A DNA stretch of 64,000 nucleotides. It comes from Reyranella humidisoli. GTDB lineage: Bacteria; Pseudomonadota; Alphaproteobacteria; Reyranellales; Reyranellaceae. Every line of letters begins with the position of its first letter. The stretch's first letter is position 1. The translations under genes and the position numbers were made by a program. Where the stretch lies: the NCBI RefSeq assembly GCF_019039055.1, contig NZ_JAHOPB010000001.1, forward strand, positions 434,001 through 498,000. The letters run 5' to 3'. Shown one piece after another: positions 1 through 64,000 of the stretch. Under the pieces are notes generated by a model. The model ran no database searches, was not told where the DNA came from, and saw only the letters and a program-made list of their open reading frames with translations.

Positions 1-2
1 TC

Positions 3-530
3 TGCCTGTTCAACAATGTCGCGATCGGGGCGATGCACGCCCGCGCCGCCTTCGGCCTGCGGCGCGTGGCGCTGATCGACTTCGACGTTCATCACGGCCA
101 GGGCACGCAGGCCGTGGTCGAGCCCGATCCCGACCTGTTCTACGCCTCGACGCACCAGTACCCGCTCTATCCCGGCACCGGTTCGGCCCGCGAGCGCGGC
201 ATCGCCGGCAACGTCGTCAACGTCCCCCTGCCGGCCGGCAGCGGCAGCGCGGCGTTCCGCGCGGCCTGGAGCGACCGCCTCCTGCCGGCGCTCGACAATT
301 TCGCGCCCGAACTGATCATCGTGTCCGCCGGGTTCGATGCCCATCGCCGCGATCCGCTGGCGCAACTCGACGTCGAGACCGAGGACTTCGTCTGGCTCAC
401 CGAGGAATTGCTGTCGATCGCCGGCCGGCATGCGGGCGGCCGCCTCGTCTCGGTGCTGGAAGGCGGCTACGACCTGGCTGCCCTCGCCGAATCGGTCGCC
501 GCGCACGTTCGCGCCCTGATGCGCGCCTGA
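3..530 (+). CDS. Histone deacetylase family protein, 3' part
   Basis: This is the C-terminal part of a zinc-dependent deacetylase/amidohydrolase of the HDAC/AcuC/acetylpolyamine amidohydrolase superfamily, which removes acyl groups from lysine or polyamine substrates in the cytoplasm. The reading frame is open from the window edge (CLFNNVAIGAMHA). It contains the family's metal-binding motif DFDVHHGQGTQ, the SAGFDAHRRDPLA motif with the next metal-ligand Asp, and the EGGYDL glycine motif before the C-terminus. The N-terminal half, including the first catalytic His pair, lies outside the window. An in-frame Met at base 33 is internal to the fold and is not the real start. The substrate cannot be told from the sequence. 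Confidence 0.93.
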   Translation, partial: CLFNNVAIGAMHARAAFGLRRVALIDFDVHHGQGTQAVVEPDPDLFYASTHQYPLYPGTGSARERGIAGNVVNVPLPAGSGSAAFRAAWSDRLLPALDNFAPELIIVSAGFDAHRRDPLAQLDVETEDFVWLTEELLSIAGRHAGGRLVSVLEGGYDLAALAESVAAHVRALMRA

Positions 531-573
531 AACGACTTGCGCGTGTAACGGTCCCGGGCGATTTTCTCGCCGC

Positions 574-1272
574 GTGAACAAAAACAGCCGCTGCCTTCTC
601 GCCGGGCTTCTCCTCTGGGTCGCGGCCGCCGTGTTCACGGGCCCGACACTGGCCGCGGGCGGGGCCCACATCGTCGATGATTCGGAGGTCGAGACGCCGG
701 GCACCTGCCATCTCGAACTGTGGATTTCACGCTTCGTGCCGGGCGACGGGTACGGGAATGTCGGGCCGGCCTGTACGTCCCTGAAGATTCCCTGGCTGCA
801 GTTCGGCGTGAACTACCAGCACTACTGGGACCAAGCCGGCGGCGCGCCGCTGATAGGGCCAGGGCTGAAGATCAATTTCCAGCCAGCCTCGGAAGGCGTG
901 GGTTTCGCGCTGGGGATGAACGCGGGCGTCAATGCGCAGACCGGCGAACTGGGCGTGGCCAGCCTGCTTGCCCTGGTGACCGTTCCGATTACGGACAAAT
1001 TCCGGATCAATCTGAATGCCGGCTGGAGCTATCTGAACGCCGAAAACCCCACCGCGTTCTTCTGGGGCGGCCAGGTCGAGGTCAATGTCGGCTGGGACGT
1101 CACCCTGATGATGGAAGCCTTCGGTCGCCAACCCGGCGTAATCGGCAATCAGATGGGCCTGCGCTACACGCCGGCCGCCCACCCGCAGTTCGACTTCGAT
1201 CTTCTCGTGGGCACGGTTTTCGATCAGGACAGCACCAAGTTCTTCACGCTGGGCGTGACCATGCGGTTCTGA
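574..1272 (+). CDS. Putative outer-membrane beta-barrel protein, unknown function
   Basis: A 232-residue protein with a GTG start and a clear signal peptide (positive MNKNSR, hydrophobic stretch, cleavage probably after TLAAG). The mature part alternates polar and aromatic/hydrophobic residues, has many short Gly/Asn turns and ends in Phe (GVTMRF). A terminal aromatic residue is typical of proteins inserted by the BAM complex. I do not recognise a named family; it looks like a small barrel or 'transporter-like' outer-membrane protein. It follows the deacetylase by 43 bp and converges on the cyclase gene. No strong ribosome binding site precedes the GTG, so the start is moderately certain. Confidence 0.75.
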   Translation: MNKNSRCLLAGLLLWVAAAVFTGPTLAAGGAHIVDDSEVETPGTCHLELWISRFVPGDGYGNVGPACTSLKIPWLQFGVNYQHYWDQAGGAPLIGPGLKINFQPASEGVGFALGMNAGVNAQTGELGVASLLALVTVPITDKFRINLNAGWSYLNAENPTAFFWGGQVEVNVGWDVTLMMEAFGRQPGVIGNQMGLRYTPAAHPQFDFDLLVGTVFDQDSTKFFTLGVTMRF

Positions 1273-1284
1273 ACCGGTCTGCCG

Positions 1285-3384
1285 CTATTTCCGGTCCATG
1301 TGCCAGGTGCCGTCCCATGCCGCCGGCACACCGTCCCGCACGAACATCTCGCAGCGTCCGATGAAGACGTGACAGGGAGCGTCTTCCTGGCGCATCGCCG
1401 AGGCCGCCCGGAACCCTGCCAATGCGTCGTCGAAGCGACCGGCGACATAGGCCGTGCGGGCCTTCTCCCAGGCGGCCAGGAACGCCGCGTGCTCGCCACG
1501 GCTGGCGATTTCTCCCATCGGCTCGTACACGTCGTGCGGTTCGGTCGTGCCCACCGCGATCACGCGGTCGATATGGCGCCACACGAACAGTTCGGCGGTC
1601 GGCCGGGCGATCTCGCCGCTCGCCAGGATCTCCGTGCCATAGACCTTGTTCATGCCTTCGAGGCGCGACGCCTGGTTCGCGACCTGGCCGACCAGCGTGT
1701 AGTTGATGCGCTCCCGCGCGCCGACATTGCCCACGACCGCCGGCCCGGTATGCAGGCCGAAGCGCGTGCGGAAGCCCGGCCGGCCGCGCTCGCGCCACTT
1801 CTCCGACAGCGCGCGTCCCGCGGCGGCCGCCTGCAGGGCCCCGCGGCAGGCATTGGCGATGTGCTCGGGGTCGGTCGCGGGTGCGTTCCAGAACGCCATG
1901 ATGCTGTCGCCGATATACTTGTCGATCATGCCTCGATTGACGGAGATCGCCGCCCCCAGCGCCTCGAAGTATCGCGACAGCCGGCTGGTCAGCAGTTCGG
2001 GTTCCATCGTCTCGCTGAGCCGCGAGAAACCCTCGATATCCGTGAACATCACCGTGATCTCGCGGCGCGTTCCGCCAACGCCGCTGCTCTCCGGCGATCG
2101 CATGATCTGCTGGACGAGATCCTTGGAGACGTAGCGCCCGAAGATCTCAAGCCCCTCGCGCATGTTCTCGACAGCATCGGAAAGCCGCACGATCTCCCGG
2201 ATCCGGCTGCGGACCGGCTGCCGGTCGGAGAAATCGAGCTGGCGGATCTTCTCGGTCTTGAGCGCGATGCTCGCGATCGACCGCGAGACGAGCAGCGACG
2301 CCGCGAGCGCGCCCAGCACGGCGAGCAGCACGGCGATCGCAGCGGCGATGGCCGCCCGCTGCAGCAGCTCGCGCGACTGCGCCGTGAGTTCGCGCACCGG
2401 CACCGCGGCCGCGACGACGAAGCGCTGACCCAGCAGGGGCGCCATGCGATGCACGATCACGCGATAATCGTGGCCTGCGGCCTCGACTTCGCGATCGATC
2501 TTGACGTCGGTGGCGATCGCCTCGCGCACCGCCTCGCGCAGCAGCTTTCGCACCAGTTCGTCACCCGGCAGGCAGCCGGGCAAGGTCGGCGCACAGGGTT
2601 CCGACTCGATCTCGACGCCGCCACCGGCATGCCCGACCACGATCACCGAATTGGCGGTGATCTTGTAGGCGGTGAGTAGCTGCGACAGGGTTCGCAACGT
2701 GAAATCGAAGCCGATCACACCGTTGCCGCCGCGCAGCGGGATGCCCGCAGAGATGCCGGCATCGGAAGTCTGGGCGAAGCGATAGGGTTCGGTGAGGATC
2801 GCGGCCTTGGCCTTCATCGCCTCGACATACCAGGGACGCGTTCGCGGATCGTACGAGGTGGAGAGGCTGCGGGCGGGGCCGTGCGTGTCGTCGGGTGCGT
2901 AGAACCACCAGGTCTCCGGGCGCGGCGGCGTTCCTGCCTCGATCACGCGCACGATGGTCGATTCGCCGTCCGGTGCGTCGAGATCGAGGCGCTGGCCAAT
3001 GCTCAACGTCTCGAGCTGGCCGGCATAGATGAAGCTGCCGTCGGCATAGCCGACGAAGGCGGCCTGCACCGCGGGATGGCGCCGCAGCACGGCGATGAGC
3101 TGATGCCGGCGCTCCACGTCGGTCAGGGGATTCTCGATGGCATTGAAGCTCGGGCCGAAGGCCAGCGCCTGCCCGACCGAGATCACGACATGCAGCCCGT
3201 CGGTGAGGAAACCCTCGACCGCGGTTTCAAGGTTCGACACCCGCTGGTCCGCGCTGCGCTCCTCCAGGAAGTTGACGGAGCGCCAGCCAAGCCACAGCAG
3301 CACGGACGTGAGCGGCACGACAACCAGCGCCATCAGCGTCAGCATCGTGATGCTGAACGGGATCGATCGCCGTACCGGCTTCAT
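1285..3384 (-). CDS. Class III adenylate/guanylate cyclase with extracytoplasmic sensor
   Basis: A membrane-bound nucleotide cyclase, probably making cAMP in response to an external cue. From the N-terminus: one transmembrane helix (about residues 8-32), a long periplasmic sensor of Cache type (about 33-340, with the WYVEAMK-like and GVIGFDFTL features), a second transmembrane helix (AAIAAAIAVLLAVLGALAA), a HAMP-like linker, and a cyclase catalytic domain. The catalytic domain shows VMFTDIEGFSRLSE with the first metal Asp, YIGDSIMAFWNAP with the second metal Asp, and RFGLHTGPAVVGNVG. I chose the ATG at 3384 (MKPVRRS); a TTG four codons upstream is possible. The C-terminal 80 residues resemble the tail common in soluble-type cyclases. 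Effector genes are not adjacent. Confidence 0.92.
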   Translation of the reverse strand: MKPVRRSIPFSITMLTLMALVVVPLTSVLLWLGWRSVNFLEERSADQRVSNLETAVEGFLTDGLHVVISVGQALAFGPSFNAIENPLTDVERRHQLIAVLRRHPAVQAAFVGYADGSFIYAGQLETLSIGQRLDLDAPDGESTIVRVIEAGTPPRPETWWFYAPDDTHGPARSLSTSYDPRTRPWYVEAMKAKAAILTEPYRFAQTSDAGISAGIPLRGGNGVIGFDFTLRTLSQLLTAYKITANSVIVVGHAGGGVEIESEPCAPTLPGCLPGDELVRKLLREAVREAIATDVKIDREVEAAGHDYRVIVHRMAPLLGQRFVVAAAVPVRELTAQSRELLQRAAIAAAIAVLLAVLGALAASLLVSRSIASIALKTEKIRQLDFSDRQPVRSRIREIVRLSDAVENMREGLEIFGRYVSKDLVQQIMRSPESSGVGGTRREITVMFTDIEGFSRLSETMEPELLTSRLSRYFEALGAAISVNRGMIDKYIGDSIMAFWNAPATDPEHIANACRGALQAAAAGRALSEKWRERGRPGFRTRFGLHTGPAVVGNVGARERINYTLVGQVANQASRLEGMNKVYGTEILASGEIARPTAELFVWRHIDRVIAVGTTEPHDVYEPMGEIASRGEHAAFLAAWEKARTAYVAGRFDDALAGFRAASAMRQEDAPCHVFIGRCEMFVRDGVPAAWDGTWHMDRK

Positions 3385-3418
3385 GTCGCCATTCAAGTCG
3401 GAGCGAAAGTCGCGAAGG

Positions 3419-3784
3419 CTATGCCTTCACCGCATTCCACTTGCAGCCGCCATCCTGGCTCTGCGCCACCAGCGTCGGCGGCGTCGCGCCCAGGTCGGCG
3501 GTGTAGATGAGGTTCATGCGGCCGAGATTGAAGCTTCCCTGGTACACGTTCGGACGGATCGGCTTCAGCTTGACGTCGATTCCGCCCGCCGACTTGATCT
3601 CGGCCTGGCCGTTCACGATCCTGAACGTGTGCTCGCGCGTGAAGGAAGGATCGGCCTGGATGCAGCCGGAGATGCTGTTGGCGTTCTCCTTGAACCAGAA
3701 CTTCACCTCGGCGTCCTGCTGGGCGGCGGCGGCGAGCGGCATCAGGCCCACCAGGGCAAGCGTGGCGAGTTTTTTCACGAGCAT
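3419..3784 (-). CDS. Small secreted protein, unknown function
   Basis: A 121-residue exported protein: MLVKKLATLALVG is the start of a signal peptide that probably ends at AAAAQQ. The mature domain (about 98 residues) is predicted to be mostly beta strand and contains two Cys (SISGCIQAD and the C-terminal GGCKWNAV) that could form a disulfide. A purine-rich stretch (GGAAGA) precedes the ATG. It lies 35 bp downstream of the start of the cyclase gene on the same strand and may be in one transcript with it. I do not recognise the family. Confidence 0.75.
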   Translation of the reverse strand: MLVKKLATLALVGLMPLAAAAQQDAEVKFWFKENANSISGCIQADPSFTREHTFRIVNGQAEIKSAGGIDVKLKPIRPNVYQGSFNLGRMNLIYTADLGATPPTLVAQSQDGGCKWNAVKA

Positions 3785-3844
3785 GGCTGTTCTTCCTTCA
3801 TGGGCCGGGGCTGCCGCCCACTCTACAGCGGGCGGACCGCCCCG

Positions 3845-4537
3845 TCAGTCTTTGCTGCGCAGCAACCCGTAGGCACCGCCGGCAAGTGCCCCGCCCAGCA
3901 GCGGCGCCACCCAGAACAGCCAGAGCTGCGACAGGGCCGCACCGCCGACGAACAGGGCCGGCGCGGTGCTGCGGGCCGGGTTCACGGACGTATTGGTCAC
4001 GGGAATGGTCACCAGGTGGATGAGGGTCAGTGCAAGCCCGATCGCGAGTCCGGCCATGCCCGGCGTGACCCGCTTGTCGGTGGCGCCCAGGATGATGGTC
4101 ACGAAGCCGAAGGTCATCACGACCTCGATCACCAGCGCGGAAACCAGACCATATTTGCCAGGCGAATGGTCGCCATATCCGTTGGTCGCGAAACCGCCGA
4201 TCTCCGCGCCGACCTTGCCGGTGGCAATGACATAGAGGATGGCGGCGCCCGCGATGCCGCCCAGCACCTGCGCGACCACGTAGTGGACGACCTCACCCAT
4301 GGGATGGCGGCCCGCGACGGCCAAGCCCACCGTCACCGCGGGATTGAAGTGGCCGCCCGACACGCCGCCCACGGCATAGACCATCGTGAGGACGGTGAGG
4401 CCGAAGGCCAACGACACGCCCAGGAACCCGATGCCGAGTTGCGGGAACCCCGCGGCCAGCACGGCACTGCCGCATCCACCCAGCACCAGCCAGGCGGTCC
4501 CCAGAAATTCTGCATAAAGACGGTTGCTGATCGGCAT
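3845..4537 (-). CDS. aqpZ: Aquaporin Z-type water channel
   Basis: A 230-residue major intrinsic protein that forms a tetrameric water pore in the inner membrane. Both pore-lining NPA motifs are present: [12 protein letters not shown] in the first half and [14 protein letters not shown] in the second, the latter carrying the selectivity-filter Arg of the ar/R constriction. Six hydrophobic helices plus two half-helices match the family length. The frame is open a further 52 codons upstream, but [21 protein letters not shown] is the family N-terminus and is preceded by GGGGAG, so the start at 4537 is preferred. Divergent from the peptide transporter operon. Glycerol facilitator activity is less likely given the AqpZ-like sequence. 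Confidence 0.95.
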
Positions 4538-4739
4538 CGTTTTCTCCCCCGAGTTAGCTGCACCTGAGTCTACGCCTTCGCGGACCGGGCCACCCGGACT
4601 TTCGTGCGCGCGCCAACGCTTCTTTCCACAGCGACGGATGATCTCCCGCAGTGCAACAGGCGAAGCGTAACCGGATGGAAACCTCGCGGTCATGGAAGCG
4701 GACTAGCGTCCCGCACTCGTCACCGGGGAGTTCCGCACC

Positions 4740-6374
4740 ATGTTCCTGCGCCGCCGAAGCCTGATCGCCGCATCGGGTCTTGCCGCCACCAGCTTTGTCC
4801 TGCCGCGCATCGCCCTCGCGCAGGCCGACCGCCGCCCCTCGATCACCATTGCAGTGCAGCAGATCGCCAACAGCGCCTCCCTCGAGCCGCTGCGCGAGCA
4901 ATCCAATGTCGGCCAGCGAGTCTTCTCCTTCGTGTTCGAGCGCCTGATCATGCAGGACCTGCTCGCGAAGCTTGAGGAAGTGCCGGGCCTTGCCGAGAGC
5001 TGGAAGCGCCTCGACGAGCGCACCGTCGAGTTCACCCTGCGCAAGGGCGTGAAGTTCCACAACGGCGACGAGATGACCGCCGACGATGTGGTCTTCACCT
5101 TCAGCCGCGACCGCATGTTCGGCCCGGACTATGACATCGCCTCGACCAAGACACTGTTCACCTCGGTCCTGATCCGCGATTCCGTGCAGGGCAAGAACCT
5201 GCCGCCGGAAGTGCCAGCCGTCGCCAAGCGGCTGTTCCCCGCGCTGGAAAAGGTCGAGGCGGTCGACAAGTACACGGTGCGATTCACCAACCGCACACCC
5301 GACGTGACCATGGAAGGCCGCATTGGCCGCCTCGGCAGCGACATCGTCTCGCGCCGCGCCTACGACGAGGCGAAGAACTGGCTCGACTGGGCCCGCGCGC
5401 CGGTCTCGACCGGTCCCTACAAGGTGCGCGCCTTCGTGCCCGACCAGTCCCTGACGCTCGACGCGCACGACGACTATTGGGGCGGCCGGCCGCCGCTGAA
5501 GAGCGTGACCATCGTCGTGGTGCCGGAAGTCTCGACCCGCATCAACGGCCTGCTGGCCGGCCAGTTCGACTTCATCTGCGACGTGCCGCCCGACCAGATC
5601 TCCGGCATCGAGAAGAACCCGAAATTCGAAGTGCTGGGCAGCACCATCGTCAACCACCGCATCACGGTGTTCGACAAGAACCATCCGCGGCTCGCCGATC
5701 CACGCATCCGTCAGGCGTTCACTCACGCCATCGACCGGCAGGCGATCGTCGACGCGCTGTGGTCGGGCCGCACGCGCGTCCCGGCCGGCCTGCAATGGGA
5801 ATTCTACGGCCCGATGTTCGTCGAGAACTGGACGGTGCCCGCCTACGACCTGGGCAAGGCCAAGGCGTTGCTGAAGGCGGCCAACTACAAGGGCGATCCG
5901 ATCCCGTACCGGCTGCTCAACAACTATTACACCAACCAGGTTTCGACGGCGCAGGTGCTGGTCGAGATGTGGCGCGCCGCCGGCCTCAACGTGCAGATCG
6001 AGATGAAGGAGAACTGGCAGCAGATATTCGATGCGAACAGCCCGCGCGCCGTGCGCGACTGGTCCAACAGCGCCGGCTTCAACGACCCGATCTCCTCGCT
6101 CGTCGCGCAACACGGGCCGCAGGGCCAGCAGCAGCAGGTCGGCGAATGGACCAACGAGGAGATGAACAAGCTCTCGGTCGCGATGGAGGTCGAGACCGAC
6201 ATGGGCAAGCGCAAAGCGATGTTCCGGCGCATGCTCGAAATCTGCGAGCGCGAAGACCCTGCCTATACGGTGCTGCACCAGAACGCGACCTTCACCGCCA
6301 AGCGCCGGGACATCAAGTGGAAGGCCTCGCCGTCCTTCGCCATGGAGTTCCGCGCCAACAACTTCTCGGTCTGA
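4740..6374 (+). CDS. Peptide/nickel-type ABC transporter substrate-binding protein
   Basis: The periplasmic receptor of the five-gene ABC operon. It is a 544-residue SBP_bac_5 (DppA/OppA-like) protein. The N-terminus MFLRRRSLIAASG with twin Arg and a hydrophobic core ending ALAQA suggests Tat or Sec export. The family signature is visible as VEFTLRKGVKFHNGDEMTADDVVFTFSR near residue 95, and the domain continues through DPRIRQAFTHAIDRQ. GGGGAG precedes the ATG. The ATPase gene follows 10 bp downstream. Ligand may be a peptide, opine, or another oligomeric compound; the sequence does not decide this. Confidence 0.93.
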   Translation: MFLRRRSLIAASGLAATSFVLPRIALAQADRRPSITIAVQQIANSASLEPLREQSNVGQRVFSFVFERLIMQDLLAKLEEVPGLAESWKRLDERTVEFTLRKGVKFHNGDEMTADDVVFTFSRDRMFGPDYDIASTKTLFTSVLIRDSVQGKNLPPEVPAVAKRLFPALEKVEAVDKYTVRFTNRTPDVTMEGRIGRLGSDIVSRRAYDEAKNWLDWARAPVSTGPYKVRAFVPDQSLTLDAHDDYWGGRPPLKSVTIVVVPEVSTRINGLLAGQFDFICDVPPDQISGIEKNPKFEVLGSTIVNHRITVFDKNHPRLADPRIRQAFTHAIDRQAIVDALWSGRTRVPAGLQWEFYGPMFVENWTVPAYDLGKAKALLKAANYKGDPIPYRLLNNYYTNQVSTAQVLVEMWRAAGLNVQIEMKENWQQIFDANSPRAVRDWSNSAGFNDPISSLVAQHGPQGQQQQVGEWTNEEMNKLSVAMEVETDMGKRKAMFRRMLEICEREDPAYTVLHQNATFTAKRRDIKWKASPSFAMEFRANNFSV

Positions 6375-6384
6375 GGAAGCCACG

Positions 6385-7389
6385 ATGACGGCTCCCCTCG
6401 TCGCGGTGCGCGGCCTCACGGTCGATTTCGCGGGCGGCGCGCAAACCGCGCGCGCCGTCGACGGCGTGACCCTCGAGATCGCGCCCGGCGAAGCGCTGGG
6501 CATCGTGGGCGAATCGGGCTCGGGCAAGAGCGTGACCTGGCTTGCGGCGCTCGGTCTCCTGCCGGCCAGGGCGCGCGTGACCGGGTCGGTGCGACTCGAA
6601 AAGCAGGAGCTGGTCGGCGCCTCGCGCGGCGATCTCGAACGGGTGCGCGGCAAGCGCATCGCCATGATCTTCCAGGACCCGTCGAGCTGCCTCAATCCCG
6701 TCCATCGCATCGGCCGCCAGCTCGTCGAGGCGCTCGGCCTGCATCGCAACCTCGCCGGACATGCCGCCGAGGCCGAGGCGCTGCGCCTGCTCGACCAGGT
6801 CGGTATCGCCGACGCCCGCCGACGCCTCTCCGACTATCCGCACCTTCTGTCCGGTGGCCTGAACCAGCGCGTGATGATCGCGATGGCGCTGGCCGGCCAG
6901 CCCGATCTGCTAGTCGCCGACGAACCCACGACGGCGCTTGACGCTACGATCCAGGCGCAGATCCTGGCGCTGCTCGCCAGCATCCGCCGCGACACCGGCA
7001 TGGCGCTGGTGCTGATCAGCCACGATCTCGGCGTCGTGGCCGAAAACGTCGATCGCGTGGCGGTGATGTATGCCGGCCGTCTCGTCGAGGAAGCACCCGG
7101 CGCCGACCTGTTCGGTTCGGCACGTCATCCCTACACGCAGGGGCTGTTGGCGGCCCTGCCCGCGCTCACCGGGCCGCGCCGCCGCCTCACCGCCATTCCC
7201 GGTACCGTGCCCGATCCCGGCAGCATGCCGGCGGGTTGCCGCTTCGCGCCGCGCTGCCCTGTCGCCGAGACGCGATGCGCGACCGTGCCGCCGCCCTCGC
7301 GCACGGTCGGCTTCCTCCATGTTGCGGCCTGCCATCGCCAGGTCGAGGCGGGTCTGTCGGTCTGGTCGCTGCCGCGGGCCGCCGAATGA
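6385..7389 (+). CDS. Peptide ABC transporter ATP-binding protein (OppD/DppD-like)
   Basis: The first ATPase subunit of the peptide importer, 334 residues. It has Walker A GESGSGKS, the Q-loop [10 protein letters not shown] typical of OppD/DppD, the signature [15 protein letters not shown] and Walker [13 protein letters not shown] followed by the H-loop ISHDLG. The C-terminal oligopeptide-transport extension contains the Cys-rich motif [15 protein letters not shown], which in DppD/OppD relatives can bind an iron-sulfur cluster. The signature reads LSGGLNQR where LSGGMRQR is more common. Its stop overlaps the next start (ATGA at 7386-7389), so translation of the two ATPases is probably coupled. 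Confidence 0.95.
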
Positions 7390-8384
7390 GCGCCCTGCTG
7401 CAGGCCACCGAGCTCCGGCGTCACTACAAGGTCCGCTCGAGCGAAGGCTTCTTCGGACCGAAGTCCGTGTTGCGCGCGGTCGACGGTGTGTCGCTTACCC
7501 TCGAACGCGGACGCACGCTCGGCCTGGTGGGCGAATCGGGCTGCGGCAAGTCGACGACCGGCAAACTGGTGCTGGGCTTGGTGCCGCCCACCGCCGGCAC
7601 GGTGCGCTATCGCGGGCAGCCGCTGCCTCCCGTCGGCACGCCAGCCTGGCGCGGCCTGCGGCGGCACATCCAGATGGTCTACCAGGATCCACTGGGCGCG
7701 CTCGACCGGCGGCTGCCGATCGGCACGCAGATCGAGGAGCCGCTGGCCATCCACGAACGGGTCTCGCCGGCCGAGCGCCGCGAGCGCGCTCGCGCGACCA
7801 TGGAATCGGTCGGCCTGCAGCCGCACCAGTATGAACGCTACCCGCACGAGCTTTCGGGCGGCCAGCGCCAGCGCGTGGTGCTGGCGCGCGCCCTGATGAC
7901 GAGCCCGGACCTGCTGGTCTGCGACGAGCCGATCTCGGCGCTCGACGTGTCGATCCAGGCGCAGGTCGTGAACCTGCTGCTCGACCTGCAGGAACGGCTG
8001 GGCATCGCCTACCTGTTCATCAGCCACGATCTCAAGGTCGTGCGGCAGGTGAGCCACGACGTCGCCGTCATGTATCTCGGCCGCATCGTCGAGCAGGGAG
8101 AGGCCGAGAGCCTGTTCGCCTCCCCGGCGCATCCCTATACGCGCGCGCTGGTGGCCGCGATCCCGACGGTGACTTTCGGCGGCGGCCCCAGGCGCGAGCG
8201 ACTGCTGCTGCAGGGCGATCCGCCCAACCCGGTGAACGTGCCGTCCGGCTGCGCCTTCCATACGCGCTGCCCCTTCGCCACCGCGCAGTGCCGCGCCGAG
8301 GCGCCGACGCTTCAGCCCATGCCCGGCGGCCGGATGGTCGCCTGCCATCGCGTCCACGAACCTGCCCTCCGGGTCGCCGCCTGA
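7386..8384 (+). CDS. Peptide ABC transporter ATP-binding protein (OppF/DppF-like)
   Basis: The second ATPase subunit, 332 residues, pairing with the OppD-like protein. Walker A is GESGCGKST, the Q-loop VYQDPLGALDRR matches OppF, the signature is LSGGQRQRVVLARAL and Walker B is LLVCDEPISALD. The C-terminal extension again has a Cys motif (GCAFHTRCPFATAQC). The frame is open for 50 codons further upstream inside the preceding gene, but [16 protein letters not shown] at the ATGA overlap is the natural start. Its own stop overlaps the permease ATG by one base (TGATG at 8382-8386). Confidence 0.95.
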   Translation: MSALLQATELRRHYKVRSSEGFFGPKSVLRAVDGVSLTLERGRTLGLVGESGCGKSTTGKLVLGLVPPTAGTVRYRGQPLPPVGTPAWRGLRRHIQMVYQDPLGALDRRLPIGTQIEEPLAIHERVSPAERRERARATMESVGLQPHQYERYPHELSGGQRQRVVLARALMTSPDLLVCDEPISALDVSIQAQVVNLLLDLQERLGIAYLFISHDLKVVRQVSHDVAVMYLGRIVEQGEAESLFASPAHPYTRALVAAIPTVTFGGGPRRERLLLQGDPPNPVNVPSGCAFHTRCPFATAQCRAEAPTLQPMPGGRMVACHRVHEPALRVAA

Positions 8385-9313
8385 TGCTGACGTTTGCCAT
8401 CTCGCGCCTGCTGCGCGCGGGCCTCACCATCCTGTTCGTGATGACCTTCGCCTTCGTGGTGCTGCGCCTCTCGGGCGATCCGGCGCTGCTGATCATGTCG
8501 GTCGACGCGCCGCCCGAGGCGATCGCGGCCTTCCGCGAATCCTGGGGCCTCAACCAGCCGATCTGGGAACAGTACCTCGCCTATATCGGCCACGCCTTTA
8601 CCGGCGACTTCGGCAAGTCGATGCGCGACGGCCGACCCGCCATTGAGCTCGTCATGGAACGGGTGCCGGCGACGCTCGCCATCACCCTGCCGGCGCTGGC
8701 GCTCAAGATCGGGATGGGCATTCCGGCCGGCATCTATGCAGCGCTTCATCGCAATTCCATGGCCGACCGGTTGACCATGGCGGCTTCGGTCGCGGGCTTC
8801 ACCATGCCGAGCTTCGTGCTGGCGCTGCTGCTGGTGCTGGTTTTCGCGGTCCAGCTCGGCTGGCTGCCGGCCAGCGGCAACAACGGCCTGTCCTCGGCCA
8901 TCCTGCCGATCCTGACGCTCGGCATCGGCGGCGCAGCCATCATGGCGCGATTCACGCGCTCGGCGATGCTCGAAGTGCTGGGCCAGCCCTACATTCGCGC
9001 CGCCTCGGCCAAGGGCGTGACATGGCACACCGTCGTGCGGCGCCATGCATTGCCAAACGCCGCGATCCCGACCGTCACGATCGTCGGCTTCATGGTGGGC
9101 AGCCTGGTGGCGGGCGCTGTGGTCGTCGAAAGCGTCTTCTCCTGGCCGGGCATCGGAAGGCTGCTCGTGTCGGCGGTCGCCAATCGCGATCTCGCCGTCG
9201 TGCAGGCGATCCTGATGGTGATCGCGGCGTGGATGGTGATGGCCAATCTCGCTGTCGATCTCGCCTACGGCTGGCTCGATCCGCGCGTGCGCGGCACCGC
9301 TGCGGCGCATTGA
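8384..9313 (+). CDS. Peptide ABC transporter permease (DppB/OppB-like)
   Basis: Inner-membrane permease of the peptide importer, about 309 residues. It begins MLTFAISRLLRAGLTILFVM, the conserved DppB N-terminal helix, and has six predicted transmembrane helices. The EAA-type coupling motif, which docks to the ATPases, is seen as YIRAASAKGVTWHTVVRRHALPNA. The periplasmic loop GLNQPIWEQYLAYIGHAFTGDFG is also typical of the family. The start overlaps the upstream stop, which shows tight coupling in the operon. Confidence 0.94.
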   Translation: MLTFAISRLLRAGLTILFVMTFAFVVLRLSGDPALLIMSVDAPPEAIAAFRESWGLNQPIWEQYLAYIGHAFTGDFGKSMRDGRPAIELVMERVPATLAITLPALALKIGMGIPAGIYAALHRNSMADRLTMAASVAGFTMPSFVLALLLVLVFAVQLGWLPASGNNGLSSAILPILTLGIGGAAIMARFTRSAMLEVLGQPYIRAASAKGVTWHTVVRRHALPNAAIPTVTIVGFMVGSLVAGAVVVESVFSWPGIGRLLVSAVANRDLAVVQAILMVIAAWMVMANLAVDLAYGWLDPRVRGTAAAH

Positions 9314-9315
9314 CC

Positions 9316-10185
9316 ATGGCCATCGCCGAACAAGTTCAAGCTCTCTCCGCCCGCCGCCGGCTTTTCGCCGTGCCGCTGGGCGTCACGCTGGCGCTCGCGT
9401 GGCTGGTGCTGATGATCGTGACGGCACTGGGGGCGGACTTCCTGGTGCCCTATTCGATCACCGCGCTCGACCTCAAGGCGCGGCTGGCGCCGCCCGTCCT
9501 GATGGGCGGGACATGGGCCCATCTGCTGGGCACCGACGAACTCGGCCGCGACGTGCTCTCGCGCCTCATCATGTCGATCCGCATGAGCCTCCTGATAGCG
9601 CTGTTCGGCACCCTGATCGCCGCGACGCTCGGCACGGCGCTGGGCTTCCTCGCCGCGCATTTCCGCAAGGCCATCGAGCAGGTCGTGCTGATGGCCATCG
9701 ATTTCCAGGCCAGCATGCCGTTCATGATCATCGCGCTGTCGGTGCTGGCCTTCCTCGGCAACAGCCTGCCGCTGTTCATCGCGCTGATGGGCTTCCATTC
9801 CTGGGAACGCTACGCCCGCATCACCCGCGGCCTCACCCTGGCGGCCAACGAACAGGGCTATGCCGCCGCGATCCGCCAGCTCGGCGCCAGCCCGGCACGC
9901 ATCTACAGCCTGCACATCCTGCCGAACATCGCCTCGACCCTGATCGTGTCGATGACGCTCACCTTCCCCGAGATCATCCTGCTGGAAAGTGGCCTGTCGT
10001 TCCTCGGCCTCGGCGTGCAGCCGCCGCTCGCCTCGCTCGGCAACATGGTGGGCTACGGCCGCGAATACATCAGCCACGCGCCGTGGATCATGCTGGCGCC
10101 GGCCGCCACCATCGTTCTCACAACGCTGTCGATCAGCCTTTTAGGCGACTGGCTGCGCGACCGGCTCGATCCGACCCTGCGCTGA
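9316..10185 (+). CDS. Peptide ABC transporter permease (DppC/OppC-like)
   Basis: The second permease, 289 residues and last gene of the operon. Features are the N-terminal OppC_N helix (VTLALAWLVLMIVTALGADF), the family motif HLLGTDELGRDVLSRLIMS, and the EAA loop GYAAAIRQLGASPARIYSLHILPN. It starts 2 bp after the DppB-like stop. The order receptor, D, F, B, C is complete here, so a functional importer is expected. The operon ends 6 bp before a convergent gene. Confidence 0.94.
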   Translation: MAIAEQVQALSARRRLFAVPLGVTLALAWLVLMIVTALGADFLVPYSITALDLKARLAPPVLMGGTWAHLLGTDELGRDVLSRLIMSIRMSLLIALFGTLIAATLGTALGFLAAHFRKAIEQVVLMAIDFQASMPFMIIALSVLAFLGNSLPLFIALMGFHSWERYARITRGLTLAANEQGYAAAIRQLGASPARIYSLHILPNIASTLIVSMTLTFPEIILLESGLSFLGLGVQPPLASLGNMVGYGREYISHAPWIMLAPAATIVLTTLSISLLGDWLRDRLDPTLR

Positions 10186-10191
10186 CTGTTC

Positions 10192-10794
10192 CTAGGCCTT
10201 CTTTGTTCCCTGCGGATAGAGCGTCTCGCCGCGCTTCAGCATCTCGACGAAGGTCGCGATCTTCCGCTTTCGCCCCGCCTCGGTCTTGAGGTTGTTGAGC
10301 TGGAAGGCCAGCGCAAAGCGGTTCTGGGCATTGAGCCGGGCCAGCATCGCCTTCGCCTCGGGCTCGGCGTCGATGGCCGCCTGCAGTTCGTCGGGAATCG
10401 TCGAGCCCCTGGTCCGATAGGCGCGCTCCCAGCGACCATCCTTCTTCGCGGCCTCCACCTGGTCCAGCCCGTGCACCGTCATGCGCCCTTCCCCGATCAG
10501 CCGCGCGACGTTCTCGACGTTGACCTGGCTCCAGATGCTCCGGGGGCGGCGCGGCGTATAGCGCTGCAGGAAGCTCTTCTCGTCGAGTCCCTTGCAGATG
10601 CCGTCGATCCAGCCCCAGCAGAGAACGACGTCGATGGCTTCCTTGGCCGTGATCGACTGCACCCCCGACTTGATCTTGAAGATCCTGATCCAGAGTTCGT
10701 CTTCCTTGTCGTGGTGCCTGCCGAGCCACTTGTAGAAGCTCCCCGCGTCCTCGAAGAGGCGGACCTTGGCCGGATCGACCTTGACCGGCGCCAT
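10192..10794 (-). CDS. YdeI/OmpD-associated family protein
   Basis: A 200-residue cytoplasmic protein of the YdeI family (N-terminal DUF1801-like/YdeI domain, C-terminal OmdA-type helices). Recognisable segments are FYKWLGRHHDKEDELWIRIFKIKSG, the VLCWGWIDGICKGLDEKSFLQRYTPRRPRSIWS block, and the C-terminal LNAQNRFALAFQLNNLKTEAGRKRKI. In E. coli relatives are linked to stress and cationic peptide resistance, but the biochemical function is not established. Its ATG overlaps the TGA of the upstream dehydratase gene (TGATG), so the two are probably co-translated although their link is unclear. Confidence 0.85.
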   Translation of the reverse strand: MAPVKVDPAKVRLFEDAGSFYKWLGRHHDKEDELWIRIFKIKSGVQSITAKEAIDVVLCWGWIDGICKGLDEKSFLQRYTPRRPRSIWSQVNVENVARLIGEGRMTVHGLDQVEAAKKDGRWERAYRTRGSTIPDELQAAIDAEPEAKAMLARLNAQNRFALAFQLNNLKTEAGRKRKIATFVEMLKRGETLYPQGTKKA

Positions 10795-11930
10795 CAGCAG
10801 ACCCGGTAGCGTTCGACCGCATCCCAATCGAGCTCGATGCCGAGGCCGGGCCCGTCCGGCAGCAGGACGTGCCCGTCTTCGAGCTTGAGCGGCGTCTTGA
10901 GCAGCCTGGTGCGCAGTTCGTTGTCGCTCATGTCGTATTCGAGCATCGAGGGATGCGGCGGATGCTCGGTGTGCGGTGTCGCCGGCAGCGCGGCCAGGAA
11001 GTGGCAGGCGGTCGCGAGGCCCACCGCCCCGCCCCAGACATGCGGCGCGACCCGCAGGTTCTGCGCGTGCGCCAGCGCCACGATGCGCTTGGCCTCGGTG
11101 ATTCCGCCCACACCCGGAATCGAGGGCTGAACGATGTCGATGCAACGCCCGTCGATCAGCGCACGGAAGTCGCGGACCGCGTGATGCGCCTCGCCGGCCG
11201 CCAGGGCGATCGGCGAACGCGCGCGCAATTCGGCATAGCCGCGGAAATCGCCCGGCGGCAGCGGCTCCTCGATCCAGTGGATGCCGAACGGCTCGATCGC
11301 CCGTGCGCATTCCAGCGCCACGTCGACGGTATAAGCGCCATTGATGTCGACCAGCAGCAGCTTGTCCGGCCCAATCGCTTCGCGCGCGAGCTTCACGCGC
11401 TCGATGTCGCTCCTGATGCCGCGGCCGATTTTGATCTTGGTCCCGGCATAGGGATGGGCCGCGGCCTCCGCCATCATGTGCTCGAGCTGGCGATCCGGGT
11501 CATTGGAAAAGAAGCCGGTCGAGGCGTAGGCCGGAAAGCGTGTCGCGCCGCAGCCGCCGATCAGGTCGCAGACGCGCACGCCGAAGCCCCGCGCGATGGC
11601 ATCCCACAGCGCCACGTTGATTCCGGCAAGGCACGAGGTGAGCTGGTTGCCGACGCCCAGGTGATAGATCGCGTTGCGCACGCGCGCCTCGACATGGTCG
11701 AAGTCGAAGACGCTGCGGCCGACGAACATCGGCTCGAGCATGCGGAAATACTCGCGCGTGACCAGCGGATTGCCGAAGGCCTCGCCGATGCCCTTCACGC
11801 CCTGGTCGGTCTCGACCTCGACCAGCCCGCCCTGGCGCCGGAAGCCGCCGCCCCGCGACATGCCGTAGGCTTTTTCCGGCGCGAAGGCATATTCGAGTCC
11901 GATGAACGAAAGACGGCGGATCGTCGGCAT
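10794..11930 (-). CDS. Mandelate racemase/muconate lactonizing enzyme family protein
   Basis: A 378-residue enolase-superfamily enzyme that abstracts a proton alpha to a carboxylate, acting as a dehydratase, epimerase or cycloisomerase. The catalytic Lys motif is TKIKIGRG (KxK). The three metal ligands fall at LLVDINGAY (Asp), HWIEEPLPP (Glu) and AAGEAHHA (Glu). The later PHVWGGAVG segment supplies the active-site His region. The start MPTIRRLSFIGLEY is preceded by AGGAG. It stands divergent to the reductase/CoA-transferase operon. A sugar-acid or aromatic-acid substrate is possible; the subgroup cannot be fixed by eye. Confidence 0.92.
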   Translation of the reverse strand: MPTIRRLSFIGLEYAFAPEKAYGMSRGGGFRRQGGLVEVETDQGVKGIGEAFGNPLVTREYFRMLEPMFVGRSVFDFDHVEARVRNAIYHLGVGNQLTSCLAGINVALWDAIARGFGVRVCDLIGGCGATRFPAYASTGFFSNDPDRQLEHMMAEAAAHPYAGTKIKIGRGIRSDIERVKLAREAIGPDKLLLVDINGAYTVDVALECARAIEPFGIHWIEEPLPPGDFRGYAELRARSPIALAAGEAHHAVRDFRALIDGRCIDIVQPSIPGVGGITEAKRIVALAHAQNLRVAPHVWGGAVGLATACHFLAALPATPHTEHPPHPSMLEYDMSDNELRTRLLKTPLKLEDGHVLLPDGPGLGIELDWDAVERYRVC

Positions 11931-11990
11931 GGCAGCTCCTGCAAATCCCGCGCTATGGTGGGGTCCAAAGACAATCGGAGGCAACCGCTC

Positions 11991-13004
11991 ATGACCATCC
12001 CCAAAACGCACCGCCGCGTCGTCCTCGTGCGCCGCCCGCCCGGCGAGCCGGCCGAATCCGATTTCCGCGTCGAGGAAGCACCGGTTCCCGAGCCTCGTCA
12101 CGGCGAGGTGCTGGTCAAGGTCCACTATCTCTCGCTCGATCCTTACCAGCGTGGCCGCATGCGCGACGCCGCTTCCTACGCTGCCGCTGTCGGCCTCGGC
12201 GAGGTAATGACCGGCGGCACGGTGGGCGAGGTCGTGGCCTCGCAGCACCCGGACTTCAAGGTCGGCGACATCGTCGAGGACCGGCTCGGCTGGCAGGAGT
12301 ATGCGATCGGCGGCGGACCGGCGCTGCGCAAGGTCGATCCCTCGCTGGCGCCGATCTCGACCGCCAACGGCGTGCTGGGCATGCCCGGCATGACCGCCTA
12401 TTTCGGCCTGCTGCATGTCGGCCAGCCCAAGCCCGGCGAGACGGTCGTGGTGTCGGCGGCCTCGGGTGCGGTCGGCCAGGTGGTGGGGCAGATCGCCAAG
12501 ATCATGGGGTGCCGCACCGTCGGCATCGCCGGCGGCGCGAAGAAGTGCGCCTTCGTGAAGGACGAGCTCGGCTTCGATGCCTGCATCGACTACAAGGCGG
12601 AGAAGGACCTCGACGCCGCGCTGCGCGCGGCCTGCCCCAACGGGCCCGACGTCTACTTCGACAATGTCGGCGGCGAGATCACCGACGCCGTGCTGCGCAA
12701 TATCAACTTCTTCGGCCGCGTGGCGCTGTGCGGCTCGATCTCGCAGTACAACGCGACCGGCGCCTCGATGGGGCCGCGCCTGCTTGGCACCTTTGTCGGC
12801 AAGCGCGTGATGGCGCGCGGCTTCATCGTCACCGACTTCGCGCAGCATTACGGTCCTGCGATGCGCCAGATGGGGGAATGGATCCGCAGCGGCCAGCTCA
12901 AGTACCGCGAGGACATCGTCGAGGGCATCGACAAGGCGCCGCGCGCCTTCATCGGCCTGCTGCGCGGCGAGAACTTCGGCAAAATGCTGGTCAAGCTCGC
13001 ATGA
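11991..13004 (+). CDS. NADP-dependent MDR oxidoreductase (LTB4 dehydrogenase/CurA-like)
   Basis: A 337-residue zinc-independent medium-chain dehydrogenase/reductase that typically reduces the double bond of alpha,beta-unsaturated carbonyls with NADPH. The N-terminal GroES-like domain has the VHYLSLDPYQRGRMRD segment diagnostic of the prostaglandin reductase/CurA group. The Rossmann domain has VSAASGAVGQVVGQIAKIMG and the catalytic-domain segment YFDNVGGEITDAVL. CGGAGG lies 9 bp ahead of the ATG. The stop overlaps the CoA-transferase start (ATGA). It is the first gene of a three-gene reductase-transferase-reductase set. Confidence 0.93.
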   Translation: MTIPKTHRRVVLVRRPPGEPAESDFRVEEAPVPEPRHGEVLVKVHYLSLDPYQRGRMRDAASYAAAVGLGEVMTGGTVGEVVASQHPDFKVGDIVEDRLGWQEYAIGGGPALRKVDPSLAPISTANGVLGMPGMTAYFGLLHVGQPKPGETVVVSAASGAVGQVVGQIAKIMGCRTVGIAGGAKKCAFVKDELGFDACIDYKAEKDLDAALRAACPNGPDVYFDNVGGEITDAVLRNINFFGRVALCGSISQYNATGASMGPRLLGTFVGKRVMARGFIVTDFAQHYGPAMRQMGEWIRSGQLKYREDIVEGIDKAPRAFIGLLRGENFGKMLVKLA

Positions 13005-14188
13005 GCTACGACGCGCCTTTCGCCGGCCTCAAGGTCGTCGACCTGAGCCAGGGCATTGCCGGCCCCTATTGCGCCATGCTGCTGGCCCAGCACGGCGCAG
13101 AGGTGATCAAGGTCGAGGGGATCGGCGAGGGCGACTGGGCGCGCACGCTCGGCGTCCACTATGAGAGCCACAGCGCCTTCTCGATCATCGGCAACATGGG
13201 CAAGCGCAGCCTGTCGGTGGACCTGAAGAGCGAGGCCGGCAAGGAGATCGTCTGGCGCCTGCTGAAGGACGCCGACATCTTCCTCGAAGGCTTCCGGCCC
13301 GGCGCGATCAAGCGCCTGGGCTTCGACTATGCGTCGGTGTCGGCCCGCGTGCCGCGTCTGCTCTATGTGTCGATCTCGGGCTTCGGCCAGACCGGGCCGC
13401 TGGCCGAGCGTCCCGCGATGGATCCAGTGTTGCAGGCCTATACCGGCATGATGGCGGAGAATCGTGGCGAGGACGGGATTCCCCATCGCGTGCCGGTAAT
13501 CGTCGTCGACATGTCGACGGCGCTCTACGCCTTCCAGGCCGTCAGCGCCGCGCTCTACGCGCGCCGCGACGAGACGAAGGGGCGCTACATCGACGTGAGC
13601 CTGATGCAATCGGCGACGGCATTGCAGTCGATCCGGCTGATGGCCTGCCATCTCGAGGGTGGCACGATGAAGCCCGGCGGCGTTCCCGGCGGCGTGTTCA
13701 GGACGGCCGACGGCTGGATGTCGATCCTGGCCCTCAAGGACCGCGACTGGCAGAGCCTCTGCGCGCTGATGGAGGTGCCTGCGCTGGCACACGAAGAGCG
13801 CTTCGCCACGCCGGCGGCGCGCCTCGCCAACGAGGCGGCGCTCTATGCGATCGTGCGGCCGATGATCGAGTCGAAGCCCTCCGCGCACTGGAGCGAGAAG
13901 CTCACGGAGGCGAAGCTGATGCACGAGCGGCTGAACAGCTACGCCGACTTCCTGGAGCAGCCGCATGTGAAGGAGACCGGGCTGATCCACTGGCTCGAGC
14001 AGGCCGGCGTACCACAAAAGGTCCCGGTGCCCGCCCTGCCCGGCATGCTGCCGCCGGCGCCCGGAACGGCCCGCGCCGAAGCCCCGGTGACCGGCCAGCA
14101 CAGCCGCGCGATCCTGGGCGAACACGGCTACTCGGAAAGTGAGATCGAGGCCCTGTTGGCCAGCGGCACCATTGCGACGACGAGGTAG
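13001..14188 (+). CDS. CaiB/BaiF family acyl-CoA transferase
   Basis: A 395-residue class III CoA-transferase that moves CoA between carboxylic acids, activating a substrate for degradation. It starts [30 protein letters not shown], the family N-terminus. The usual catalytic Asp lies in the [17 protein letters not shown] block. The [15 protein letters not shown] segment is also typical. Overlap with the upstream reductase and a 3-bp gap to the downstream reductase indicate one operon, so CoA activation and enone reduction probably belong to one pathway. Confidence 0.94.
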
Positions 14189-14191
14189 GAC

Positions 14192-15253
14192 ATGCAGAAG
14201 AAAGCCGTCGTGGTCGGCGCGCTGGGCGTCATCGGCCGCTATATCGTCGAGCGGCTTGTGGCGGAGGGCGACTGGCAGGTGATCGGCCTGTCGCGCCGGC
14301 CGGAGAAGAACGGACCGCGCTATCGCCACATCTCCGTCGACCTGCTCGACCTCGACGATGTGGCCGTGAAGCTCGAAGGGCTGCGCGACGTCAGCCACGT
14401 CTTCTACGCCGCTTTCCAGGCCGGCACCGGCAACGCGGCGGGCTATGCGTCGGTGATCGCACCCAATCGCGACATGCTGGTGAATTCGGTGACCGCCATC
14501 GCCGGGGCGTCCAAAAAACTGCAGCGCGTCGTGCTGGTCACCGGCACCAAGTATTACGGCACGCATCTCGGGCCTCTGAAGACGCCGATGCGAGAGACCG
14601 ATCCGCGCCACATGCCGCCGGACTTCTACTTCGACCAGATCGACTGGCTGACGGCGTTCCAGCGCGGCAAGGCGTGGAGCTGGACCGAACTCAGGCCCCA
14701 GACTCTCTGCGGCTTCGCGCCGGGCACGGCGATGAGCATCATGCCGGCCATCGCCGTCTATGCCACGATCTCGAAAGAACTCGGCCTGCCGCTGCGCTTC
14801 CCCGGCAAGCCGGGCGCCTACGGCACCATCTATCAGGTGACGGACTCCTCGCACTTCGCGAGTGCCGCCCTGTGGGCCGCCACCGAGAAGCGCGCCGCCA
14901 ACCAGGCCTACAACATCACCAACGGCGACTATTTCCGCTGGCGCAACGTCTGGCCCCGCATCGCGCAGGTCTTCGACATGAAGGTGGGCGAGTTGCAGAC
15001 CATCAGCCTGACCCAGCAGATGGCCGACAAGGCCGAAATGTGGGCGGCGATGACGAAGAAATACCGACTGAAGAAGTTCGATTTCGGCCAGCTCGTCGCC
15101 TGGCCCTTCGCCGACTATGTGTTCGGTTCCGACTGGGACGTGATGTCCGACGTCACCAAAAGCCGCCAGCACGGCTTCCACGAGGTGGTCGACAGCGAGG
15201 CCATGTTCGAGCGCCTGCTGACCCGCTTCCGCAAGGAGCGGATCGTACCCTAG
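14192..15253 (+). CDS. NAD(P)-dependent PRISE-like short-chain reductase
   Basis: A 353-residue extended SDR resembling progesterone 5-beta-reductase/iridoid synthase (PRISE) enzymes, which reduce enones. The N-terminal nucleotide motif is GALGVIGRYIVERL. Family-specific motifs are VTGTKYYGTHLG (the Lys of the reordered active site), PPDFYFDQIDWL (the catalytic Tyr position) and TELRPQTLCGFAPG. Bacterial members are often called 'SDR family oxidoreductase'. The natural substrate is probably an alpha,beta-unsaturated carbonyl, in keeping with the adjoining MDR reductase; the steroid name should not be taken literally. Confidence 0.85.
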   Translation: MQKKAVVVGALGVIGRYIVERLVAEGDWQVIGLSRRPEKNGPRYRHISVDLLDLDDVAVKLEGLRDVSHVFYAAFQAGTGNAAGYASVIAPNRDMLVNSVTAIAGASKKLQRVVLVTGTKYYGTHLGPLKTPMRETDPRHMPPDFYFDQIDWLTAFQRGKAWSWTELRPQTLCGFAPGTAMSIMPAIAVYATISKELGLPLRFPGKPGAYGTIYQVTDSSHFASAALWAATEKRAANQAYNITNGDYFRWRNVWPRIAQVFDMKVGELQTISLTQQMADKAEMWAAMTKKYRLKKFDFGQLVAWPFADYVFGSDWDVMSDVTKSRQHGFHEVVDSEAMFERLLTRFRKERIVP

Positions 15254-15352
15254 CGGGCGACCAACCCACGCATTACAAGGTGACATGGCCCGGACATTGC
15301 TCGGGTCCTGACGGCTGCGGGGGCGCCGTCCCTGGGGGAGCATTTCGGTCTT

Positions 15353-15967
15353 ATGAGTGAGTCATCGCGTCTCCTGCCACCCGAACCGTGGCCCCAGCGT
15401 ATCTCGCGCATCCTGTCGTGGATCGGGGGGGCCATCATCCTCGTCGGCTGCAGCGGCCTGATCACCATCGACGTCATCACGCGCTTCCTCTTCAAGCGTG
15501 GCATGGTCGAGAGCTTCGAGATGTCGGGCTATGCCCTGGCCGCCTGCATCGGGCTCGGCCTCGGCTTCGCCACCACCTCCAAGACCCATATCCGGGTCGA
15601 TATCCTGCTCGATGCCTTTCCGCGGCCGGTCAGAGTCGCCTTCGACCTCATCGCGGCCTTTTCGCTGGCGGTGATCGCGGTCGCACTCGCCTGGTTCTGC
15701 TGGGGCACGCTCGCCCAGTCGATGGCGATGAACGCCAAGTCCGTGTCCGCCCTCCAGACGCCGATGGCGCTGCCGCAGTCGATCTGGTGGATCGGCATCT
15801 TCTGGTTTGCCTGTGTCGCGGTCCTGCTGCCCATCCAGGCCGTGCTGCGCCTAGTGGCCGGCGATCGTCACGGCTTCGATGCCCTGATCGGCAGCCTGCG
15901 CGTCAACGAGGAGATTAGCCAGGCGGGCGTCGAACAGACATCGCCCGCCGACGGAGCCGGGCGATGA
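15353..15967 (+). CDS. dctQ: TRAP transporter small permease (DctQ)
   Basis: A 204-residue inner-membrane subunit of a tripartite ATP-independent periplasmic transporter, which imports organic acids using an ion gradient. Four transmembrane helices are visible (about residues 20-42, 58-78, 97-120, 140-160). The first cytoplasmic region ITIDVITRFLFKRGMVESFEMSGYALAA is the family signature. GGGGGAG precedes the ATG by about 12 bp. The stop overlaps the DctM start (ATGA at 15964-15967). The 100-bp gap after the PRISE gene could hold a promoter, but I see no clear one. Confidence 0.92.
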   Translation: MSESSRLLPPEPWPQRISRILSWIGGAIILVGCSGLITIDVITRFLFKRGMVESFEMSGYALAACIGLGLGFATTSKTHIRVDILLDAFPRPVRVAFDLIAAFSLAVIAVALAWFCWGTLAQSMAMNAKSVSALQTPMALPQSIWWIGIFWFACVAVLLPIQAVLRLVAGDRHGFDALIGSLRVNEEISQAGVEQTSPADGAGR

Positions 15968-17256
15968 TCGGGACAGCCTTCACGCTGCTCGTCGTCCTGG
16001 TCGGCATCAGCCTGCCGGTCGCGGCCGCGCTGGGCCTGATGGCCTATGTCCTCTCGGAGCGCTTCGCCTTCTTCCCCATGACCGGGGCGATCGGCGAACT
16101 TGCCTGGAACTCCTCGAACGACTTCATCCTGATCGCCGCGCCCATGTTCATCATGATGGGCGAGCTGATGCACCGGTCGGGCATGAGCGAACGCCTGTTC
16201 TCGGCGCTGACGCCGTGGTTCGCGCGCATTCCCGGCAGGCTCATCCACACCAACATCGCCGCAAGCGCGATCTTCGCCGCCACCTCGGGCTCGTCGGTGG
16301 CCACGGCCGCCACCATCGGGACCGTCGCCATCCCCAACATGGACAAGGGCGGCTACAACCGGCCGCTCTTCCTGGGCTCGATCGCGGCCGGCGGGACGCT
16401 GGGCATCCTGATACCGCCCTCGATCAACATGATCATCTACGCTGTGCTCACGGACACCTCGGTGGCTGATCTCTATGCGGCGGGCTTCATTCCCGGCTTC
16501 CTGCTGGCGGGATTGTTCTCGCTGATGGTGCTGGCGCTCTGCCTGTTCCGGCCGCAATGGGCCGGCCCCAAAGCTGAAACGGCGAACCTCTGGCGCGAAC
16601 GCGTGTCGGGCCTGAAGAACCTGCTGCCGCCGCTCGGCCTTTTCCTCGTCGTCGTGGGGTCGATCTACGCCGGCATCGCCACGCCGACCGAGGCCGCCGC
16701 GCTCGGCCTGATGGCAACGCTGGGCCTGGTCGCGGCCAACGGCCAGCTCACCGTGCCGGTCCTGCTGCGCGCCTTCGAGGGCACGGTGCGTACGACCTGC
16801 ATGGTCATGCTGATCGTGATCGCGGCCTTCTTCCTCAACTTCGTCATGGTGTCGATCGGCCTCGTCAAGGCGATCACCGACACGGTGCTGGCGCTCGGCC
16901 TGTCGCCGCTCGGCATGCTGATCGCCATCGTCGTGTTCTACCTGATCCTGGGCTGCTTCATGGAGACGCTGTCCATGATGATCGCCACGACCCCGGTCGT
17001 GGTGCCGGTCATCGTTGCCCTCGGCTACAGCCCGGTCTGGTGGGGCATCGTCTTCGTCATCCTGATGGAGGCCGCCCTGATCACCCCGCCGGTCGGCTTG
17101 AACCTCTATGTCGTGCAGGCGGTGCGGCGCGGCGGCGCCTTCGCCGACCTCTGCATCGGCGCGCTGCCGTTCGTGGTGATGATGATCGTCATGATCGGCA
17201 TCCTGATTGCGTTTCCCCAGCTGGCCCTCTGGCTGCCGGCTCTTCTCAAGGCCTGA
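15964..17256 (+). CDS. dctM: TRAP transporter large permease (DctM)
   Basis: A 430-residue permease with about 12 transmembrane helices that forms the translocation path. Conserved DctM blocks are seen: IAAPMFIMMGELMHRSGM, the AASAIFAATSGSSVATAATIGTVAIP segment, GGTLGILIPPSINMIIYAVLT, and TPTEAAALGLMATLGL. It is translationally coupled to DctQ and followed after 19 bp by the binding protein, the full TRAP gene set. Confidence 0.96.
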   Translation: MIGTAFTLLVVLVGISLPVAAALGLMAYVLSERFAFFPMTGAIGELAWNSSNDFILIAAPMFIMMGELMHRSGMSERLFSALTPWFARIPGRLIHTNIAASAIFAATSGSSVATAATIGTVAIPNMDKGGYNRPLFLGSIAAGGTLGILIPPSINMIIYAVLTDTSVADLYAAGFIPGFLLAGLFSLMVLALCLFRPQWAGPKAETANLWRERVSGLKNLLPPLGLFLVVVGSIYAGIATPTEAAALGLMATLGLVAANGQLTVPVLLRAFEGTVRTTCMVMLIVIAAFFLNFVMVSIGLVKAITDTVLALGLSPLGMLIAIVVFYLILGCFMETLSMMIATTPVVVPVIVALGYSPVWWGIVFVILMEAALITPPVGLNLYVVQAVRRGGAFADLCIGALPFVVMMIVMIGILIAFPQLALWLPALLKA

Positions 17257-17275
17257 CCTTACAAAGGAGGATTTC

Positions 17276-18337
17276 ATGTCCCTGAAGCATCTCATCGCGG
17301 CAGCAGCTCTTGCCGGGTCTTTCATCGCCGGTGGCGCCTCGGCGCAGACGCCTGCGGCACTGCCCTCGACCTCTTTCAACGTCGTGGGCAGCATCGGCGG
17401 CCTGTCGATGTACACCAACCGCGAGCTGCCCTTCTGGACGGACACGGTGCCGAAGGCATCGGGCGGCGCCATCAAGGTCCAGGTCAAGCCCTTCACCGAG
17501 TTGGGCTTCAAGGGTGCCGAGGTCTTCCGCCTCGTCTCCAGCGGCACGCTTCAGTTCGCGACCACCGTGCTCAACTACAATTCCGGCGAAGTGCCGATGA
17601 ACGAAGCCGCCGACCTGGTGGGCCTCGTCGGTTCCGTCGAGGAACTCGAGAAGGTCATCGAGGCGATCCGCCCGGCCTACGCCAAGTTCCTCGAAGAGAA
17701 GCACGGCATCAAGCTGCTGGGCTTCGGTACCTACCAGGCGCAGGTCCTCTACTGCCGCGACGCCTTCGTCACCATCGCCGACCTGAAGGGCCGCAAGATC
17801 CGCGCGTCGGGCGCGTCGCAGCAGGCCTTCGTCACCCATATCGGCGCCTCGCCGCTCAACATCGCCTTCGCCGAGGTCCAGCCGGCGCTCGCCAGCGGCG
17901 TGGTCGATTGCGCCATCACCGGTGCGCTGTCGGGCTACAAGTCGAAGTGGCACGAGGCCGCGAAGTTCATTTCGCCCATGCCGGTCAATTTCGGCGTGGC
18001 CGCCCAGCTCGCGAACCTGAAGTGGTGGAACTCCCTCGACCCCAAGGTCCAGACCTTCCTGCAGACCGAACTGAACAAGCTCGAGAAGTCGATCTTCGAG
18101 CAGGCCCGGACCGAAACGCAGACCGGCATCAACTGCAACACCGGCACCGGCCCGTGCAGCGAGGGCGCGCCCGCCGCCATGAAGCTGGTTCCCGTGACGC
18201 CGGCCGACGAGGCCCTGCGCAAGGACGCCCTCACCAAGGCCATCCTGCCGTCCTTCGCCAAGCGCTGCGGTCCGGACTGCGTCAAGACCTGGAACGATAC
18301 GGTCGGCAAGACGCTGAACGTCACGCTTGCGCCGTAA
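17276..18337 (+). CDS. dctP: TRAP transporter substrate-binding protein (DctP)
   Basis: The periplasmic receptor of the TRAP system, 353 residues. A signal peptide (MSLKHLIAAAALAGS) ends near GGASAQ. The DctP-family ligand region includes GRKIRASGASQQAFVTHIG with the Arg that usually binds the ligand carboxylate, followed by LASGVVDCAITGALSGYKSKW. The start at 17276 is set by a near-perfect ribosome binding site, AAAGGAGG, 5 bp upstream. A pair of Cys around CNTGTGPCSEG is unusual for the family and could form a disulfide. The ligand is probably an organic acid processed by the neighbouring catabolic genes. Confidence 0.95.
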   Translation: MSLKHLIAAAALAGSFIAGGASAQTPAALPSTSFNVVGSIGGLSMYTNRELPFWTDTVPKASGGAIKVQVKPFTELGFKGAEVFRLVSSGTLQFATTVLNYNSGEVPMNEAADLVGLVGSVEELEKVIEAIRPAYAKFLEEKHGIKLLGFGTYQAQVLYCRDAFVTIADLKGRKIRASGASQQAFVTHIGASPLNIAFAEVQPALASGVVDCAITGALSGYKSKWHEAAKFISPMPVNFGVAAQLANLKWWNSLDPKVQTFLQTELNKLEKSIFEQARTETQTGINCNTGTGPCSEGAPAAMKLVPVTPADEALRKDALTKAILPSFAKRCGPDCVKTWNDTVGKTLNVTLAP

Positions 18338-18347
18338 CAGGCGTCCC

Positions 18348-18899
18348 GTGTTCACCCTGCTCGATCCCAGCAGTTATCTCCGCACGCCGTGGAAGAACGG
18401 CGGCGGCACGACCGTCGACATCGCCTTCGAGGACGATGTCTGGCGGTTCGGCCGGACGCCCATCGTGCAGCCCGGGCCCTTTTCCGACTATACGGGCTTC
18501 GACCGTGTGCAGGTTCTCGTCTCGGGCAGCGGCCTGGTGCTGGAGACGCCGACCGGGGAAATCGACGTGCGCCAGCCCTTTCGGCCGGTACGCTTCACGG
18601 GCGAAACCCCGATCGTGAGCCGGCTGGAAGCCGGCCCGGTCGAGGTGGTCAACCTGATCGGCCGCCGCGCACGGGTGAAGATCGACGTCGTCGTACTCGA
18701 CGAAGGACGCACGCTTCATATCGAACCGGGCACGCATTTCGCCTACACGCCGCACGGAGAGGCGACGGTCGCGGTCCAGGGCGACGAACGGAATCTGGCG
18801 GCCGATTGCGCGCTTCGGCTGGACGTCCCCGTGCCGACGCGGCTCACCGGCGTGAGGTCCTCAACGCTGGTCGCCAGCATTCTCGAGAGGCGGGAGTAA
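18348..18899 (+). CDS. HutD/Ves family protein
   Basis: A 183-residue bicupin of the HutD/Ves family. The diagnostic block TPWKNGGGTTVDIAF near the N-terminus is present, as is GRTPIVQPGPFSDYTGFDRVQVLVSG. HutD is associated with histidine utilisation in Pseudomonas and may act as a regulator or metabolite-buffering protein, but its activity is unproven; no other hut gene is seen here. I placed the start at the GTG at 18348; a TTG at 18327 would overlap the dctP stop. It lies directly behind the TRAP operon and 4 bp ahead of the reductase gene, so it is probably co-transcribed. Confidence 0.82.
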   Translation: MFTLLDPSSYLRTPWKNGGGTTVDIAFEDDVWRFGRTPIVQPGPFSDYTGFDRVQVLVSGSGLVLETPTGEIDVRQPFRPVRFTGETPIVSRLEAGPVEVVNLIGRRARVKIDVVVLDEGRTLHIEPGTHFAYTPHGEATVAVQGDERNLAADCALRLDVPVPTRLTGVRSSTLVASILERRE

Positions 18900-18903
18900 G
18901 TCG

Positions 18904-19827
18904 ATGCGGATTGCGGTCGTCGGCGCCGGCGGCGTCGGAGGCGGATACGGCGCTGCGTTGGCCCATGCCGGCGCCGACGTCACCTTCATCGCACGCGGCG
19001 CGCATCTGGCGGCGATGAAGAAGGCGGGGTTGCGCGTCGACAGCCCGCGCGGCAACACCCACCTCAACCCGACCCAGGCAACCGACGATCCCGCCACGGT
19101 CGGTCCGGTCGACTATGTGCTGTTCTGCGTGAAGCTGTGGGACGTCGAAAGCGCCGGCGCGGCGATCAAACCGATGGTCGGCCCCGACACCGCCGTCATC
19201 ACGCTGCAGAACGGCGTCGACGCCCACGAGCGGCTGATCCCGATCCTCGGCGCCCGTGCCGTGATGCCGGGCGTCGCCAATATCAGTGCGACCATCGCCG
19301 AGCCCGGCCTGATCCGCCAGACCGGCACGGTCATGCGCATGGTGTTCGGCGAGCCCGACGGCCGCCGCAGCCCGCGCGCCGTGGCTTTCGCCGAGATGTG
19401 CGGGAAGGCCGGCATCGACGGCGTGCTGAGCGAAGCCATCATGACCGACCTCTGGATCAAGTTCGTGTTGCTCGCGTCCAATGCCGGCGTCATGGCGCTG
19501 ACCCGTCTGCCGGTCGGCAAGCTGCGCGACGATGCCGACGTCAACGCGATGTTCGGCGCCGCCTACGAGGAGGTGGCCGCGGTCGGCCGTGCTCTGGGCG
19601 TCACCCTGCCCGCCGACATCGTCGAGCGGACCTTCAACTTCAACCGCAATGCCCCGCCGCACCTGATGGCTTCCATGGCGGTCGACCTGCTGCGCGGCAA
19701 CCGGATCGAGCTACCCTGGCTGTCGGGCAAGGTCGTGGAGCTGGGCCGGAAGCACAATGTCCCGACACCGACGCATGCGCTGATGTATGCTGCGCTGAAG
19801 CCCTACGTCATGGGCACGCCAGCCTGA
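18904..19827 (+). CDS. 2-dehydropantoate 2-reductase family protein
   Basis: A 307-residue member of the ketopantoate reductase (PanE/ApbA) family, which reduces a 2-oxo acid with NADPH. The Rossmann motif VVGAGGVGGGYGAALAHAG is at the N-terminus. The family's C-terminal domain carries the LWIKFVLLASNAGVMALTR helix with the catalytic Lys and the RGNRIELPWLSGKVVELGRKHNVPTP block with the substrate-binding region. Genomes often carry several paralogues that do not serve pantothenate synthesis; given its place in a catabolic operon this one could act on another 2-oxo acid. I therefore leave the gene symbol empty. Confidence 0.9.
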   Translation: MRIAVVGAGGVGGGYGAALAHAGADVTFIARGAHLAAMKKAGLRVDSPRGNTHLNPTQATDDPATVGPVDYVLFCVKLWDVESAGAAIKPMVGPDTAVITLQNGVDAHERLIPILGARAVMPGVANISATIAEPGLIRQTGTVMRMVFGEPDGRRSPRAVAFAEMCGKAGIDGVLSEAIMTDLWIKFVLLASNAGVMALTRLPVGKLRDDADVNAMFGAAYEEVAAVGRALGVTLPADIVERTFNFNRNAPPHLMASMAVDLLRGNRIELPWLSGKVVELGRKHNVPTPTHALMYAALKPYVMGTPA

Positions 19828-19835
19828 GGGAAACC

Positions 19836-20579
19836 ATGCGCGTCCTGCTCGTCCTCCTGTTCGCCCTTGCCGCGGGTGGTGCCTCGGCTGCCGACCTCAA
19901 GCTGCTGACCGCCGGCGCCTACAAGTCGGCCGCCATCGAGATCGTCGCCGACTTCGAGAAGAAGACCGGCCACAAGGTCACGATCGAGACCGGCACGGCC
20001 GGCGCACTGCAGAAGCGCGTTGCCGACGGCGAGTATTTCGATGTGCTGGTGATCCCACCGATCCCGATGGCCTCCCTGCTGCGCACCCGCGTCGCCGAGA
20101 GCAGCGCCAAGGAGCTGGCCCGCGCCGGCGTCGGCATGGCGATCAAGCAGGGCGCGCCGGTGCCCGACATTTCAGAGGTCGACGGTTTCAAGAAGGCGTT
20201 GCTGGCCGCGCGCGCCATCGCCTACATCGACCCGGCGGCCGGGGGATCGAGCGGCATCTACCTCGCCCAGCTCTTCCAGCAGATGGGCATCGCCGACCAG
20301 CTCAAGCCCAAGAGTGTGCTGGTCCAGGGCGGCCTGGTCGCCGACCGCATCGTCGACGGCAAGGCCGACATCGCGCTCCAGCAGAGCAGCGAGTTGATGG
20401 GCGTGCCGGGCGTGCAGTTCGTCGGCCCGATCCCGCTGATGGTGCAGAACTACACGATCTATTCCGGCGGCGTATCCCTCGCCTCGCGTAACCGCGCCGC
20501 GGCCGACGCACTGCTGCTGGCGCTGGCTAATCCCGAGAACGGCAAGATCCTGAAGTCGAAGGGGCTCGACAGCCCCTGA
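19836..20579 (+). CDS. ModA-like extracellular solute-binding protein
   Basis: A 247-residue periplasmic binding protein with a signal peptide (MRVLLVLLFALAAGGASAAD). It resembles molybdate/sulfate-type receptors: LKLLTAGAYKSAAIEIVADFEKKTGHKVTIETGTAGAL, YFDVLVIPPIP, and YIDPAAGGSSGIYLAQLFQQMG. No permease or ATPase follows, so it is an orphan receptor. Related orphans are often attached to catabolic operons, and molybdate is not necessarily the ligand. It ends the run of plus-strand genes before a long inverted repeat. Confidence 0.88.
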   Translation: MRVLLVLLFALAAGGASAADLKLLTAGAYKSAAIEIVADFEKKTGHKVTIETGTAGALQKRVADGEYFDVLVIPPIPMASLLRTRVAESSAKELARAGVGMAIKQGAPVPDISEVDGFKKALLAARAIAYIDPAAGGSSGIYLAQLFQQMGIADQLKPKSVLVQGGLVADRIVDGKADIALQQSSELMGVPGVQFVGPIPLMVQNYTIYSGGVSLASRNRAAADALLLALANPENGKILKSKGLDSP

Positions 20580-20589
20580 GAAAAGAGCA

Positions 20590-20705
20590 GGGTCCTTCGC
20601 TTCACTCCAGGGCGGGGGCTACCCCGCCCGCGATGACAATTTTACTGAAGCGACGCAGTGCGCTGCTTCAGAAAACGGTGTCATCCTGAGCGAAGCGAAG
20701 GACCC
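20590..20705. repeat. Long inverted repeat element, copy 1
   Basis: Terminal arms GGGTCCTTCGCTTC and GAAGCGAAGGACCC are perfect complements. Between them lie two further hairpins (a GGGCGGGG/CCCCGCCC stem and a TGAAGC...GCTTCA stem) and the sequence GTCATCCTGAGCGAAG that also occurs in copy 2 near 57.36 kb. The element fills the whole gap between the ModA-like gene and the redoxin gene and has no open frame. It may serve as a terminator and is probably a dispersed, non-autonomous palindromic repeat. Confidence 0.75.
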
Positions 20706-20714
20706 TTAACTTAG

Positions 20715-21206
20715 ATGACCGACACCGCACGCCCTGTCGCTCCGCCTCTCATCGTCGACCGCTGGTTCAACACCGACCAGCCGATCACGCTGGAAAGCCT
20801 GCGCGGCCGCATCGTCGTGCTGCATGCCTTCCAGATGCTGTGTCCCGGCTGCGTCTCGACGGCGATCCCGCAGGCGCGCAAGCTGAACGAGATTGCGAAG
20901 TCGATCCAGGGGCTCGTGGTCCTGGGCCTGCACACCGTCTTCGAGCATCACGCGGCGATGACGCCGGTGTCGCTCGAAGCGTTCCTGCACGAATACAAGA
21001 TCACCTTCCCGGTCGCCGTCGATCGCGCCTCGCCCGACGGGCCGATCCCGCAGACCATGGCGGCCTACGGCTTTCGGGGCACGCCCTCGACGGTGATCGT
21101 CGATCGCGAGGGCCGGATCGCGCGCCACAGTTTCGGGGCCGAAGACGATCTCGCGCTCGGCCTGATCCTGGGCAACCTGCTCAGCGCGCCGACTTCAGCT
21201 CGCTGA
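20715..21206 (+). CDS. Redoxin/TlpA-like thioredoxin-fold protein
   Basis: A 163-residue thioredoxin-fold protein with the active-site motif MLCPGCV (CPGC) following the first beta strand RIVVLHAFQ. The cis-Pro loop RGTPSTVIVDREGRI is also present. There is no signal peptide, so it should be cytoplasmic, unlike secreted TlpA/ResA proteins. It may reduce disulfides or peroxides. Its 3' end overlaps the convergent aminotransferase gene by 26 bp. Confidence 0.88.
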   Translation: MTDTARPVAPPLIVDRWFNTDQPITLESLRGRIVVLHAFQMLCPGCVSTAIPQARKLNEIAKSIQGLVVLGLHTVFEHHAAMTPVSLEAFLHEYKITFPVAVDRASPDGPIPQTMAAYGFRGTPSTVIVDREGRIARHSFGAEDDLALGLILGNLLSAPTSAR

Positions 21207-22473
21207 GCGCCTCCTCCCACGCGCCGATCGTGTGATCGATGTCGGCCTGGGTGTGCGCCACGCTGACGTAATACTTGCTGTCGCCCTTCATGATACCGCG
21301 GGCGCGGAGCGCCTGGTTGAAGCGCTTCAGGGTCGCGGTGTCGGCCTTCAGCGTGTCGCGATAGTCCTTGATCGGCTGGTCGGTAAAGATGATGTCGAAC
21401 AGCGGCGGCTCGCCGATCACCTGCGCGTTGATGCCGTGCTTCTTCAGTAGCTCCGAGAGCGTGTCCATCAGCCTGCGGCCGTTGGCGAATACGCCTTCAT
21501 AGGTGCCCGGCCGCTTCAGCACGTCGAGCGTTGCGAGGCCCGCGACGGCCGCGACCGGATTGCCCGAGAGCGTGCCGACCTGGAAGATGAAATCTTCGTC
21601 GGTCATCGCAAGACGATCGAAATGCTTCATGATGTCGGCGCGGCCGGCGATCGCTGCCAGCGCGAAGCCGCCGCCGACGATCTTGCCCAGCGTGCAGAGG
21701 TCGGGAACGACGCCGTAGTAATCCTGGGCGCCGCCATAGGCGAAGCGGAAGCCGGTCACGACCTCGTCGAAGATCAGCGGGATGCCGTGCTCGGCCGTCA
21801 CCTCGCGCAGCGCCTGCAGGAAGCCGGGCTTGGGCGGGATCAGTCGCTGGAACGGCTCGACGATGACGCCGGCCAGCTCGTCCTTCTGCTCCTCGATCAG
21901 GCTGCGCACCATGTCGATGTCGTTGAAGGCCGCGACCACCATCTCGTCGGCCACCGACTTCGGAATGCCGGCCGAATCGATCGAACCCCGCGGGAAGTTG
22001 CCGGGAGCCTTGGGCGCCAGCGACACCAGCGCATAGTCGCTCATGCCGTGATATCCGCCCTCGAACTTCAGGATCTTGTCGCGCTTGCGGAAGGCCCGCG
22101 CGGCACGCATCGCGTAGAGATCGGCTTCGGTGCCGGAGCACACGAAGCGCACCTGCTCCGCGCACGGCACGGCGTCGACGATCGCCTCGGCGAGCGCGAT
22201 GCCGTGGCGATTGTTGCCGAACAAGGTCGTGCCGAGCGGCACCTGCGACTGCACCGCCGCCGTGACCTCGGGATGGGCGTGGCCGATGAACATCGGGCCG
22301 GAGCCCAGCAGGAAGTCGACATACTCCTTGCCCGCCTCGTCGAACACGTGGCCGCCCCTGCCTTCCTTGAGAATGACCTCGGCCGGCATGTTGCCGAAGC
22401 TGCCGCCCGGCAGCACGCGCCGGGCCTGCTCGATCAGCTCGTTGGTGGGGTCGACAGGAGTCTGGACGTTCAT
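21181..22473 (-). CDS. Class III PLP aminotransferase (glutamate-1-semialdehyde aminomutase-like)
   Basis: A 430-residue pyridoxal-phosphate enzyme of the HemL/class III aminotransferase type. The cofactor region has GTEADLYAMRAARAFRKRDKILKFEGGYHG, the Asp of IFDEVVTGFRFAYGG, and the PLP-binding Lys in CTLGKIVGGGFALAAIAGR. Length and N-terminus (LIEQARRVLPGGSFG) match aminomutase-like proteins. In a heme context it would be hemL, but here it sits behind a cupin gene with no heme genes, so it is more likely a catabolic aminotransferase. Confidence 0.9.
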   Translation of the reverse strand: MNVQTPVDPTNELIEQARRVLPGGSFGNMPAEVILKEGRGGHVFDEAGKEYVDFLLGSGPMFIGHAHPEVTAAVQSQVPLGTTLFGNNRHGIALAEAIVDAVPCAEQVRFVCSGTEADLYAMRAARAFRKRDKILKFEGGYHGMSDYALVSLAPKAPGNFPRGSIDSAGIPKSVADEMVVAAFNDIDMVRSLIEEQKDELAGVIVEPFQRLIPPKPGFLQALREVTAEHGIPLIFDEVVTGFRFAYGGAQDYYGVVPDLCTLGKIVGGGFALAAIAGRADIMKHFDRLAMTDEDFIFQVGTLSGNPVAAVAGLATLDVLKRPGTYEGVFANGRRLMDTLSELLKKHGINAQVIGEPPLFDIIFTDQPIKDYRDTLKADTATLKRFNQALRARGIMKGDSKYYVSVAHTQADIDHTIGAWEEALSELKSAR

Positions 22474-22526
22474 GGATGCCTCTCTACGCTTGAAGTCCGG
22501 TTCGGAGCAGGAAGCGCGCCGCGTCA

Positions 22527-22541
22527 GGGGGGGGGGGGGGG
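22527..22541. repeat. 15-G homopolymer tract flanked by inverted arms
   Basis: A run of 15 consecutive G lies in the 82-bp gap between the cupin stop and the aminotransferase start (both minus strand). It is flanked by GCAGGAAGCGC and GCGCTCCTGC, which pair as a stem with one bulged A. The tract would be in the untranslated region upstream of the aminotransferase. Such tracts are prone to slippage and also to sequencing error. Confidence 0.85.
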
Positions 22542-22555
22542 CGCTCCTGCCAGAA

Positions 22556-22906
22556 CTATTCGATGGGGACGAAGATGGAGTGACGAAGCTTGCCTTCGAT
22601 CGCCTTGGAGCAGTGGCCCTTGCCGTGCGTGTCCTCGACCAGGATCACCTCGCCGGCGCCGATGATGCGGGTCTCGCCGTCGCTTGCCTGGATGGAGACG
22701 CCGGCATCGAGGTTGATGATGTACTGCCGGCGCGGCGCGGGATGCCATTCGTAATCGTAGCTGCCGGGGGTCTCGCGAAAGATGATGCCGGTCGCCGGCA
22801 GGGTGGCCGACATCTTGCCGCCGCGGCCCTCGGTCTTCCACTCGACCTCGATGTCGCGGAAATGGGTCTCGCCGTCGGCATCGACATACAGATTATGGAT
22901 ACGCAT
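22556..22906 (-). CDS. Cupin domain-containing protein
   Basis: A 116-residue single-domain cupin: MRIHNLYVDADGETHFRDIEVEW, then the barrel segment RQYIINLDAGVSIQASDGETRIIGAGEVILVEDTHGKGH. The His/Glu metal ligands of the usual cupin motifs are only partly present (HPAPRRQY; the C-terminal DTHGKGH keeps His), so metal binding is uncertain. The start at 22906 follows GGGAGAG; a start ten codons upstream is possible. It precedes the aminotransferase on the same strand across the poly-G gap. Function unknown; small cupins of this kind are common beside catabolic enzymes. Confidence 0.82.
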   Translation of the reverse strand: MRIHNLYVDADGETHFRDIEVEWKTEGRGGKMSATLPATGIIFRETPGSYDYEWHPAPRRQYIINLDAGVSIQASDGETRIIGAGEVILVEDTHGKGHCSKAIEGKLRHSIFVPIE

Positions 22907-22955
22907 GAATATTTCTCTCCCTTGCCCTCTCGGCACGACAGCTTAGAACGAAAGC

Positions 22956-23618
22956 ATGCTGAGGAAACCCGTTGAAGCCGTCCTTTTCGACATGGACGGT
23001 CTGCTGATCGACACGGAGGCCGTCTACATCGACGCCCTGCAGGATGCCGCCCGCGATCTCCAGATCGAGATGTCGCTCGATTTCTGCCATTCCATGATCG
23101 GCATCTCCGGTCGCGAATGCGATGTGATGATCCAGAATTTCTATGGCGCGGAGTTCCGCATCGACCGCTTCCGCGAGCGCTTCTCGGGCCATGCCAGGCG
23201 CCGGCTGGACAGCCATCTGCCGGTCAAGCCCGGCGTCGTCGAAATGCTCGACTTCCTCGCGGGCCGCGGCCTGCGCCTCGCCGTCGCCACTGGCTCGGGC
23301 CGGCTGACGGCCGAACGTCACCTCGGCAAGGCCGGCCTGATCGAGCGCTTTGCCGCCGTCGCCACGCGCGACGATGTCGAGAACGCCAAGCCGGCGCCCG
23401 ACGTTTACCTGGAGGCGGCCCGCCGCCTCGGCGTGGCGCCGGAACGCTGCATCGCCTTCGAGGATTCCAATGTCGGCCTCACCGCCGCCCATGCCGCCGG
23501 CACGATGGCCTTCATGGTGCCCGACATCCTGCCGCCGCTCCCCGAGGTCCGGGCCAAGTGCCTTCGCGTGTTCGGCGACCTGCACGAGGCACGCCGGCTT
23601 CTCGAAGACTCGCTTTAA
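22956..23618 (+). CDS. HAD-superfamily phosphatase (beta-phosphoglucomutase/GPP-like)
   Basis: A 220-residue HAD subfamily IA hydrolase. Motif I is LFDMDGLLIDTE with the nucleophile and acid/base Asp, motif II is AVATGSGR, motif III Lys lies in NAKPAPDVYLEAA, and motif IV is CIAFEDSNVGLTAAHAAG. The helical cap between motifs I and II matches phosphoglycolate/2-deoxyglucose-6-phosphate type enzymes. The substrate is not determined. Divergent from the cupin gene. Confidence 0.92.
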   Translation: MLRKPVEAVLFDMDGLLIDTEAVYIDALQDAARDLQIEMSLDFCHSMIGISGRECDVMIQNFYGAEFRIDRFRERFSGHARRRLDSHLPVKPGVVEMLDFLAGRGLRLAVATGSGRLTAERHLGKAGLIERFAAVATRDDVENAKPAPDVYLEAARRLGVAPERCIAFEDSNVGLTAAHAAGTMAFMVPDILPPLPEVRAKCLRVFGDLHEARRLLEDSL

Positions 23619-23683
23619 TTTTCATACCGAGTGATCCACAGGCCCGCGGGACGCGTATAGGAGGGTCAACAGCGGAGTTGCCT

Positions 23684-24499
23684 GTGCGCCTGCATCGTAT
23701 CCTGATTACCTGTCTTGCATTGCTCTCGGTGCACGCAGGAACGGCTTCCGCCCAACCGACCAGCATCGGCAGCGAACCCGCGGGTCCGCCGCCCAAGGAC
23801 TGGACGTTCGACATCGGGCCGGGCGTCGTCATTGCCCCATGGTTCGAGGGCAGCGCGAACTATCGTGTCCTGCCGGTACCGAATCTCGATCTGCGCTACC
23901 AGCGCGACAAGGTGTTCATCTCCGCCCGCGACGGCGTCGGCGCCACCCTGTTCGACGAGTCCGGCTTCAAGGCCGGCCCGATTTTCCGCTACCGCTTCCC
24001 GCGCAACCAGGGCGACGGCGGCTATCTGTTCGGCACCGGCAACGTGCCGTTCACCATCGAGGGCGGCGCCTTCCTGCGCTACGACCAGCGCTATGTCGCG
24101 GCCAAGATCGAGCTGCGGCGCGGCATCGGCGGCAGCAACGGCCTGATCTTCGACGCGCTGATCGACGGCAAGATGCGGCTGACCGACAGCCTGTTCCTGT
24201 CCGGCGGTCCGCGCCTCTCCGTGACCGACGGCACCTTCAACCAGGCCTATTTCGGCATCAACGCGCTCCAGTCGATCAACTCCGGCTACAGCCAGTATTA
24301 TCCGGGCGCGGGACTTCGCAGCGTCGGCGTCGGCGCCAGCGCGCTGTGGCGCATCCACGACCGGCTGAGCTTCGTGGCCTTCGGCAGCTACAACTATCTG
24401 GCCGACACCGTGGCCTACTCTCCGATCGTGACGGGTCCCGGCGGCTCGCGGAACCAGTTCGTGACGGGTGCCGCGCTGACATGGCGATTCTCCTGGTAG
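23684..24499 (+). CDS. MipA/OmpV family outer-membrane protein
   Basis: A 271-residue predicted outer-membrane barrel. GTG start with GGAG 6 bp upstream, then signal peptide RLHRILITCLALLSVHAGTASAQ. The mature part follows the MipA/OmpV pattern: DWTFDIGPGVVIAPWFEGS, then ISARDGVGATLFDESGFKAGPIFRYRF, and a C-terminal GAALTWRFSW ending in an aromatic residue. MipA was described as a scaffold for murein enzymes in E. coli, but most family members are uncharacterised barrels. Confidence 0.88.
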   Translation: MRLHRILITCLALLSVHAGTASAQPTSIGSEPAGPPPKDWTFDIGPGVVIAPWFEGSANYRVLPVPNLDLRYQRDKVFISARDGVGATLFDESGFKAGPIFRYRFPRNQGDGGYLFGTGNVPFTIEGGAFLRYDQRYVAAKIELRRGIGGSNGLIFDALIDGKMRLTDSLFLSGGPRLSVTDGTFNQAYFGINALQSINSGYSQYYPGAGLRSVGVGASALWRIHDRLSFVAFGSYNYLADTVAYSPIVTGPGGSRNQFVTGAALTWRFSW

Positions 24500-24512
24500 C
24501 GCGCCGGCCCGG

Positions 24513-25208
24513 CTAGAATTTCTCGACCCAGGGGCGCACCTCGACTTCCCAGCTCCAGGCGCTGCGGTGCTGGTTCAGGACGTGCCAGTAGGTCTCGGCG
24601 ATGGCGTCGGGATCGAGCAGGCTGTCCGGCCTGTCGTCCGGCACCGGGCGCGCGGCGCTTCGGATGCCGCCGTCGATCACGAAATGGGCGACGTGGATAC
24701 CCTTGGGTGACAGTTCCCGCGCCATCGACTGGGCGAGACCGCGCAACGCGAACTTGCCCATGGCGAAGGTAGCGGAGAGCGCGAAGCCCTTAACGCCAGC
24801 GGTCGCGCCCGACAACAGAACCGCGCCCTCGCCCTTGGGCAGCATCCGCTTCACCGCCTGCTGCGAGACCAGGAAGGCGCCGAACGCGCTGATCTCGATG
24901 GCCCGCTTCACGTCGTCCGGCGGCAAGTCGACCAGCGCGCCACGCACCCGGTTACTGGCGTTGTAGACCACGACGTCCGGCGTGCGGCCGGCCGCGTCGA
25001 GCGCCTGGAACAGCGATGCGACGTCGTCCTGATCGGCGGCGTTGCAGGCATGGACCGACGCGCCGGTCTCCTTCGCAAGCGCAGCAAGCTTGCCCGTCTC
25101 GCGGGCGGCCAGCGCGACCGACAGTCCGTTCTTCGCAAACAGGCGGGCCAGCGAGGCGCTGAGACCGGGGCCCGTCCCGACGATCAGGGCGGAGCTATAT
25201 TTCGGCAT
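24513..25208 (-). CDS. Atypical short-chain dehydrogenase/reductase lacking catalytic Tyr
   Basis: A 231-residue SDR-fold protein. The nucleotide motif is VGTGPGLSASLARLFAKNG, the NNAG-like segment is VVVYNASNRVRG, and the catalytic Ser is in VLLSGATAG. In the YxxxK position the sequence reads SATFAMGKFALRGLAQ, so Phe replaces the catalytic Tyr while Lys is kept. I checked this on the nucleotide level (TTC codon). The start at 25208 (MPKYSSALIVG) is the family N-terminus; an open frame extends 37 codons upstream into the divergent promoter region. Either the enzyme uses another acid or it has a non-classical role. Confidence 0.88.
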   Translation of the reverse strand: MPKYSSALIVGTGPGLSASLARLFAKNGLSVALAARETGKLAALAKETGASVHACNAADQDDVASLFQALDAAGRTPDVVVYNASNRVRGALVDLPPDDVKRAIEISAFGAFLVSQQAVKRMLPKGEGAVLLSGATAGVKGFALSATFAMGKFALRGLAQSMARELSPKGIHVAHFVIDGGIRSAARPVPDDRPDSLLDPDAIAETYWHVLNQHRSAWSWEVEVRPWVEKF

Positions 25209-25281
25209 GCTTTGGGTCCTCTCGTTGCCGGGGATTCCCGGCAGGTATACGCTTCCCGTCAATAGGGAAGGAAACAAAGCC

Positions 25282-25953
25282 ATGGACCAGGTCCAGCCGA
25301 CCGGCCGCATCGACGTCATCTCCGACGTGATCTGCCCCTGGTGCTACATCGGCAAGCGCCAGCTTGAACGCGCGCTCGATCTCCTGGCCGCGCACCATTG
25401 CAACGTTGCCGTGGCCTGGCACCCCTTCCAGCTCAATCCCGACATGCCCGCCGAAGGCGCCGAGCGCACGAGCTATCGCATCGCCAAGTTCGGCAGCCTC
25501 GAACGCTCGCGGCAGATGGATCAGCGCATCACCGAGACCGCCGCGACGGTCGGCCTGGAATTCCATCTCGACCGCATCAAGCGCACGCCCAACACCGTGA
25601 ACGCCCACCGCCTGATCCGCTACGCCGGTCCGCGCGGGCTCCAGGATGCGGTCGTCGAGGAACTGTTCGAGAGCTATTTCTGCAAGGGCGCCGACATCGG
25701 CGACATCACCGTCCTCTCGGGCATCGCCGCCGAAGCAGGCCTCGACCGTGCCGAGGTGCTCGCGATGCTGTCGGGCGACGAGGGCCACCGCGAGGTGCTG
25801 GCCGGCGACGAGATGGCGCGCAACGCCGGCATCCAGGGCGTGCCGAGCTTCGCGCTACAGGGCCACGTCCTCTTCTCCGGCGCGGTACCGGCCGAAGAGA
25901 TGGCCCAGAACTTCCGCCATGCCTGGGAAATCCTGAAGAACCGGGCGGCGTAA
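25282..25953 (+). CDS. DsbA family oxidoreductase (FrnE-like)
   Basis: A 223-residue thioredoxin-fold protein of the DsbA/2-hydroxychromene-2-carboxylate isomerase/FrnE group. It begins with IDVISDVICPWCYIGKRQLERAL, giving a CPWC active site, and ends with GIQGVPSFALQGHVLFSGAVPAEEM, the cis-Pro region. There is no signal peptide, so it is cytoplasmic, like FrnE, which supports polyketide biosynthesis or oxidative-stress tolerance. The ATG at 25282 follows GGGAAGGAA. It is divergent from the SDR gene with 73 bp between starts. Confidence 0.91.
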   Translation: MDQVQPTGRIDVISDVICPWCYIGKRQLERALDLLAAHHCNVAVAWHPFQLNPDMPAEGAERTSYRIAKFGSLERSRQMDQRITETAATVGLEFHLDRIKRTPNTVNAHRLIRYAGPRGLQDAVVEELFESYFCKGADIGDITVLSGIAAEAGLDRAEVLAMLSGDEGHREVLAGDEMARNAGIQGVPSFALQGHVLFSGAVPAEEMAQNFRHAWEILKNRAA

Positions 25954-26088
25954 GACGGGACGGCGCCCACAGGTCGCCTCGGCGCTGATAGTCAGGGCGG
26001 CCGTTCGCGGCGCGAGAGAGCGTGCCCGAACGGGAATGCCATATCGCTAGGATCGCGCCGGAGATTTCATCCTGGCTGGTCGGCCTCG

Positions 26089-27474
26089 CTATTCGCCCGT
26101 GAGGCTATGCTTGGCCATTCTGTAGCGCATGGTATCGCGGCTGATGCCAAGCGCTCGCGCAGCCTTGGAAACATTGCCCTTTGCCTGCTGCAGAGCCACC
26201 TCGATGGTCCGCCTTTCGATTTCGGGCAGGCTCGAGACGCCGTCGACAGGCGGTTGGGCCTCTACGCGTTCCAGCGGCTGCGTGAACTGTACAAGCGCAA
26301 GGTTCGCCACCGTGACGCGCCCGTCGCTCGCCGAAAGAGCGGCCTGCTCCATCGCATTGCGCAACTCCCGCACATTGCCGGGCCAAGCATGGGCGAGCAG
26401 CCGCGCCTCGGCGTCAGGTGCCAGCGTAAATCCCGGCCGGCGATAGCGTCGTGCATGCTGGTCGAGGAAGTGGCGTGCCAGCTGCAGCACGTCGTTTCCG
26501 CGCTGGCGCAGCGGCGGCACCGTCACACCGAGCACGGACAAGCGGAAGAAAAGGTCCGAGCGGAACTTCCCCTCGTTGACGAGCTTTTCGAGCGGACGAT
26601 GTGTTGCCGCGACGAAGCGCAGGTCGACCTGCCGTTCGCGCACGCTGCCGAGCCGCCGGACCGTACGGTCCTCCAGCAGCTTGAGCAACTTGGCCTGCAC
26701 GGCGGCATCGAGGTCGCCGATCTCGTCAAGGAACAGCGTGCCGCCATGCGCCGCTTCGACCAAACCGATGCGTCGCTCGCGCGCGTCCGTAAAGGCCCCC
26801 TTCTCGTGGCCGAACAGCTCCGACTCGAGCAGGTGTGCCGGCAAGGCGGCGCAATTCAGCTCGATGAAGGGCCCCTGCCCTCGCGGCCCTTCGTAGTGCA
26901 GGGCCCGAGCCACCAGTTCCTTGCCGGCGCCGGTTTCCCCCAGGATCAGCACCGGCGGCGGCACGCCGTCGCGGAGGCGCAGGTCCGACTCGAGGATCTG
27001 ACCCAGCCGCTGGTGCAGTTCGCGCATCGCCGGCGACTGCCCCAGCAGGGTGGCCAATCCACCCTGTCGGGCCTCGCGCCCACGGTAATAGGAAAGCGTA
27101 CCCTCCAGCCGTTCCTGGCCCACCGCCTTCTCGATCGCAAGCTTGAGCTCGGACAGCGCGATCGGCTTGGACAGGTAGTCGAACGCACCCGCCTTCATCG
27201 CCTCCACGGCGGTCTGGACCGATCCGTGTCCGGTCAGGACGATCACCTTGGTCGGCTGGCTACGCTCGCAAAGGGACTTCAGCAGTTCGAGCCCGTCTCC
27301 GTCGGGCAGCCCGAGGTCGAGCAACACGAGGTCCGGAGCGAATTCGTCGAGAGCTTTGGTGGCTTCGCGTAACGTCGAGGCGTGGCGCGGCTCGAACCCT
27401 TCGCGCTGCAGGAACCGGTGGATGTTGCGGGCGAGTGTTTCCTCGTCTTCGACCAGAAGTACGCCGTACGCCAT
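26089..27474 (-). CDS. Sigma-54-dependent response regulator (NtrC family)
   Basis: A 461-residue transcription activator. The receiver domain (1-120) has the acidic pair VEDEE and phosphoacceptor Asp53 in [13 protein letters not shown]. The AAA+ domain has Walker [19 protein letters not shown], the sigma-54 contact loop [10 protein letters not shown] (GAFTDA rather than GAFTGA), and Walker [13 protein letters not shown] Fis-type helix-turn-helix closes the protein ([24 protein letters not shown]). The ATG lies 2 bp after the kinase stop, so the pair is one operon. Two matching sigma-54 promoters with paired palindromes upstream occur within 5 kb, and these are the likely targets. Confidence 0.95.
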
Positions 27475-27476
27475 GG

Positions 27477-28874
27477 TCAGGCCGCCACGGGAAGCGCAAT
27501 GATGGCGGACGTGCCGCGACCACGCCCCGTGTCGAAGCGCAGGCTGCCGCCGAATCCCTGCACGATGCGCCGGGTCAGTACGAGCCCCAGCCCAGTACCG
27601 CGTGCCTTCGTCGAGTAGAACAGCCGTGGAAGCCCCTTATGCAACGCCGGCGGCAGGCCCGTGCCGCTGTCGATCACCCGAATCTCGACCTGCTTTCCAC
27701 CATCGACCAACATCGTCTCGATCACCAGATCGCCGCCCGAGGGCATGGCCTCGATCGCGTTGAGCACGAGGTTATCGAGCGCGGGCCGCAACGCACCGGG
27801 ATTGCCACGCACCGGCGGCACAGTCCCTGGACGAACGTCGATCTGGACCCCCTGGCGCCCGGCGGCTGCCGCATAATCATCGGCGCTGGCTTTGACCAAA
27901 CGGTTGGCATCGGCCTGACCGCCGGCGATTGCTTCCTCGCGGGCTTGCAGCAGCAGATCGCGGACCCAGCCGTCGAGGCGATCCGACTCGCGCATGATGT
28001 CGGCAAGACACTGGTCGCGCTCCGGATCGTCCTCCATGCGCGCCAGTTCCGCCGAGGAGCGAATCGAGGCCAGCGGGTTGCGCAGGCCGTGAGCCACCGT
28101 CGATGCGATTGCGCCTATTGCAGCCAGCGCCTCCGCCTCTACCAGTTGTTCCTGTTGCTTGGCCATGACCTTGCGGGCGTAGGCGACCACTACGAACAGC
28201 GCGCCGTAAAGCAATGCTGCACCACAGCCGATCACCATCCAGACCAACCGGAGGTCGCGGTCGATCGCCTCGAACAGGTTCTCGGGAAGGCGATAGATCT
28301 CGACGACACCGATCACCTCCGTCCGAGCGGCGTTGCGAACCGGCAGGTAGGCTTCCATGAAGCGGCGGCCGCCTGCACCCGGGGATAGTTCGATGTGTTC
28401 TTCCTTGTGATCACCGACTTCGCCCGACTCGACCACGATGCGCCCCCGAAGCGCCTCCTGCAGTTCGTGGTTTTCCGGGAAACGGCGGCCGATCAATGCG
28501 GCGTCGCTCGACCACAGGACCGTGCCGTCCGTCGAATAGACGTTGGCGCGCACGACGCCGGGCATGCCCGAGACATGTCTGAAAAAGGATTCGAGCGGCT
28601 CCCTGGCGGCCGCCGACTTCGGGTCGACGAAGTACACCCATGTCTCCTCCGCCCGCATGATGCTTTCGACGAAGGCTGCGCTCACGGCTGCATCACGCTC
28701 CAGCGTATTGCGCGTCAGGGCACGGCCCAGCAGCAACGCGCTGCCGCTTCCGAACAGGACGACGCAGATCAGCGAGGTGAGCGCGAACCAGCGCAGCAGG
28801 TCGAACTGGCGGGCAGAGTTTCGCGAAATCTTCAAGACGGGAGAGGGTCCGACCATGGGGGCGTTATACCGCAT
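27477..28874 (-). CDS. Membrane sensor histidine kinase
   Basis: A 465-residue kinase partnered with the sigma-54 regulator. One transmembrane helix at about residues 30-50 and a second ([24 protein letters not shown]) enclose a periplasmic sensor of about 170 residues. The H-box is [23 protein letters not shown] (HisKA type), the N-box [16 protein letters not shown], and the G boxes [13 protein letters not shown] and [13 protein letters not shown]. The start may be the ATG at 28874 or 28856; neither has a strong ribosome binding site. It lies 90 bp behind a small secreted peptide gene across a stem-loop, with no promoter seen, so read-through from the peptide promoter is probable. Confidence 0.93.
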
Positions 28875-28923
28875 TGGTGCTCGATGGAACGCCCGACGGG
28901 CTGCAGCCGCCCGCCGCGAAGGG

Positions 28924-28952
28924 GACCGGACCCGGCGAAGCCTGGTCCGGTC
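28924..28952 (-). terminator. Strong stem-loop after small peptide gene (copy 2)
   Basis: GACCGGACC pairs with GGTCCGGTC, followed inward by one mismatch and a GGC/GCC stem with a GAA loop. It lies 12 bp after the peptide stop and before the kinase gene. There is no U-run on the minus strand, so it is more likely a partial terminator or mRNA 3'-end stabiliser than a full stop. The core CCGGACC(CGG) is shared with the hairpin behind the paralogous peptide gene. Confidence 0.65.
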
Positions 28953-28963
28953 GGGTTCGCAGC

Positions 28964-29176
28964 TTACGGACGGCCACGATCGCGACCGCGACGGGAACCG
29001 CCTTCGCGTACCAGCACAAGCCCTTCGTCGACATTGCCGGGCGCGTCGATCGCCGGAGCCTTGGCTTCGTCCGCCGCGACCGTGGGGGCGACCGCCGGCT
29101 GGAAAGTGGGAGCGGCGAAGGCAACGGCCGGTAGGGTGGCGGCGACGAGCGTGGCAAGCAGGGTGGACTTCATCAT
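28964..29176 (-). CDS. Small secreted Arg/Gly-tailed peptide (copy 2)
   Basis: A 70-residue protein starting MMKSTLLATLVAATLPAV with a signal peptide probably cut in AFA/APTF, leaving about 49 residues. The mature part starts APTFQPAV, has an acidic/Ala-rich middle and a highly charged tail LVLVREGGSRRGRDRGRP. The paralogue at 31635-31856 has the same design. GGAGAG precedes the double ATG. A -24/-12 promoter lies 52 bp upstream and paired palindromes lie about 140-178 bp upstream. I do not know the family. The tail could bind RNA, lipid A phosphate or an acidic ligand, but this is speculation. Its position between a TonB receptor and the two-component genes suggests a role as ligand carrier, signal or accessory lid. 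Confidence 0.82.
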   Translation of the reverse strand: MMKSTLLATLVAATLPAVAFAAPTFQPAVAPTVAADEAKAPAIDAPGNVDEGLVLVREGGSRRGRDRGRP

Positions 29177-29192
29177 TACGTTTCTCTCCGTG

Positions 29193-29221
29193 TTGGGCGG
29201 ATGCCTGGGGCATCCGCCCAA
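29193..29221 (-). other. 5' stem-loop at predicted transcript start (copy 2)
   Basis: A perfect 13-bp stem (TTGGGCGGATGCC paired with GGCATCCGCCCAA) with a 3-nt loop. It begins within a few bases of the transcript start predicted from the -12 element and ends 16 bp before the start codon. It could protect the 5' end of the mRNA or control access to the ribosome binding site. Confidence 0.65.
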
Positions 29222-29227
29222 CCAGAT

Positions 29228-29243
29228 TGCGAGCGGCGTGCCA
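29228..29243 (-). promoter_or_regulatory. Sigma-54 promoter (-24/-12), copy 2
   Basis: On the minus strand the sequence reads TGGCACG-CCGC-TCGCA. It matches the sigma-54 consensus TGGCACG-N4-TTGCW at all but one position and has the invariant GG and GC with correct spacing. It lies 52 bp ahead of the peptide gene start. The nearest palindrome pair is 73 bp further upstream. Confidence 0.82.
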
Positions 29244-29315
29244 CCCATGCCGTAAGCGCTAACCATCTGAATACAAAGGAAATCCGGGAATACGTGGACT
29301 TTCGACGACGGAGGA

Positions 29316-29354
29316 GTGGGGGATTTGCCCCACCCACTTGGGTCTATTGGCCCA
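29316..29354. promoter_or_regulatory. Paired palindromes, probable enhancer sites of the sigma-54 regulator (copy 2)
   Basis: Two dyads separated by 5 bp: GTGGGGGATTTGCCCCAC at 29316-29333 and TGGGTCTATTGGCCCA at 29339-29354 (plus strand). The same pair, with the same 5-bp gap and nearly the same distance (73 vs 74 bp) to a -24/-12 element, occurs at 31994-32032. Enhancer-binding proteins commonly bind such dyads about 100-150 bp upstream of the transcript start. Confidence 0.75.
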
Positions 29355-29370
29355 TTCTCGCGAAGACGCC

Positions 29371-31509
29371 TTAGAAATTCTGCGACAGGGTAAGGAAGAA
29401 TGCGCGTCTCATGCCGTACTGCGGCGCACCGACGCCGACCCCTGCTCCGGTCCGCAACTGGTATTGATTATCGGTAACGTTCAGAAGATCGAACCGCAGC
29501 CGCGTCGATCTCTTCTCGAGGATCGGAATCGACTGGGTGATCGACAGGTTGAGGGTGGCATAGCCCGGCAGTGACGTGTCGTTGGGTGTCGTCACGGTGG
29601 TCCGAAGGCCACTCCCGAGGATCAGGTCGGCGGCGAGCCGGGTTGCGTGGTCGGTCTTGTAGCCGAAGGCATATGAAATGCCGGCCGAACCGGAAAGGCC
29701 CTGGTCATGATCGGCAGGAATCCAGTTGAGGGCGATGTAGTCGAGTTCCGCCGGGCTCGCATTGAACTGGGCCGAGTTGAACCCGATGACGGAAACGCGA
29801 GACCAGGCGAGATTGGCATAGAGTGACCACGGCCCCTCGTCATAGCTGGCGAAGACCTCGAAACCTCTCGCTTGCGCGTATGCATAGTTGAAGGCGGTCA
29901 TCAGCACGGGTGCCCCGAACTGCCCCTCATCCACGTAGTTCTGCGCGAACTTGTAGTAGGCGCTGAACCCGAGTGCGAGATGAGGCAGCGGCTTCGCTGT
30001 CAGGCCGAAATCGATATAGTCCGAGCGCTCGGCGCGCACCGGGTCGTTCAGAGTCACCAAAGGCTCCACCGTCGTCCCCGCACGGGATGCGAGCGATCCT
30101 GCCGTCACAAAACCAAGCGGCGGCGGAACGAAGTATCTTGCGTATCCTGCGCGCACTGAGACCGAAGGAACCGGTTCCCAAACCACGTTGACGCGAGGAC
30201 TGAGCTGGTTCTCGCTCGTCATTCCGGACACCGCATCGAAGCGCAGCCCCCAGTTGACGGTCAGCGACGGCAAGGCGCGCCACTCGTGCTGCAGATAGAC
30301 GCTGTAGGTCCAGGCCGTCAGGTCGGAGTAGTCGAAGATGCCGACTGGTTGTCCACCCGGCACAAGACCGCCGGCGCCGGGGACGAGAGGCAAGACGTTG
30401 GCCCAGGTCGTACTGTTCACCTGCTCGCGTTGCACAAGGTAGCCTCCGCGCAGCGTGTGCCCTTCGGCCAGTTTCCAGCTGGCGTCGCCCTGCAGGCCAG
30501 CAGCGACTCCCTGTCGGACCGCCCATGGGGCAAAGCCATTGTAGAGGAGGTCGCCGATCGGGTCCGGCTCATAGGCCAGGCTGGAGTAACGAGCGAACGC
30601 AGACACTTGGAAATTGACGTCCCGATATGTCTTCTGCAGCGAAGCGATCCCGAAGTAGGTCGATTCAGATTGCTGCTGATCGAGCAGCGTGCTGTCCCAG
30701 GACGAAATGCCGTTGACGGTGAAGGCGGGAACCTGAAATGGCAGATTGGGGATCTGGAATCGGGCGGCGGCTCCTCCACCGATGAAGCTAAGGCGCGTCT
30801 GCTCGTCGATGATCCCGGTAACCTTCGTCAGCGCGTACCACTGCTTGGTATCGTCGTGGAGCGGCTGGTAGGATGCCGTCGGGTTCTCCATGCCGATGCT
30901 GTTGCTGGTGAACTGGCCAACGGCAAAGAAATCGACCGAACCCGAGCGCCCTCCGTACTGCAGGACGGGCTGTATCCAGTTGTATGATCCCGTCATCACC
31001 GCCGCTTCGGTACCGGGATCGGTCGTTCCCGACCGAACACCGATGTCGACCACCCCGGCCGTCGTCAGGCCGTACTGGGCCGGCAAGGCGCCGGTGAGCA
31101 GAGACAGGGTGTCCGTGAAGCGTGCACTGAACACCTGGGTGAAGGCCGACAATCCCTCCGGCAGTTGAACGCCGTCGAACCGGTATTGGAGGTTGCTGTG
31201 GTCGCCGCGGACGTGGATGCGGCCGAAACCGTCCTGAACCACGCCGGGCGCACGGAGCAGCACCTGGCCGAGAGGTGCGTTCTCCCCCTGGGGAATGTTC
31301 TCGATGTTCTGGCGTGTGAAGCCGTACCGCGTGGCCCCGAGGTCCGGCATGATCGCGGCGCGATCCTGATCGAGGCGGCTCGCTGTAACCTGGATCTCGG
31401 GCATGGTGCCGCGAGGCGATCCACTGGGTATTGCCGTCTGGGCTCCTGCAGGCACCGCACACAGGCAAATACCTGCCCAAGCCGCGAGGCGCGTCGACCG
31501 ACAGAGCAT
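29371..31509 (-). CDS. TonB-dependent outer-membrane receptor
   Basis: A 712-residue ligand-gated outer-membrane transporter. A signal peptide (LAAWAGICLCAVPAGAQ) is followed by a possible TonB box in EIQVTASRL. The plug domain covers about residues 35-165 (IENIPQGENAPLGQVLLRAPGVV, RIHVRGDHSNLQYRFDGVQLPEG, PAQYGLTTAGVVDIGVRSGT), and the 22-strand barrel ends in SQNF with the terminal Phe expected for BAM recognition. There is no N-terminal signalling extension. It lies 126 bp behind a small secreted peptide gene with a stem-loop between, so it is probably driven by the same sigma-54 promoter. The ligand is unknown; siderophore, cobalamin and saccharide receptors share this architecture. Confidence 0.93.
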   Translation of the reverse strand: MLCRSTRLAAWAGICLCAVPAGAQTAIPSGSPRGTMPEIQVTASRLDQDRAAIMPDLGATRYGFTRQNIENIPQGENAPLGQVLLRAPGVVQDGFGRIHVRGDHSNLQYRFDGVQLPEGLSAFTQVFSARFTDTLSLLTGALPAQYGLTTAGVVDIGVRSGTTDPGTEAAVMTGSYNWIQPVLQYGGRSGSVDFFAVGQFTSNSIGMENPTASYQPLHDDTKQWYALTKVTGIIDEQTRLSFIGGGAAARFQIPNLPFQVPAFTVNGISSWDSTLLDQQQSESTYFGIASLQKTYRDVNFQVSAFARYSSLAYEPDPIGDLLYNGFAPWAVRQGVAAGLQGDASWKLAEGHTLRGGYLVQREQVNSTTWANVLPLVPGAGGLVPGGQPVGIFDYSDLTAWTYSVYLQHEWRALPSLTVNWGLRFDAVSGMTSENQLSPRVNVVWEPVPSVSVRAGYARYFVPPPLGFVTAGSLASRAGTTVEPLVTLNDPVRAERSDYIDFGLTAKPLPHLALGFSAYYKFAQNYVDEGQFGAPVLMTAFNYAYAQARGFEVFASYDEGPWSLYANLAWSRVSVIGFNSAQFNASPAELDYIALNWIPADHDQGLSGSAGISYAFGYKTDHATRLAADLILGSGLRTTVTTPNDTSLPGYATLNLSITQSIPILEKRSTRLRFDLLNVTDNQYQLRTGAGVGVGAPQYGMRRAFFLTLSQNF

Positions 31510-31595
31510 TCACTTCCCAAATGGCATTTGGCTTGAGCCGCTTTCCGGCCCTTAGGGCGCCGGGCGAGTCGACGCTCGCGTCGCCGTCCCGAGAC

Positions 31596-31622
31596 GCCGG
31601 ACCCGGATGCACCGGGTCCGGC
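31596..31622 (-). terminator. Strong stem-loop between peptide gene and TonB receptor (copy 1)
   Basis: A perfect 11-bp stem, GCCGGACCCGG paired with CCGGGTCCGGC, around a 5-nt loop. It starts 12 bp after the peptide stop codon. No U-run follows on the minus strand, so partial read-through into the receptor gene is likely. The core CCGGACCCGG is shared with the hairpin behind the other peptide gene. This would yield much more peptide mRNA than receptor mRNA. Confidence 0.68.
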
Positions 31623-31634
31623 ATTCCGGACTAA

Positions 31635-31856
31635 CTACGGCCGACGGCGGCCGCGGTCGCGATCGCGGCCACGTCCGTTGCGCGACTCGGCCTCGCGAAC
31701 GGTGACCAGCGGGTTGGTGTCCTGCGACGGCTCGACGGTCGCGGCCTGCTCGGCCGGGGCGAGAGCCTCGACGGAGGGCTGAAACGTCGGCGCAGCGAAA
31801 GCCAGAGCGGGCAACGAGACGGCGGCGAGTACGCCGAGAATGGTCGACTTCATCAT
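31635..31856 (-). CDS. Small secreted Arg/Gly-tailed peptide (copy 1)
   Basis: A 73-residue paralogue of the peptide at 28964-29176. It begins MMKSTILGVLAAVSLPAL, has a probable cleavage in AFA/APTF, keeps the APTFQPSV motif, has an Ala/Glu-rich middle, and ends with LVTVREAESRNGRGRDRDR and a basic GRRRP tail. About 52 residues remain after cleavage. The start is preceded by AAGGAGG. It is the first gene of the transcript leading to the TonB receptor. No Cys and no recognisable modification-leader motif were seen. Family unknown to me. Confidence 0.82.
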   Translation of the reverse strand: MMKSTILGVLAAVSLPALAFAAPTFQPSVEALAPAEQAATVEPSQDTNPLVTVREAESRNGRGRDRDRGRRRP

Positions 31857-31876
31857 GAGCTTACCTCCTTGGTTGC

Positions 31877-31893
31877 GGACGCTTTAAGCGCCC
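31877..31893 (-). other. 5' stem-loop at predicted transcript start (copy 1)
   Basis: An 8-bp stem containing one G-U pair (minus strand GGGCGCTT paired with AAGCGTCC). It lies right at the predicted transcript start and 20 bp before the start codon. This corresponds in position to the 5' stem-loop of the paralogous gene although the sequence differs, so the structure rather than the sequence is kept. Confidence 0.5.
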
Positions 31894-31904
31894 ATCCGAC
31901 ACAT

Positions 31905-31920
31905 CGCCAAAGCCGTGCCA
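31905..31920 (-). promoter_or_regulatory. Sigma-54 promoter (-24/-12), copy 1
   Basis: On the minus strand the sequence reads TGGCACG-GCTT-TGGCG. The -24 element is perfect, and the -12 element keeps the invariant GC but departs at two other positions. It is 49 bp ahead of the peptide start, against 52 bp in the other copy. The palindrome pair is 74 bp upstream. Confidence 0.75.
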
Positions 31921-31993
31921 CTGTGCCAAAGAGGATCAACTCATTGATTCAACGTGATTTTATGAAGCCCCTCGCAGACAGCTCCAACTGGCG

Positions 31994-32032
31994 ATGGGGT
32001 ATTTGCCCCACCCAACTGGGTGATCTAACCCA
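31994..32032. promoter_or_regulatory. Paired palindromes, probable enhancer sites of the sigma-54 regulator (copy 1)
   Basis: Dyads ATGGGGTATTTGCCCCAC (31994-32011) and TGGGTGATCTAACCCA (32017-32032), 5 bp apart. The first shares ATTTGCCCCACCCA with the copy upstream of the other peptide gene. The order and spacing relative to the sigma-54 promoter are preserved, which argues for a functional operator pair and not chance. Confidence 0.75.
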
Positions 32033-32127
32033 TCACCTGCCCCGAAACTCCAGCAACTATCGATTGGCCCGAACAAAGCGCTCGTTTCCCTCCGCGTGAA
32101 CATTCACGTGGAAGAAGACCGAGAGGT

Positions 32128-35100
32128 TCACTTGCCGCGGATGCTCATGGTCGGGGCCGAGACCGGGCCGCTGACCGTCATCACATAGTCCGTCGCGCCG
32201 TTCGAGCCGGCGTCGAGCGCGATGGTCGTCTCCGTCGTCGCAGAAGTCAGGTTGGTGCGGCTGTCGATACGCGCCGTCGCATTCGGGCCCTTCACCGCGT
32301 GGTTCTGCAGCTGGATCTCGCCGTTCGAAAGCGTGATGTCGCCTTCGATCGAACTCTGCGCATTGATGAACCCCGAGAGGACCGCCGAGTTGAACCCCAT
32401 CTCGGTGCTGAAGATGCTGCCGACGCCCGTTGCGAACGAGGCGAGGCCCAGCGATCCCTTGGTGACCGACGGGTAGACGACGCCGGACAGATGGCCCTGG
32501 CCCGTCAACGAATCGCGAATCTGCTCGGGTGAATTGCCCTGGCCCTGCAGCGCGATCTTCATGACGTTGATCTTGCCGTCGATCGCCACCGTCAGATTGT
32601 CGTTGCCGAAGACGTTCTGGCCCGCCGTGCCGCGCAGCATCTCGCCGACATAGATGCCCTGCAAGGTGCCCGCGACGTCGACCGTCATCGTGTCCTTCGA
32701 CGCATCGATCGTACCGCCGAAATCGACGGCGCCGCTGTAGAACTGACCGGTGAGCTTCGACACCTTCACGACGCCGTTCTTCAGGGTCGCGTCCATGTCG
32801 GCATACGTCACCTTGAGGGACCCGAACTCGATCGCGCTGGTTTCGAGATTCAGGGTCGCATCGAAAGCGCGCAGGGCCGAGAGATCGATCTGCTTGCCGG
32901 CGGCTGCGCGGGGCGCGCGGGCCGGCAGCGGCACGGAAGCAGCGTTCGGTCCAGCCGGTGCCGCCGGCAGCGCCGGCGTGGGCACGGCGGTCGCCGGCGC
33001 GTCGGTGACTCCCAGCCAATCGTCGAGGTCCAGCGTTCCGGGGATGCGCAGGTTGGCGGTGAAGTTGGGGCGTTGCCCCAGCGCAGCGTCGATGCGGCCC
33101 GCCATCTGCGTGCCCATCGCCGTGAGTTTACCGTCGAAGGCGGCGCGCTGCTCGTTGCCCTTGAACGCGCCTTCCGCCGCCAGAGCGCCCAGCCCTTCCT
33201 GCGAGCGGCCGGTGGCGACCGAGACGAGCCGGCTCGCATCCTGGGCCTGCACGCTGAAATTCGAGAGGTCGAAGGCGAACTTGTCGCCCAGCACCAGCGA
33301 GCCCGTGGCACGCACCGTCGCGCCAGCCGCGGTAACGGAGGCGTTGCGCAGGTTCAACGCTTCCATCGTGCCGGCGACGTTGCCCCCTGCCGTCGACGCG
33401 CCCAGCTTGCCGTTCAGGAACTTCGGCAGGCCGGCATAGACCAGCAGCTTGTCGGTGTCGGGCATGGTCGCGTTGAAGGTGACGTCGAAGCGCGGCACCG
33501 TGCCGAAGTCGGCGACCTGGCCCTTGAAGTCGAACTTGGCACCCAGCACGTCTGCCAGCTTGAGGCCGTTCACCTTGAGCAGATTGCCCTGGATGGCGAG
33601 ATCGGCATCGATTCCGCTCAACGTCTCGCCGCGGAACAGGAGCTTGGCCACCTTCGCCTTGAGGCCGAGGACCGGCAGCGTCTTGTCGGGAGGAGCCGCT
33701 GCGGCGGGCGCGGTGAGCACCGGCGCGGTCGCCGTCGTCACCGCCGCCGGCAACACGGACGAGAGCGTCGCGGCGTCCTTCGGCTGCGGCAGGTAGGCGT
33801 CGAGATCGAAGCGATCGAGTTGCACCGAGGTCGCCAGGGTCAGCGGCACGCCGAACGCGATGCTGCCGCTGCCGGTCGCGCGCTGGCCGTCGAGATCCAT
33901 GCCGAGATCGGAGATCTGCAGGCTGTTGGCCGTCGAGGCGACCTTGCCCTTGATCGTCAGCGACTGGAGCTTGCCGGCGGGAATGCCCGACGTGTCGATC
34001 TCCAGCCAGGCCAGCGTCTCGCGCAGGTGCGTGCCGGTGAGGCTGAATTCGCCGGCCGACTGGATGGGGTTGGCGGCAGGCTTGGCGCCCGCATCGGCCG
34101 CCGCCGCCGGGGCGGCACTGGCCTGCAGCACCATCTCGCCGGGCAGGATGGCGCTGAAGCGGGGCACGGCGATCACGCCCTTCCGGATCTCCACCGCCAG
34201 CGCCACGTCGCGCATCGTGCCCTTACGATAGGTGACTTCCTTGGCGTCGATCGAGAATACGACGGTGAAGGCCGGCGGGAACGGCGACAGCGAGGCCGGG
34301 GCCGCGGGAGTCGCCGCGGGTGCCTTGGCCGGGGCTGCCGGGCCGGTCGCGGGCTTGGCCGCCTGATTGGCAGGCGGTTGCGCCGCAGGATTGGCGGGCG
34401 GCGCGGCATTCGGCTTGGCACCGGCCGCCGGCGGCGCGGCGGGCGCCGTCGCGACGGAACCGGCGGCCGGAGGCTTGGGGGGTGCCGCAGCGGTCGGGGC
34501 CGCAGGAGGCGCGGGAACCGCCGCCGCGGGCGGCTTGGTCGTGGCGTTTGCGGGAGGTGCCGTGCCCGCCGGGGTGACGGGTGCGGGCTTGGCCCCGGCC
34601 GCTGGCGGCGCGGCAGGCTGGGCCGCGGGCTTGGCGGGCGCGGCAGCCCCAGCCGGTGCCGCAGCCCCCGCCAGTGCGGCAGGCGGCTTGGGCGTCGCCT
34701 CGGTCGCGCCGGGTTTGGCGGGCGTCGCGGGCGGGGCCGGCGCGACGGGCGCGGCCGTCTTCGGCTTGAAGGCATCGGGATTGGACAGCAGCGCAATCCA
34801 CTTCCCGGCATCTAGTTTCGCCATCGACAGCCGGCTTTCGAGCGACGGATTGGCGCCGCCCGTCAGCACGACGTTGCCCGATACGGTCTCGTCGGCCATC
34901 GACATCTTGAAGTTCGTCAGCGCCACCCTCTCGGCCGACAGGTCGATGTCGCCATCGAACGCGAACTGGCCGATGACCGACGCGTCGAACGCCGGCGGCT
35001 CCTGGCCGCCCGCCCGGACCAGTGTGGCGATGAAGTCGGTCAGGCCGGCAGTCGAGAGCGAAACCTTGCCCTTCACGTCGGCGTCGACGGCGATGCGGCT

Positions 35101-35814
35101 GATATGGCCGTCGAAGTTCAGCGAGCCGCTCTGCACCTTGAGCTTGAAGGACATGTCGTTGCCCTTGTCCGTCGGCGTGCCGACCGACGCCATCAGCGAC
35201 AGGGGCACGCCGTTGACCGTCGCGGTGCCGTCGAAGCTGAACGGCCCCTGAAACGAACCGACCGAGGCCAGGAGCTCGACGTTCTCGGCCTTCAGGGTCT
35301 GGTTGGTCTTGGGATTGGTGTAGCTGAGAGTGCCTTCGCGGATCTTGAGGGTGCCGATCGCCAGGTGCAGGCCGCTGCTGGGTGCGCCGGAGGGCTGGCT
35401 GGCGCCGGCACCGGGATTGAATTCCCAGTTGGGCCGGCCGTCGGCATCGCTCTCCAGCACGATGGTGGGCCGGAAGAGCGTGAGCCGGCCGACCTCGATC
35501 TTGCCGCGCAGCAGCGCGCCCAGCGACGGCGAGACGCCGATCCAGCGCACATCCACCATCTGTGCGCCCTTGGCGCCGACGGCGTTGGCGAAATGGACCT
35601 GGCGGGCGCTGATGCGGGGCCGCGGAAAGAAGGTGAGCTTGAGCGGGCCCTGGATCACCAGTTCCCGGCCCGTCGCCTCCTTCACCGCGGCGATCATGGC
35701 CGGTTTGTATTGCTCGACGTTCAGCAGCGTCGGCGCCAGGAAGCCGGCAAGCGTCACCAGGGCGAAAAACGCCGCGATGGCCGCTCCGATCCGGATCCAG
35801 GTTCGCTTCCGCAT
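32128..35814 (-). CDS. AsmA family protein
   Basis: A 1228-residue inner-membrane-anchored periplasmic protein of the AsmA/TamB-like family, thought to move phospholipids between membranes or affect outer-membrane assembly. The N-terminal helix (IRIGAAIAAFFALVTLAGFLAP) is followed by the AsmA signature VKEATGRELVIQGPLKLTFFPRPRISARQVHFANA. Residues about 345-505 form a Pro/Ala/Lys-rich low-complexity linker, after which the repeating beta-groove region resumes. The C-terminal part (GQNVFGNDNLTVAIDGKINVMKIALQGQGNSPEQIRDSLTGQGHLSG) matches the AsmA C-terminal domain. I chose the ATG at 35814; a GTG seven codons upstream is possible. A TTCACG-type dyad lies 12-30 bp after the stop. Confidence 0.93.
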   Translation of the reverse strand: MRKRTWIRIGAAIAAFFALVTLAGFLAPTLLNVEQYKPAMIAAVKEATGRELVIQGPLKLTFFPRPRISARQVHFANAVGAKGAQMVDVRWIGVSPSLGALLRGKIEVGRLTLFRPTIVLESDADGRPNWEFNPGAGASQPSGAPSSGLHLAIGTLKIREGTLSYTNPKTNQTLKAENVELLASVGSFQGPFSFDGTATVNGVPLSLMASVGTPTDKGNDMSFKLKVQSGSLNFDGHISRIAVDADVKGKVSLSTAGLTDFIATLVRAGGQEPPAFDASVIGQFAFDGDIDLSAERVALTNFKMSMADETVSGNVVLTGGANPSLESRLSMAKLDAGKWIALLSNPDAFKPKTAAPVAPAPPATPAKPGATEATPKPPAALAGAAAPAGAAAPAKPAAQPAAPPAAGAKPAPVTPAGTAPPANATTKPPAAAVPAPPAAPTAAAPPKPPAAGSVATAPAAPPAAGAKPNAAPPANPAAQPPANQAAKPATGPAAPAKAPAATPAAPASLSPFPPAFTVVFSIDAKEVTYRKGTMRDVALAVEIRKGVIAVPRFSAILPGEMVLQASAAPAAAADAGAKPAANPIQSAGEFSLTGTHLRETLAWLEIDTSGIPAGKLQSLTIKGKVASTANSLQISDLGMDLDGQRATGSGSIAFGVPLTLATSVQLDRFDLDAYLPQPKDAATLSSVLPAAVTTATAPVLTAPAAAAPPDKTLPVLGLKAKVAKLLFRGETLSGIDADLAIQGNLLKVNGLKLADVLGAKFDFKGQVADFGTVPRFDVTFNATMPDTDKLLVYAGLPKFLNGKLGASTAGGNVAGTMEALNLRNASVTAAGATVRATGSLVLGDKFAFDLSNFSVQAQDASRLVSVATGRSQEGLGALAAEGAFKGNEQRAAFDGKLTAMGTQMAGRIDAALGQRPNFTANLRIPGTLDLDDWLGVTDAPATAVPTPALPAAPAGPNAASVPLPARAPRAAAGKQIDLSALRAFDATLNLETSAIEFGSLKVTYADMDATLKNGVVKVSKLTGQFYSGAVDFGGTIDASKDTMTVDVAGTLQGIYVGEMLRGTAGQNVFGNDNLTVAIDGKINVMKIALQGQGNSPEQIRDSLTGQGHLSGVVYPSVTKGSLGLASFATGVGSIFSTEMGFNSAVLSGFINAQSSIEGDITLSNGEIQLQNHAVKGPNATARIDSRTNLTSATTETTIALDAGSNGATDYVMTVSGPVSAPTMSIRGK

Positions 35815-35950
35815 GGCCAAATGGGTTCTCGTCACGCCGGCAAGGGCATATGAACGCCGGAAGCCCCCGCAGGATGCATCCAGTTTAGATGAGGGCCCGC
35901 ATTGGGGCTATTCCAAGGTGGGCCCCGTCACAGGCTTGCCCCCGCCCGGG

Positions 35951-37606
35951 TCAGGCCGCCAGCTCGTAGCGGCGGATCAGCCGGTAGAGGAGCGCGATCG
36001 GGACCAAAGTCACCACGATCAGTGTCGATGCCGCCGCCGTGGCGATGCCCCCGCCGCCGCCTTCGAGGGCCTGGAACATGACCACCGTGAGCGTGCGCCA
36101 CTGGCCGCTGTAGAGCACGACGGTGGCGCTGAGTTCAGAAGCGATGGTCACCCAGGTCAGCACGAAGCCGCTCATGATGCCGCCCAGCATAAGCGGCACC
36201 AGGATGCGCGCAAAAGTCTGCAGCGGCGAGCGGCCGAGGCTGATCGAGGCTTCCTCCAGCGAGGGATCGATCTGGTGCAGGATGCCGCTCGACGAGCGCA
36301 CCGCGAACGGGATTTTGCGCACCGTATAGGCCAGCACCATGATGAACGGCCCGCCCGTCAGGATCAGCCAGCCGCTGTTGAACGAGACGACGAAGCCGAT
36401 CGCCAGCACCGTGCCGGCCACGGCGAACGGCAGCGTGGCGATCACGTCGAGAACCGCCGCCAGACCGGAGCGCAGCCGCGTCACCACATAGGCGATCGGC
36501 ACACCGATCAGCGTGACGCCGATCGCCGCCAGCGTGGCGAACATCAGCGTGTTCAGCAGCGGCCGCGTCGAGCGCTCGAACAGGGCCGTGAAGTTGGCCG
36601 TGCTGAAATTGGGATGGAGGACCGGTCCGCGGAACTCCATGAACGACAACACGACAATGGCGAAGAACGGCACCAGGGCCAGCAGCACGACTGCCCAGCA
36701 ATAGACGGTTGCGGCGATCCGCAGGCCGGGGCCGACCTTCAGGATCGGCGGCGCGGAGCGTGCGCCGGTGGCGAAGCGGCGGTTGGCGAGGAAGCGCCGC
36801 TGGATCAGCAGCACCAGCGAGGTCATCAGGATCAGCAGTACGCCCAGCACGCCGGCCGACGACGGGTTGGGCGCGGTCTCGCCGACGAACAGCTTGAAGG
36901 CCTCGACGGCGAAGATCGGCATGTCCTCGGCCAGCACGAAGGGTACGCCGAAATTCTCCAGTGTCTCGATGAAGACCAGCAGGCCGCCCGCCAGGATCGA
37001 GGGGACGACGATGGGCAGGGTCACGGTCCACAAGGTGCGGCGCGGCGAGGAGCCGAGGCTCTGCGCGGCCTCCTCGATCGAGACATCGACCGCCTTGAAG
37101 CCCGCCATCGTCGGCAGCAGGACGTAGGGATAGAGCGTCAGCGTGTAGACGAGGATGATGCCGCCGGCGCCATAGATCGAGCCGAAGCCGATGCCCCAGG
37201 AGTTGAGCCACTGCGTCACCACGCCGGCACGGCCCAGCAGCAGCACAATGGCGTAGGCGCTGACGAAGGACGGCAGGACCAGCGGCATGGCGGCGAGCGC
37301 GATGATGGCGGCCTTGCCCGGCACCGGCAGACGTGCCAGCGCGAAGGCGAAGGGCACCGAAATCACGATGGTGGTGATCGTGGCCGCGACGCCGATCATC
37401 AGCGTGTTGGCCACGGCGCCGCGATAGAACGGACGGCCCAGGATCTTGACGTAGTTGGCGAAGGTGAACTTCTCGCCATCGCCGTCCAGCACGCTGGCGC
37501 CGAAGACGTTGAACAGCGGATAGAGCAGGAAGAGGCCCAGGAACAGGAACCCGAGCGCGGCGATGGCCAGCGGCAGGCGTTGCTGATGCGGAACTGAGAG
37601 CGTCAC
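35951..37606 (-). CDS. ABC transporter fused permease (Fe(III)/phosphonate type)
   Basis: A 551-residue permease made of two fused permease halves, as in FbpB/SfuB and 2-aminoethylphosphonate transporters. Two coupling EAA loops are seen: EEAAQSLGSSPRRTLWTVTLPIV and EEASISLGRSPLQTFARILVPLM. About 12 transmembrane helices. GTG start overlapping the ATPase stop (GTGA). It is the last of three genes: receptor, ATPase, permease. Iron(III) is one possible substrate; thiamine, phosphonate or polyamine systems share this build. Confidence 0.92.
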   Translation of the reverse strand: MTLSVPHQQRLPLAIAALGFLFLGLFLLYPLFNVFGASVLDGDGEKFTFANYVKILGRPFYRGAVANTLMIGVAATITTIVISVPFAFALARLPVPGKAAIIALAAMPLVLPSFVSAYAIVLLLGRAGVVTQWLNSWGIGFGSIYGAGGIILVYTLTLYPYVLLPTMAGFKAVDVSIEEAAQSLGSSPRRTLWTVTLPIVVPSILAGGLLVFIETLENFGVPFVLAEDMPIFAVEAFKLFVGETAPNPSSAGVLGVLLILMTSLVLLIQRRFLANRRFATGARSAPPILKVGPGLRIAATVYCWAVVLLALVPFFAIVVLSFMEFRGPVLHPNFSTANFTALFERSTRPLLNTLMFATLAAIGVTLIGVPIAYVVTRLRSGLAAVLDVIATLPFAVAGTVLAIGFVVSFNSGWLILTGGPFIMVLAYTVRKIPFAVRSSSGILHQIDPSLEEASISLGRSPLQTFARILVPLMLGGIMSGFVLTWVTIASELSATVVLYSGQWRTLTVVMFQALEGGGGGIATAAASTLIVVTLVPIALLYRLIRRYELAA

Positions 37607-38595
37607 GGCAGCACGGTCACTCGTGCCGGATCGTAAGCGAGCGTCACCTGTGCGCCCGCCGCCAGCGTGCGATGCGGCTCGTCGAGCGACGCGACCCGGA
37701 TCAAGGCGCCATCGGCCAGCTGCACGTCGAAGCGCGTGATCGGCCCCAGGATTTCGACATGCGTTACGGCGCCCGAAAGTCGCGGCCAGCCGGAAGGCGC
37801 CTCCGCATCCAGGCGCAGCGCTTCGGGTCGCAGCGAGATCATGCCTGTGCCGGCAAGGCCCAGCACTTTCGGTTCGAGCAGGTTGGTGGTGCCCATGAAC
37901 TCCGCCGCGAAGCGCGACGCGGGCTGGCGATAGATCTCGGCCGGCGCGCCGACCTGCTCCAGCCTGCCGCTCTGCATCAGGGCGATGCGGTCGGACACCG
38001 ACATCGCCTCTTCCTGGTCGTGCGTCACGTAGATCGCGGTAATGCCCAACGACTTCTGCAGCTCGCGGATCTCGGCGCGCATGCTGACCCGCAGCCGCGC
38101 ATCGAGATTGCTGAGCGGCTCGTCGAACAGCAGGACCTGCGGGCGGATCACCAGCGCGCGGGCGATGGCGACGCGCTGCAACTGGCCGCCCGAGAGCTGG
38201 TGCGGCCAGCGCTCGCCGTAACCGCCGAGCTGAACCAGCGACAGCGCTTCCTCGACGCGGCGCGCAACTTCCGCCGCGGGCACCTTCCGCGCCTTCAGGC
38301 CGTAGGCCACGTTGCCGGCCACAGTCAGGTTGGGGAACACCGCATAGTTCTGGAACACCATGCCGATATCGCGCGTATGCGCCGGCAGGGTGTCGATGCG
38401 CTTCGCCCCGAACCGGATCTGGCCCGCGTCGAGCTCGCAGAAACCCGCGATCATGCGCAGCAGGGTGGTCTTGCCGCAGCCCGACGGCCCCAGGAGGGTA
38501 AAGAATTCGCCTTCGCCGACGGTGAGATTCACACCGTCGACCGCGCGCACCGTCCCGAAGGTCCGGGTCGCGCCGTCAATGACGATATCGGTCAC
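37603..38595 (-). CDS. ABC transporter ATP-binding protein (FbpC/PotA type)
   Basis: A 330-residue ATPase. It has Walker A GPSGCGKTT, the Q-loop MVFQNYAVFPNLTVAGNVAYGL, signature LSGGQLQRVAIARALV, Walker B LLFDEPLSNLDARLR and H-loop VTHDQEEA, followed by a C-terminal TOBE domain (about residues 245-330) typical of the FbpC/PotA/CysA group. I start it at the GTG at 38595, two bases after the receptor stop; the open frame that runs upstream overlaps the receptor gene and is not coding. No ATG lies near, so GTG is the most credible start. Confidence 0.93.
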   Translation of the reverse strand: MTDIVIDGATRTFGTVRAVDGVNLTVGEGEFFTLLGPSGCGKTTLLRMIAGFCELDAGQIRFGAKRIDTLPAHTRDIGMVFQNYAVFPNLTVAGNVAYGLKARKVPAAEVARRVEEALSLVQLGGYGERWPHQLSGGQLQRVAIARALVIRPQVLLFDEPLSNLDARLRVSMRAEIRELQKSLGITAIYVTHDQEEAMSVSDRIALMQSGRLEQVGAPAEIYRQPASRFAAEFMGTTNLLEPKVLGLAGTGMISLRPEALRLDAEAPSGWPRLSGAVTHVEILGPITRFDVQLADGALIRVASLDEPHRTLAAGAQVTLAYDPARVTVLP

Positions 38596-38597
38596 GC

Positions 38598-39611
38598 TCA
38601 GCGGGACTCCTGCAGCATGTCCTTGATCTTCTCGAGCGTCTCCTTGCGCTTCTCCGTCCAGGCGTCCTCGTTGTAGGTCAGCATCTTGAGGCTGCCGATC
38701 GGCGGCAGGCCGCCCGGCAGGGTCGCGAGGTCGAGGTCGGTGCGCGTCGGCCGGCGATACGTGGCCTTGAGGATCATCTCGCGCACGTCCTTGCGGTTCA
38801 CGAAATCGACGAAGGCCCTGGCCTCCTGCGGATCGGGGCCGTTCTTGATGATGGCGACGCCTTCCATGGTGGCGAGCGTGCCGTCGGCCGGATAGATCGT
38901 CTTCACCGGCGCGCCGCCCGCGGCCCACATCGGGCCGGCATATTCCAGCGAGATGCCCAGCGGGTACTCGCCGTTGCCGACGCCCTGGAAGACCAGCGAG
39001 GAGCGGTTCAGTACCTTCAGGTTCCTGAACAGCTGACCGACCTTCTTCCAGCCCGCCTCGCCGCCGCCCCACAGGTCGACCAGCATGGTGACCGTGGTGT
39101 AGGCCGAACCCGAGTTGGCGGGATCGGTGAAGGCGATCTTGCCCTTCCACTTCGGGTCGAGCAGGTCGTTCCAGCCCTTCGGCCCCTGGTCGGCCGGCAG
39201 GATCTTGGTGTTCTGCAGGATCACCAGCAGGTGGAGGTTGTTGCCGACCCAGAGATCGGTTGGATCGCGATACTCGACCGGGATCGCATCCTTGTTCTTC
39301 GAGGCGTAGGGCGCGAACAGCGCCTTGTTGGTCTGCAGCAGCGAGCGGCTGATGCCCCAGACGATGTCGCCGAGCGGACGTTCCTTCTCGGCCTGCAGGC
39401 GGCGGATCACCACGCCGGAGCCTGCGACCACCGGCTCGACGGCGATGCCGGTTTCCTTGGTGAAGGCCGCGAACACGAGATCGTTCAGTGTGCTTTCGTT
39501 GGACGTATAGATTACGACCTTCTTCTGCTGCGCCTGCGCGGCCATCGGCAGCAGCGCCGCCGCCGCGAAAGCCAATCCCAATGCTGCAACGCAGCGTCTC
39601 GTCGGTGCCAT
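38598..39611 (-). CDS. ABC transporter substrate-binding protein (Fe(III)/2-AEP type)
   Basis: A 337-residue periplasmic receptor with a signal peptide (RRCVAALGLAFAAAALLPMAAQAQ). The start of the mature domain, KVVIYTSNESTLNDLVFAAFTKETG, and GSGVVIRRLQAEKERPLGDIVWG are typical of the FbpA/2-aminoethylphosphonate-binding group. The paired C-terminal Tyr that bind Fe(III) in FbpA are not evident (the ATYRRPTRT region has one), so a phosphonate or other anion is also possible. First gene of the transporter operon. Confidence 0.9.
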   Translation of the reverse strand: MAPTRRCVAALGLAFAAAALLPMAAQAQQKKVVIYTSNESTLNDLVFAAFTKETGIAVEPVVAGSGVVIRRLQAEKERPLGDIVWGISRSLLQTNKALFAPYASKNKDAIPVEYRDPTDLWVGNNLHLLVILQNTKILPADQGPKGWNDLLDPKWKGKIAFTDPANSGSAYTTVTMLVDLWGGGEAGWKKVGQLFRNLKVLNRSSLVFQGVGNGEYPLGISLEYAGPMWAAGGAPVKTIYPADGTLATMEGVAIIKNGPDPQEARAFVDFVNRKDVREMILKATYRRPTRTDLDLATLPGGLPPIGSLKMLTYNEDAWTEKRKETLEKIKDMLQESR

Positions 39612-39674
39612 CCAGCCCTCCCCAATAACGTCCGGGCTTTATATAGTCAGGGACAGGAAGAGGGAACGAAGACG

Positions 39675-40754
39675 ATGGCTGATATTGCGTTCGGGTTTCA
39701 GGCCGCGCCGGCCAGCGACGTCCACAAGTCGGACCAGACGCTCTATCGCGAGGTGATGGACGACTGCGCACTCGGCCAGAAGCTCGGCTTCGACGCAGCC
39801 TGGCTGCTTGAACATCATTTCAGCGACTACTATCCGACGCCGAGCCCGCTCCTGTTCATGGCGCACATCGCCGCCGCCTTCCCCGACCTGTCGCTGGGCA
39901 CCTCGGTTCTGGTGCTGCCCTGGTATCATCCGCTGCGGCTGGCGGAAGAGATTGCCATGCTGAACAGCATGACCAACGGCACGCTCCATCTCGGCATCGG
40001 CCGCGGCACGGCGAAGATGGAGTACGACGCCTACAACATCGACATGAACGAAGCGCGTGCCCGTTTCACCGAATGCTACCGCATCGTCGAGAAAGGCCTT
40101 ACGGGCGAGCCTTTCACGCATGACGGTCCGTTCTGGAAGATCGAGAAGCCGATCAGGCTGCGGCCCGATCCCACCACCAAGAAGGTCCGCTTCTACGGCG
40201 CCATCGGCAGCCCGGCGAGCGCCGAGGTGATGGGTGACCTCGGCGTCGCGCCGATCTGCCTGTCGACCTTTCCCGACAAACTGCTGGTGAAGATCCTCGA
40301 ACGCTGGCGCGCGCGGGCGGGCGCCGCATCGAAGGATGCGATCCTGCCGATCTCGGTCAAGATGTTCATCGCCGACACCGACGAGGAGGCGCGCGATCTC
40401 GGCCGCCGGTTCTATCCGCCCTACTTCGACCTGCAGTGCACCCACTACGAGTCCGACGCCAACCCGTGGGCTGACATTCCCGAGTACCAGGACTTCAGCC
40501 GCATGTTCGCCAACCTGCGCAAGCTCACCGACCCGGCGGAGCTCGGGCCGTTCATGGACTCCAACCTGGTGGGCAGTCCCGAGACGATCTGCCGGCGCAT
40601 CGACCAGCTTGCCGCACTCGGCTTCAACTACTTCATGGTGTCCTCGGCGACTCCCGGAACCCCGCTGGAGCTGCGCCAGCGCATGATGACCCGGTTCGCC
40701 CGGGAGGTCTGCCCCCGCTACTCGAGCGCCATGCGTTCCGCGCACGCCGCGTGA
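39675..40754 (+). CDS. LLM class flavin-dependent oxidoreductase
   Basis: A 359-residue bacterial-luciferase-like monooxygenase with a TIM-barrel fold using reduced FMN. Family segments: LGQKLGFDAAWLLEHHFSDYYPTPSPLLFMAHIAA, SLGTSVLVLPWYHPLRLAEEIAMLNSMTNGTLHLGIGRGTAKMEYDAYNID, and the C-terminal GSPETICRRIDQLAALGFNYFMV. The start at 39675 follows GAGGGAACGAAGACG. It is divergent from the iron-type transporter operon, with 63 bp between starts. The substrate is unknown. Confidence 0.92.
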   Translation: MADIAFGFQAAPASDVHKSDQTLYREVMDDCALGQKLGFDAAWLLEHHFSDYYPTPSPLLFMAHIAAAFPDLSLGTSVLVLPWYHPLRLAEEIAMLNSMTNGTLHLGIGRGTAKMEYDAYNIDMNEARARFTECYRIVEKGLTGEPFTHDGPFWKIEKPIRLRPDPTTKKVRFYGAIGSPASAEVMGDLGVAPICLSTFPDKLLVKILERWRARAGAASKDAILPISVKMFIADTDEEARDLGRRFYPPYFDLQCTHYESDANPWADIPEYQDFSRMFANLRKLTDPAELGPFMDSNLVGSPETICRRIDQLAALGFNYFMVSSATPGTPLELRQRMMTRFAREVCPRYSSAMRSAHAA

Positions 40755-40923
40755 GCCGACGGGCATTTGTATTGCTTGTATCCTGAGAGGCGCTCTCGCC
40801 TTCCCGAGCCACCTGCGCCAGTCCTACTGTGCAGGAATGAATATTTCGCCCGGGCCGCCAGCCTGTCAGCCTAGTGACAATGCTGTGGCCGGCGAGTCCG
40901 GCGTCGCGTGAAGGCTTTTGAAG

Positions 40924-42513
40924 ATGCGTACGAGGCTGCTCATCGGGTCCCTGGCCCTGCTGCTGGGTTGGTGCGATGTCGCGCTCGCCCAGCGTACTGG
41001 CGGCGTGCTGCGCATCTTCCATCGCGACAATCCCGCGAGCGCATCGATCCTCGAGGAGACCAACGCCTCGACCGTCGTGGCCTTCATGCCGCTCTTCAAC
41101 AACCTCGTGATGTTCGATCCGGCCGTCGCACAGAACAGCGAAGAGGCAGTCGTTCCCGACCTCGCCGAATCCTGGGCCTGGAACGACGACAGGACTGAGC
41201 TGTCGTTCAAGCTGCGGCGTGGCGTGAAGTGGCACGACGGCATGCCGTTCACGTCGAGCGACGTGGAATGCACCTTCAATCTCCTGACCAACAGGGCACG
41301 CAACCGGCTGCGCACCAATCCGCGCGGCTCATGGTTCGGCAACGTCAACTTCGTGCGCGCACCGACCGACTTCGACGTCACGATCCATCTCAACCGGCCG
41401 CAGCCCTCCCTTCTGGCCATGCTGGCCTCGGGCTTCATCCCTATCTATCCCTGCCACGTGCCTCTGGCGCAGATGCGGGTGAAACCGGTCGGCACCGGCC
41501 CCTTCAAGCTGGACTCGTTCAACCAGTTCGACCGTATCCGCCTCACGCGAAATCCGGACTACTGGAAGACCGGCCGTCCCTATCTCGACGGCATCGAATT
41601 CTCGGTCGTCGCCAGTCGTTCGACGGCGTTGCTGAGTTTCGTCGCCGGACGGTACGACATGACCTTCCCCAGCGACGTGTCGATGTCGCAGCTGCGCGAC
41701 GTCCGGCGCCAGTCTCCGCGCGTGATGTGCGAGGCGACGGCGATGAACAACAACACGAATCTGATGCTCAATCGCGAAGTGCCGCCGTTCGACAACCCCG
41801 ACATCCGCCGGGCGCTGTTGCTTACGCTCGACCGGAAGACCTTCATGGATTCCCTCGCAGACGGCAGCGGCGCCATCGGCGGCCATCTGCAGCCGGCCCC
41901 CGAAGGCCGCTGGGGCCTGCCGGCGGAGATGCTGGCAAAATTGCCCGGCTACGGCGCCGATCTCGAGAAAAACCGCGCCGAGGCCCGCGAGTTGATGCGC
42001 AAGGCGGGCTACGGGCCGGAAAAGCCGCTGCCGCTCAAGATCTTCACCCGTGCCGTCTCGCTCTATCGCAGCCCGGCGGCAGTACTGGCCACGCAACTGC
42101 AGGAAATTTACTTCGATCCCACGCTCGACGTCGTCGAGACCGTGCACTGGTTCACCCGCCTGCAGCGCCGCGACTATGCGCTGGCGATCGAGACGACGGG
42201 CAATGCCCTCGACGACCCCGACCAGGTCTTCTACGAGACCTTCGCCTGCCGCTCGGAGCGCAACTACAATCGCTACTGCAATCCCGAGATCGAACGGCTG
42301 TTCGAGGCCCAGTCCTCGGAGCTCGATGTCGAGAAGCGCCGCCAGCTCGTCTGGGATCTCGAAGCCAGGCTGCTGGCCGACAGCGCCCGCCCGCCGCTGA
42401 TGTGGAACCGCGCCGCGACCTGCTGGCAGCCCTACGTCCAGGGCTTCGTGCCGCAGACCAACAGCTCCTATAACGGTTTCCGCTTCGAGGAAGTCTGGAT
42501 CGACCGGCGCTAG
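40924..42513 (+). CDS. Peptide-type ABC transporter substrate-binding protein (orphan)
   Basis: A 529-residue SBP_bac_5 family receptor. The signal peptide is [23 protein letters not shown]; the Cys in it is inside the hydrophobic core region and does not form a convincing lipobox. The family signature lies at [29 protein letters not shown]. No ABC permease or ATPase lies beside it. It overlaps the convergent UPF0178 gene by 4 bp. It could work with the complete peptide transporter at 4.7-10.2 kb, but that is an inference. Confidence 0.9.
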
Positions 42514-42971
42514 GGCTGGCGGCGCCGGATCTTCTGCACCGCTTCGTCGAGCGCCGAGAGGAAGCGCGAGCGGTCCCGCGCCGCCATCGGCTTCGGCCCA
42601 CCCGTCACTTCTCCCATCGCCCGCAAGTTCGACATCAGGTCGCGACTCGCCATCGCCATGCCGATCGACGAGGCGGTGAACGGCACGCCGGTCGAGCCGA
42701 TCACCGAAGCGCCCTTCTTGAGGCTGCGGTCGGCCAACGGAATGTCCGACGTGATGACGATGTCGTCGGGGCCGGCACGCTCGGCGATCCAGTCGTCCGC
42801 GGCATCGAAGCCATCACTCACGACAACCCGTTCGATCCGCGGATCGCGCGGCACGCCGATATAGGAATTGGCCACGACGAAGACCTTGAGGCCGTACCGC
42901 TCGGCGACGCGGTACACTTCCGCCTTCACCGGACAGGCATCGGCATCGATGTAGATCTGGATCGGCCTCAC
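42510..42971 (-). CDS. UPF0178/YaiI family protein
   Basis: A 153-residue protein of the YaiI/YqxD (DUF188) family, a PIN-like fold. The N-terminus [22 protein letters not shown] and the block [30 protein letters not shown] are highly characteristic. Acidic residues of a putative nuclease site are present ([13 protein letters not shown]). Function unproven. GTG start overlaps the stop of the racemase-like gene (GTGA), so it is coupled to the catabolic pair upstream. Confidence 0.93.
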
Positions 42972-44074
42972 GTCAGGACGGCTACTTTCTTGCGCTCGAT
43001 CAGGGCAAAGTCGATGGCGGCCCCGAGACCCGGTTCATTCGGCACGTGCACCATGCCGTCGCGCCCGACGACGATGTCGCGCTCCAACCCGTATTTCTGC
43101 GCGCCGTCGGGCAGCAGCACCTCGAAGAACTCGGTGTTGCGGATCGAGGCGATGACATGGAGGTTCGCCATGTTGTTCAGCGAGTTGCCGCCATGGTGGA
43201 CCTCGTAGTTCATGCGGAAGGCCTCGGCGAGATGCGCGGTCTTCACCAGGGTGGTGATGCCGCCCTTCACCGCCACGTCGCCGCGCAGATAGTCGGTCGC
43301 CTTGGCCATGATCCATTGCTGATAGGAATCGAGACCGGTGACCGGATACTCCGTCGCCATGATCGGGATTGAGAGCTGCTGCTTCAGCTTGGTGTAATTG
43401 TAGATGTCCTGGTCGGCGAGCGGGTCCTCGTACCAGTAGAAGCCCATCTCCTGCACGGCGCGGCCGACCCGGATGGCGGCCGGATAATCGTAGCTCCAGG
43501 TCGAGTCGAGCATGATCGTGTAGTCGCCGACGGCGCGACGCACGGCCTCGCAGACCTTGATATCCTCTTTCCAGCGCGTCGGCGGATGGATCTTGTAGGC
43601 GGCCCAGCCGTATTCCTTGAAGCGCATCGCCTCTTCGGCGTACTCGGCCGGCGAGGCCAGCACGGCGGAACTCGCATAGGCTGGCACGGTCTCGCGATAG
43701 GTGCCGAGCAGGCGATGGATGGGCTGGCCCATCGCCTTGCCGATCAGGTCCCATAGCGCTACGTCGACGGCACCGATGGCCCGGACGCCCGCCGAGCGCT
43801 GGCGCTTCCAGATTTCCTGGTTGATGTGCTCGCGCTGGAACGGGTCCTTGCCGATCAGGACCGGCTTGAGGTGGGTGATCAGCCCCTGCCCGTCGGTCGT
43901 CGCAGGGTTCATCGCCGAGCCGAGGAAGGCATGTCCTTCGAGGCCCTCGTCGGTGACGAGCCGCAGCAGGCCAAGCGCGCTCTTGCCCGAGAACCGGCCC
44001 GTGTGCGCGCCGTAGGTGGTCGCCGGGATATCGTCCCAGGCGAACAGCGTCAGCGTGACGTCGGTGATCTTCAT
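42968..44074 (-). CDS. Mandelate racemase/muconate lactonizing enzyme family protein
   Basis: A 368-residue enolase-superfamily enzyme. The catalytic motif on strand 2 is AYKIHPP (KxH). The metal ligands are MLDSTWSY (Asp), WYEDPLAD (Glu) and MATEYPVTG (Glu). The RGDVAVKGG Asp pairs with the VHHGGNS His as in the mandelate racemase His-Asp dyad, followed by FFEVLLP with the electrophilic Glu. This points to a mandelate-racemase-subgroup sugar- or hydroxy-acid dehydratase or racemase. Its ATG overlaps the esterase stop (ATGA). It differs clearly from the KxK paralogue at 10.8-11.9 kb. Confidence 0.93.
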
Positions 44075-45606
44075 TCCTTAATCTCCCAGACCCGCCGCTC
44101 CGTGCCATACGGGTCGATGTCGAGGTGGCAAACCGTGTCGAAAATCATCGTGGCCCGCATGCCGCCCGAATAGGCGGGCCAGACCGGCAGCCCGGCATGG
44201 TTGGGATTGCCGCGCTTCGCAAAGGCAATCCAGGCCCGGCTCATTGCCTCGCCGAGCGGCAGTCGCGCGGGATCGTCGCCGGTCAGTTCCGCCGATTCGA
44301 GATTGGAGAAGACGAAGGGGATCTCAAGCGTATGGCAGGATCGCAGCCTGCCGCCCAGCACCGGAGTCTCCCAGGCGAAGAGATAGACGAACACCGGCGC
44401 GGTCTCCTGCACCAGTTTGCGCTCCGCGATCAGGAGCGACGGCGCGCGGACGCCCAGGTCCGAAACGATGGCGATGGCGATCTCATCCGGCCGCAGCCGC
44501 GGCTGCGCCTTGCGATAGGTGGCGATGACCTCGGCCGCCTTCACGCCGAGATAGGGCGTGAGCGATTCGGGCAGGCTCTCGAACGTGGCATCCGCGACCC
44601 AGGGCATGTGACCCAGGAACAGCGTCATCTCGTCCTTGTTGCTGCCGATCATCAACGGCACGTCGAGCGACGTCAGAGGCGCCTTCGGCGCAAACGGACC
44701 GCCGGGGAAAAGCGTGCCGTCGATGACCGGGTTGAAGCCCAGCCGTCGCCGGTCGGCGAAGGCGGCGCGGCTGACGCCCGCCAGCACCTTGACCTGCGCC
44801 TCGAGGATCTTCGCCGGCGGCATCTCGCGCAGTTTGCCGGCATCGGCGGGATCGAGGCCCAGATGCTCCAGCATCTGCCGCGCCGTCTTCGTGCCGTCCT
44901 CCCGGTTGGCCATTTGCACGGCAGGACCACTCTGGATGATGGCCTTGTGGAACAGGCCCCTGGCCGGCGGCATCGCCATCAGCACGCTCACCTTCGCGCC
45001 CCCGCCCGATTCGCCGAAGATGGTGACGTTCTGCGGATCGCCACCGAAGCGGGCGATGTTGTCGCGCACCCATTCGAGCGCCGCGATGATGTCCAGCACG
45101 CCCGCCAGGCCCGCCTGCTCGAAGCCGTCGGCGATATCCTCGAGGTGCAGGTAGCCCAGCGCACCGAGGCGATGATTGAACGAGACGACCACGACATCGT
45201 CGAGCCGGCAGAGATTGGCGCCGTCGGACCAGGGCGAGGAGCCCGAGCCGGTGATGAAGGCGCCGCCATGACACCAGAACAGGACGGGCCTGTCCGCGCC
45301 TTCGCGACCCGAGGTCCAGACGTTGAGATAGAGACAGTCCTCGTCGAGCTTCTGTTTGCCCGCAAGCGTGAAGAGGCGCAGCAGGTCGTCGGGCAGAGCA
45401 AAGACGTTCTGGCTCTGTACGGCCATGTTGCCGTAGGCCGTCGCATCGCGAACGCCGCTCCAGGGCTTCGGCTTGTCCGGCGGCCGGAACCGCAGGTCAC
45501 CCAGCGGCGGCTCGGCATACGGAATTCCCTTGAAGATCTCGACGCCGCGGTCGCTCGTGCCGCGAACCTTGCCGGCGGTGGTCTCGACGACGACTTCTGT
45601 GCTCAT
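44071..45606 (-). CDS. Type B carboxylesterase/lipase family protein
   Basis: A 511-residue alpha/beta hydrolase of the carboxylesterase/para-nitrobenzyl esterase family. N-terminal KVRGTSDRGVEIFKGIPYAEPPLGDLRF and DCLYLNVWTSG are family signatures. The nucleophile elbow is IFGESGGGAKVS, the oxyanion-hole HGGAF segment is WCHGGAFITGS, and the catalytic His is in CHTLEIPFVF. No signal peptide, so cytoplasmic. It is first in a three-gene overlapping set with the racemase-like enzyme and UPF0178; hydrolysis of an ester or lactone followed by action on the released hydroxy acid would make sense. Confidence 0.93.
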   Translation of the reverse strand: MSTEVVVETTAGKVRGTSDRGVEIFKGIPYAEPPLGDLRFRPPDKPKPWSGVRDATAYGNMAVQSQNVFALPDDLLRLFTLAGKQKLDEDCLYLNVWTSGREGADRPVLFWCHGGAFITGSGSSPWSDGANLCRLDDVVVVSFNHRLGALGYLHLEDIADGFEQAGLAGVLDIIAALEWVRDNIARFGGDPQNVTIFGESGGGAKVSVLMAMPPARGLFHKAIIQSGPAVQMANREDGTKTARQMLEHLGLDPADAGKLREMPPAKILEAQVKVLAGVSRAAFADRRRLGFNPVIDGTLFPGGPFAPKAPLTSLDVPLMIGSNKDEMTLFLGHMPWVADATFESLPESLTPYLGVKAAEVIATYRKAQPRLRPDEIAIAIVSDLGVRAPSLLIAERKLVQETAPVFVYLFAWETPVLGGRLRSCHTLEIPFVFSNLESAELTGDDPARLPLGEAMSRAWIAFAKRGNPNHAGLPVWPAYSGGMRATMIFDTVCHLDIDPYGTERRVWEIKE

Positions 45607-45732
45607 GGCCGCAGTCTAGCGCGAACCGGAAGCTCGGCGCTGCTGCGGGATCGCATCAATTTCGCCAGGCTGCAGAGCGGGATGGCGCTCATCTGCCTAC
45701 CATCCGGTCACGGTTGCCCATAGACTGGCGGC

Positions 45733-46458
45733 ATGATCGACAAAGCCCGAGCCCAACTTGCCCCCACCGGCGTCCTGCGCGCCGGCATCAACCTGTCCAA
45801 CTTCCTGCTGGTCACCGGCCGCAGCGAAAAGAACGATCCGGTCGGCGTCGCGCCGGACATGGCGGGCGCGATCGCCGAAGCGCTGGGCGTGCCGGTGAAG
45901 TACGTCCCCTTCAAGACGCCAGGAGAACTCGGCGACCAGGTCGGCAAGGACGTGTGGGACATCGGCCTGATCGGCGCCGAGCCGCAGCGCGCCGAGAAGA
46001 TCCAGTTCACCGCCGCCTATGTCGAGATCGAGGCGACCTACATGGTGCCCGAGGGCTCGTCGATCAAATCGATCGCCGACGTGGACAGAAAAGGCGTGCG
46101 CATCGCCGTGTCCGCGCGCTCGGCCTACGATCTGTGGCTGGTCAACAACATCAAGAACGCCACGCTGGTGCAGGTGAGCGGCCTCGACGCGGCCTACGAG
46201 AAATTCATGTCGGACAAGCTCGAGGTTCTGGCGGGCCTGCGTCCGGGCCTTCTCAAGGATGTCGAGAAGGCACCCGGCCTCAAGATCCTCGACGGCAAGT
46301 TCACCGCGGTCCAGCAGGCCGTCGGCACCGCCAAGGCCAACACCGACGGCGCGGCCTTCCTCGCCGACTTCGTGGAGAAGGCCAAGAAATCCGGCCTCGT
46401 CCAAAGCTTCATCGACCGCCACAAGGTCAAGGGCCTGACTGTCGCGCCGCCGGCCTGA
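45733..46458 (+). CDS. Family 3 (amino-acid type) solute-binding protein without signal peptide
   Basis: A 241-residue SBP_bac_3 protein: LRAGINLSNFLLVTG, GVAPDMAGAIAEALGVPVKYVPFKTPGELGDQV, WDIGLIGAEPQRAEKIQFTAAYVEIEATYMVPEGS. The start MIDKARAQLAPTG has no hydrophobic export signal and no alternative upstream start provides one, so the protein as coded would be cytoplasmic. It may be an enzyme or sensor built on this fold, or be exported in another way. About 730 bp downstream, on the other strand, lie decayed amino-acid ABC transporter genes, which may once have been its partners. Confidence 0.85.
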   Translation: MIDKARAQLAPTGVLRAGINLSNFLLVTGRSEKNDPVGVAPDMAGAIAEALGVPVKYVPFKTPGELGDQVGKDVWDIGLIGAEPQRAEKIQFTAAYVEIEATYMVPEGSSIKSIADVDRKGVRIAVSARSAYDLWLVNNIKNATLVQVSGLDAAYEKFMSDKLEVLAGLRPGLLKDVEKAPGLKILDGKFTAVQQAVGTAKANTDGAAFLADFVEKAKKSGLVQSFIDRHKVKGLTVAPPA

Positions 46459-46483
46459 CGTTCCCGGACCGGCCGAGCCCTTC

Positions 46484-47176
46484 ATGGAACTCAACATCAA
46501 GACGCTCTACCTGGTCGGCGCCATCGTCACGGTGTGCGGCGCGGGCGCTGCGCTGCTGACCTGGTACCATCATCGCGACGCGCCGGGCCTGCGTGCCTGG
46601 ACCGCGGCTTTGCTGCTCACCAGCCTGGGCGCGTTGATCCTGCGCTTTCAGACCTCGCAGGCCGACCTCACTCTGGCGCTCGCCGCCGACATGCTGATCG
46701 TCGCGGGTTTCGCCTGCATGTGGCTCAGCCTCAGGTTCGCCAATCACGGGCGCTCCGGCCTGCCGCGGCTGATCCTGCTCTCGATCACCGTCAGCCTGGC
46801 GTTTCTCGTCCTGTTCGTCGTGCTGCGCGCGATGGGCGCGGGCCGGCAGGCAGCCGCCATCCCCTTCTCGCTGTTCCTCGGATTGCTGGGCCTCGCCTCC
46901 GCCTGGGAAATCTGGCAGGGCCGCCACAAGGACCGGCTGAGCAGCCGCCTGCCGGCCGCTCTGGCGTTCGTGGGCCTCGGCATTGCGCGCGTGATCCGCG
47001 CGGGCGTGCTGGGCTTCGAGGTCCTGCATGTGCTGCCGGCCGGCTCCGCAGCGGCGACACACCCCTACACGCTCTACGCCACGATCGTCTTCACGCTGGT
47101 GGTCACTTACGGTCTGGTGATGATGGCCAGCGAACAGGCCGGCCGCCAGGAAGCGGCCCAGTTCGCCGAGTCCTGA
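46484..47176 (+). CDS. Seven-helix membrane protein of unknown function
   Basis: A 230-residue integral membrane protein with about seven hydrophobic segments starting at LYLVGAIVTVCGAGAALLTW. The pattern of helices and the last segment TIVFTLVVTYGLVMMASEQ resemble the N-terminal membrane sensor found in front of GGDEF diguanylate cyclases, but the protein stops just after it (RQEAAQFAES) and no GGDEF domain follows in any frame. It begins 26 bp after the binding-protein gene and may be co-transcribed. A stand-alone sensor or truncated cyclase are both possible. Confidence 0.75.
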   Translation: MELNIKTLYLVGAIVTVCGAGAALLTWYHHRDAPGLRAWTAALLLTSLGALILRFQTSQADLTLALAADMLIVAGFACMWLSLRFANHGRSGLPRLILLSITVSLAFLVLFVVLRAMGAGRQAAAIPFSLFLGLLGLASAWEIWQGRHKDRLSSRLPAALAFVGLGIARVIRAGVLGFEVLHVLPAGSAAATHPYTLYATIVFTLVVTYGLVMMASEQAGRQEAAQFAES

Positions 47177-47186
47177 GGCAGACCGG

Positions 47187-47315
47187 CTAAAGCTCGCTGC
47201 CGACGAACTGCCTGAACTCGGCCGTCTTCGGATCGGCGAACAGTTCGGCCGTCGGGCCGATCTCCCAGACCTTGCCGCGATGCATGAACACGACGAGGTC
47301 GGCGACCCTGCGGGC
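47187..47315 (-). pseudogene. Remnant of amino-acid ABC transporter ATPase (C-terminal end)
   Basis: In the minus frame ending in TAG at 47187 the sequence reads ARRVADLVVFMHRGKVWEIGP followed by TAELFADPKTAEFRQFVGSEL. This is the C-terminal end of a GlnQ/HisP-type ATPase (region after the H-loop). All upstream ATPase sequence, including the Walker motifs, is missing and is replaced abruptly by the start of a permease gene. Confidence 0.8.
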
Positions 47316-47425
47316 GCGCCGCCCACGAAGGCGATCAGCGACAGCAGGATCGTCCAGCGTGCGCGAAACCGGGCAAAGTCGGGGCGGTTCCCGGCTTTAT
47401 CCAGCTCTGCGCTTTCAACTTTCAT
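47316..47425 (-). pseudogene. Remnant of amino-acid ABC transporter permease (N-terminal end)
   Basis: From the ATG at 47425 the minus strand reads MKVESAELDKAGNRPDFARF and then RARWTILLSLIAFVGGA before the frame switches into unrelated or ATPase-derived sequence. It looks like the cytoplasmic N-terminus and first helix of a His/Glu/Gln/Arg-type ABC permease. The junction with the ATPase tail is at about 47315. One internal deletion of roughly 1.5 kb between permease and ATPase would explain both fragments. Confidence 0.65.
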
Positions 47426-47470
47426 GCGGCCATCACGTTATCAGCTCCAGAACCGGAGGTTGATTCACGT

Positions 47471-47683
47471 ATGCCAAGAGACATTCGAACGATGCCCAAG
47501 GGCCTGATCGCCCCGCTGACGCAGGCGACCCTCACGTCGTTACGCGGGCTTGCCGACGGGACCGCGTCGTCGATGGCCGAGGATCATCGCGCGCGTCTGC
47601 TTTACCTGGCGCTAATCGAGTCCGGCCCCGAAGGCGATGCCATCACGGCACTGGGCCGCGAGCGGCTGGTGTCGGATCGTTAG
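47471..47683 (+). CDS. Hypothetical small protein
   Basis: A 70-residue open frame: MPRDIRTMPKGLIAPLTQAT and onward to LYLALIESGPEGDAITALGRERLVSDR. GGAGG lies about 11 bp ahead of the ATG. It is largely helical by composition and has no signal or membrane segment. Its last bases overlap the convergent phosphatase gene by 4 bp. I know no family for it; a real gene is more likely than not. Confidence 0.5.
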   Translation: MPRDIRTMPKGLIAPLTQATLTSLRGLADGTASSMAEDHRARLLYLALIESGPEGDAITALGRERLVSDR

Positions 47684-49020
47684 TAGTTGCCGGCGCTGGA
47701 GGTCACGCAGCCCGGCTCGACAGCCGCTTTCACGATCTTGAGGAAGCTCTCCAGCGGACAGGCATCGTTCACCAGGTCGGCCGCGCAGGCCGGCAGGGCG
47801 ACCTGTTTCATGCCGGGCGGATCGCGGTAGCTGAGTGGCGCACGACGGCGCATCTCGTCCAGCGTCTGCGCATAATAGGCGAGACGCACATAACGTCTCC
47901 CTGTGCTGACATCGAGAAACTGTTCGAAGGCCAGCGCACCGCCGGGCGAGGCTTCCGCCGGCAGATAGCCGGGGATCTGCCAGGTGAGGTCAAGCAGGGC
48001 GGCAATGTTGTGGATGTTGCTCTGGTGCCCAACCAATAGGCCCAAGCGGACCGGCTGGCCCGTCGCGGCGTGTCCCGGGAAACTGTGCCCGTTCACGAGG
48101 ATGGCGCCGACCAGCGACAGCAGGTTCGAGCCGCGCTGCTGGGCGATCGGCTTCGTCTTCTGCGTGAGATCCTGGACGAACTGATGGATGGACAGCAGCT
48201 CGTTCAGCGTCGCGTCGTGTGCGATTCGGCCCCAGGCGACCTGATCCTTCGGCATTCCCTCGGCCGACTGCATCAGGAAATTCTCGGCGGCCGTCGATGC
48301 ATAACCCAGCGGGCCGCGCAGCCTAACCCAGCCGTCGGCATCGGCGACCACGCTCGACGCGACGCCCGCCTCCCCACAACTGCCGCCGCCCACTCCTTTG
48401 GTCGCGCCGGCCGGGCAGAGAACCGATTGCATCATCGTGAGCTGCGAGGCGTAGTTCCGCAGCGCCGAGGCGAAGCTGCCGCCCAGCCGCGCCATGACGG
48501 CGGCCTGGTTGGCCGCGCCGTTCATCGGACAGGAAGCGGTCGGCTGCGGGTGGAAGATCGGATCGGGCACGGTGAAGTTGGCCTGGTTGCGCAGCGGCAG
48601 GTTCGCGCAGCGCGGATACATGCCGGCCAGGATTGCCGCGCCGGTCACGCGGGTGCGCTGGTCGAGATCCGTCCAGGCCGCGACCGTCCCCGCGGTCGGG
48701 CAATCGTCCGCCTGGATCAGCCCGCGCCCGCCATAGAGCACACGATAGTAGGTGCCCATCAGACGCATCAGCTCCTCGCCGCGTGGCGACAGGAAGCCCG
48801 GTTCAACCGGCCAGGTCGGCCAGGCCGTCGCGCTGTATCGATCGAGCTGTTCGTTGGTCGCGATCGGCGCACGCACGCCATGCCGGTTGAGTACGACGGC
48901 CCGCTCGATCTGCCAGCCCGGCGGCGTCGGCAGGATCTGAGCGTGGACGGGCGTCATCATCGCCACGACCGAGGCGACGAGCGAGGCGGCGAAGACGGCG
49001 GTGCGGACGCGTAGGCTCAT
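47680..49020 (-). CDS. Histidine acid phosphatase (AppA/Agp-like) with altered HD motif
   Basis: A 446-residue periplasmic histidine phosphatase, branch 2 (phytase/glucose-1-phosphatase type), which hydrolyses phosphomonoesters. The signal peptide MSLRVRTAVFAASLVASVVA ends near VHAQ. The catalytic RHGxRxP motif is VLNRHGVRAPIATNEQ, with nucleophile His. Several Cys (DDCPTA, PRCANL, SCPMNG, VLCPAG, CGEAG, PACAAD, DACPLE) suggest disulfides. The C-terminal motif normally HD(T/S)N reads LLVGHQSNIHNI, so Gln replaces the proton-donor Asp. The start at 49020 follows GGGGGAG. Activity may be reduced or depend on another acid. Confidence 0.88.
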   Translation of the reverse strand: MSLRVRTAVFAASLVASVVAMMTPVHAQILPTPPGWQIERAVVLNRHGVRAPIATNEQLDRYSATAWPTWPVEPGFLSPRGEELMRLMGTYYRVLYGGRGLIQADDCPTAGTVAAWTDLDQRTRVTGAAILAGMYPRCANLPLRNQANFTVPDPIFHPQPTASCPMNGAANQAAVMARLGGSFASALRNYASQLTMMQSVLCPAGATKGVGGGSCGEAGVASSVVADADGWVRLRGPLGYASTAAENFLMQSAEGMPKDQVAWGRIAHDATLNELLSIHQFVQDLTQKTKPIAQQRGSNLLSLVGAILVNGHSFPGHAATGQPVRLGLLVGHQSNIHNIAALLDLTWQIPGYLPAEASPGGALAFEQFLDVSTGRRYVRLAYYAQTLDEMRRRAPLSYRDPPGMKQVALPACAADLVNDACPLESFLKIVKAAVEPGCVTSSAGNY

Positions 49021-49219
49021 GGTAACTCCCCCGGCGCGCACTATGCCGTCTCTGGGTCCCGCCCGTCATCCGTTCCGTGCTAGAATTTGCCATGCCCGTT
49101 CCATGGACGATCTCGCACGCCGACCGGCCGGTCGTGGCCGCCCGCCTGCGGCCAGCGCCCGCCCTGGCGGCCGGATGACGGGACCGGAACCCGCATCCCC
49201 TCGCCGGAGTTAGACGGGA

Positions 49220-51076
49220 ATGCCCGCGCCGTCGACGACCAACGCCAGCTCCTTTCGCGAACGCGTCGGCGCGCTCAGGAACCTGTGGCCGTTCCTCGCC
49301 ATGGTCTGGGCAACCAGCCCGTCGCTCACCTCAGCCACCATCCTCCTGCGCCTGGTACGCGCCCTGCTGCCGGTGGCCACGCTCTATATCGGCAAGCTGA
49401 TCATCGACGACGTGGTGATGCTGGTGCAGTTGCCCGACAAGCCGGCGACGCTGCAGCAATGGCTCGACAGCGGCCATCTCAACAAGCTGGGCCTGCTGCT
49501 GGCCGCCGAGTTCACGGTGGCGGTACTGGCCGACATACTGGGCCGCATCGTCACCTTCCTCGACGGGTTGCTGGCCGAGCGGGTCAGCACGAGTTCGAGC
49601 GTGCGACTGATGGAGCATGCCGCAACCCTCGACCTCGAGGATTTCGAGGACGCCGAATTCCAGGACCAGCTCGAACGCGCGCGCCGCCAGACCAGCGGCC
49701 GCATGACGCTCATGAGCCAGCTTTTCTCGCAGGCGCAGGACCTCGTCACCGTGGCGAGCCTGGCGGCCGGCCTGATCGTCTTCGCGCCGTGGCTGATCGT
49801 GCTGCTGCTGGTGGCGCTGGTGCCGGCTTTCCTCGGCGAGGCGCATTTCAATGCCAAGAGCTATTCGCTCGACTTCGGTCGCACGCCCGAGCGGCGCGAA
49901 CTCGACTATGTCCGACAGACCGCGGCCAGCGTCGAGACCGCCAAGGAAGTGAAGATCTTCGGCCTCAACGACTTCCTGATCGACCGATACCGCCGCCTCG
50001 CCGCATCTTTCTATGACGCGAACCGCCGGCTGGCGCTGCGCCGCGCCGGCTGGGGCGGGCTGTTCACCACCATCGGCACGATCGGCTACTACTTCGCCTA
50101 CGCCTACATCGCCTGGCGCACGCTGACCGGCGAATTCTCCGTGGGCGACCTCACCTTCCTCGCGGGCTCCTTCCGCCGCCTGCGCACCCTGCTCGAATCG
50201 CTGCTGAGCGGCTTTTCATCCGTCGCGGGCCAGGCACTCTATCTCGACGATCTCGTCTCCTTCTTCGCGGTCCGGCCGGAAATCCATTCGCCGGCCGATC
50301 CCCTGCCCTTTCCCAGGCCGATTCGCGACGGCTTCGTGTTCGAGGATGTCGGCTTCATCTATCCCGGCGCCGAGCGGTGGGCGGTGCGCCATCTTTCCTT
50401 CACCCTGAAGGCCGGCGAGGTGGTGGCGCTGGTCGGCGAGAACGGCGCGGGCAAGACCACGCTGGTGAAGCTGCTGACGCGGCTGTACGACCCCGACGAG
50501 GGCCGCATCCTGCTCGACGGCCGCGACCTGCGCGACTACGGGCTCGACGAATTGCGCGGCAGCATGGGCGTCATCTTCCAGGACTTCGTCCGCTACAACC
50601 TGCCGGCCGGCGACAATATCGCGGTCGGCCGGATCGCGGCGCGCGCCGACCATGAACGCATCGCGCGGGCCGCCAACCGCAGCCAGGCCGACGAGGTGAT
50701 CGCGCGCCTGGCCGGCGGCTACGACCAGATGATCGGCAAGCGCTTCAAGAACGGCGTCGAACTGTCCGGCGGCGAATGGCAGAAGATCGCCATCGCCCGC
50801 GCCTACATGCGCGAGGCCGAGGTGCTGATCCTCGACGAGCCGACCGCCGCTCTCGACGCCCGCGCCGAATACGAGGTGTTCCGGCGCTTCAAGGAGCTGA
50901 GCGCCGGCAAGACGGCGGTGCTGATCTCCCACCGCTTCTCCAGCGTCCGCATGGCCGACCGCATCCTCGTGCTGGCCGACGGCAAGGTCGAGGCGCAGGG
51001 CACGCACGAGGAACTGGTGGCACAGCAGGGTCGCTACGCCGAACTCTTCGAGCTGCAGGCGGCGGGATACCGCTAG
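49220..51076 (+). CDS. ABC exporter, fused permease and ATPase
   Basis: A 618-residue half-transporter of the MsbA/multidrug type, forming a homodimer in the inner membrane. The first 330 residues hold about six transmembrane helices (including GLLLAAEFTVAVLADILGRIV and LITVASLAAGLIVFAPWLIVLLLVALVP-like segments). The ATPase domain has Walker A GENGAGKTTLVKLL, the Q-loop VIFQDFVRYNLPAGDNIAVG, signature ELSGGEWQKIAIARAYM, Walker B VLILDEPTAALDA and H-loop ISHRFSSV. Substrate unknown: lipid, peptide or drug. Exonuclease III follows 4 bp downstream. Confidence 0.93.
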   Translation: MPAPSTTNASSFRERVGALRNLWPFLAMVWATSPSLTSATILLRLVRALLPVATLYIGKLIIDDVVMLVQLPDKPATLQQWLDSGHLNKLGLLLAAEFTVAVLADILGRIVTFLDGLLAERVSTSSSVRLMEHAATLDLEDFEDAEFQDQLERARRQTSGRMTLMSQLFSQAQDLVTVASLAAGLIVFAPWLIVLLLVALVPAFLGEAHFNAKSYSLDFGRTPERRELDYVRQTAASVETAKEVKIFGLNDFLIDRYRRLAASFYDANRRLALRRAGWGGLFTTIGTIGYYFAYAYIAWRTLTGEFSVGDLTFLAGSFRRLRTLLESLLSGFSSVAGQALYLDDLVSFFAVRPEIHSPADPLPFPRPIRDGFVFEDVGFIYPGAERWAVRHLSFTLKAGEVVALVGENGAGKTTLVKLLTRLYDPDEGRILLDGRDLRDYGLDELRGSMGVIFQDFVRYNLPAGDNIAVGRIAARADHERIARAANRSQADEVIARLAGGYDQMIGKRFKNGVELSGGEWQKIAIARAYMREAEVLILDEPTAALDARAEYEVFRRFKELSAGKTAVLISHRFSSVRMADRILVLADGKVEAQGTHEELVAQQGRYAELFELQAAGYR

Positions 51077-51080
51077 CGCC

Positions 51081-51854
51081 ATGAAGATCGCCACCTTCAA
51101 CGTCAACAACGTGAACCGACGGCTGCCCAACCTGCTCGCCTGGCTGAAGCGCGCAAAACCGGACATCGTGTGTCTTCAGGAGTTGAAGGCAGCCGACGAG
51201 GCGTTCCCAGAGGCCGCGCTGCGGCGCGCCGGCTATCCGGCGGTCTGGCACGGACAGAAAACGTGGAACGGCGTCGCCATTCTCGGCCGCAAATCGGCGC
51301 CCGTCCTCATCCGCAAGAGGCTACCCGGCGACCGCACGGATACGCAGAGTCGCTACATCGAAGCCGCGGTGAAGGGGTTGGTGATCGGCTGCCTCTATGC
51401 GCCCAACGGCAACCCGCAGCCGGGCCCGAAACTCACCTACAAGCTCGACTGGATGCGCCGCCTGCAGACCCACGCGAAATCACTGCTGAAGAGCGGCGCG
51501 CCGGTCGTGCTGGCAGGCGACTACAATGTCGTGCCGACCGACTTCGACATCTATTCGCTGCGCTCGTGGAAGAACGATGCGCTGGTCCAGCCGGCGCCGC
51601 GCGCGGCGTTCAGGAAGCTGCTGGCGCAGGGTTGGACCGACAGCCTGCGCACGCTCCATCCCGACGCGCCGATGTACACTTTCTGGGATTACATGCGGCA
51701 GCGCTGGGAGCGCGATGCGGGCCTGCGCCTCGACCATCTGCTGCTGAGCCCCGATCTCGTCCCGCGCCTGAAGCGCGGCGGCGTCGATCGCGAAGAACGC
51801 GGGCGCGAAGGCCCGAGCGACCATGCGCCCGCGTGGATCGAACTGAAGAAGTAA
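51081..51854 (+). CDS. xth: Exodeoxyribonuclease III (AP endonuclease)
   Basis: A 257-residue Mg-dependent DNA repair nuclease of the ExoIII/APE1 family that incises abasic sites. Motifs: MKIATFNVNNVNRRLPNLLAWLK, CLQELKA with the metal-binding Glu, IGCLYAPNGNP, the LAGDYNVVPTDFD block with catalytic Asp/Asn, RLDHLLLSPDL, and GPSDHAPAWIEL with the terminal catalytic Asp-His. Length and order match the family. It ends about 100 bp before a terminator-like dyad and a convergent gene. Confidence 0.96.
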   Translation: MKIATFNVNNVNRRLPNLLAWLKRAKPDIVCLQELKAADEAFPEAALRRAGYPAVWHGQKTWNGVAILGRKSAPVLIRKRLPGDRTDTQSRYIEAAVKGLVIGCLYAPNGNPQPGPKLTYKLDWMRRLQTHAKSLLKSGAPVVLAGDYNVVPTDFDIYSLRSWKNDALVQPAPRAAFRKLLAQGWTDSLRTLHPDAPMYTFWDYMRQRWERDAGLRLDHLLLSPDLVPRLKRGGVDREERGREGPSDHAPAWIELKK

Positions 51855-51955
51855 GAGCCCCTCTCCATTCAAAATGGGAGGAGCTGCGTTTCACGTGATC
51901 GCTCTGCCAACGGCGCTCCCGGACATTGCCAAAGGCAATGTCCTGCCGCTTGGCG

Positions 51956-51974
51956 GGCTGAGCTTCGCTCAGCC
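51956..51974. terminator. Palindrome GGCTGAGCTTCGCTCAGCC, probable bidirectional terminator
   Basis: A perfect 8-bp stem with a 3-nt loop. It ends one base before the stop codon of the convergent minus-strand gene and follows exonuclease III. The identical 19-mer recurs at 58234-58252, also between convergent genes. A smaller dyad, GACATTGCC-AAA-GGCAATGTC, lies 20 bp upstream (51932 region). Confidence 0.6.
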
Positions 51975-52316
51975 TCACATGGAGGGCGGAAGCTCGTTCA
52001 GCGCCTGCTTGGCGATCGGCATCATCGTCTCGCAGAAGTTCTTCTTGTTCTTCTCGGCTTCCTTTTCCATCGTGTCGTAGGTCTTGTCGAGCTTGCGGTC
52101 GGCGATGTTGAGCTGCTTCTCCGCCCACTCGATCCAGAATTCGAGACGCTTTTCCTGCTCCTTGGTCATGTCGAGGTCGCACGTGTCGACCGCGACGGAA
52201 ACCGCATAGAGGCCGATCACCATCTTCTCGGCATCGTCCTTCGTGAGCGTCTGGGCGGAAGCGGCGCCAAGCGGCAGCGCGAGCAGGATGAGCAGACTGG
52301 AGAAGAGGCGAAACAT
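51975..52316 (-). CDS. Small secreted protein, unknown function
   Basis: A 113-residue exported protein with signal peptide MFRLFSSLLILLALPLGAASAQ. The mature part is largely helical and charged (MTKEQEKRLEFWIEWAEKQLN, KTYDTMEKEAEKNKKNFCE) and has two Cys (VDTCDLD and NFCETM) that may pair. GGGAG precedes the ATG. I do not recognise the family. It is divergent from the secreted protein at 52.5 kb. Confidence 0.78.
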   Translation of the reverse strand: MFRLFSSLLILLALPLGAASAQTLTKDDAEKMVIGLYAVSVAVDTCDLDMTKEQEKRLEFWIEWAEKQLNIADRKLDKTYDTMEKEAEKNKKNFCETMMPIAKQALNELPPSM

Positions 52317-52512
52317 GAAAAACTCCCGGGGCTGAGGCCGGGACCCTACTTCAATGTCCCGTCGAGCGTAATCTCCTGATTCAGCATACATGACAGGACT
52401 TTGGGTGTTTGCAGTTGAAATGCCAAAGCCTTGCAAACGCACCGCGGATATCGCGGTGCTCGTCGCTGTCTGCCCCGGCTGATAGTCTCTTCCTCGCAAT
52501 CGGGAGAATTGG

Positions 52513-53433
52513 ATGCGTATCGTTTTCGTGGCGCTGATGTCGGCACTCCTGTGGTTCGGATTTGCCGCGGGTGCCTCGGCACAGACCGGTCTGGAGCGCT
52601 TCGAGAAGGAACTGAAGCCCCAGTTCGAGCTGAAGAAGTTCAGCTATGCGAGCGGCCAGCCACTCGGCGCGTCGGGATTCGTCCTGAACGATGTCGTCGC
52701 GGTGGTGCCCGCCAACCCCGCCACCGGCGACAAGGAGAGCACGGTCAGGATCGACAAGGTGACGGTCGAAGATCTGGATTTCGAGCGTCTCAGGAAGGAT
52801 GCCAAGGACGATCTTTCGCCGCGTTTCGCCAAGCTCAGGATGGAAGGCGTCACGGGCGACGACGAGATGTTCACGGCGCTGGAACCCTACGGTGTGCCCA
52901 ACGTCCCCTTCGACATGGCGCTCGACTACCGGATCGATCCGGCTGCGAAGGTGCTGACGCTCAACATGCTGGAGGTCAGCCTTCGCGGCCAGGCACGCCT
53001 GGCCCTGTCGATGATCCTCGACGGGGTGAGCGACAAGACAGACATCGACAGCGCCAAGGACGACGCCCGGCTGCGCAGCGCCTCCCTCACCATCGACGAC
53101 AAGCAGCTGTTCGCCAAGCTGGTCCCCGCGGCGGCCAAGGAAGAGGGAATCACGGCCGATGAACTCATCACGACCGCGCTCGATGCCCTTGGCGCCTTCG
53201 CCCAGGCGCAGAGCGGCGAGACGCTTAAGGCTCTCGACGCGGTCGTCTCGTTCATCGCCGACTGGAAGGCGCCGAAGGGTGCCCTGGTGCTGGGCCTGAA
53301 GCCCGCGAAGACCGCGGGTCTCGACGACATCGACAAGATCATGGAGCCCAACGCGCTCTCGACCATCTTCGGCTTCACCGCCACCTATCCCGGAACGAGG
53401 GCCGGAGCGGCCCAGGCCGGGTCGAAGAAGTAG
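52513..53433 (+). CDS. Secreted protein, unknown function
   Basis: A 306-residue exported protein: MRIVFVALMSALLWFGFAAGASAQ is the signal peptide, followed by a long mixed alpha/beta domain (FSYASGQPLGASGFVLNDVVAVVPANPATG; VEVSLRGQARLALSMILDGVSD-like). The repeated statement of 'region-specific' beta segments resembles the soluble lipid-associated SMP/AsmA-like or DUF945-like periplasmic proteins, but this is only a visual impression. It precedes a Bug receptor by 30 bp, so the two may share a transcript. Confidence 0.78.
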   Translation: MRIVFVALMSALLWFGFAAGASAQTGLERFEKELKPQFELKKFSYASGQPLGASGFVLNDVVAVVPANPATGDKESTVRIDKVTVEDLDFERLRKDAKDDLSPRFAKLRMEGVTGDDEMFTALEPYGVPNVPFDMALDYRIDPAAKVLTLNMLEVSLRGQARLALSMILDGVSDKTDIDSAKDDARLRSASLTIDDKQLFAKLVPAAAKEEGITADELITTALDALGAFAQAQSGETLKALDAVVSFIADWKAPKGALVLGLKPAKTAGLDDIDKIMEPNALSTIFGFTATYPGTRAGAAQAGSKK

Positions 53434-53463
53434 AAAGTAAAAAGCAAGAAAGAGGAGGAAGAG

Positions 53464-54438
53464 ATGAAGCGCCGTTCCCTGCTGGCCAGTGCCGCACTTC
53501 TGCCGCTCGGCCTTCCCGTCCAGGCCCAGGACGCTTATCCGTCGCGGCCGATCACGATGATCGTGCCCTTCCCGCCCGGTGGCGTTGCCGACATCACCGG
53601 CCGGCCGCTGGCCCACGTGATGAGCCGGATCCTGAAGCAGTCGGTGGTCGTGCAGAACAAGGGGGGTGCCGGCGGCTCGGTGGGTACGGCCCAGGCAGCG
53701 CGCGCGGCGCCGGACGGATACACGCTGCTGATGGCGCTCTCGTCGATCTCGGTGCTGCCGGTGGCGGATGTCCTCCAGGGGCGAACGCCGGCCTACGAAC
53801 TGGATCAGTTCGCTCCCATCGCCCTGATCAGCGCCGATCCGACGATCCTCGTGGTGCGCGAGGACGGTCCCTTCAAGTCCCTGAAGGACCTCGTCGAGGC
53901 CGCGAAGGCCAAGCCGGGCACGATCAACTACGGTTCATCCGGCGTCTACGGCACGTTGCATGTGGCGATGGAGATCTTCGCCACCGCAGCCGGGATCAAG
54001 CTGTTCCATATCCCCTACCAGGGCGGCGGCCCGGCCGTGGCGGCCCTGCTGGGCGGCCAGATCGATGCGCTGGCGTCCGGCCCGTCGGCGGCAATGGCAC
54101 AGATCAAGGCCGGCAAGATGCGCGCGTTGGCCGTATGGGGGGACAAGCGCCTCGCGTCGTTGCCCAACGTCCCCAGCATGAAGGAGTTGGGCTACGACGC
54201 CACCTTCTACATCTGGTCGGGCTTGTTCGCCCCCGTGGCTACGCCGGCCACCATACAGGCCGCGCTGCGCGATGCGGTTCGGCGCACCGTCGAGGATCCG
54301 GAGTTCAAGGAGGCGATGGCCAAGGTGGAAACTCCGATCGCCTATCTGGATGCGCCCCAATTCAAGGTGTTCCTCGAAAAGGACGCAGCGCGCCTCAAGA
54401 TCGCCGTGGAACGGATCGGCAAGGTGCCGGAGAAATAG
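53464..54438 (+). CDS. Bug family (tripartite tricarboxylate) solute-binding protein
   Basis: A 324-residue periplasmic receptor of the TctC/Bug family. The signal peptide MKRRSLLASAALLPLGLPVQAQ is followed by YPSRPITMIVPFPPGGVADITGRPLAHVMS, the family N-terminus, and GAGGSVGTAQAARAAPDGYTLLMA. The ligand loop YGSSGVYGTLHVAMEIFATAAGI and HIPYQGGGPAVAALLGGQIDAL are also typical. No TctA/TctB permease is adjacent, as is common for Bug receptors. GAGGAAGAG precedes the ATG. Ligand probably a carboxylate or an amino acid. Confidence 0.94.
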   Translation: MKRRSLLASAALLPLGLPVQAQDAYPSRPITMIVPFPPGGVADITGRPLAHVMSRILKQSVVVQNKGGAGGSVGTAQAARAAPDGYTLLMALSSISVLPVADVLQGRTPAYELDQFAPIALISADPTILVVREDGPFKSLKDLVEAAKAKPGTINYGSSGVYGTLHVAMEIFATAAGIKLFHIPYQGGGPAVAALLGGQIDALASGPSAAMAQIKAGKMRALAVWGDKRLASLPNVPSMKELGYDATFYIWSGLFAPVATPATIQAALRDAVRRTVEDPEFKEAMAKVETPIAYLDAPQFKVFLEKDAARLKIAVERIGKVPEK

Positions 54439-54510
54439 GCTGCCAGCGGTCATCGGGGTTGCTGCGGAATCCGCTTTCAAATGAGTCCCCGGAAACAGCG
54501 CAGCGTGCAA

Positions 54511-54535
54511 CCCCGGTCCCAAGCGGGGCGTTTTC
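54511..54535 (+). terminator. Possible rho-independent terminator
   Basis: CCCCG pairs with CGGGG across an 8-nt loop and is followed by CGTTTTCT. It lies 73 bp after the Bug receptor stop, within the 226-bp gap before a small Pro-rich gene. The stem is short, so the call is tentative. I see nothing else definable in that gap. Confidence 0.4.
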
Positions 54536-54664
54536 TCCCCAGCGATCGCCAACCCCGGCGGTGGCGGCGAACATGCAGAAGCACCCCTGAAGAGCGACCG
54601 ACTGAATGCCTGCGCCATAGGGCGGGCCTTGCTCATTGGGTGTTTTGAAAGCGATTGGAAACAG

Positions 54665-54838
54665 ATGATGACCTCACACGCAGCAGACCCGCCCCGTGAA
54701 GTGCCTGCGGTCCCGCCCATTCCTGGAAAAGTCGATCCCGTACCGCCGGAAATGCCGGGACGTCCCGGCGTACCGATCCCGGAGGACCACCCGACGCCAG
54801 TCCCCCATCCGGCAGGCCCGCCGAGCCCGATCGCCTGA
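54665..54838 (+). CDS. Small proline-rich protein
   Basis: A 57-residue frame beginning MMTSHAADPPREVPAVPPIP and continuing with Pro every two to four residues (EMPGRPGVPIPEDHPTPVP). It has no signal peptide. It may be a real small protein of low complexity, of a kind seen as a hypothetical in many proteobacteria, or a fortuitous frame. The only Shine-Dalgarno-like sequence is a weak GGAAA. The following 231 bp to the DoxX gene hold no feature I can name. Confidence 0.4.
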   Translation: MMTSHAADPPREVPAVPPIPGKVDPVPPEMPGRPGVPIPEDHPTPVPHPAGPPSPIA

Positions 54839-55069
54839 GATCCCTGCTTAGTCACCGCACCGGCGAGGACGCGCTGGGCCTGCGGCCAATTCCTGCTTGT
54901 GAAACCGCTGCTTCTCGCGACCGGTTGCAGCGGATCACAGGCGAACCTGTAACGAAGCGCGGGTGCTCACTGACCGTTTGGTAACCCGATCACCGTCCAA
55001 TCGCTTGTCAGAAGCGAGAGCCGCAATGACGATGGCTTCCGCACGCTTCAACCTTGGGGAATTCTCGTC

Positions 55070-55468
55070 ATGAACTTCGACGCTCTGGCCTCGGCGTGGG
55101 CTCCGCGCCTGCTCAGCATCCTGCGAATCATGACAGGACTGCTCTTTCTCCAGCACGGCACGGCAAAGCTGCTGAAAATCCCCGTCATCCCGATGTTCGC
55201 CAATCTCAGCCTCACATCGCTGCCGGGTATCGCCGGTATCCTGGAGCTGGTGGGCGGCGTGCTGATCATTCTCGGCCTGTTCACCCGCAGCGTCGCTTTC
55301 GTGCTGTCCGGGCTGATGGCGGTGGCCTACTTCATGGCCCACGCGCCGCGGGGCTTCTATCCCATCCTCAATGCCGGCGAACTGGCGATCCTCTTCTGCT
55401 TCGTCTTCCTTTACCTTGCCGCCGCGGGTCCAGGTCCCTGGAGCATCGACGCCGCGCGGCGGAAGTAG
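55070..55468 (+). CDS. DoxX family membrane protein
   Basis: A 132-residue four-helix membrane protein of the DoxX/YphA family. It shows LLSILRIMTGLLFLQHGTAKLL, the family's first helix with the HG motif, then SLTSLPGIAGILELVGGVLIILGLFTRSVAFVLSG and an ending ILFCFVFLYLAAAGPGPWSID, all characteristic. The family is linked with thiosulfate oxidation in some organisms and with oxidative-stress membrane complexes in others. Function here not determined. Confidence 0.92.
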   Translation: MNFDALASAWAPRLLSILRIMTGLLFLQHGTAKLLKIPVIPMFANLSLTSLPGIAGILELVGGVLIILGLFTRSVAFVLSGLMAVAYFMAHAPRGFYPILNAGELAILFCFVFLYLAAAGPGPWSIDAARRK

Positions 55469-55573
55469 CGCTTAACGCGCCTTCGCCAAGACGCTATGGA
55501 ACGACGGACGGCTGCCTTGTGCAGCCGTTTCGCCGTGCGCGAGATCCAAAAGAAATGAGCAGGAGGAGCGTTC

Positions 55574-56566
55574 ATGTCCCGGATGTCGATGAACCGTCGC
55601 CGCTTTGCCGTTCTGGCCGGCACGACCGCGCTCGCCGCGCCGATGATCGGCTCGGGGGCCGCGCGCGGCCAGGCCCGCTGGAAGCCCGAGAAACCGATCA
55701 CGATCTACAATCCCTTCGCCGCAGGCGGCGTCACCGACGTCCACATGCGCCTGCTCGCCGAGGCGGTGGGCAAGATCCTGGGCCAGCAGATCATCATCGA
55801 CATCAAGCCCGGCGCTGCCGGCACGCTGGCGCCGGCGATGCTGCTCAACGCCAAGCCCGACGGCTACACGCTGGCGGTGATGAGCATCAATACGCTGCGC
55901 TATCCTCACTACCAGCAGACCAGCTGGAACCCGCTGACCGACTTCACCTACATCACCGGCCTGTCGGGCTACACGATGGGCATCGTCGTGCGCTCCGATT
56001 CTCCCTGGAAGACGTTCCAGGACATGATTGCCGCCGGCAAGAAGGACCCCGACAAGTACAATTACGGCACCTCGGGCGTGGGCGGCACGGGCCAGCTCAT
56101 GATGATCGAGGTCGAGCAGGCCACCGGCGCGAAGTTCACCCACGTTCCCTATAAGGGCGGCGCGGAGTGGATGCAGGCGCTGATGAGCGGCGAGATCCAG
56201 TTTATCGCCGACGCCGCGCAGTGGGCGCCGTTCGTCGACGACGGCAAGTGCCGGATCCTGGCCTTCGCCACCGAGAAGCGCATCCCGCGCTACCCGGACG
56301 TACCGACCATGGTGGAACTCGGCGTCAACGTCGTGGGCCAGAGCCCCTATGGCCTGCTCGGTCCCAAGGGCATGCCGCCCGAGATCGTCAACACGCTCCA
56401 CGAGGCTTTCAAGCAGGCCTCCGCCGAGCCGAAGGTGATCGAGTATCTCGCGAAGTTCATCCAGGTTCCGTGGGACAAGCCCCCCGCGGACTTCCGCGCT
56501 TTCGCCGAGAAGTACTATGCCGAGGTGAAGCCGCTGCTCATCAAGGCCGGTCTCGCGAAGCCCTGA
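55574..56566 (+). CDS. Bug family (tripartite tricarboxylate) solute-binding protein
   Basis: A 330-residue TctC/Bug receptor. The N-terminus has SMNRRRFAVLAGTTALAAP, a likely twin-arginine signal (RRRFAVL), cleaved near ARGQA. The mature start RWKPEKPITIYNPFAAGGVTDVHMRLLAEAVG and GYTLAVMSINTLRYPHYQQ are family features. It begins a three-gene run with two Lin0512 proteins 13 bp behind it, suggesting that the receptor and these proteins serve one substrate. No TctAB genes adjoin. Confidence 0.93.
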   Translation: MSRMSMNRRRFAVLAGTTALAAPMIGSGAARGQARWKPEKPITIYNPFAAGGVTDVHMRLLAEAVGKILGQQIIIDIKPGAAGTLAPAMLLNAKPDGYTLAVMSINTLRYPHYQQTSWNPLTDFTYITGLSGYTMGIVVRSDSPWKTFQDMIAAGKKDPDKYNYGTSGVGGTGQLMMIEVEQATGAKFTHVPYKGGAEWMQALMSGEIQFIADAAQWAPFVDDGKCRILAFATEKRIPRYPDVPTMVELGVNVVGQSPYGLLGPKGMPPEIVNTLHEAFKQASAEPKVIEYLAKFIQVPWDKPPADFRAFAEKYYAEVKPLLIKAGLAKP

Positions 56567-56579
56567 ACAGGAGACGACC

Positions 56580-56918
56580 ATGGCGCTGAAAAAGGTGGCC
56601 CTCGAGATCGGCATGGGCACCGACATCCGGGGCGGCGACTACACCAAGGCCGCCGTCCGGGCCCTGCGCGACGCGCTGTGGCACAACTCACTCACCATCG
56701 CCACGGCGCTGGGCAAGTCGAGCGACGACATGGTGGTCGAGGTCCTGATCGGCGTGCCCCAGCCCGACCAGGTCGACACCGCGCAGGTGCTGGCGGTTCT
56801 GCCGCACGGTACCGGAACGGTGAAGGTGGTCGAGGGTGGACTCGAAGTCGCCAACGAAGCCGGCACGGACAAGACGGTGATCGCCCAGGCGGCCGCCATC
56901 GTTCGTCTGGATCTGTGA
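56580..56918 (+). CDS. Lin0512 family protein (first of tandem pair)
   Basis: A 112-residue protein of the Lin0512 family (PF09585), conserved but uncharacterised. It has the family pattern VALEIGMGTDIRGGDYTKAAVRALRDALWHNSL, then VEVLIGVPQPDQVDTAQVLAVLPHGTGTVKVVEGGLEV. The next gene is a diverged copy (about half of the residues identical by eye), so they may form a hetero-oligomer. AGGAGACGACC precedes the ATG. Confidence 0.92.
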   Translation: MALKKVALEIGMGTDIRGGDYTKAAVRALRDALWHNSLTIATALGKSSDDMVVEVLIGVPQPDQVDTAQVLAVLPHGTGTVKVVEGGLEVANEAGTDKTVIAQAAAIVRLDL

Positions 56919-56931
56919 GAGGAGCAAGACG

Positions 56932-57276
56932 ATGACCGCCAAGCGCGTGATCCTCGAACTCGGCACCGGCAACGACCTGCACGGCGGCGACTACACCAAG
57001 GCCGCGCTGCGCGCGGTGCAGGACGCCCTGCACCATTCGTCGCTCGCGATGATCCGGGCGCTGAAGATCGACACCAAGACCGGCATGTTCGTCGACGTGA
57101 CGATCGGCGTGCAGCAGCCCGACAAGGTCGACGTGGAAAAGGTGAAGGCTTCCCTGCCGCATGGCATCGTCACCGTGAAGGTGGTGAAGGGCGGCCTCGA
57201 CATCGCCGATCCGGAGAACAACGATCCGGCGGTGATCGCCAGCGCCGCCATCGCGGTCCGGATGGAGATTCCCTGA
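56932..57276 (+). CDS. Lin0512 family protein (second of tandem pair)
   Basis: A 114-residue paralogue of the preceding gene, 13 bp downstream. It keeps LELGTGNDLHGGDYTKAALRAVQDALHHSSL and VTIGVQQPDKVDVEKVKASLPHGIVTVKVVKGGLDI. Known family members are usually found as adjacent pairs, and no enzyme activity is assigned. The preserved spacing of Gly, His and Asp residues (GGDYTKAA; HxS) suggests a shared active or ligand site. A long inverted repeat follows its stop. Confidence 0.92.
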   Translation: MTAKRVILELGTGNDLHGGDYTKAALRAVQDALHHSSLAMIRALKIDTKTGMFVDVTIGVQQPDKVDVEKVKASLPHGIVTVKVVKGGLDIADPENNDPAVIASAAIAVRMEIP

Positions 57277-57288
57277 GGAATGACTGAA

Positions 57289-57381
57289 GGGTCCTTCGCT
57301 TCGCTCAGGATGACACTTTTGCTGGGATTGGCGCAGTGCGTCGATGCAACAAGGTTGTCATCCTGAGCGAAGCGAAGGACC
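57289..57381. repeat. Long inverted repeat element, copy 2
   Basis: Arms GGTCCTTCGCTTCGCTCAGG (extending to ATGACA; 57290-57315) and the perfect 26-bp complement at 57356-57381, with a 40-bp spacer that includes GCGCAGTGCGTCGATGC. The arm sequence matches the right arm of copy 1 at 20.68-20.70 kb. It sits directly after the Lin0512 pair and before the glutathione transferase gene. No open frame of significance. A strong transcriptional terminator effect is likely. Confidence 0.82.
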
Positions 57382-57456
57382 TTTCTCCGACCTCGAAGCA
57401 CGCACCGCATGGGCATTCCAGGCGCATGCGATGGCTCTACCCATGGAGTATGCCTG

Positions 57457-58239
57457 ATGCTGCTCTACGAGCATCCGCTCTCGTCCTATGCCCAGAAGGT
57501 GAAGATCGCGCTGCGCGAGAAAGGGCTCGACTTCAAGGTCGAGACACCCGCCGCGCTGGGCACCGGCACGGCCGGCGGCGCGTTCGCGGCGGCCAGCCCG
57601 CGCAACGAGGTGCCGACGCTGATCGACGGCGACGCCCGCATCTTCGATTCGACGATCATTCTCGAGTATCTCGAGGACAAGTATCCCGCCCCGCACCTGC
57701 TGCCGCGCGATCCTGCGGCACGCGCCGAGGCACGGATGATCGAGGACCTCTGCGACACGCTCTACGAGGCGGTGAACTGGGGCCTGAGCGAGATCCGCTG
57801 GTTCAGGCGCGCCGAGGGCGAGCAGGCGGAGACGATGAAGGCCACCGCCGCACGACAGACCGCCGAGCTGCAGGCGTGGCTGGCGGACAAGCTCGGCGAC
57901 CGGCCGTGGTTCAACGGCGAGAACTTCGGCTGGGCCGATCTCAGCGTCGCACCCTATCTCAACCGCTCGTTCTTCTACGGGCTGGGCACGCAAGCCGGCT
58001 CATCGCTGGCGCGGTGGCGTGACCGGTTGATCGAGCGCCCGTCCGTCGCCGGGACCTTCCGGGAATTCGAAGCCGCCGCGGCCGGCATGGCGAGTGCTGC
58101 CGAGCGTCTCACCTCGGGACAGATTCGCCGCGAATACCGCGACCATCGCCTGGAATGGATGATGAAGTCGGGCGGCCAGCAGATCGTCCTCGACGGGTTG
58201 TCGAAGAACAACATCCGCTTCACCTGGCCGTTGGGCTGA
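57457..58239 (+). CDS. Glutathione S-transferase family protein
   Basis: A 260-residue GST. The N-terminal thioredoxin-like domain MLLYEHPLSSYAQKVKIALREKGLDF has the family Ser/Tyr region, then NEVPTLIDGDARIFDSTIILEYLEDKYP with the cis-Pro and the glutathione-binding Glu/Ser-like residues (DSTII). The helical C-terminal domain contains WFNGENFGWADLSVAPYLNRS, the N-cap motif. An extra C-terminal 40 residues (GQIRREYRDHRLEWMMKSGGQQIVLDG) is longer than usual. The start at 57457 follows directly on a short upstream frame stop (TGATG). Confidence 0.9.
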   Translation: MLLYEHPLSSYAQKVKIALREKGLDFKVETPAALGTGTAGGAFAAASPRNEVPTLIDGDARIFDSTIILEYLEDKYPAPHLLPRDPAARAEARMIEDLCDTLYEAVNWGLSEIRWFRRAEGEQAETMKATAARQTAELQAWLADKLGDRPWFNGENFGWADLSVAPYLNRSFFYGLGTQAGSSLARWRDRLIERPSVAGTFREFEAAAAGMASAAERLTSGQIRREYRDHRLEWMMKSGGQQIVLDGLSKNNIRFTWPLG

Positions 58240-58252
58240 GCTTCGCTCAGCC
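58234..58252. terminator. Palindrome GGCTGAGCTTCGCTCAGCC, second copy
   Basis: Identical 19-mer to the one at 51956-51974. It overlaps the stop codon of the glutathione transferase gene (58237-58239) and reaches the last base of the convergent membrane-protein gene. Position between convergent genes suggests a terminator used from both sides. Confidence 0.6.
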
Positions 58253-58476
58253 TAGCCCCGTGCCGCGCGGCCCATGAACAGCAGGCCGGCGCCGGCGATC
58301 ACCGCGACGATGCCGGCAATGGTCGGGATGAGAATCGTGCGCTGCTCGTCAGCCGTGACCTTGATCGGGCCGGCATCGACGATGGTCTTGCGCTCGGTGA
58401 AGGAAATATTGTCGATCGCCAAGCCGGCAATGCCGATCGCGATCAGAAGAACGCCCAAAATAGCCATCGGCTTCAT
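58252..58476 (-). CDS. Small two-helix membrane protein
   Basis: A 74-residue protein with transmembrane helices at each end (MAILGVLLIAIGIAGLAID and LIPTIAGIVAVIAGAGLLFMG) around a soluble loop ISFTERKTIVDAGPIKVTADEQRT. This layout (MKPMAILG start, ISFTERE-like loop, DxGPxxxTA) is shared by a widespread uncharacterised proteobacterial family. GGGAG precedes the ATG at 58476. Function unknown; it is downstream of the selenoprotein gene by 72 bp. Confidence 0.85.
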   Translation of the reverse strand: MKPMAILGVLLIAIGIAGLAIDNISFTERKTIVDAGPIKVTADEQRTILIPTIAGIVAVIAGAGLLFMGRAARG

Positions 58477-58548
58477 AAGCCCGAACTCCCTTGTTCTTGG
58501 TTCCCTCCGGCAACGCAAAAAGTCGCCGGAGGTTGCCAGGCAGGGTAT

Positions 58549-59076
58549 TCAGGCCTTGGGCTTCACCAGCATCGCCAGGCCCTGCTCGATGGCCGTGCGG
58601 GCCATGGCGCGAAGCTGGTCGTCGGTGGCACTGCTGACCGGATGGCCGATCTGGGCGAAGGCATAGTCCGGCATGCCGAGCACGCGGCTCATCATGTCGG
58701 CGGCGCTGGCGAAGCGGGTCGTCATCACGCTGAACGCGGGAACGTCCAGTCTTTCAGCGGTAACCGAGTCGTGCAGACTGCACGATGAGCAGGACCCTCA
58801 ATCCCCCAGGCCGGAAACGACGGCGTCCCAGCCCTTGATCTCCGCCACGATGTGCGGATCGGCCGGGGCGCTGTAGTTCGACTTGGTGCGGCTCACCACG
58901 CTGGCGACGCCATATTCCTCGCGCAGGATCTGGTCGAGGTGCTTGAAGAAGCCCTTGGTGCCTTCCTTGCCGTTGGAGATGAAGCCGATGGTCTTGCCCT
59001 CCAGCGTGTCGAGACGCGGGGCGAGCCGGCCGGCCGGCGGCGCGGTGCCGGGCGTGGGATCGAGAACTTCGAACAT
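58549..59076 (-). CDS. UGSC family selenoprotein with in-frame UGA (Sec93)
   Basis: A 175-codon gene interrupted by an in-frame TGA at codon 93 (58798-58800). Before it the protein reads MFEVLDPTPGTAPPAGRLAP, then LEGKTIGFISNGKEGTKGFFKHL, and ends KGWDAVVSGLGD. After the TGA the same frame continues GSCSSCSLHDSVTAERLDVP and AFSVMTTRFASAADMMSRVL to an end at LVKPKA-stop. Reading TGA as selenocysteine gives exactly the motif U-G-S-C, for which the UGSC family is named, followed by another Cys. A compact hairpin starts about 14 nt behind the TGA. I chose the start at 59076 (MFEVLDP, preceded by AAGAGGAAC). The upstream gene is 11 bp away. Redox activity through Sec/Cys is inferred from the motif; the substrate is not known. 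If TGA is a true stop this would be a pseudogene, but the intact downstream frame argues against that. Confidence 0.85.
58770..58784 (-). promoter_or_regulatory. Candidate bacterial SECIS hairpin
   Basis: On the minus strand CGTGCA-GTC-TGCACG forms a 6-bp stem with a GUC loop, 13 nt downstream of the UGA at 58798-58800. Bacterial SECIS elements are hairpins immediately behind the UGA with a G/GU in the apical loop, in this distance range. The hairpin overlaps the codons for Cys-Ser-Leu-His, as expected for a bacterial selenoprotein. Confidence 0.65.
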
Positions 59077-59087
59077 GAGGGTTCCTC

Positions 59088-60143
59088 TTACTTCTTGGGA
59101 GGTTCGCAATCGACGCAGACGCCGATGGGAAGGGTGACGGCATAGCTCTTGTTGCCGAGCCACGGCGGGATCACGGCACCGAAGCCGCCGGCCGGTCCGC
59201 CGGCCGCAACGACCAGCAGCTGGTCGGGCGAGTCCATCGCGGTATAGACGCTGTCGCCGCGGTCGCGCACGACGGCGCCCTTGCCGACCTCGGCCCATTC
59301 GCGGCGATGGATGCGCGCGCGCTCGTGGATGAAGGTCGCGATGTCGGCCTTGGTCCAGCCGCCGGCCTGCAGATGCTCGCGCAACTGCTTGGGAATGACG
59401 ATCGCGTAGTTGCCGGGATGGATCGAATAGTGGCGCATGTTGGCGCGCATCTCGGCCGCGAAGGTTTCCAGGATTTCCTCGGGCTTGGTCGTCCATTCGT
59501 TCATCAGCTGGCGCGGCGCGCCCGCGGACATCACCGTGACGGAGGACGCGCCCTTCGGCACGCCGCGATGCTCGGCCAGTGGCAGCCAGGTCATGTCTTC
59601 CTCGTCCTCGGCGACGCAGTAGCTGAACTTGCCGGGATGGCCGAGCGTCGAGCGGTCGATCACGCCCGGCCGGTCGTCCAGCAGGTTGATCAGGCAGAGC
59701 CGGATGGCGCGCCCGATGACCGCCGTCGCGCGGTCCGAGTTGGCAAGCGCGTTGAACGTGCCGCTGGCGCCGATCTCGAGCCGGATCGGCCCGTTCAGGA
59801 TGACCAGCACCGCGCAGCCGCCGGTGCTGGCGGTGGCGCCGTGCATCAGGAACTCGTCCTGCATCATGGCGGTCCACGCCGTCACGACGACGGGGAAATG
59901 CATGGGCAGGCAACCCGCCATCACGGCATTGATCGCGAGCTTCTCGGCGGTGATGGCGAGACCGCGCACCGGCTCGATGCCGATCAGCTGGTCGGGCGGC
60001 ATCATCACCCATTCGAGGCATTCCTGAACCGCTTCGCGCGTCGGCGGCACGATCGGCAGGCCGTCGGTCCAGCCGTTGGAATGATAGAGTTCCTGGACGG
60101 CCGAAATGCTGTCGGCCGAGTAGGATCGGGATGCAAACTGCAC
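59088..60143 (-). CDS. UGSC-associated protein of unknown function
   Basis: A 351-residue cytoplasmic protein directly upstream of the UGSC selenoprotein. It begins with a segment around ELYHSNGWTDGLPIVPPTREAVQECLEWV, contains TAEKLAINAVMAGCLPMHFPVVVTAW and GASGTFNALANSDRATAVIGRAIRLCLINLLDD, and ends GVCVDCEPPKK, a C-terminal CxxC that could exchange electrons with a Sec/Cys partner. Related proteins are found next to UGSC genes, to my knowledge with no assigned activity. A start farther upstream exists only in another frame context; ATG at 60143 (MQFASRSYSAD) is preferred. The 114-bp gap to the LysR gene may hold the promoter. Confidence 0.82.
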   Translation of the reverse strand: MQFASRSYSADSISAVQELYHSNGWTDGLPIVPPTREAVQECLEWVMMPPDQLIGIEPVRGLAITAEKLAINAVMAGCLPMHFPVVVTAWTAMMQDEFLMHGATASTGGCAVLVILNGPIRLEIGASGTFNALANSDRATAVIGRAIRLCLINLLDDRPGVIDRSTLGHPGKFSYCVAEDEEDMTWLPLAEHRGVPKGASSVTVMSAGAPRQLMNEWTTKPEEILETFAAEMRANMRHYSIHPGNYAIVIPKQLREHLQAGGWTKADIATFIHERARIHRREWAEVGKGAVVRDRGDSVYTAMDSPDQLLVVAAGGPAGGFGAVIPPWLGNKSYAVTLPIGVCVDCEPPKK

Positions 60144-60257
60144 GTCGTTTCCTCCACCGCGCCGCGCACGTGACGCCAGACGGGCTGCCGCCAGAATAGC
60201 CTTCCGTGCGCCTATGCCAACCGCAAGCTGATAGCCGCAATTATTCCATTTCGTGCA

Positions 60258-61178
60258 TCAACGCCCGGCGGGCTTCGGCCAGGCCCGGCGTGCAAGTGCG
60301 AGAAAGCCGGCCGCAGCCGGTGACGGTTCCCGTTCCCGCAGGAGAACGAGGCCGAGGCGACGCGAGAGCTTCGGCTCGCCGAGCGGAATGGCCCGCAGAT
60401 CGCGGCCGAGGAACAGGCCCGTCGCGCCGGTCGGCACGATGGCGAGACCGACGCCGGCGCGCACGCAGCCCATGAGCGTCGCGAACTGGTTGACGATGAC
60501 GATCTGGCGAAGCGTGAGCCCGGCAACCGACGCCGCGGCATCCACCGTCCGCCGGGTACGCGAATCGCTGGGTAGCGCCACCAGCGGCACGTCGCGCAAC
60601 TCGGCCAGCGCCACGGTCCGGCGCGCGGCCAGCCGGTGGCGGCGCGGCACCACGAGGCAGAAGGTCTCGCGCTGCAACGCCTCACCCGAAATGGCGTCGG
60701 GCAGCTCGTCGACATAGGTGAGGCCGAGATCGGCGGCCCCGCTGCGCACCGCCTCGAGCACGCTGCCATGCACACCTTCCTGGACATGGATCTCGATGCC
60801 CGGCCGGTCGGCGCGATAGGCCGCGAGCAGCAAGGGCAGCGCACCGCTCGCCACCGACATGATGCTGGCGATGCTGAGCCGGCCGCGTTGCTCCTCCGCA
60901 ACCTCGCGGATCGATCGCACGGTAATACGCAGATCGTTCAGCATGCGCTCGGCCACGGCCGCGAACTCGCGGCCGGCCGGCGTGATCTGCACATGGCGCG
61001 TACTGCGCTCGAACAGGCGTACGCCCAGCGCCGCCTCGACCCGCTTGATGGTGCGCGTCAGCGCCGGCTGCGAGATGCGCAGCCGCGACGCGGCCGCGAT
61101 GAAGCTGCCGTATTCGCCGACGGCGAGGACCGCTTCGAGCTGGCGGGCGCTGAAATCCGGCAGGGTCGGCTGGGCCAT
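60258..61178 (-). CDS. LysR family transcriptional regulator
   Basis: A 306-residue regulator. The N-terminal helix-turn-helix (about residues 8-67) reads FSARQLEAVLAVGEYGSFIAAASRLRISQPALTRTIKRVEAALGVRLFERSTR. The effector-binding domain has two lobes beginning at RLSIASIMSVASGALPLLLAAYR. It sits upstream of the UGSC-associated operon on the same strand, and behind the monooxygenase/Bug operon, so it could control either. The effector is unknown. AGCGTGAGCTGCC precedes the ATG. Confidence 0.93.
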   Translation of the reverse strand: MAQPTLPDFSARQLEAVLAVGEYGSFIAAASRLRISQPALTRTIKRVEAALGVRLFERSTRHVQITPAGREFAAVAERMLNDLRITVRSIREVAEEQRGRLSIASIMSVASGALPLLLAAYRADRPGIEIHVQEGVHGSVLEAVRSGAADLGLTYVDELPDAISGEALQRETFCLVVPRRHRLAARRTVALAELRDVPLVALPSDSRTRRTVDAAASVAGLTLRQIVIVNQFATLMGCVRAGVGLAIVPTGATGLFLGRDLRAIPLGEPKLSRRLGLVLLREREPSPAAAGFLALARRAWPKPAGR

Positions 61179-61204
61179 GGCAGCTCACGCTTTGAGGAGC
61201 AGCG

Positions 61205-61303
61205 AAGGATCCCTCACTGCGTTCGGGATGACACCGTTCTCTTCATCGGCGCACGGCGCCTATCCCAACAAGAGTGCCATCCCGAACGCAGTGAGGGATC
61301 CTT
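61205..61303. repeat. Long inverted repeat element, copy 3 (variant sequence)
   Basis: Arms AAGGATCCCTCACTGCGTTC (running to GGGATGACAC; 61205-61234) and the complement at 61274-61303 pair over 30 bp with one mismatch. A 39-bp spacer separates them. The layout, length and the internal GGGATGACA/TGCCATCCC are like those of copies 1 and 2 (GGATGACA/TGTCATCC), but the outer sequence is different, so it is a second subfamily of the same kind of element. It lies between the LysR gene and the monooxygenase. Confidence 0.8.
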
Positions 61304-61321
61304 GCCCATATCCAGCATACG

Positions 61322-62416
61322 TTACGCCGCCAGCATCCGCCCCGGATTACGCTGGCGCAGGATCGGCATGATCCACTTGCCGAAGCGCTCCGCCTCCTCG
61401 TCGTGCAGGTAGCCCGACAGGCAGAAGGAGTGACAGCCGAGATCGATGAACTTCTGCAACGTGTCGGCGCACTGCTCGGGATCGCCGACGATGGCGATGC
61501 CGGCGCCGGGGCGGACCTGGGTGATGCCGGTCCACAGATGCGGCTCGATGGTCTCGCCGATCGCCGCCAGCTCGCGCACGCGGCGGTTGGCTTCCGAGGT
61601 CGCGAAGCGTTCCTTCACGAAGGCCTTCTGCGCCTCGCTCGCATGTTCGACGAGCCCGTGGGCGAAATCCCAGGCTTCCTTCTCGGTCTCGCGGCAGACG
61701 ACCTGCAGGCGCATGCCGAAGCCGATCGCGTTCTCGCGCCCGTGGCGCGCCGCCATCGACTTGATCTCTTCCATGTTGGCGCGAATGCGCTCGTAGGTGT
61801 CGCCCCAGAAGAGATGCACGTCGGAGTGCTTGGCCGAGATCTCCCAGGCCTGCTTCGAGCCGCCGCCGAGATAGAAGCGCGGATGCGGCTGCTGCAACGG
61901 ATAGGGCCGGATCTGCGCGCCCTTGAGCTGGTAGAACTTGCCGTCGAAGTTCACCGGTCCGCGCGTCGTCCACAGCGCCTTCAGGATCGAGACTTCCTCG
62001 TCCATGATCTCGTAGCGCTCTTCCTTGCCCCACTTGATGCCTTCGGAGGCGCTCTCGGCCTCGCTCTGACCGGCGATCAGGTTGATGCAGATGCGGCCGC
62101 CCGAGAGCTGGTCGAAGGCCGTGATCATCTTGGCCAGAAGCACGGGATTGATGTAGCTCGGCCGCGCCGCCACCAGCATGCGCATCGACTTCGAGCGCGC
62201 CACCATCATGGCGCTGGAGATCCAGGCTTCCCAGCACGCGGTCTGCACCGGCACCAGCATGTATTCGAAGCCTGCCGCCTCGGCCGCGCCCACGATCTTG
62301 TCGAACAGCTCCAGCGACGGCGCCACCTGGGCGCTCGGCAATCCATAGGCGGTGGTGTCGCCCGCGGTGGGCAGGAACCAGCCGAATTCGAGGCGCTTCG
62401 GATCAGCCATCGTCAT
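61322..62416 (-). CDS. LLM class flavin-dependent monooxygenase (SsuD-like)
   Basis: A 364-residue FMN-dependent monooxygenase of the alkanesulfonate monooxygenase/SsuD branch. It has LEFGWFLPTAGDTTAYG, AGFEYMLVPVQTACWEAWISSAMMVARSKSMRMLVAARPSYINPVLLAKMITAFDQLSGGRICINLIAGQSE, and YLGGGSKQAWEISAKHSDVHLFWGDT. The ATG overlaps the stop of the Bug receptor (ATGA at 62413-62416), so the receptor and the enzyme are probably made together and handle the same or a related compound. Alkanesulfonate or a nitrilotriacetate-like carboxylate are possible substrates. Confidence 0.93.
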   Translation of the reverse strand: MTMADPKRLEFGWFLPTAGDTTAYGLPSAQVAPSLELFDKIVGAAEAAGFEYMLVPVQTACWEAWISSAMMVARSKSMRMLVAARPSYINPVLLAKMITAFDQLSGGRICINLIAGQSEAESASEGIKWGKEERYEIMDEEVSILKALWTTRGPVNFDGKFYQLKGAQIRPYPLQQPHPRFYLGGGSKQAWEISAKHSDVHLFWGDTYERIRANMEEIKSMAARHGRENAIGFGMRLQVVCRETEKEAWDFAHGLVEHASEAQKAFVKERFATSEANRRVRELAAIGETIEPHLWTGITQVRPGAGIAIVGDPEQCADTLQKFIDLGCHSFCLSGYLHDEEAERFGKWIMPILRQRNPGRMLAA

Positions 62417-63381
62417 TCCTTTTCGATGCCGGCGGCCTTGGCGAGCCGGCCCCACTTCTCGATCTCCGACTTGATGAACGGCCGGACGTCTTCCGGCGCC
62501 TTGCGCTGCGGCTCGAACGAGATGCCGCGCAGGCGCTTGATCACTTCCGGATCGGTCACGACCTCCTGCACCGCCTTGTCGATGCGCGCCACGATCTCGG
62601 GCGGCGTCTTCGACGGCGCCATGATCACGAACCAGGCGTCGAGCGCGAACTGGCCGAGCCCGGCCTGCTGGAAGGTGGGCACTTCGGGAAGCAGAGGCGA
62701 GCGCGAATCCGAGGCCATCACCAGCGCCTTCAACTTGCCTGCCTTCACCTGCGGCACGGCGATGGCCACGTCGGCGAAGGTCATGTCGATCTGGCCCGAC
62801 AGGAGATCGGCCAGCGCCTGCGGCGCGGACTTGTAGGGCACGTAGGTGATGTCGGTGCCGATCCGCTCGGCCAGCGTCGCCGTGATCACGCGGGCCGAGG
62901 GCGTTCCGGCGCCCGAGGTGAGCGGCGGCTTGGCCTTGGCGCGCTTGATGAAGTCGGCCAGCGTGTCCATGCCGGCATCGGCGCGCACCAGCAGGACGAA
63001 CTGGATGAATCCGTAGAAGCCGGCCGGCGCGAAATCGACCAGCGAATCGTAGGGCAACGACTTCATCAGGTTGGGATTGCCGGCATGCGTCGCCGCCGTC
63101 GCGATCATCAGCGTGTAGCCGTCGGGCGGCGCTTTCGCGACGAAGGTGCCGGCGATCGAACCGTTGCCGCCACCCTTGTTGTCGACGATCACCGGCTGGC
63201 CGAGCTTCGGCGCCAGTTGCTCCGCCATCAGGCGCGCCAGCGTGTCGGTCGCGCTGCCGGCGGCATAGGGCACGACGATGGTGAGCGGCTTCGCGGGCCA
63301 AGTCGTCTGCGCCCGTGCGGGGGCTGCCACCGCCGAAGCGGCCCCGAGAATCGTCAGTGCCTTGCGTCTGCTAATGCTCAT
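62413..63381 (-). CDS. Bug family (tripartite tricarboxylate) solute-binding protein
   Basis: A 322-residue TctC/Bug receptor. The N-terminus MSISRRKALTILGAASAVAAPARAQ has a twin-arginine (SRRKALTILG) signal. It contains TWPAKPLTIVVPYAAGSATDTLARLMAEQLAPKLGQPVIVDNKGGGNGSIAGTFVAKAPPDGYTLMIA and the ligand loop LTSGAGTPSARVITATLAERIG. Third orphan Bug receptor in the window. A TTG/GTG upstream extension of 23 codons is not favoured because it precedes the twin-arginine signal. Divergent from the gamma-glutamyltransferase gene. Confidence 0.94.
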   Translation of the reverse strand: MSISRRKALTILGAASAVAAPARAQTTWPAKPLTIVVPYAAGSATDTLARLMAEQLAPKLGQPVIVDNKGGGNGSIAGTFVAKAPPDGYTLMIATAATHAGNPNLMKSLPYDSLVDFAPAGFYGFIQFVLLVRADAGMDTLADFIKRAKAKPPLTSGAGTPSARVITATLAERIGTDITYVPYKSAPQALADLLSGQIDMTFADVAIAVPQVKAGKLKALVMASDSRSPLLPEVPTFQQAGLGQFALDAWFVIMAPSKTPPEIVARIDKAVQEVVTDPEVIKRLRGISFEPQRKAPEDVRPFIKSEIEKWGRLAKAAGIEKE

Positions 63382-63476
63382 ACCGGTCTTTATGCAAGCC
63401 GTGGCACCGATGCGCAATTGGCGCTGGTCGAAGCGCGAAAGAGGCGGCACGATCCGGCCGCCTCAAGGGAGAACTC

Positions 63477-64000
63477 ATGCTGCAGCACGGCAAGCGTCCG
63501 ACAATCGCATCGCGGCACGGCATGGTGGCCGCCGCTCATCCGCTGGCCGCGGCCGCGGGCGCCCGCATCCTGGCCAACGGCGGCAATGCCTTCGACGCGG
63601 CGGTCGCGACTGCAGCAGCACTGAACGTCGTCGAACCTTACATGTCGGGCCTCGCCGGCCGCGGTGTCGCGACCTGCTACATCGCCAGCGAGAAGCGCGT
63701 CCGCACGCTCGACTTCGTCGGCCCGATCTCGAAGAACTTCCCGGTCGACAAGCTCAGCAACCGTTCGCAATTGCAGCGCGGCGCCCTTGCCGTCGGCGCA
63801 CCGGGCAATCTCGCCGGCTGGTGCGAGCTGAACAGCGCCCACGGCAAGAAGAAGCTGCCGGAACTCTTCGCGCCCGCGATCGCCATCGCGCGCGACGGCT
63901 TCCAGCTCATCGAATTCAACATCGAGGAAATCCAGGGCGTCGCCGGCGAACTGGCCGGACACAAGGCGCTCCATCCCGAATGGTCGCGCGTCTACACGGC
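63477..64000 (+). CDS. Gamma-glutamyltransferase family protein, 5' part
   Basis: The first 174 codons of a gamma-glutamyltranspeptidase/GGT-like Ntn hydrolase, which runs off the window. Signature segments are SRHGMVAAAHPLAAAAGARILANGGNAFDAAVATAAALNVVEPYMSGLAGRGVATCYIA, then LAVGAPGNLAGWCELNSAHGKKKLPELFAPAIAIARDGF. No signal peptide is seen before TIASRHG, unlike secreted E. coli Ggt, so it may be cytoplasmic. The catalytic Thr and the C-terminal subunit are outside the window. AGGGAG precedes the ATG. Confidence 0.92.
   Translation, partial: MLQHGKRPTIASRHGMVAAAHPLAAAAGARILANGGNAFDAAVATAAALNVVEPYMSGLAGRGVATCYIASEKRVRTLDFVGPISKNFPVDKLSNRSQLQRGALAVGAPGNLAGWCELNSAHGKKKLPELFAPAIAIARDGFQLIEFNIEEIQGVAGELAGHKALHPEWSRVYT

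Follow-up and report, generated by a model that had tools for sequence, protein, structure and literature searches.

The segment at positions 47187-47359 of the window (the whole 64,000-nucleotide stretch of DNA analysed here, from the genus Reyranella) is, judging from comparisons with related sequences, very probably the scar of a recently deleted operon that encoded an amino-acid ABC importer. The initial annotation had proposed that a recent deletion removed most of such an importer, and this is supported by the presence of the intact operon at the same genomic site in the relative G062 and by the absence of its genes elsewhere in the window's genome. The remnants in the window are 98-100% identical to the G062 sequence, but all that is left of the operon are 42 codons of the ATPase and 46 bp of one permease, both of which are likely to be without function.

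G062 is the nearest genome compared, with long stretches of the flanks showing 92.6-96.0% DNA identity; its assembly, in 800 contigs, has a stated completeness of 75%, and the locus lies on one contig. All six genes of the operon are intact there, on the minus strand and between the same flanking genes, and each is identified by a Pfam match: a GntR/FCD regulator (PF00392/PF07729; positions 4898-5647 of the locus L074), RpiB (LacAB_rpiB, PF02502; 4455-4901), a family-3 binding protein (SBP_bac_3, PF00497; about 3623-4426), permease A (BPD_transp_1, PF00528; 2878-3561), permease B (BPD_transp_1, PF00528; 2231 to about 2899) and a GlnQ-type ATPase (ABC_tran, PF00005; 1501-2247). The occurrence together of an ATPase, two permeases and a family-3 binding protein, as recognized by Pfam, identifies the G062 operon as one for a polar amino-acid ABC importer. 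The same intact arrangement is found at this site in G076, the next operon-bearing relative, and in five outgroup genomes, too, the operon adjoins the left flank found in the window (split over contigs in G044). These comparisons of the locus across relatives used matches of at least 45% identity.

The region 47187-47425 consists of three pieces that match relatives separately and not as one unit. The first, on the minus strand at 47187-47316, comprises the last 42 codons and the stop (TAG) of the GlnQ-type ATPase in an open frame. It shares 128 of 130 bases with the intact gene of G062 (L074 1501-1630), both differences being synonymous, and its match in the search of the genus (E = 1.4e-63) is far beyond chance. 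It meets the second piece at 47314-47316, where GCG is common to both parental sequences and 1160 bp are gone relative to G062 (L074 1631-2790). This second piece, RWTILLSLIAFVGGA, is a 46-bp island on the minus strand (47314-47359) derived from the first transmembrane segment of permease B, and all 46 bases are the same as L074 2788-2833. A second junction follows at 47360-47361, where two bases of uncertain parent (TG) precede the outside flank; the matching points in G062 are L074 2833 and 5714, with 2880 bp between them. Both junctions are defined from the assembled sequence, and the remnants retain their ancestral order and orientation.

These boundaries modify several details of the initial annotation, which had described a permease start of about 37 codons joined at one junction to the end of a GlnQ-type ATPase. 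The ATPase end is confirmed, with its extent now set by the 42 codons and the stop, and an alignment with relatives shows that G062 does keep the full permease-ATPase pair at the site. The supposed permease start is flanking sequence (see below), the genuine permease part comes from inside permease B, and there are two junctions. The loss of the rest of the permease and ATPase genes was correctly noted, but it is more extensive than had been proposed: relative to G062 most of the ATPase and of permease B, and all of permease A, the binding protein, RpiB and the GntR regulator, have disappeared. The sequence GCGGGCGCGCC, suspected of being a direct repeat at the junction, is the join itself, formed by the 3-bp overlap of the parental sequences.

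The third piece, MKVESAELDKAGNRPDFARF in the antisense reading (20 residues, 47363-47425), is part of a right flank block that extends over 47362-47470 and is the same as L074 5714-5822 at 99 of 109 positions. It lies next to the histidine phosphatase side in 11 relatives, with or without the operon (G062, G076, G048, G078, G045, G008, G015, G079, G070, G066 and G017). In the alignment, the codon corresponding to the ATG of the window's MKVES reading is ATG in none of these 11, being GTG in four, TTG in one and GCG in six, and translation of the antisense block in five relatives reveals an internal stop in G015 only. Given the lack of an ATG in all 11 relatives and the stop in G015, the MKVES peptide is neither a permease start nor a conserved gene, and both possibilities were ruled out.

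The right neighbor of the scar is a small conserved ORF of 70 aa with no Pfam family (47471-47683, plus strand), which is in the same frame in 10 of the 11 sequences read out; the exception, G017, was translated in another frame, yet tblastn gives 80% over all 70 residues there, and G052 and G079 show only a partial match. Its end overlaps the stop of the convergent histidine phosphatase gene, and the conserved block at 47362-47470 lies upstream of it. The phosphatase gene itself (histidine phosphatase branch 2, PF00328; 47680-49041, minus strand) is intact and provides the right-hand anchor of the locus. To the left, the scar is adjoined by a gene for a 230-aa hydrophobic, probably membrane, protein with no Pfam family (46484-47176, plus strand), and beyond it is an intact stand-alone gene for a family-3 binding-protein-like product (PF00497; 45733-46458, plus strand) that is not part of the lost operon. 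Further to the right, a 257-aa ORF (51081-51854, plus strand) codes for what is presumably an exonuclease III-type protein; the segment 51091-51976 is without a counterpart in G062, with the match to L074 jumping from 51090 to 51977, and is present in G015.

A search of the window's genome (given as 99.62% complete, in 6 contigs) with 4083 bp of the stretch removed relative to G062 recovered only the scar and paralogues, the best of which shows 71% identity over 368 bp. The lost regulator, for which 36 of the 65 genus genomes have a match, has none in this genome at E <= 1e-60, and a search for a second copy of the operon in the same genome found none. Within the window, 38119-38366 resembles the lost ATPase gene (84% identity over 81 bp), and hence probably codes for another ABC ATPase. 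One other gene of the RpiB family is present on contig C3 and there is thus no clear RpiB deficit; a loss of RpiB function was accordingly set aside.

None of the roughly 128 nonsynonymous sites in the remnants differs from G062, which indicates that the loss is recent relative to the split from G062. The dS of the flanks between the window and G062 is 0.187 (five genes, 1612 codons); a loss dating from that split should have let about 12 nonsynonymous changes accumulate along the window's branch (p about 6e-6), and the dS range of 0.14-0.254 translates into an expectation of 9 to 16. From these substitution counts the loss would date to roughly the final quarter of the window's branch since the G062 split, provided that the remnants have evolved neutrally ever since and that the two branches share the same rate.

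We considered whether the operon might be present in the organism and have been dropped or collapsed in assembly. The pieces have only 3 bp in common at the first junction and no clear homology at the second, leaving no repeat that could have misled the assembly; in addition, the assembly combines few contigs and high completeness with the want of a regulator copy at E <= 1e-60, and the operon is absent from other related genomes too. An assembly error therefore appears quite improbable. Alternatively, shreds of the ATPase and permease genes could have been inserted at a site that never harbored the operon in the window's lineage, as might be suggested by the several relatives that lack it there. 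This is highly unlikely, as the operon adjoins the corresponding left flank in the sister genome G062, in G076 and in the five outgroup genomes, and as the dS of the operon between genomes is within or below the range for flanking genes. This range is also consistent with vertical inheritance, without proving it, and does not favor the view that G062 regained the operon by horizontal transfer.

A stand-alone conserved element or small gene, in place of a deletion scar, could account for the open frames, for the conservation of the MKVES block in relatives and for the GTG or TTG found in 5 of 11 at the position of the window's ATG. It is scarcely credible given that the remnants correspond to stretches inside intact genes, that a GCG replaces the start codon in 6 of 11 relatives, and that G015 has the internal stop. 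Moreover, none of the matches listed among the 64 other genus genomes spans the scar, contrary to what a short sequence standing alone in relatives, which the initial annotation had regarded as grounds for refutation, would entail. The deletion scar thus remains our preferred reading.

The proposed loss might have come about in two separate illegitimate deletions or in a single complex event; measured against G062, 1160 bp and about 2880 bp would have gone, with only the ATPase tail and the shred of permease B being spared. One simple deletion would produce a single junction, whereas there are two here, separated by 46 bp, and this counts against so simple a course. No long direct repeat was found at the joints: the region 47150-47480 contains only a single direct pair, of 9 bp, and two short inverted ones, all of which are away from them. 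Homologous recombination between direct repeats was rejected, as the shared sequence amounts to GCG at the first junction with no clear homology at the second; such little or no shared sequence fits illegitimate recombination. Ku/LigD end joining, or else replication slippage, may have joined the ends, the parental sequences having 0-3 bp in common. A gene for Ku lies in the window's genome next to one for a LigD-type protein that has primase-polymerase and ligase C-terminal domains, which makes end joining possible, and going by the presence of these genes the Ku/LigD pathway possibly made the deletion.

The wider history of the site was examined on a tree of four genes from 18 genomes, these being the best matches to the 230-aa left-flank protein, which is matched in 40 of the 65 genus genomes (own genome counted). 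G062, G079, G044 and G010 are each represented in the alignment by three of the four genes, and synteny on the tree covers 18 of the 65 genomes, with the other 47 falling outside it. The operon is kept in nine of the 18 (split over contigs in G044 and G017) and absent in nine. If regain is disallowed, the simplest reading by a by-eye count over the 18 genomes is apparently six separate losses at the site, in G000, G015, G052, G045, G078 and the group G008/G066/G070/G079, the last of these groupings having a support of only 61. The regulator search gave no match in any of the eight other operon-less genomes. Like the window, G078 has pieces of this ATPase left at the site (L077 3176-3341), but its decayed remnant is more diverged, has other breakpoints and is adjoined by about 7.6 kb of other DNA (L077 3135-10956). 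In G008, G079 and G066 about 17 bp resemble the ATPase gene end by eye, a similarity that a short-word search did not recover, and in G015 and G070 no operon leftover was seen at the site. The flanks are about 7.5 kb apart in G045. At the G008 site two other ORFs, of 167 aa and 133 aa, occur instead of the importer (L050 4742-5689). That the importer was lost repeatedly in one Reyranella clade, with the spacer being a place of recurrent gene loss and replacement, can be put forward as a tentative and rather doubtful proposal. If true, it would mean that the transporter (with RpiB) is often dispensable or costly, or that the site is prone to breakage.

The analysis removes a trap for annotation, in that the long minus-strand ORF beginning MKVES is not a gene and the ATPase tail is only what is left of one. 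A further outcome is the record of an amino-acid importer operon being lost recently, and apparently recurrently, in Reyranella; a search of the literature on Reyranella and ABC transporters yielded no paper on such a loss in this genus. The scar itself is an ordinary one of gene loss and leaves general understanding unchanged. Gene remnants left by deletions are well known in bacterial genomes, where they reflect a deletional bias. Such cases likewise involve short pieces of genes lying in a spacer, joined across sequences with hardly any homology or none; unlike them, the scar described here lies in a genome of 5.5 Mb and not in the strongly reduced genome of a symbiont.

Follow-up and report, generated by a model that had tools for sequence, protein, structure and literature searches.

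A gene of Reyranella humidisoli that is interrupted by an in-frame TGA almost certainly encodes a selenocysteine (Sec)-containing member of the UGSC family, in which SelB and Sec-tRNA-Sec would decode the UGA of codon 93 under the direction of a hairpin lying behind it. It is accompanied by a gene for a 351-residue partner protein. For the identity of the gene as a UGSC selenoprotein and its pairing with this partner, taken jointly, we estimate a probability of about 90%, a figure that excludes the reaction. The gene was read in a window of 64,000 nucleotides, by which we mean the whole stretch of DNA analyzed, and compared computationally with the rest of the source genome and with other bacterial genomes.

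The family to which the gene belongs is already known, having been described at least as early as 2008 in the Global Ocean Sampling survey (PMC2398784). The window protein belongs to this sequence family along its entire length and has the U-G-S-C motif; here as in the survey, the Sec form dominates over a rarer Cys form, and a fusion was described there as well, with another conserved domain (Unknown_1). Reviews of 2022 and 2026 name the family without a function, in agreement with the remark of an earlier note on this DNA that such proteins are poorly studied.

Selenocysteine coding in the UGSC gene

On the minus strand, the frame opens with the ATG at 59076, runs for 92 codons to GLGD, meets the TGA and continues as GSCSSCSLHDSV (GSCSSC...) for 82 more codons to the terminal TGA (58551-58549). 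The earlier note had described this frame from the same start to a total of 175 residues, with GLGD ahead of the TGA at codon 93 and GSCSSC behind it, and on re-reading the sequence its coordinates proved exact. Its assignment to the UGSC family holds as well: a Pfam search with the read-through protein returned PF24696 at 158.8 bits (1.8e-46; curated cut-off 25 bits), with residues 3-170 aligned to profile positions 1-170 of 172. Because this match spans the TGA unbroken, both halves of the protein form one domain. The NCBIfam equivalog NF041046 scored 114 bits against a cut-off of 125, and the gene is therefore assigned to the Pfam family and not to this narrower UGSC model. As had been anticipated for ordinary gene callers, the standard list of open reading frames contains only truncated or merged frames in place of the full protein, for example a 480-amino-acid ORF (58798..60240) that closes at the first TGA.

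UGSC genes were found in 38 of 385 Alphaproteobacteria genomes, and 94 of the 99 matches contain exactly one TGA. The source genome carries three UGSC genes with one in-frame TGA apiece. The closest relatives of the window gene occur in Reyranella genomes (up to 97% identity), and the TGA is present in independent genomes of this genus too. The frame downstream of it, whose lack of conservation would have counted against the proposal, is 77-98% identical among close orthologues. Among 69 aligned homologues, the codon-93 site is occupied by Sec or Cys in 100% and the second motif cysteine (C96) is retained in 99%.

Homologues with Cys at position 93, which the earlier note had suggested looking for, are present as six sequences (L072-L077), one from Nonomuraea, one from a Nocardioidaceae bacterium and four alphaproteobacterial (L074-L077). 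In a tree of 64 sequences these six forms need four state changes, so that the exchange between Sec and Cys appears to have happened more than once, although several of the branches are long and the starred branches force only two changes.

The source genome (5.5 Mb, 99.6% complete) was examined by targeted searches for Sec genes, and all four components that the earlier note had named for such a search, selA, selB, selC (tRNA-Sec) and selD, are present (Table 1). The first three are clustered in that order, with selD elsewhere. Among the class genomes, selA accompanies TGA-type UGSC in 34 of 35, the exception (G011) being a 77%-complete assembly, and two of the three genomes with Cys-type UGSC only are without selA.

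Table 1. Coordinates of the UGSC gene, its associated elements and the Sec machinery. Positions without a prefix refer to the window; C1 and C2 are contigs of the source genome.
Feature	Coordinates	Strand	Details
UGSC-family selenoprotein gene	58549..59076	minus	175 aa, stop codon included in coordinates; PF24696 match through TGA
UGA codon 93, probable Sec (U of U-G-S-C)	58798..58800	minus	frame reading; homologue alignment
SECIS hairpin UCGUGCA-GUC-UGCACGA	58769..58785, loop 58776-58778	minus	7 bp, 17 nt; conservation and covariation
GAGG ribosome-binding-like site	59084..59087	minus	7 nt ahead of UGSC ATG, directly past partner stop; read from sequence
Partner gene	59088..60143	minus	351 aa; Pfam and NCBIfam searches gave no family at E<=0.001
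selA	C2:133304-134617		564.8 bits
selB	C2:135401-137245		466.1 bits
tRNA-Sec	C2:137716-137807		71.5 bits; ARAGORN confirms, TCA anticodon
selD	C1:2792049-2792963		297.8 bits

The hairpin behind the UGA

Bacterial SECIS elements carry a small apical loop with a G (PMC1088965). In the window gene, a hairpin starts 12 nt past the UGA and places the GUC of its loop at nucleotides 23-25, counted from the U of the UGA. The earlier note had taken a 15-nt hairpin with a GUC loop as the SECIS; the hairpin, its loop and its role are borne out by conservation and covariation, whereas its length is 17 nt. An Rfam scan of the window gave no match, and the folding energy of the region is unremarkable (z -0.35, range -0.35 to 0.93). 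Since folding energy alone is not unusual, the significance of the element rests on its conservation.

Pairing was evaluated in a fixed register, nucleotides 15-22 with 26-33 from the U of the UGA, against a null of synonymous recodings. The 47 Sec sequences keep 7.21 of 8 pairs, and all 47 have GUU, GUC or GUA at nucleotides 23-25. When grouped into 15 Sec clusters (<80% identity), they keep 7.07 of 8 pairs compared with 4.76 (sd 0.36) under the null (z 6.4). The six Cys homologues show no conservation of the hairpin, with 3.33 pairs versus 3.29 under the null (z 0.1). The covariation score, obtained by independent counting over 23 sequences, was 0.156 versus 0.004-0.105 in slid registers and lay above 500 of 500 shuffles. 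One hairpin pair switches from G-C to A-U in several lineages, and in a paralogue from the source genome (L023) the replacements C99W and L101F occur together, converting a C-G pair to G-C. These observations support the hairpin as a bacterial SECIS.

In most genes a UGA ends translation, and it is the short frame that a standard gene caller sees at this locus; were the codon an ordinary stop, a sequencing error or the mark of a decayed gene, 92 residues or nothing useful would be made, and the unremarkable folding energy of the hairpin would fit. We give this reading next to no credence. An in-frame TGA that combines an unbroken profile match, recurrence in 94 of 99 class matches and in independent Reyranella genomes, and a hairpin kept beyond codon constraint is not a chance occurrence, and the conserved downstream frame, the complete Sec machinery and the conserved SECIS likewise argue against an ordinary stop.

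The partner gene and the gene neighbourhoods

The partner gene lies upstream of the UGSC gene, with 11 nt from its stop to the UGSC start, a gap that suggests a single transcript for both. This constant partner had not been mentioned in the earlier note. Partner homologues were found in 38 of 372 Alphaproteobacteria genomes, the same 38 that carry UGSC, and adjoin UGSC at nearly every locus examined; the source genome has four partner copies, all of them at its three UGSC loci. In one genome (G065), the contig with UGSC (L121, G065:C119) has no adjacent partner and the partner is found on another contig, which may reflect a split pair or an assembly effect. Actinobacterial Cys forms of UGSC are also accompanied by the partner, so the partnership is independent of Sec. 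Within the partner, D27, G28, M75, G118, R145, N153 and E179 are invariant and C78 is nearly so (96% conserved). We consider it very probable that UGSC and the 351-residue partner function together as a two-protein unit.

In a branch of the family, a single ORF encodes both UGSC and partner, and a second partner copy often comes after it. The single-ORF fusions L078-L088, with the motif G[MVN][GA][CGA]UG[SAT]C and mostly a second partner gene behind them, form a subfamily of their own, whose SECIS hairpin differs; inspection by eye of the distant subfamily with the motif G[MV]G[CG]UG[SA]CTPAV showed another hairpin instead, in which CCCGC and GCGGG enclose a loop with GUG. The fusion resembles the 'UGSC/Unknown_1' fusion of PMC2398784.

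A sequence search of the PDB with the UGSC and partner alignments found nothing significant, a Pfam search of both at relaxed E-values gave matches at chance level only, and the structure prediction for the partner was poor (pLDDT 55). With no family model for the partner and with UGSC broken in two by standard gene callers, the pairing easily escapes notice.

The window copy is surrounded by genes for a LysR regulator, a GST, two Lin0512 proteins, TctC-type solute receptors and a luciferase-like monooxygenase; no thioredoxin reductase (TrxR) gene lies beside it. Across 21 neighbourhoods, the genes that recur besides UGSC and partner are those for luciferase-like monooxygenases (6 loci), LysR regulators (4 loci) and DctP-type transporters (3 loci). 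TrxR-like flavoproteins of the Pyr_redox_2 type were found beside 4 of 20 loci, one of which is the C3 locus of the source genome.

Several features of these neighbourhoods were noted in their own right. The UGSC paralogue on C3 (near 84800-88100; L091:1637-4109, minus strand) adjoins two tandem partners and a TrxR-like FAD/NAD(P) disulfide oxidoreductase; its motif reads UGSCSSWSF, its codons co-vary and the hairpin is kept. At the third UGSC locus, on C1 (near 1291100-1293100; L092:2619-4061, plus strand), the partner is extended at its N terminus by a thioredoxin-like region that contains CHTC. An own-genome partner copy (L132) with such an extension and CHTC matched thioredoxin weakly (best E 0.0085). 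Two adjacent genes of the Lin0512 family (PF09585; about 112 and 114 aa) lie at 56580-57276 of the window on the plus strand, and a genome of the same genus also has a Lin0512 gene near its UGSC locus (L118:8178-8519). Three TctC-like solute-receptor genes lie inside the window in a span of 10 kb (53464-54438 and 55574-56566, plus strand; 62413-63381, minus strand), two of them confirmed by Pfam and the middle one recognized by resemblance, with no transporter membrane genes seen alongside.

Selenols favour fast redox chemistry. The role of the UGSC-partner pair might accordingly be the detoxification of an electrophile such as a peroxide, quinone or organohalide and not the reductive cleavage of a nutrient, with the partner as a scaffold or, via its highly conserved Cys78, as a second thiol site; the GST gene near the window copy and the luciferase-type monooxygenases near 6 loci would suit such a role. 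We regard detoxification as possible but rather unlikely, as the GST and monooxygenase genes are not constant and the solute receptors (TctC, DctP) in the neighbourhoods point to catabolism.

Predicted fold and possible reaction

The AlphaFold model of UGSC (pLDDT 88, pTM 0.83), built on 14 sequences, is an alternation of strands and helices in which Sec93 follows the third strand (85-91) and precedes a helix (98-109). Structure comparison matched it best to Rossmann-, receiver- and PurE-like domains, and no thioredoxin-fold entries are among the matches listed. From a model with this shallow 14-sequence alignment behind it, the fold is predicted to be Rossmann-like and not thioredoxin-like as published. 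UGSC could otherwise be a general thiol oxidoreductase of thioredoxin fold with no special need of a partner, a proposal that agrees with the U-x-x-C motif and with the likely Trx-like fold given in PMC2398784. We judge this improbable, considering the beta-alpha alternation and the structural matches of the model as well as the presence of the partner in every UGSC genome.

Among single structures, the UGSC model came closest to chain H of PDB 8s7v (Z 11.3, 133 residues, rmsd 3.2), a subunit of the methyl-coenzyme M reductase activation complex with 13% identity to UGSC. Such folds are common, so this match shows neither kinship nor shared function, and kinship with the subunit was dropped as a candidate; in the structure paper of 8s7v we found no shared active-site feature that could be compared with UGSC.

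A more suggestive similarity concerns the Sec site. GRDB (PF07355) is the selenoprotein B of glycine/sarcosine/betaine reductase, PrdB is its counterpart in D-proline reductase, and a PrdB-like selenoprotein family is known from ocean surveys (PMC2398784). GRDB and UGSC are alike in having Sec-x-x-C past a predicted strand, followed by a helix and then an E..G[IV]P segment; they differ in size, UGSC having about 175 residues compared with roughly 290 in PrdB-like relatives. When a deep UGSC profile built from 69 sequences was compared with PrdB-like proteins by hhalign, the probability was 73% (P 3.1e-5), and the alignment placed the two Sec sites on each other and Cys96 opposite a Cys. The score was 39.7; none of 200 column shuffles exceeded 21.8, and the reversed profile gave 14.6. 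With the Sec and Cys columns masked, the score was 27.5 and the probability 11%; a shallow UGSC profile against one PrdB-like protein gave 0.9%, that is, no match. PF07355 matched none of 14 UGSC members at E<=10, and with no match at the Pfam level UGSC is not assigned to this family. The partner (351 aa) shows no profile similarity to the PrdB-like relatives, and a search of the PDB for relatives of the PrdB-like protein returned none. Thus the Sec site of UGSC tentatively aligns with that of the GrdB/PrdB reductase selenoproteins, which we treat as a lead and not as membership.

When the class was searched with PF07355, the frames recovered were short ones stopping immediately ahead of the Sec site. 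The motif could be read in 16 of them: 14 continue through the TGA as VxPVUPxCTR-type selenoproteins, and the other 2 have Cys. A second hidden selenoprotein of the source genome, on C1 (near 1056884-1057420; L100:1582-2460, plus strand), is PrdB/GrdB-like (PF07355, 2.6e-9): its TGA falls in VPVUPACTR and the frame continues behind it, an arrangement common to many Alphaproteobacteria.

For the reaction, the role of the partner and the electron donor, we infer a scheme that we find plausible, at somewhat less than even odds: UGSC may be the subunit that supplies the catalytic selenol in a two-subunit reductase recycled by thioredoxin. The partner would bind or activate the substrate of UGSC, a small molecule that Sec93 would attack from its predicted position between the end of the third strand and the helix. 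Cys96 could then act as the resolving thiol and give a Sec-Cys selenenylsulfide, which thioredoxin and a thioredoxin-reductase-like flavoprotein would reduce again. The TrxR-like genes beside some UGSC loci and the weakly thioredoxin-like N-terminal region of L132 speak for this electron donor. Chemically, UGSC would come closest to GrdB/PrdB, the selenoprotein of glycine and D-proline reductase, and the module may be distantly related to it.

In the literature searched, subscription papers being outside its scope, we found no description of the co-occurring partner, the recurrent TrxR genes or the GrdB/PrdB link. As far as that literature shows, the co-occurrence of the partner, the Rossmann-like predicted fold, the tentative GrdB/PrdB alignment and the recurrent TrxR-like and Trx-like neighbours are new.

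More speculatively, UGSC and its partner might constitute an undescribed class of two-subunit selenoenzymes in Alphaproteobacteria and Actinobacteria, distantly related to the Stickland-type GrdB/PrdB reductases, supplied with electrons by the thioredoxin system and diversified into several copies per genome for different substrates, although we hold this to be doubtful. Cultured Reyranella strains (R. massiliensis, R. aquatilis) carry UGSC, and the presence of the partner in the same genomes, together with the possible link to reductases of known chemistry, makes of this family a testable two-protein enzyme.
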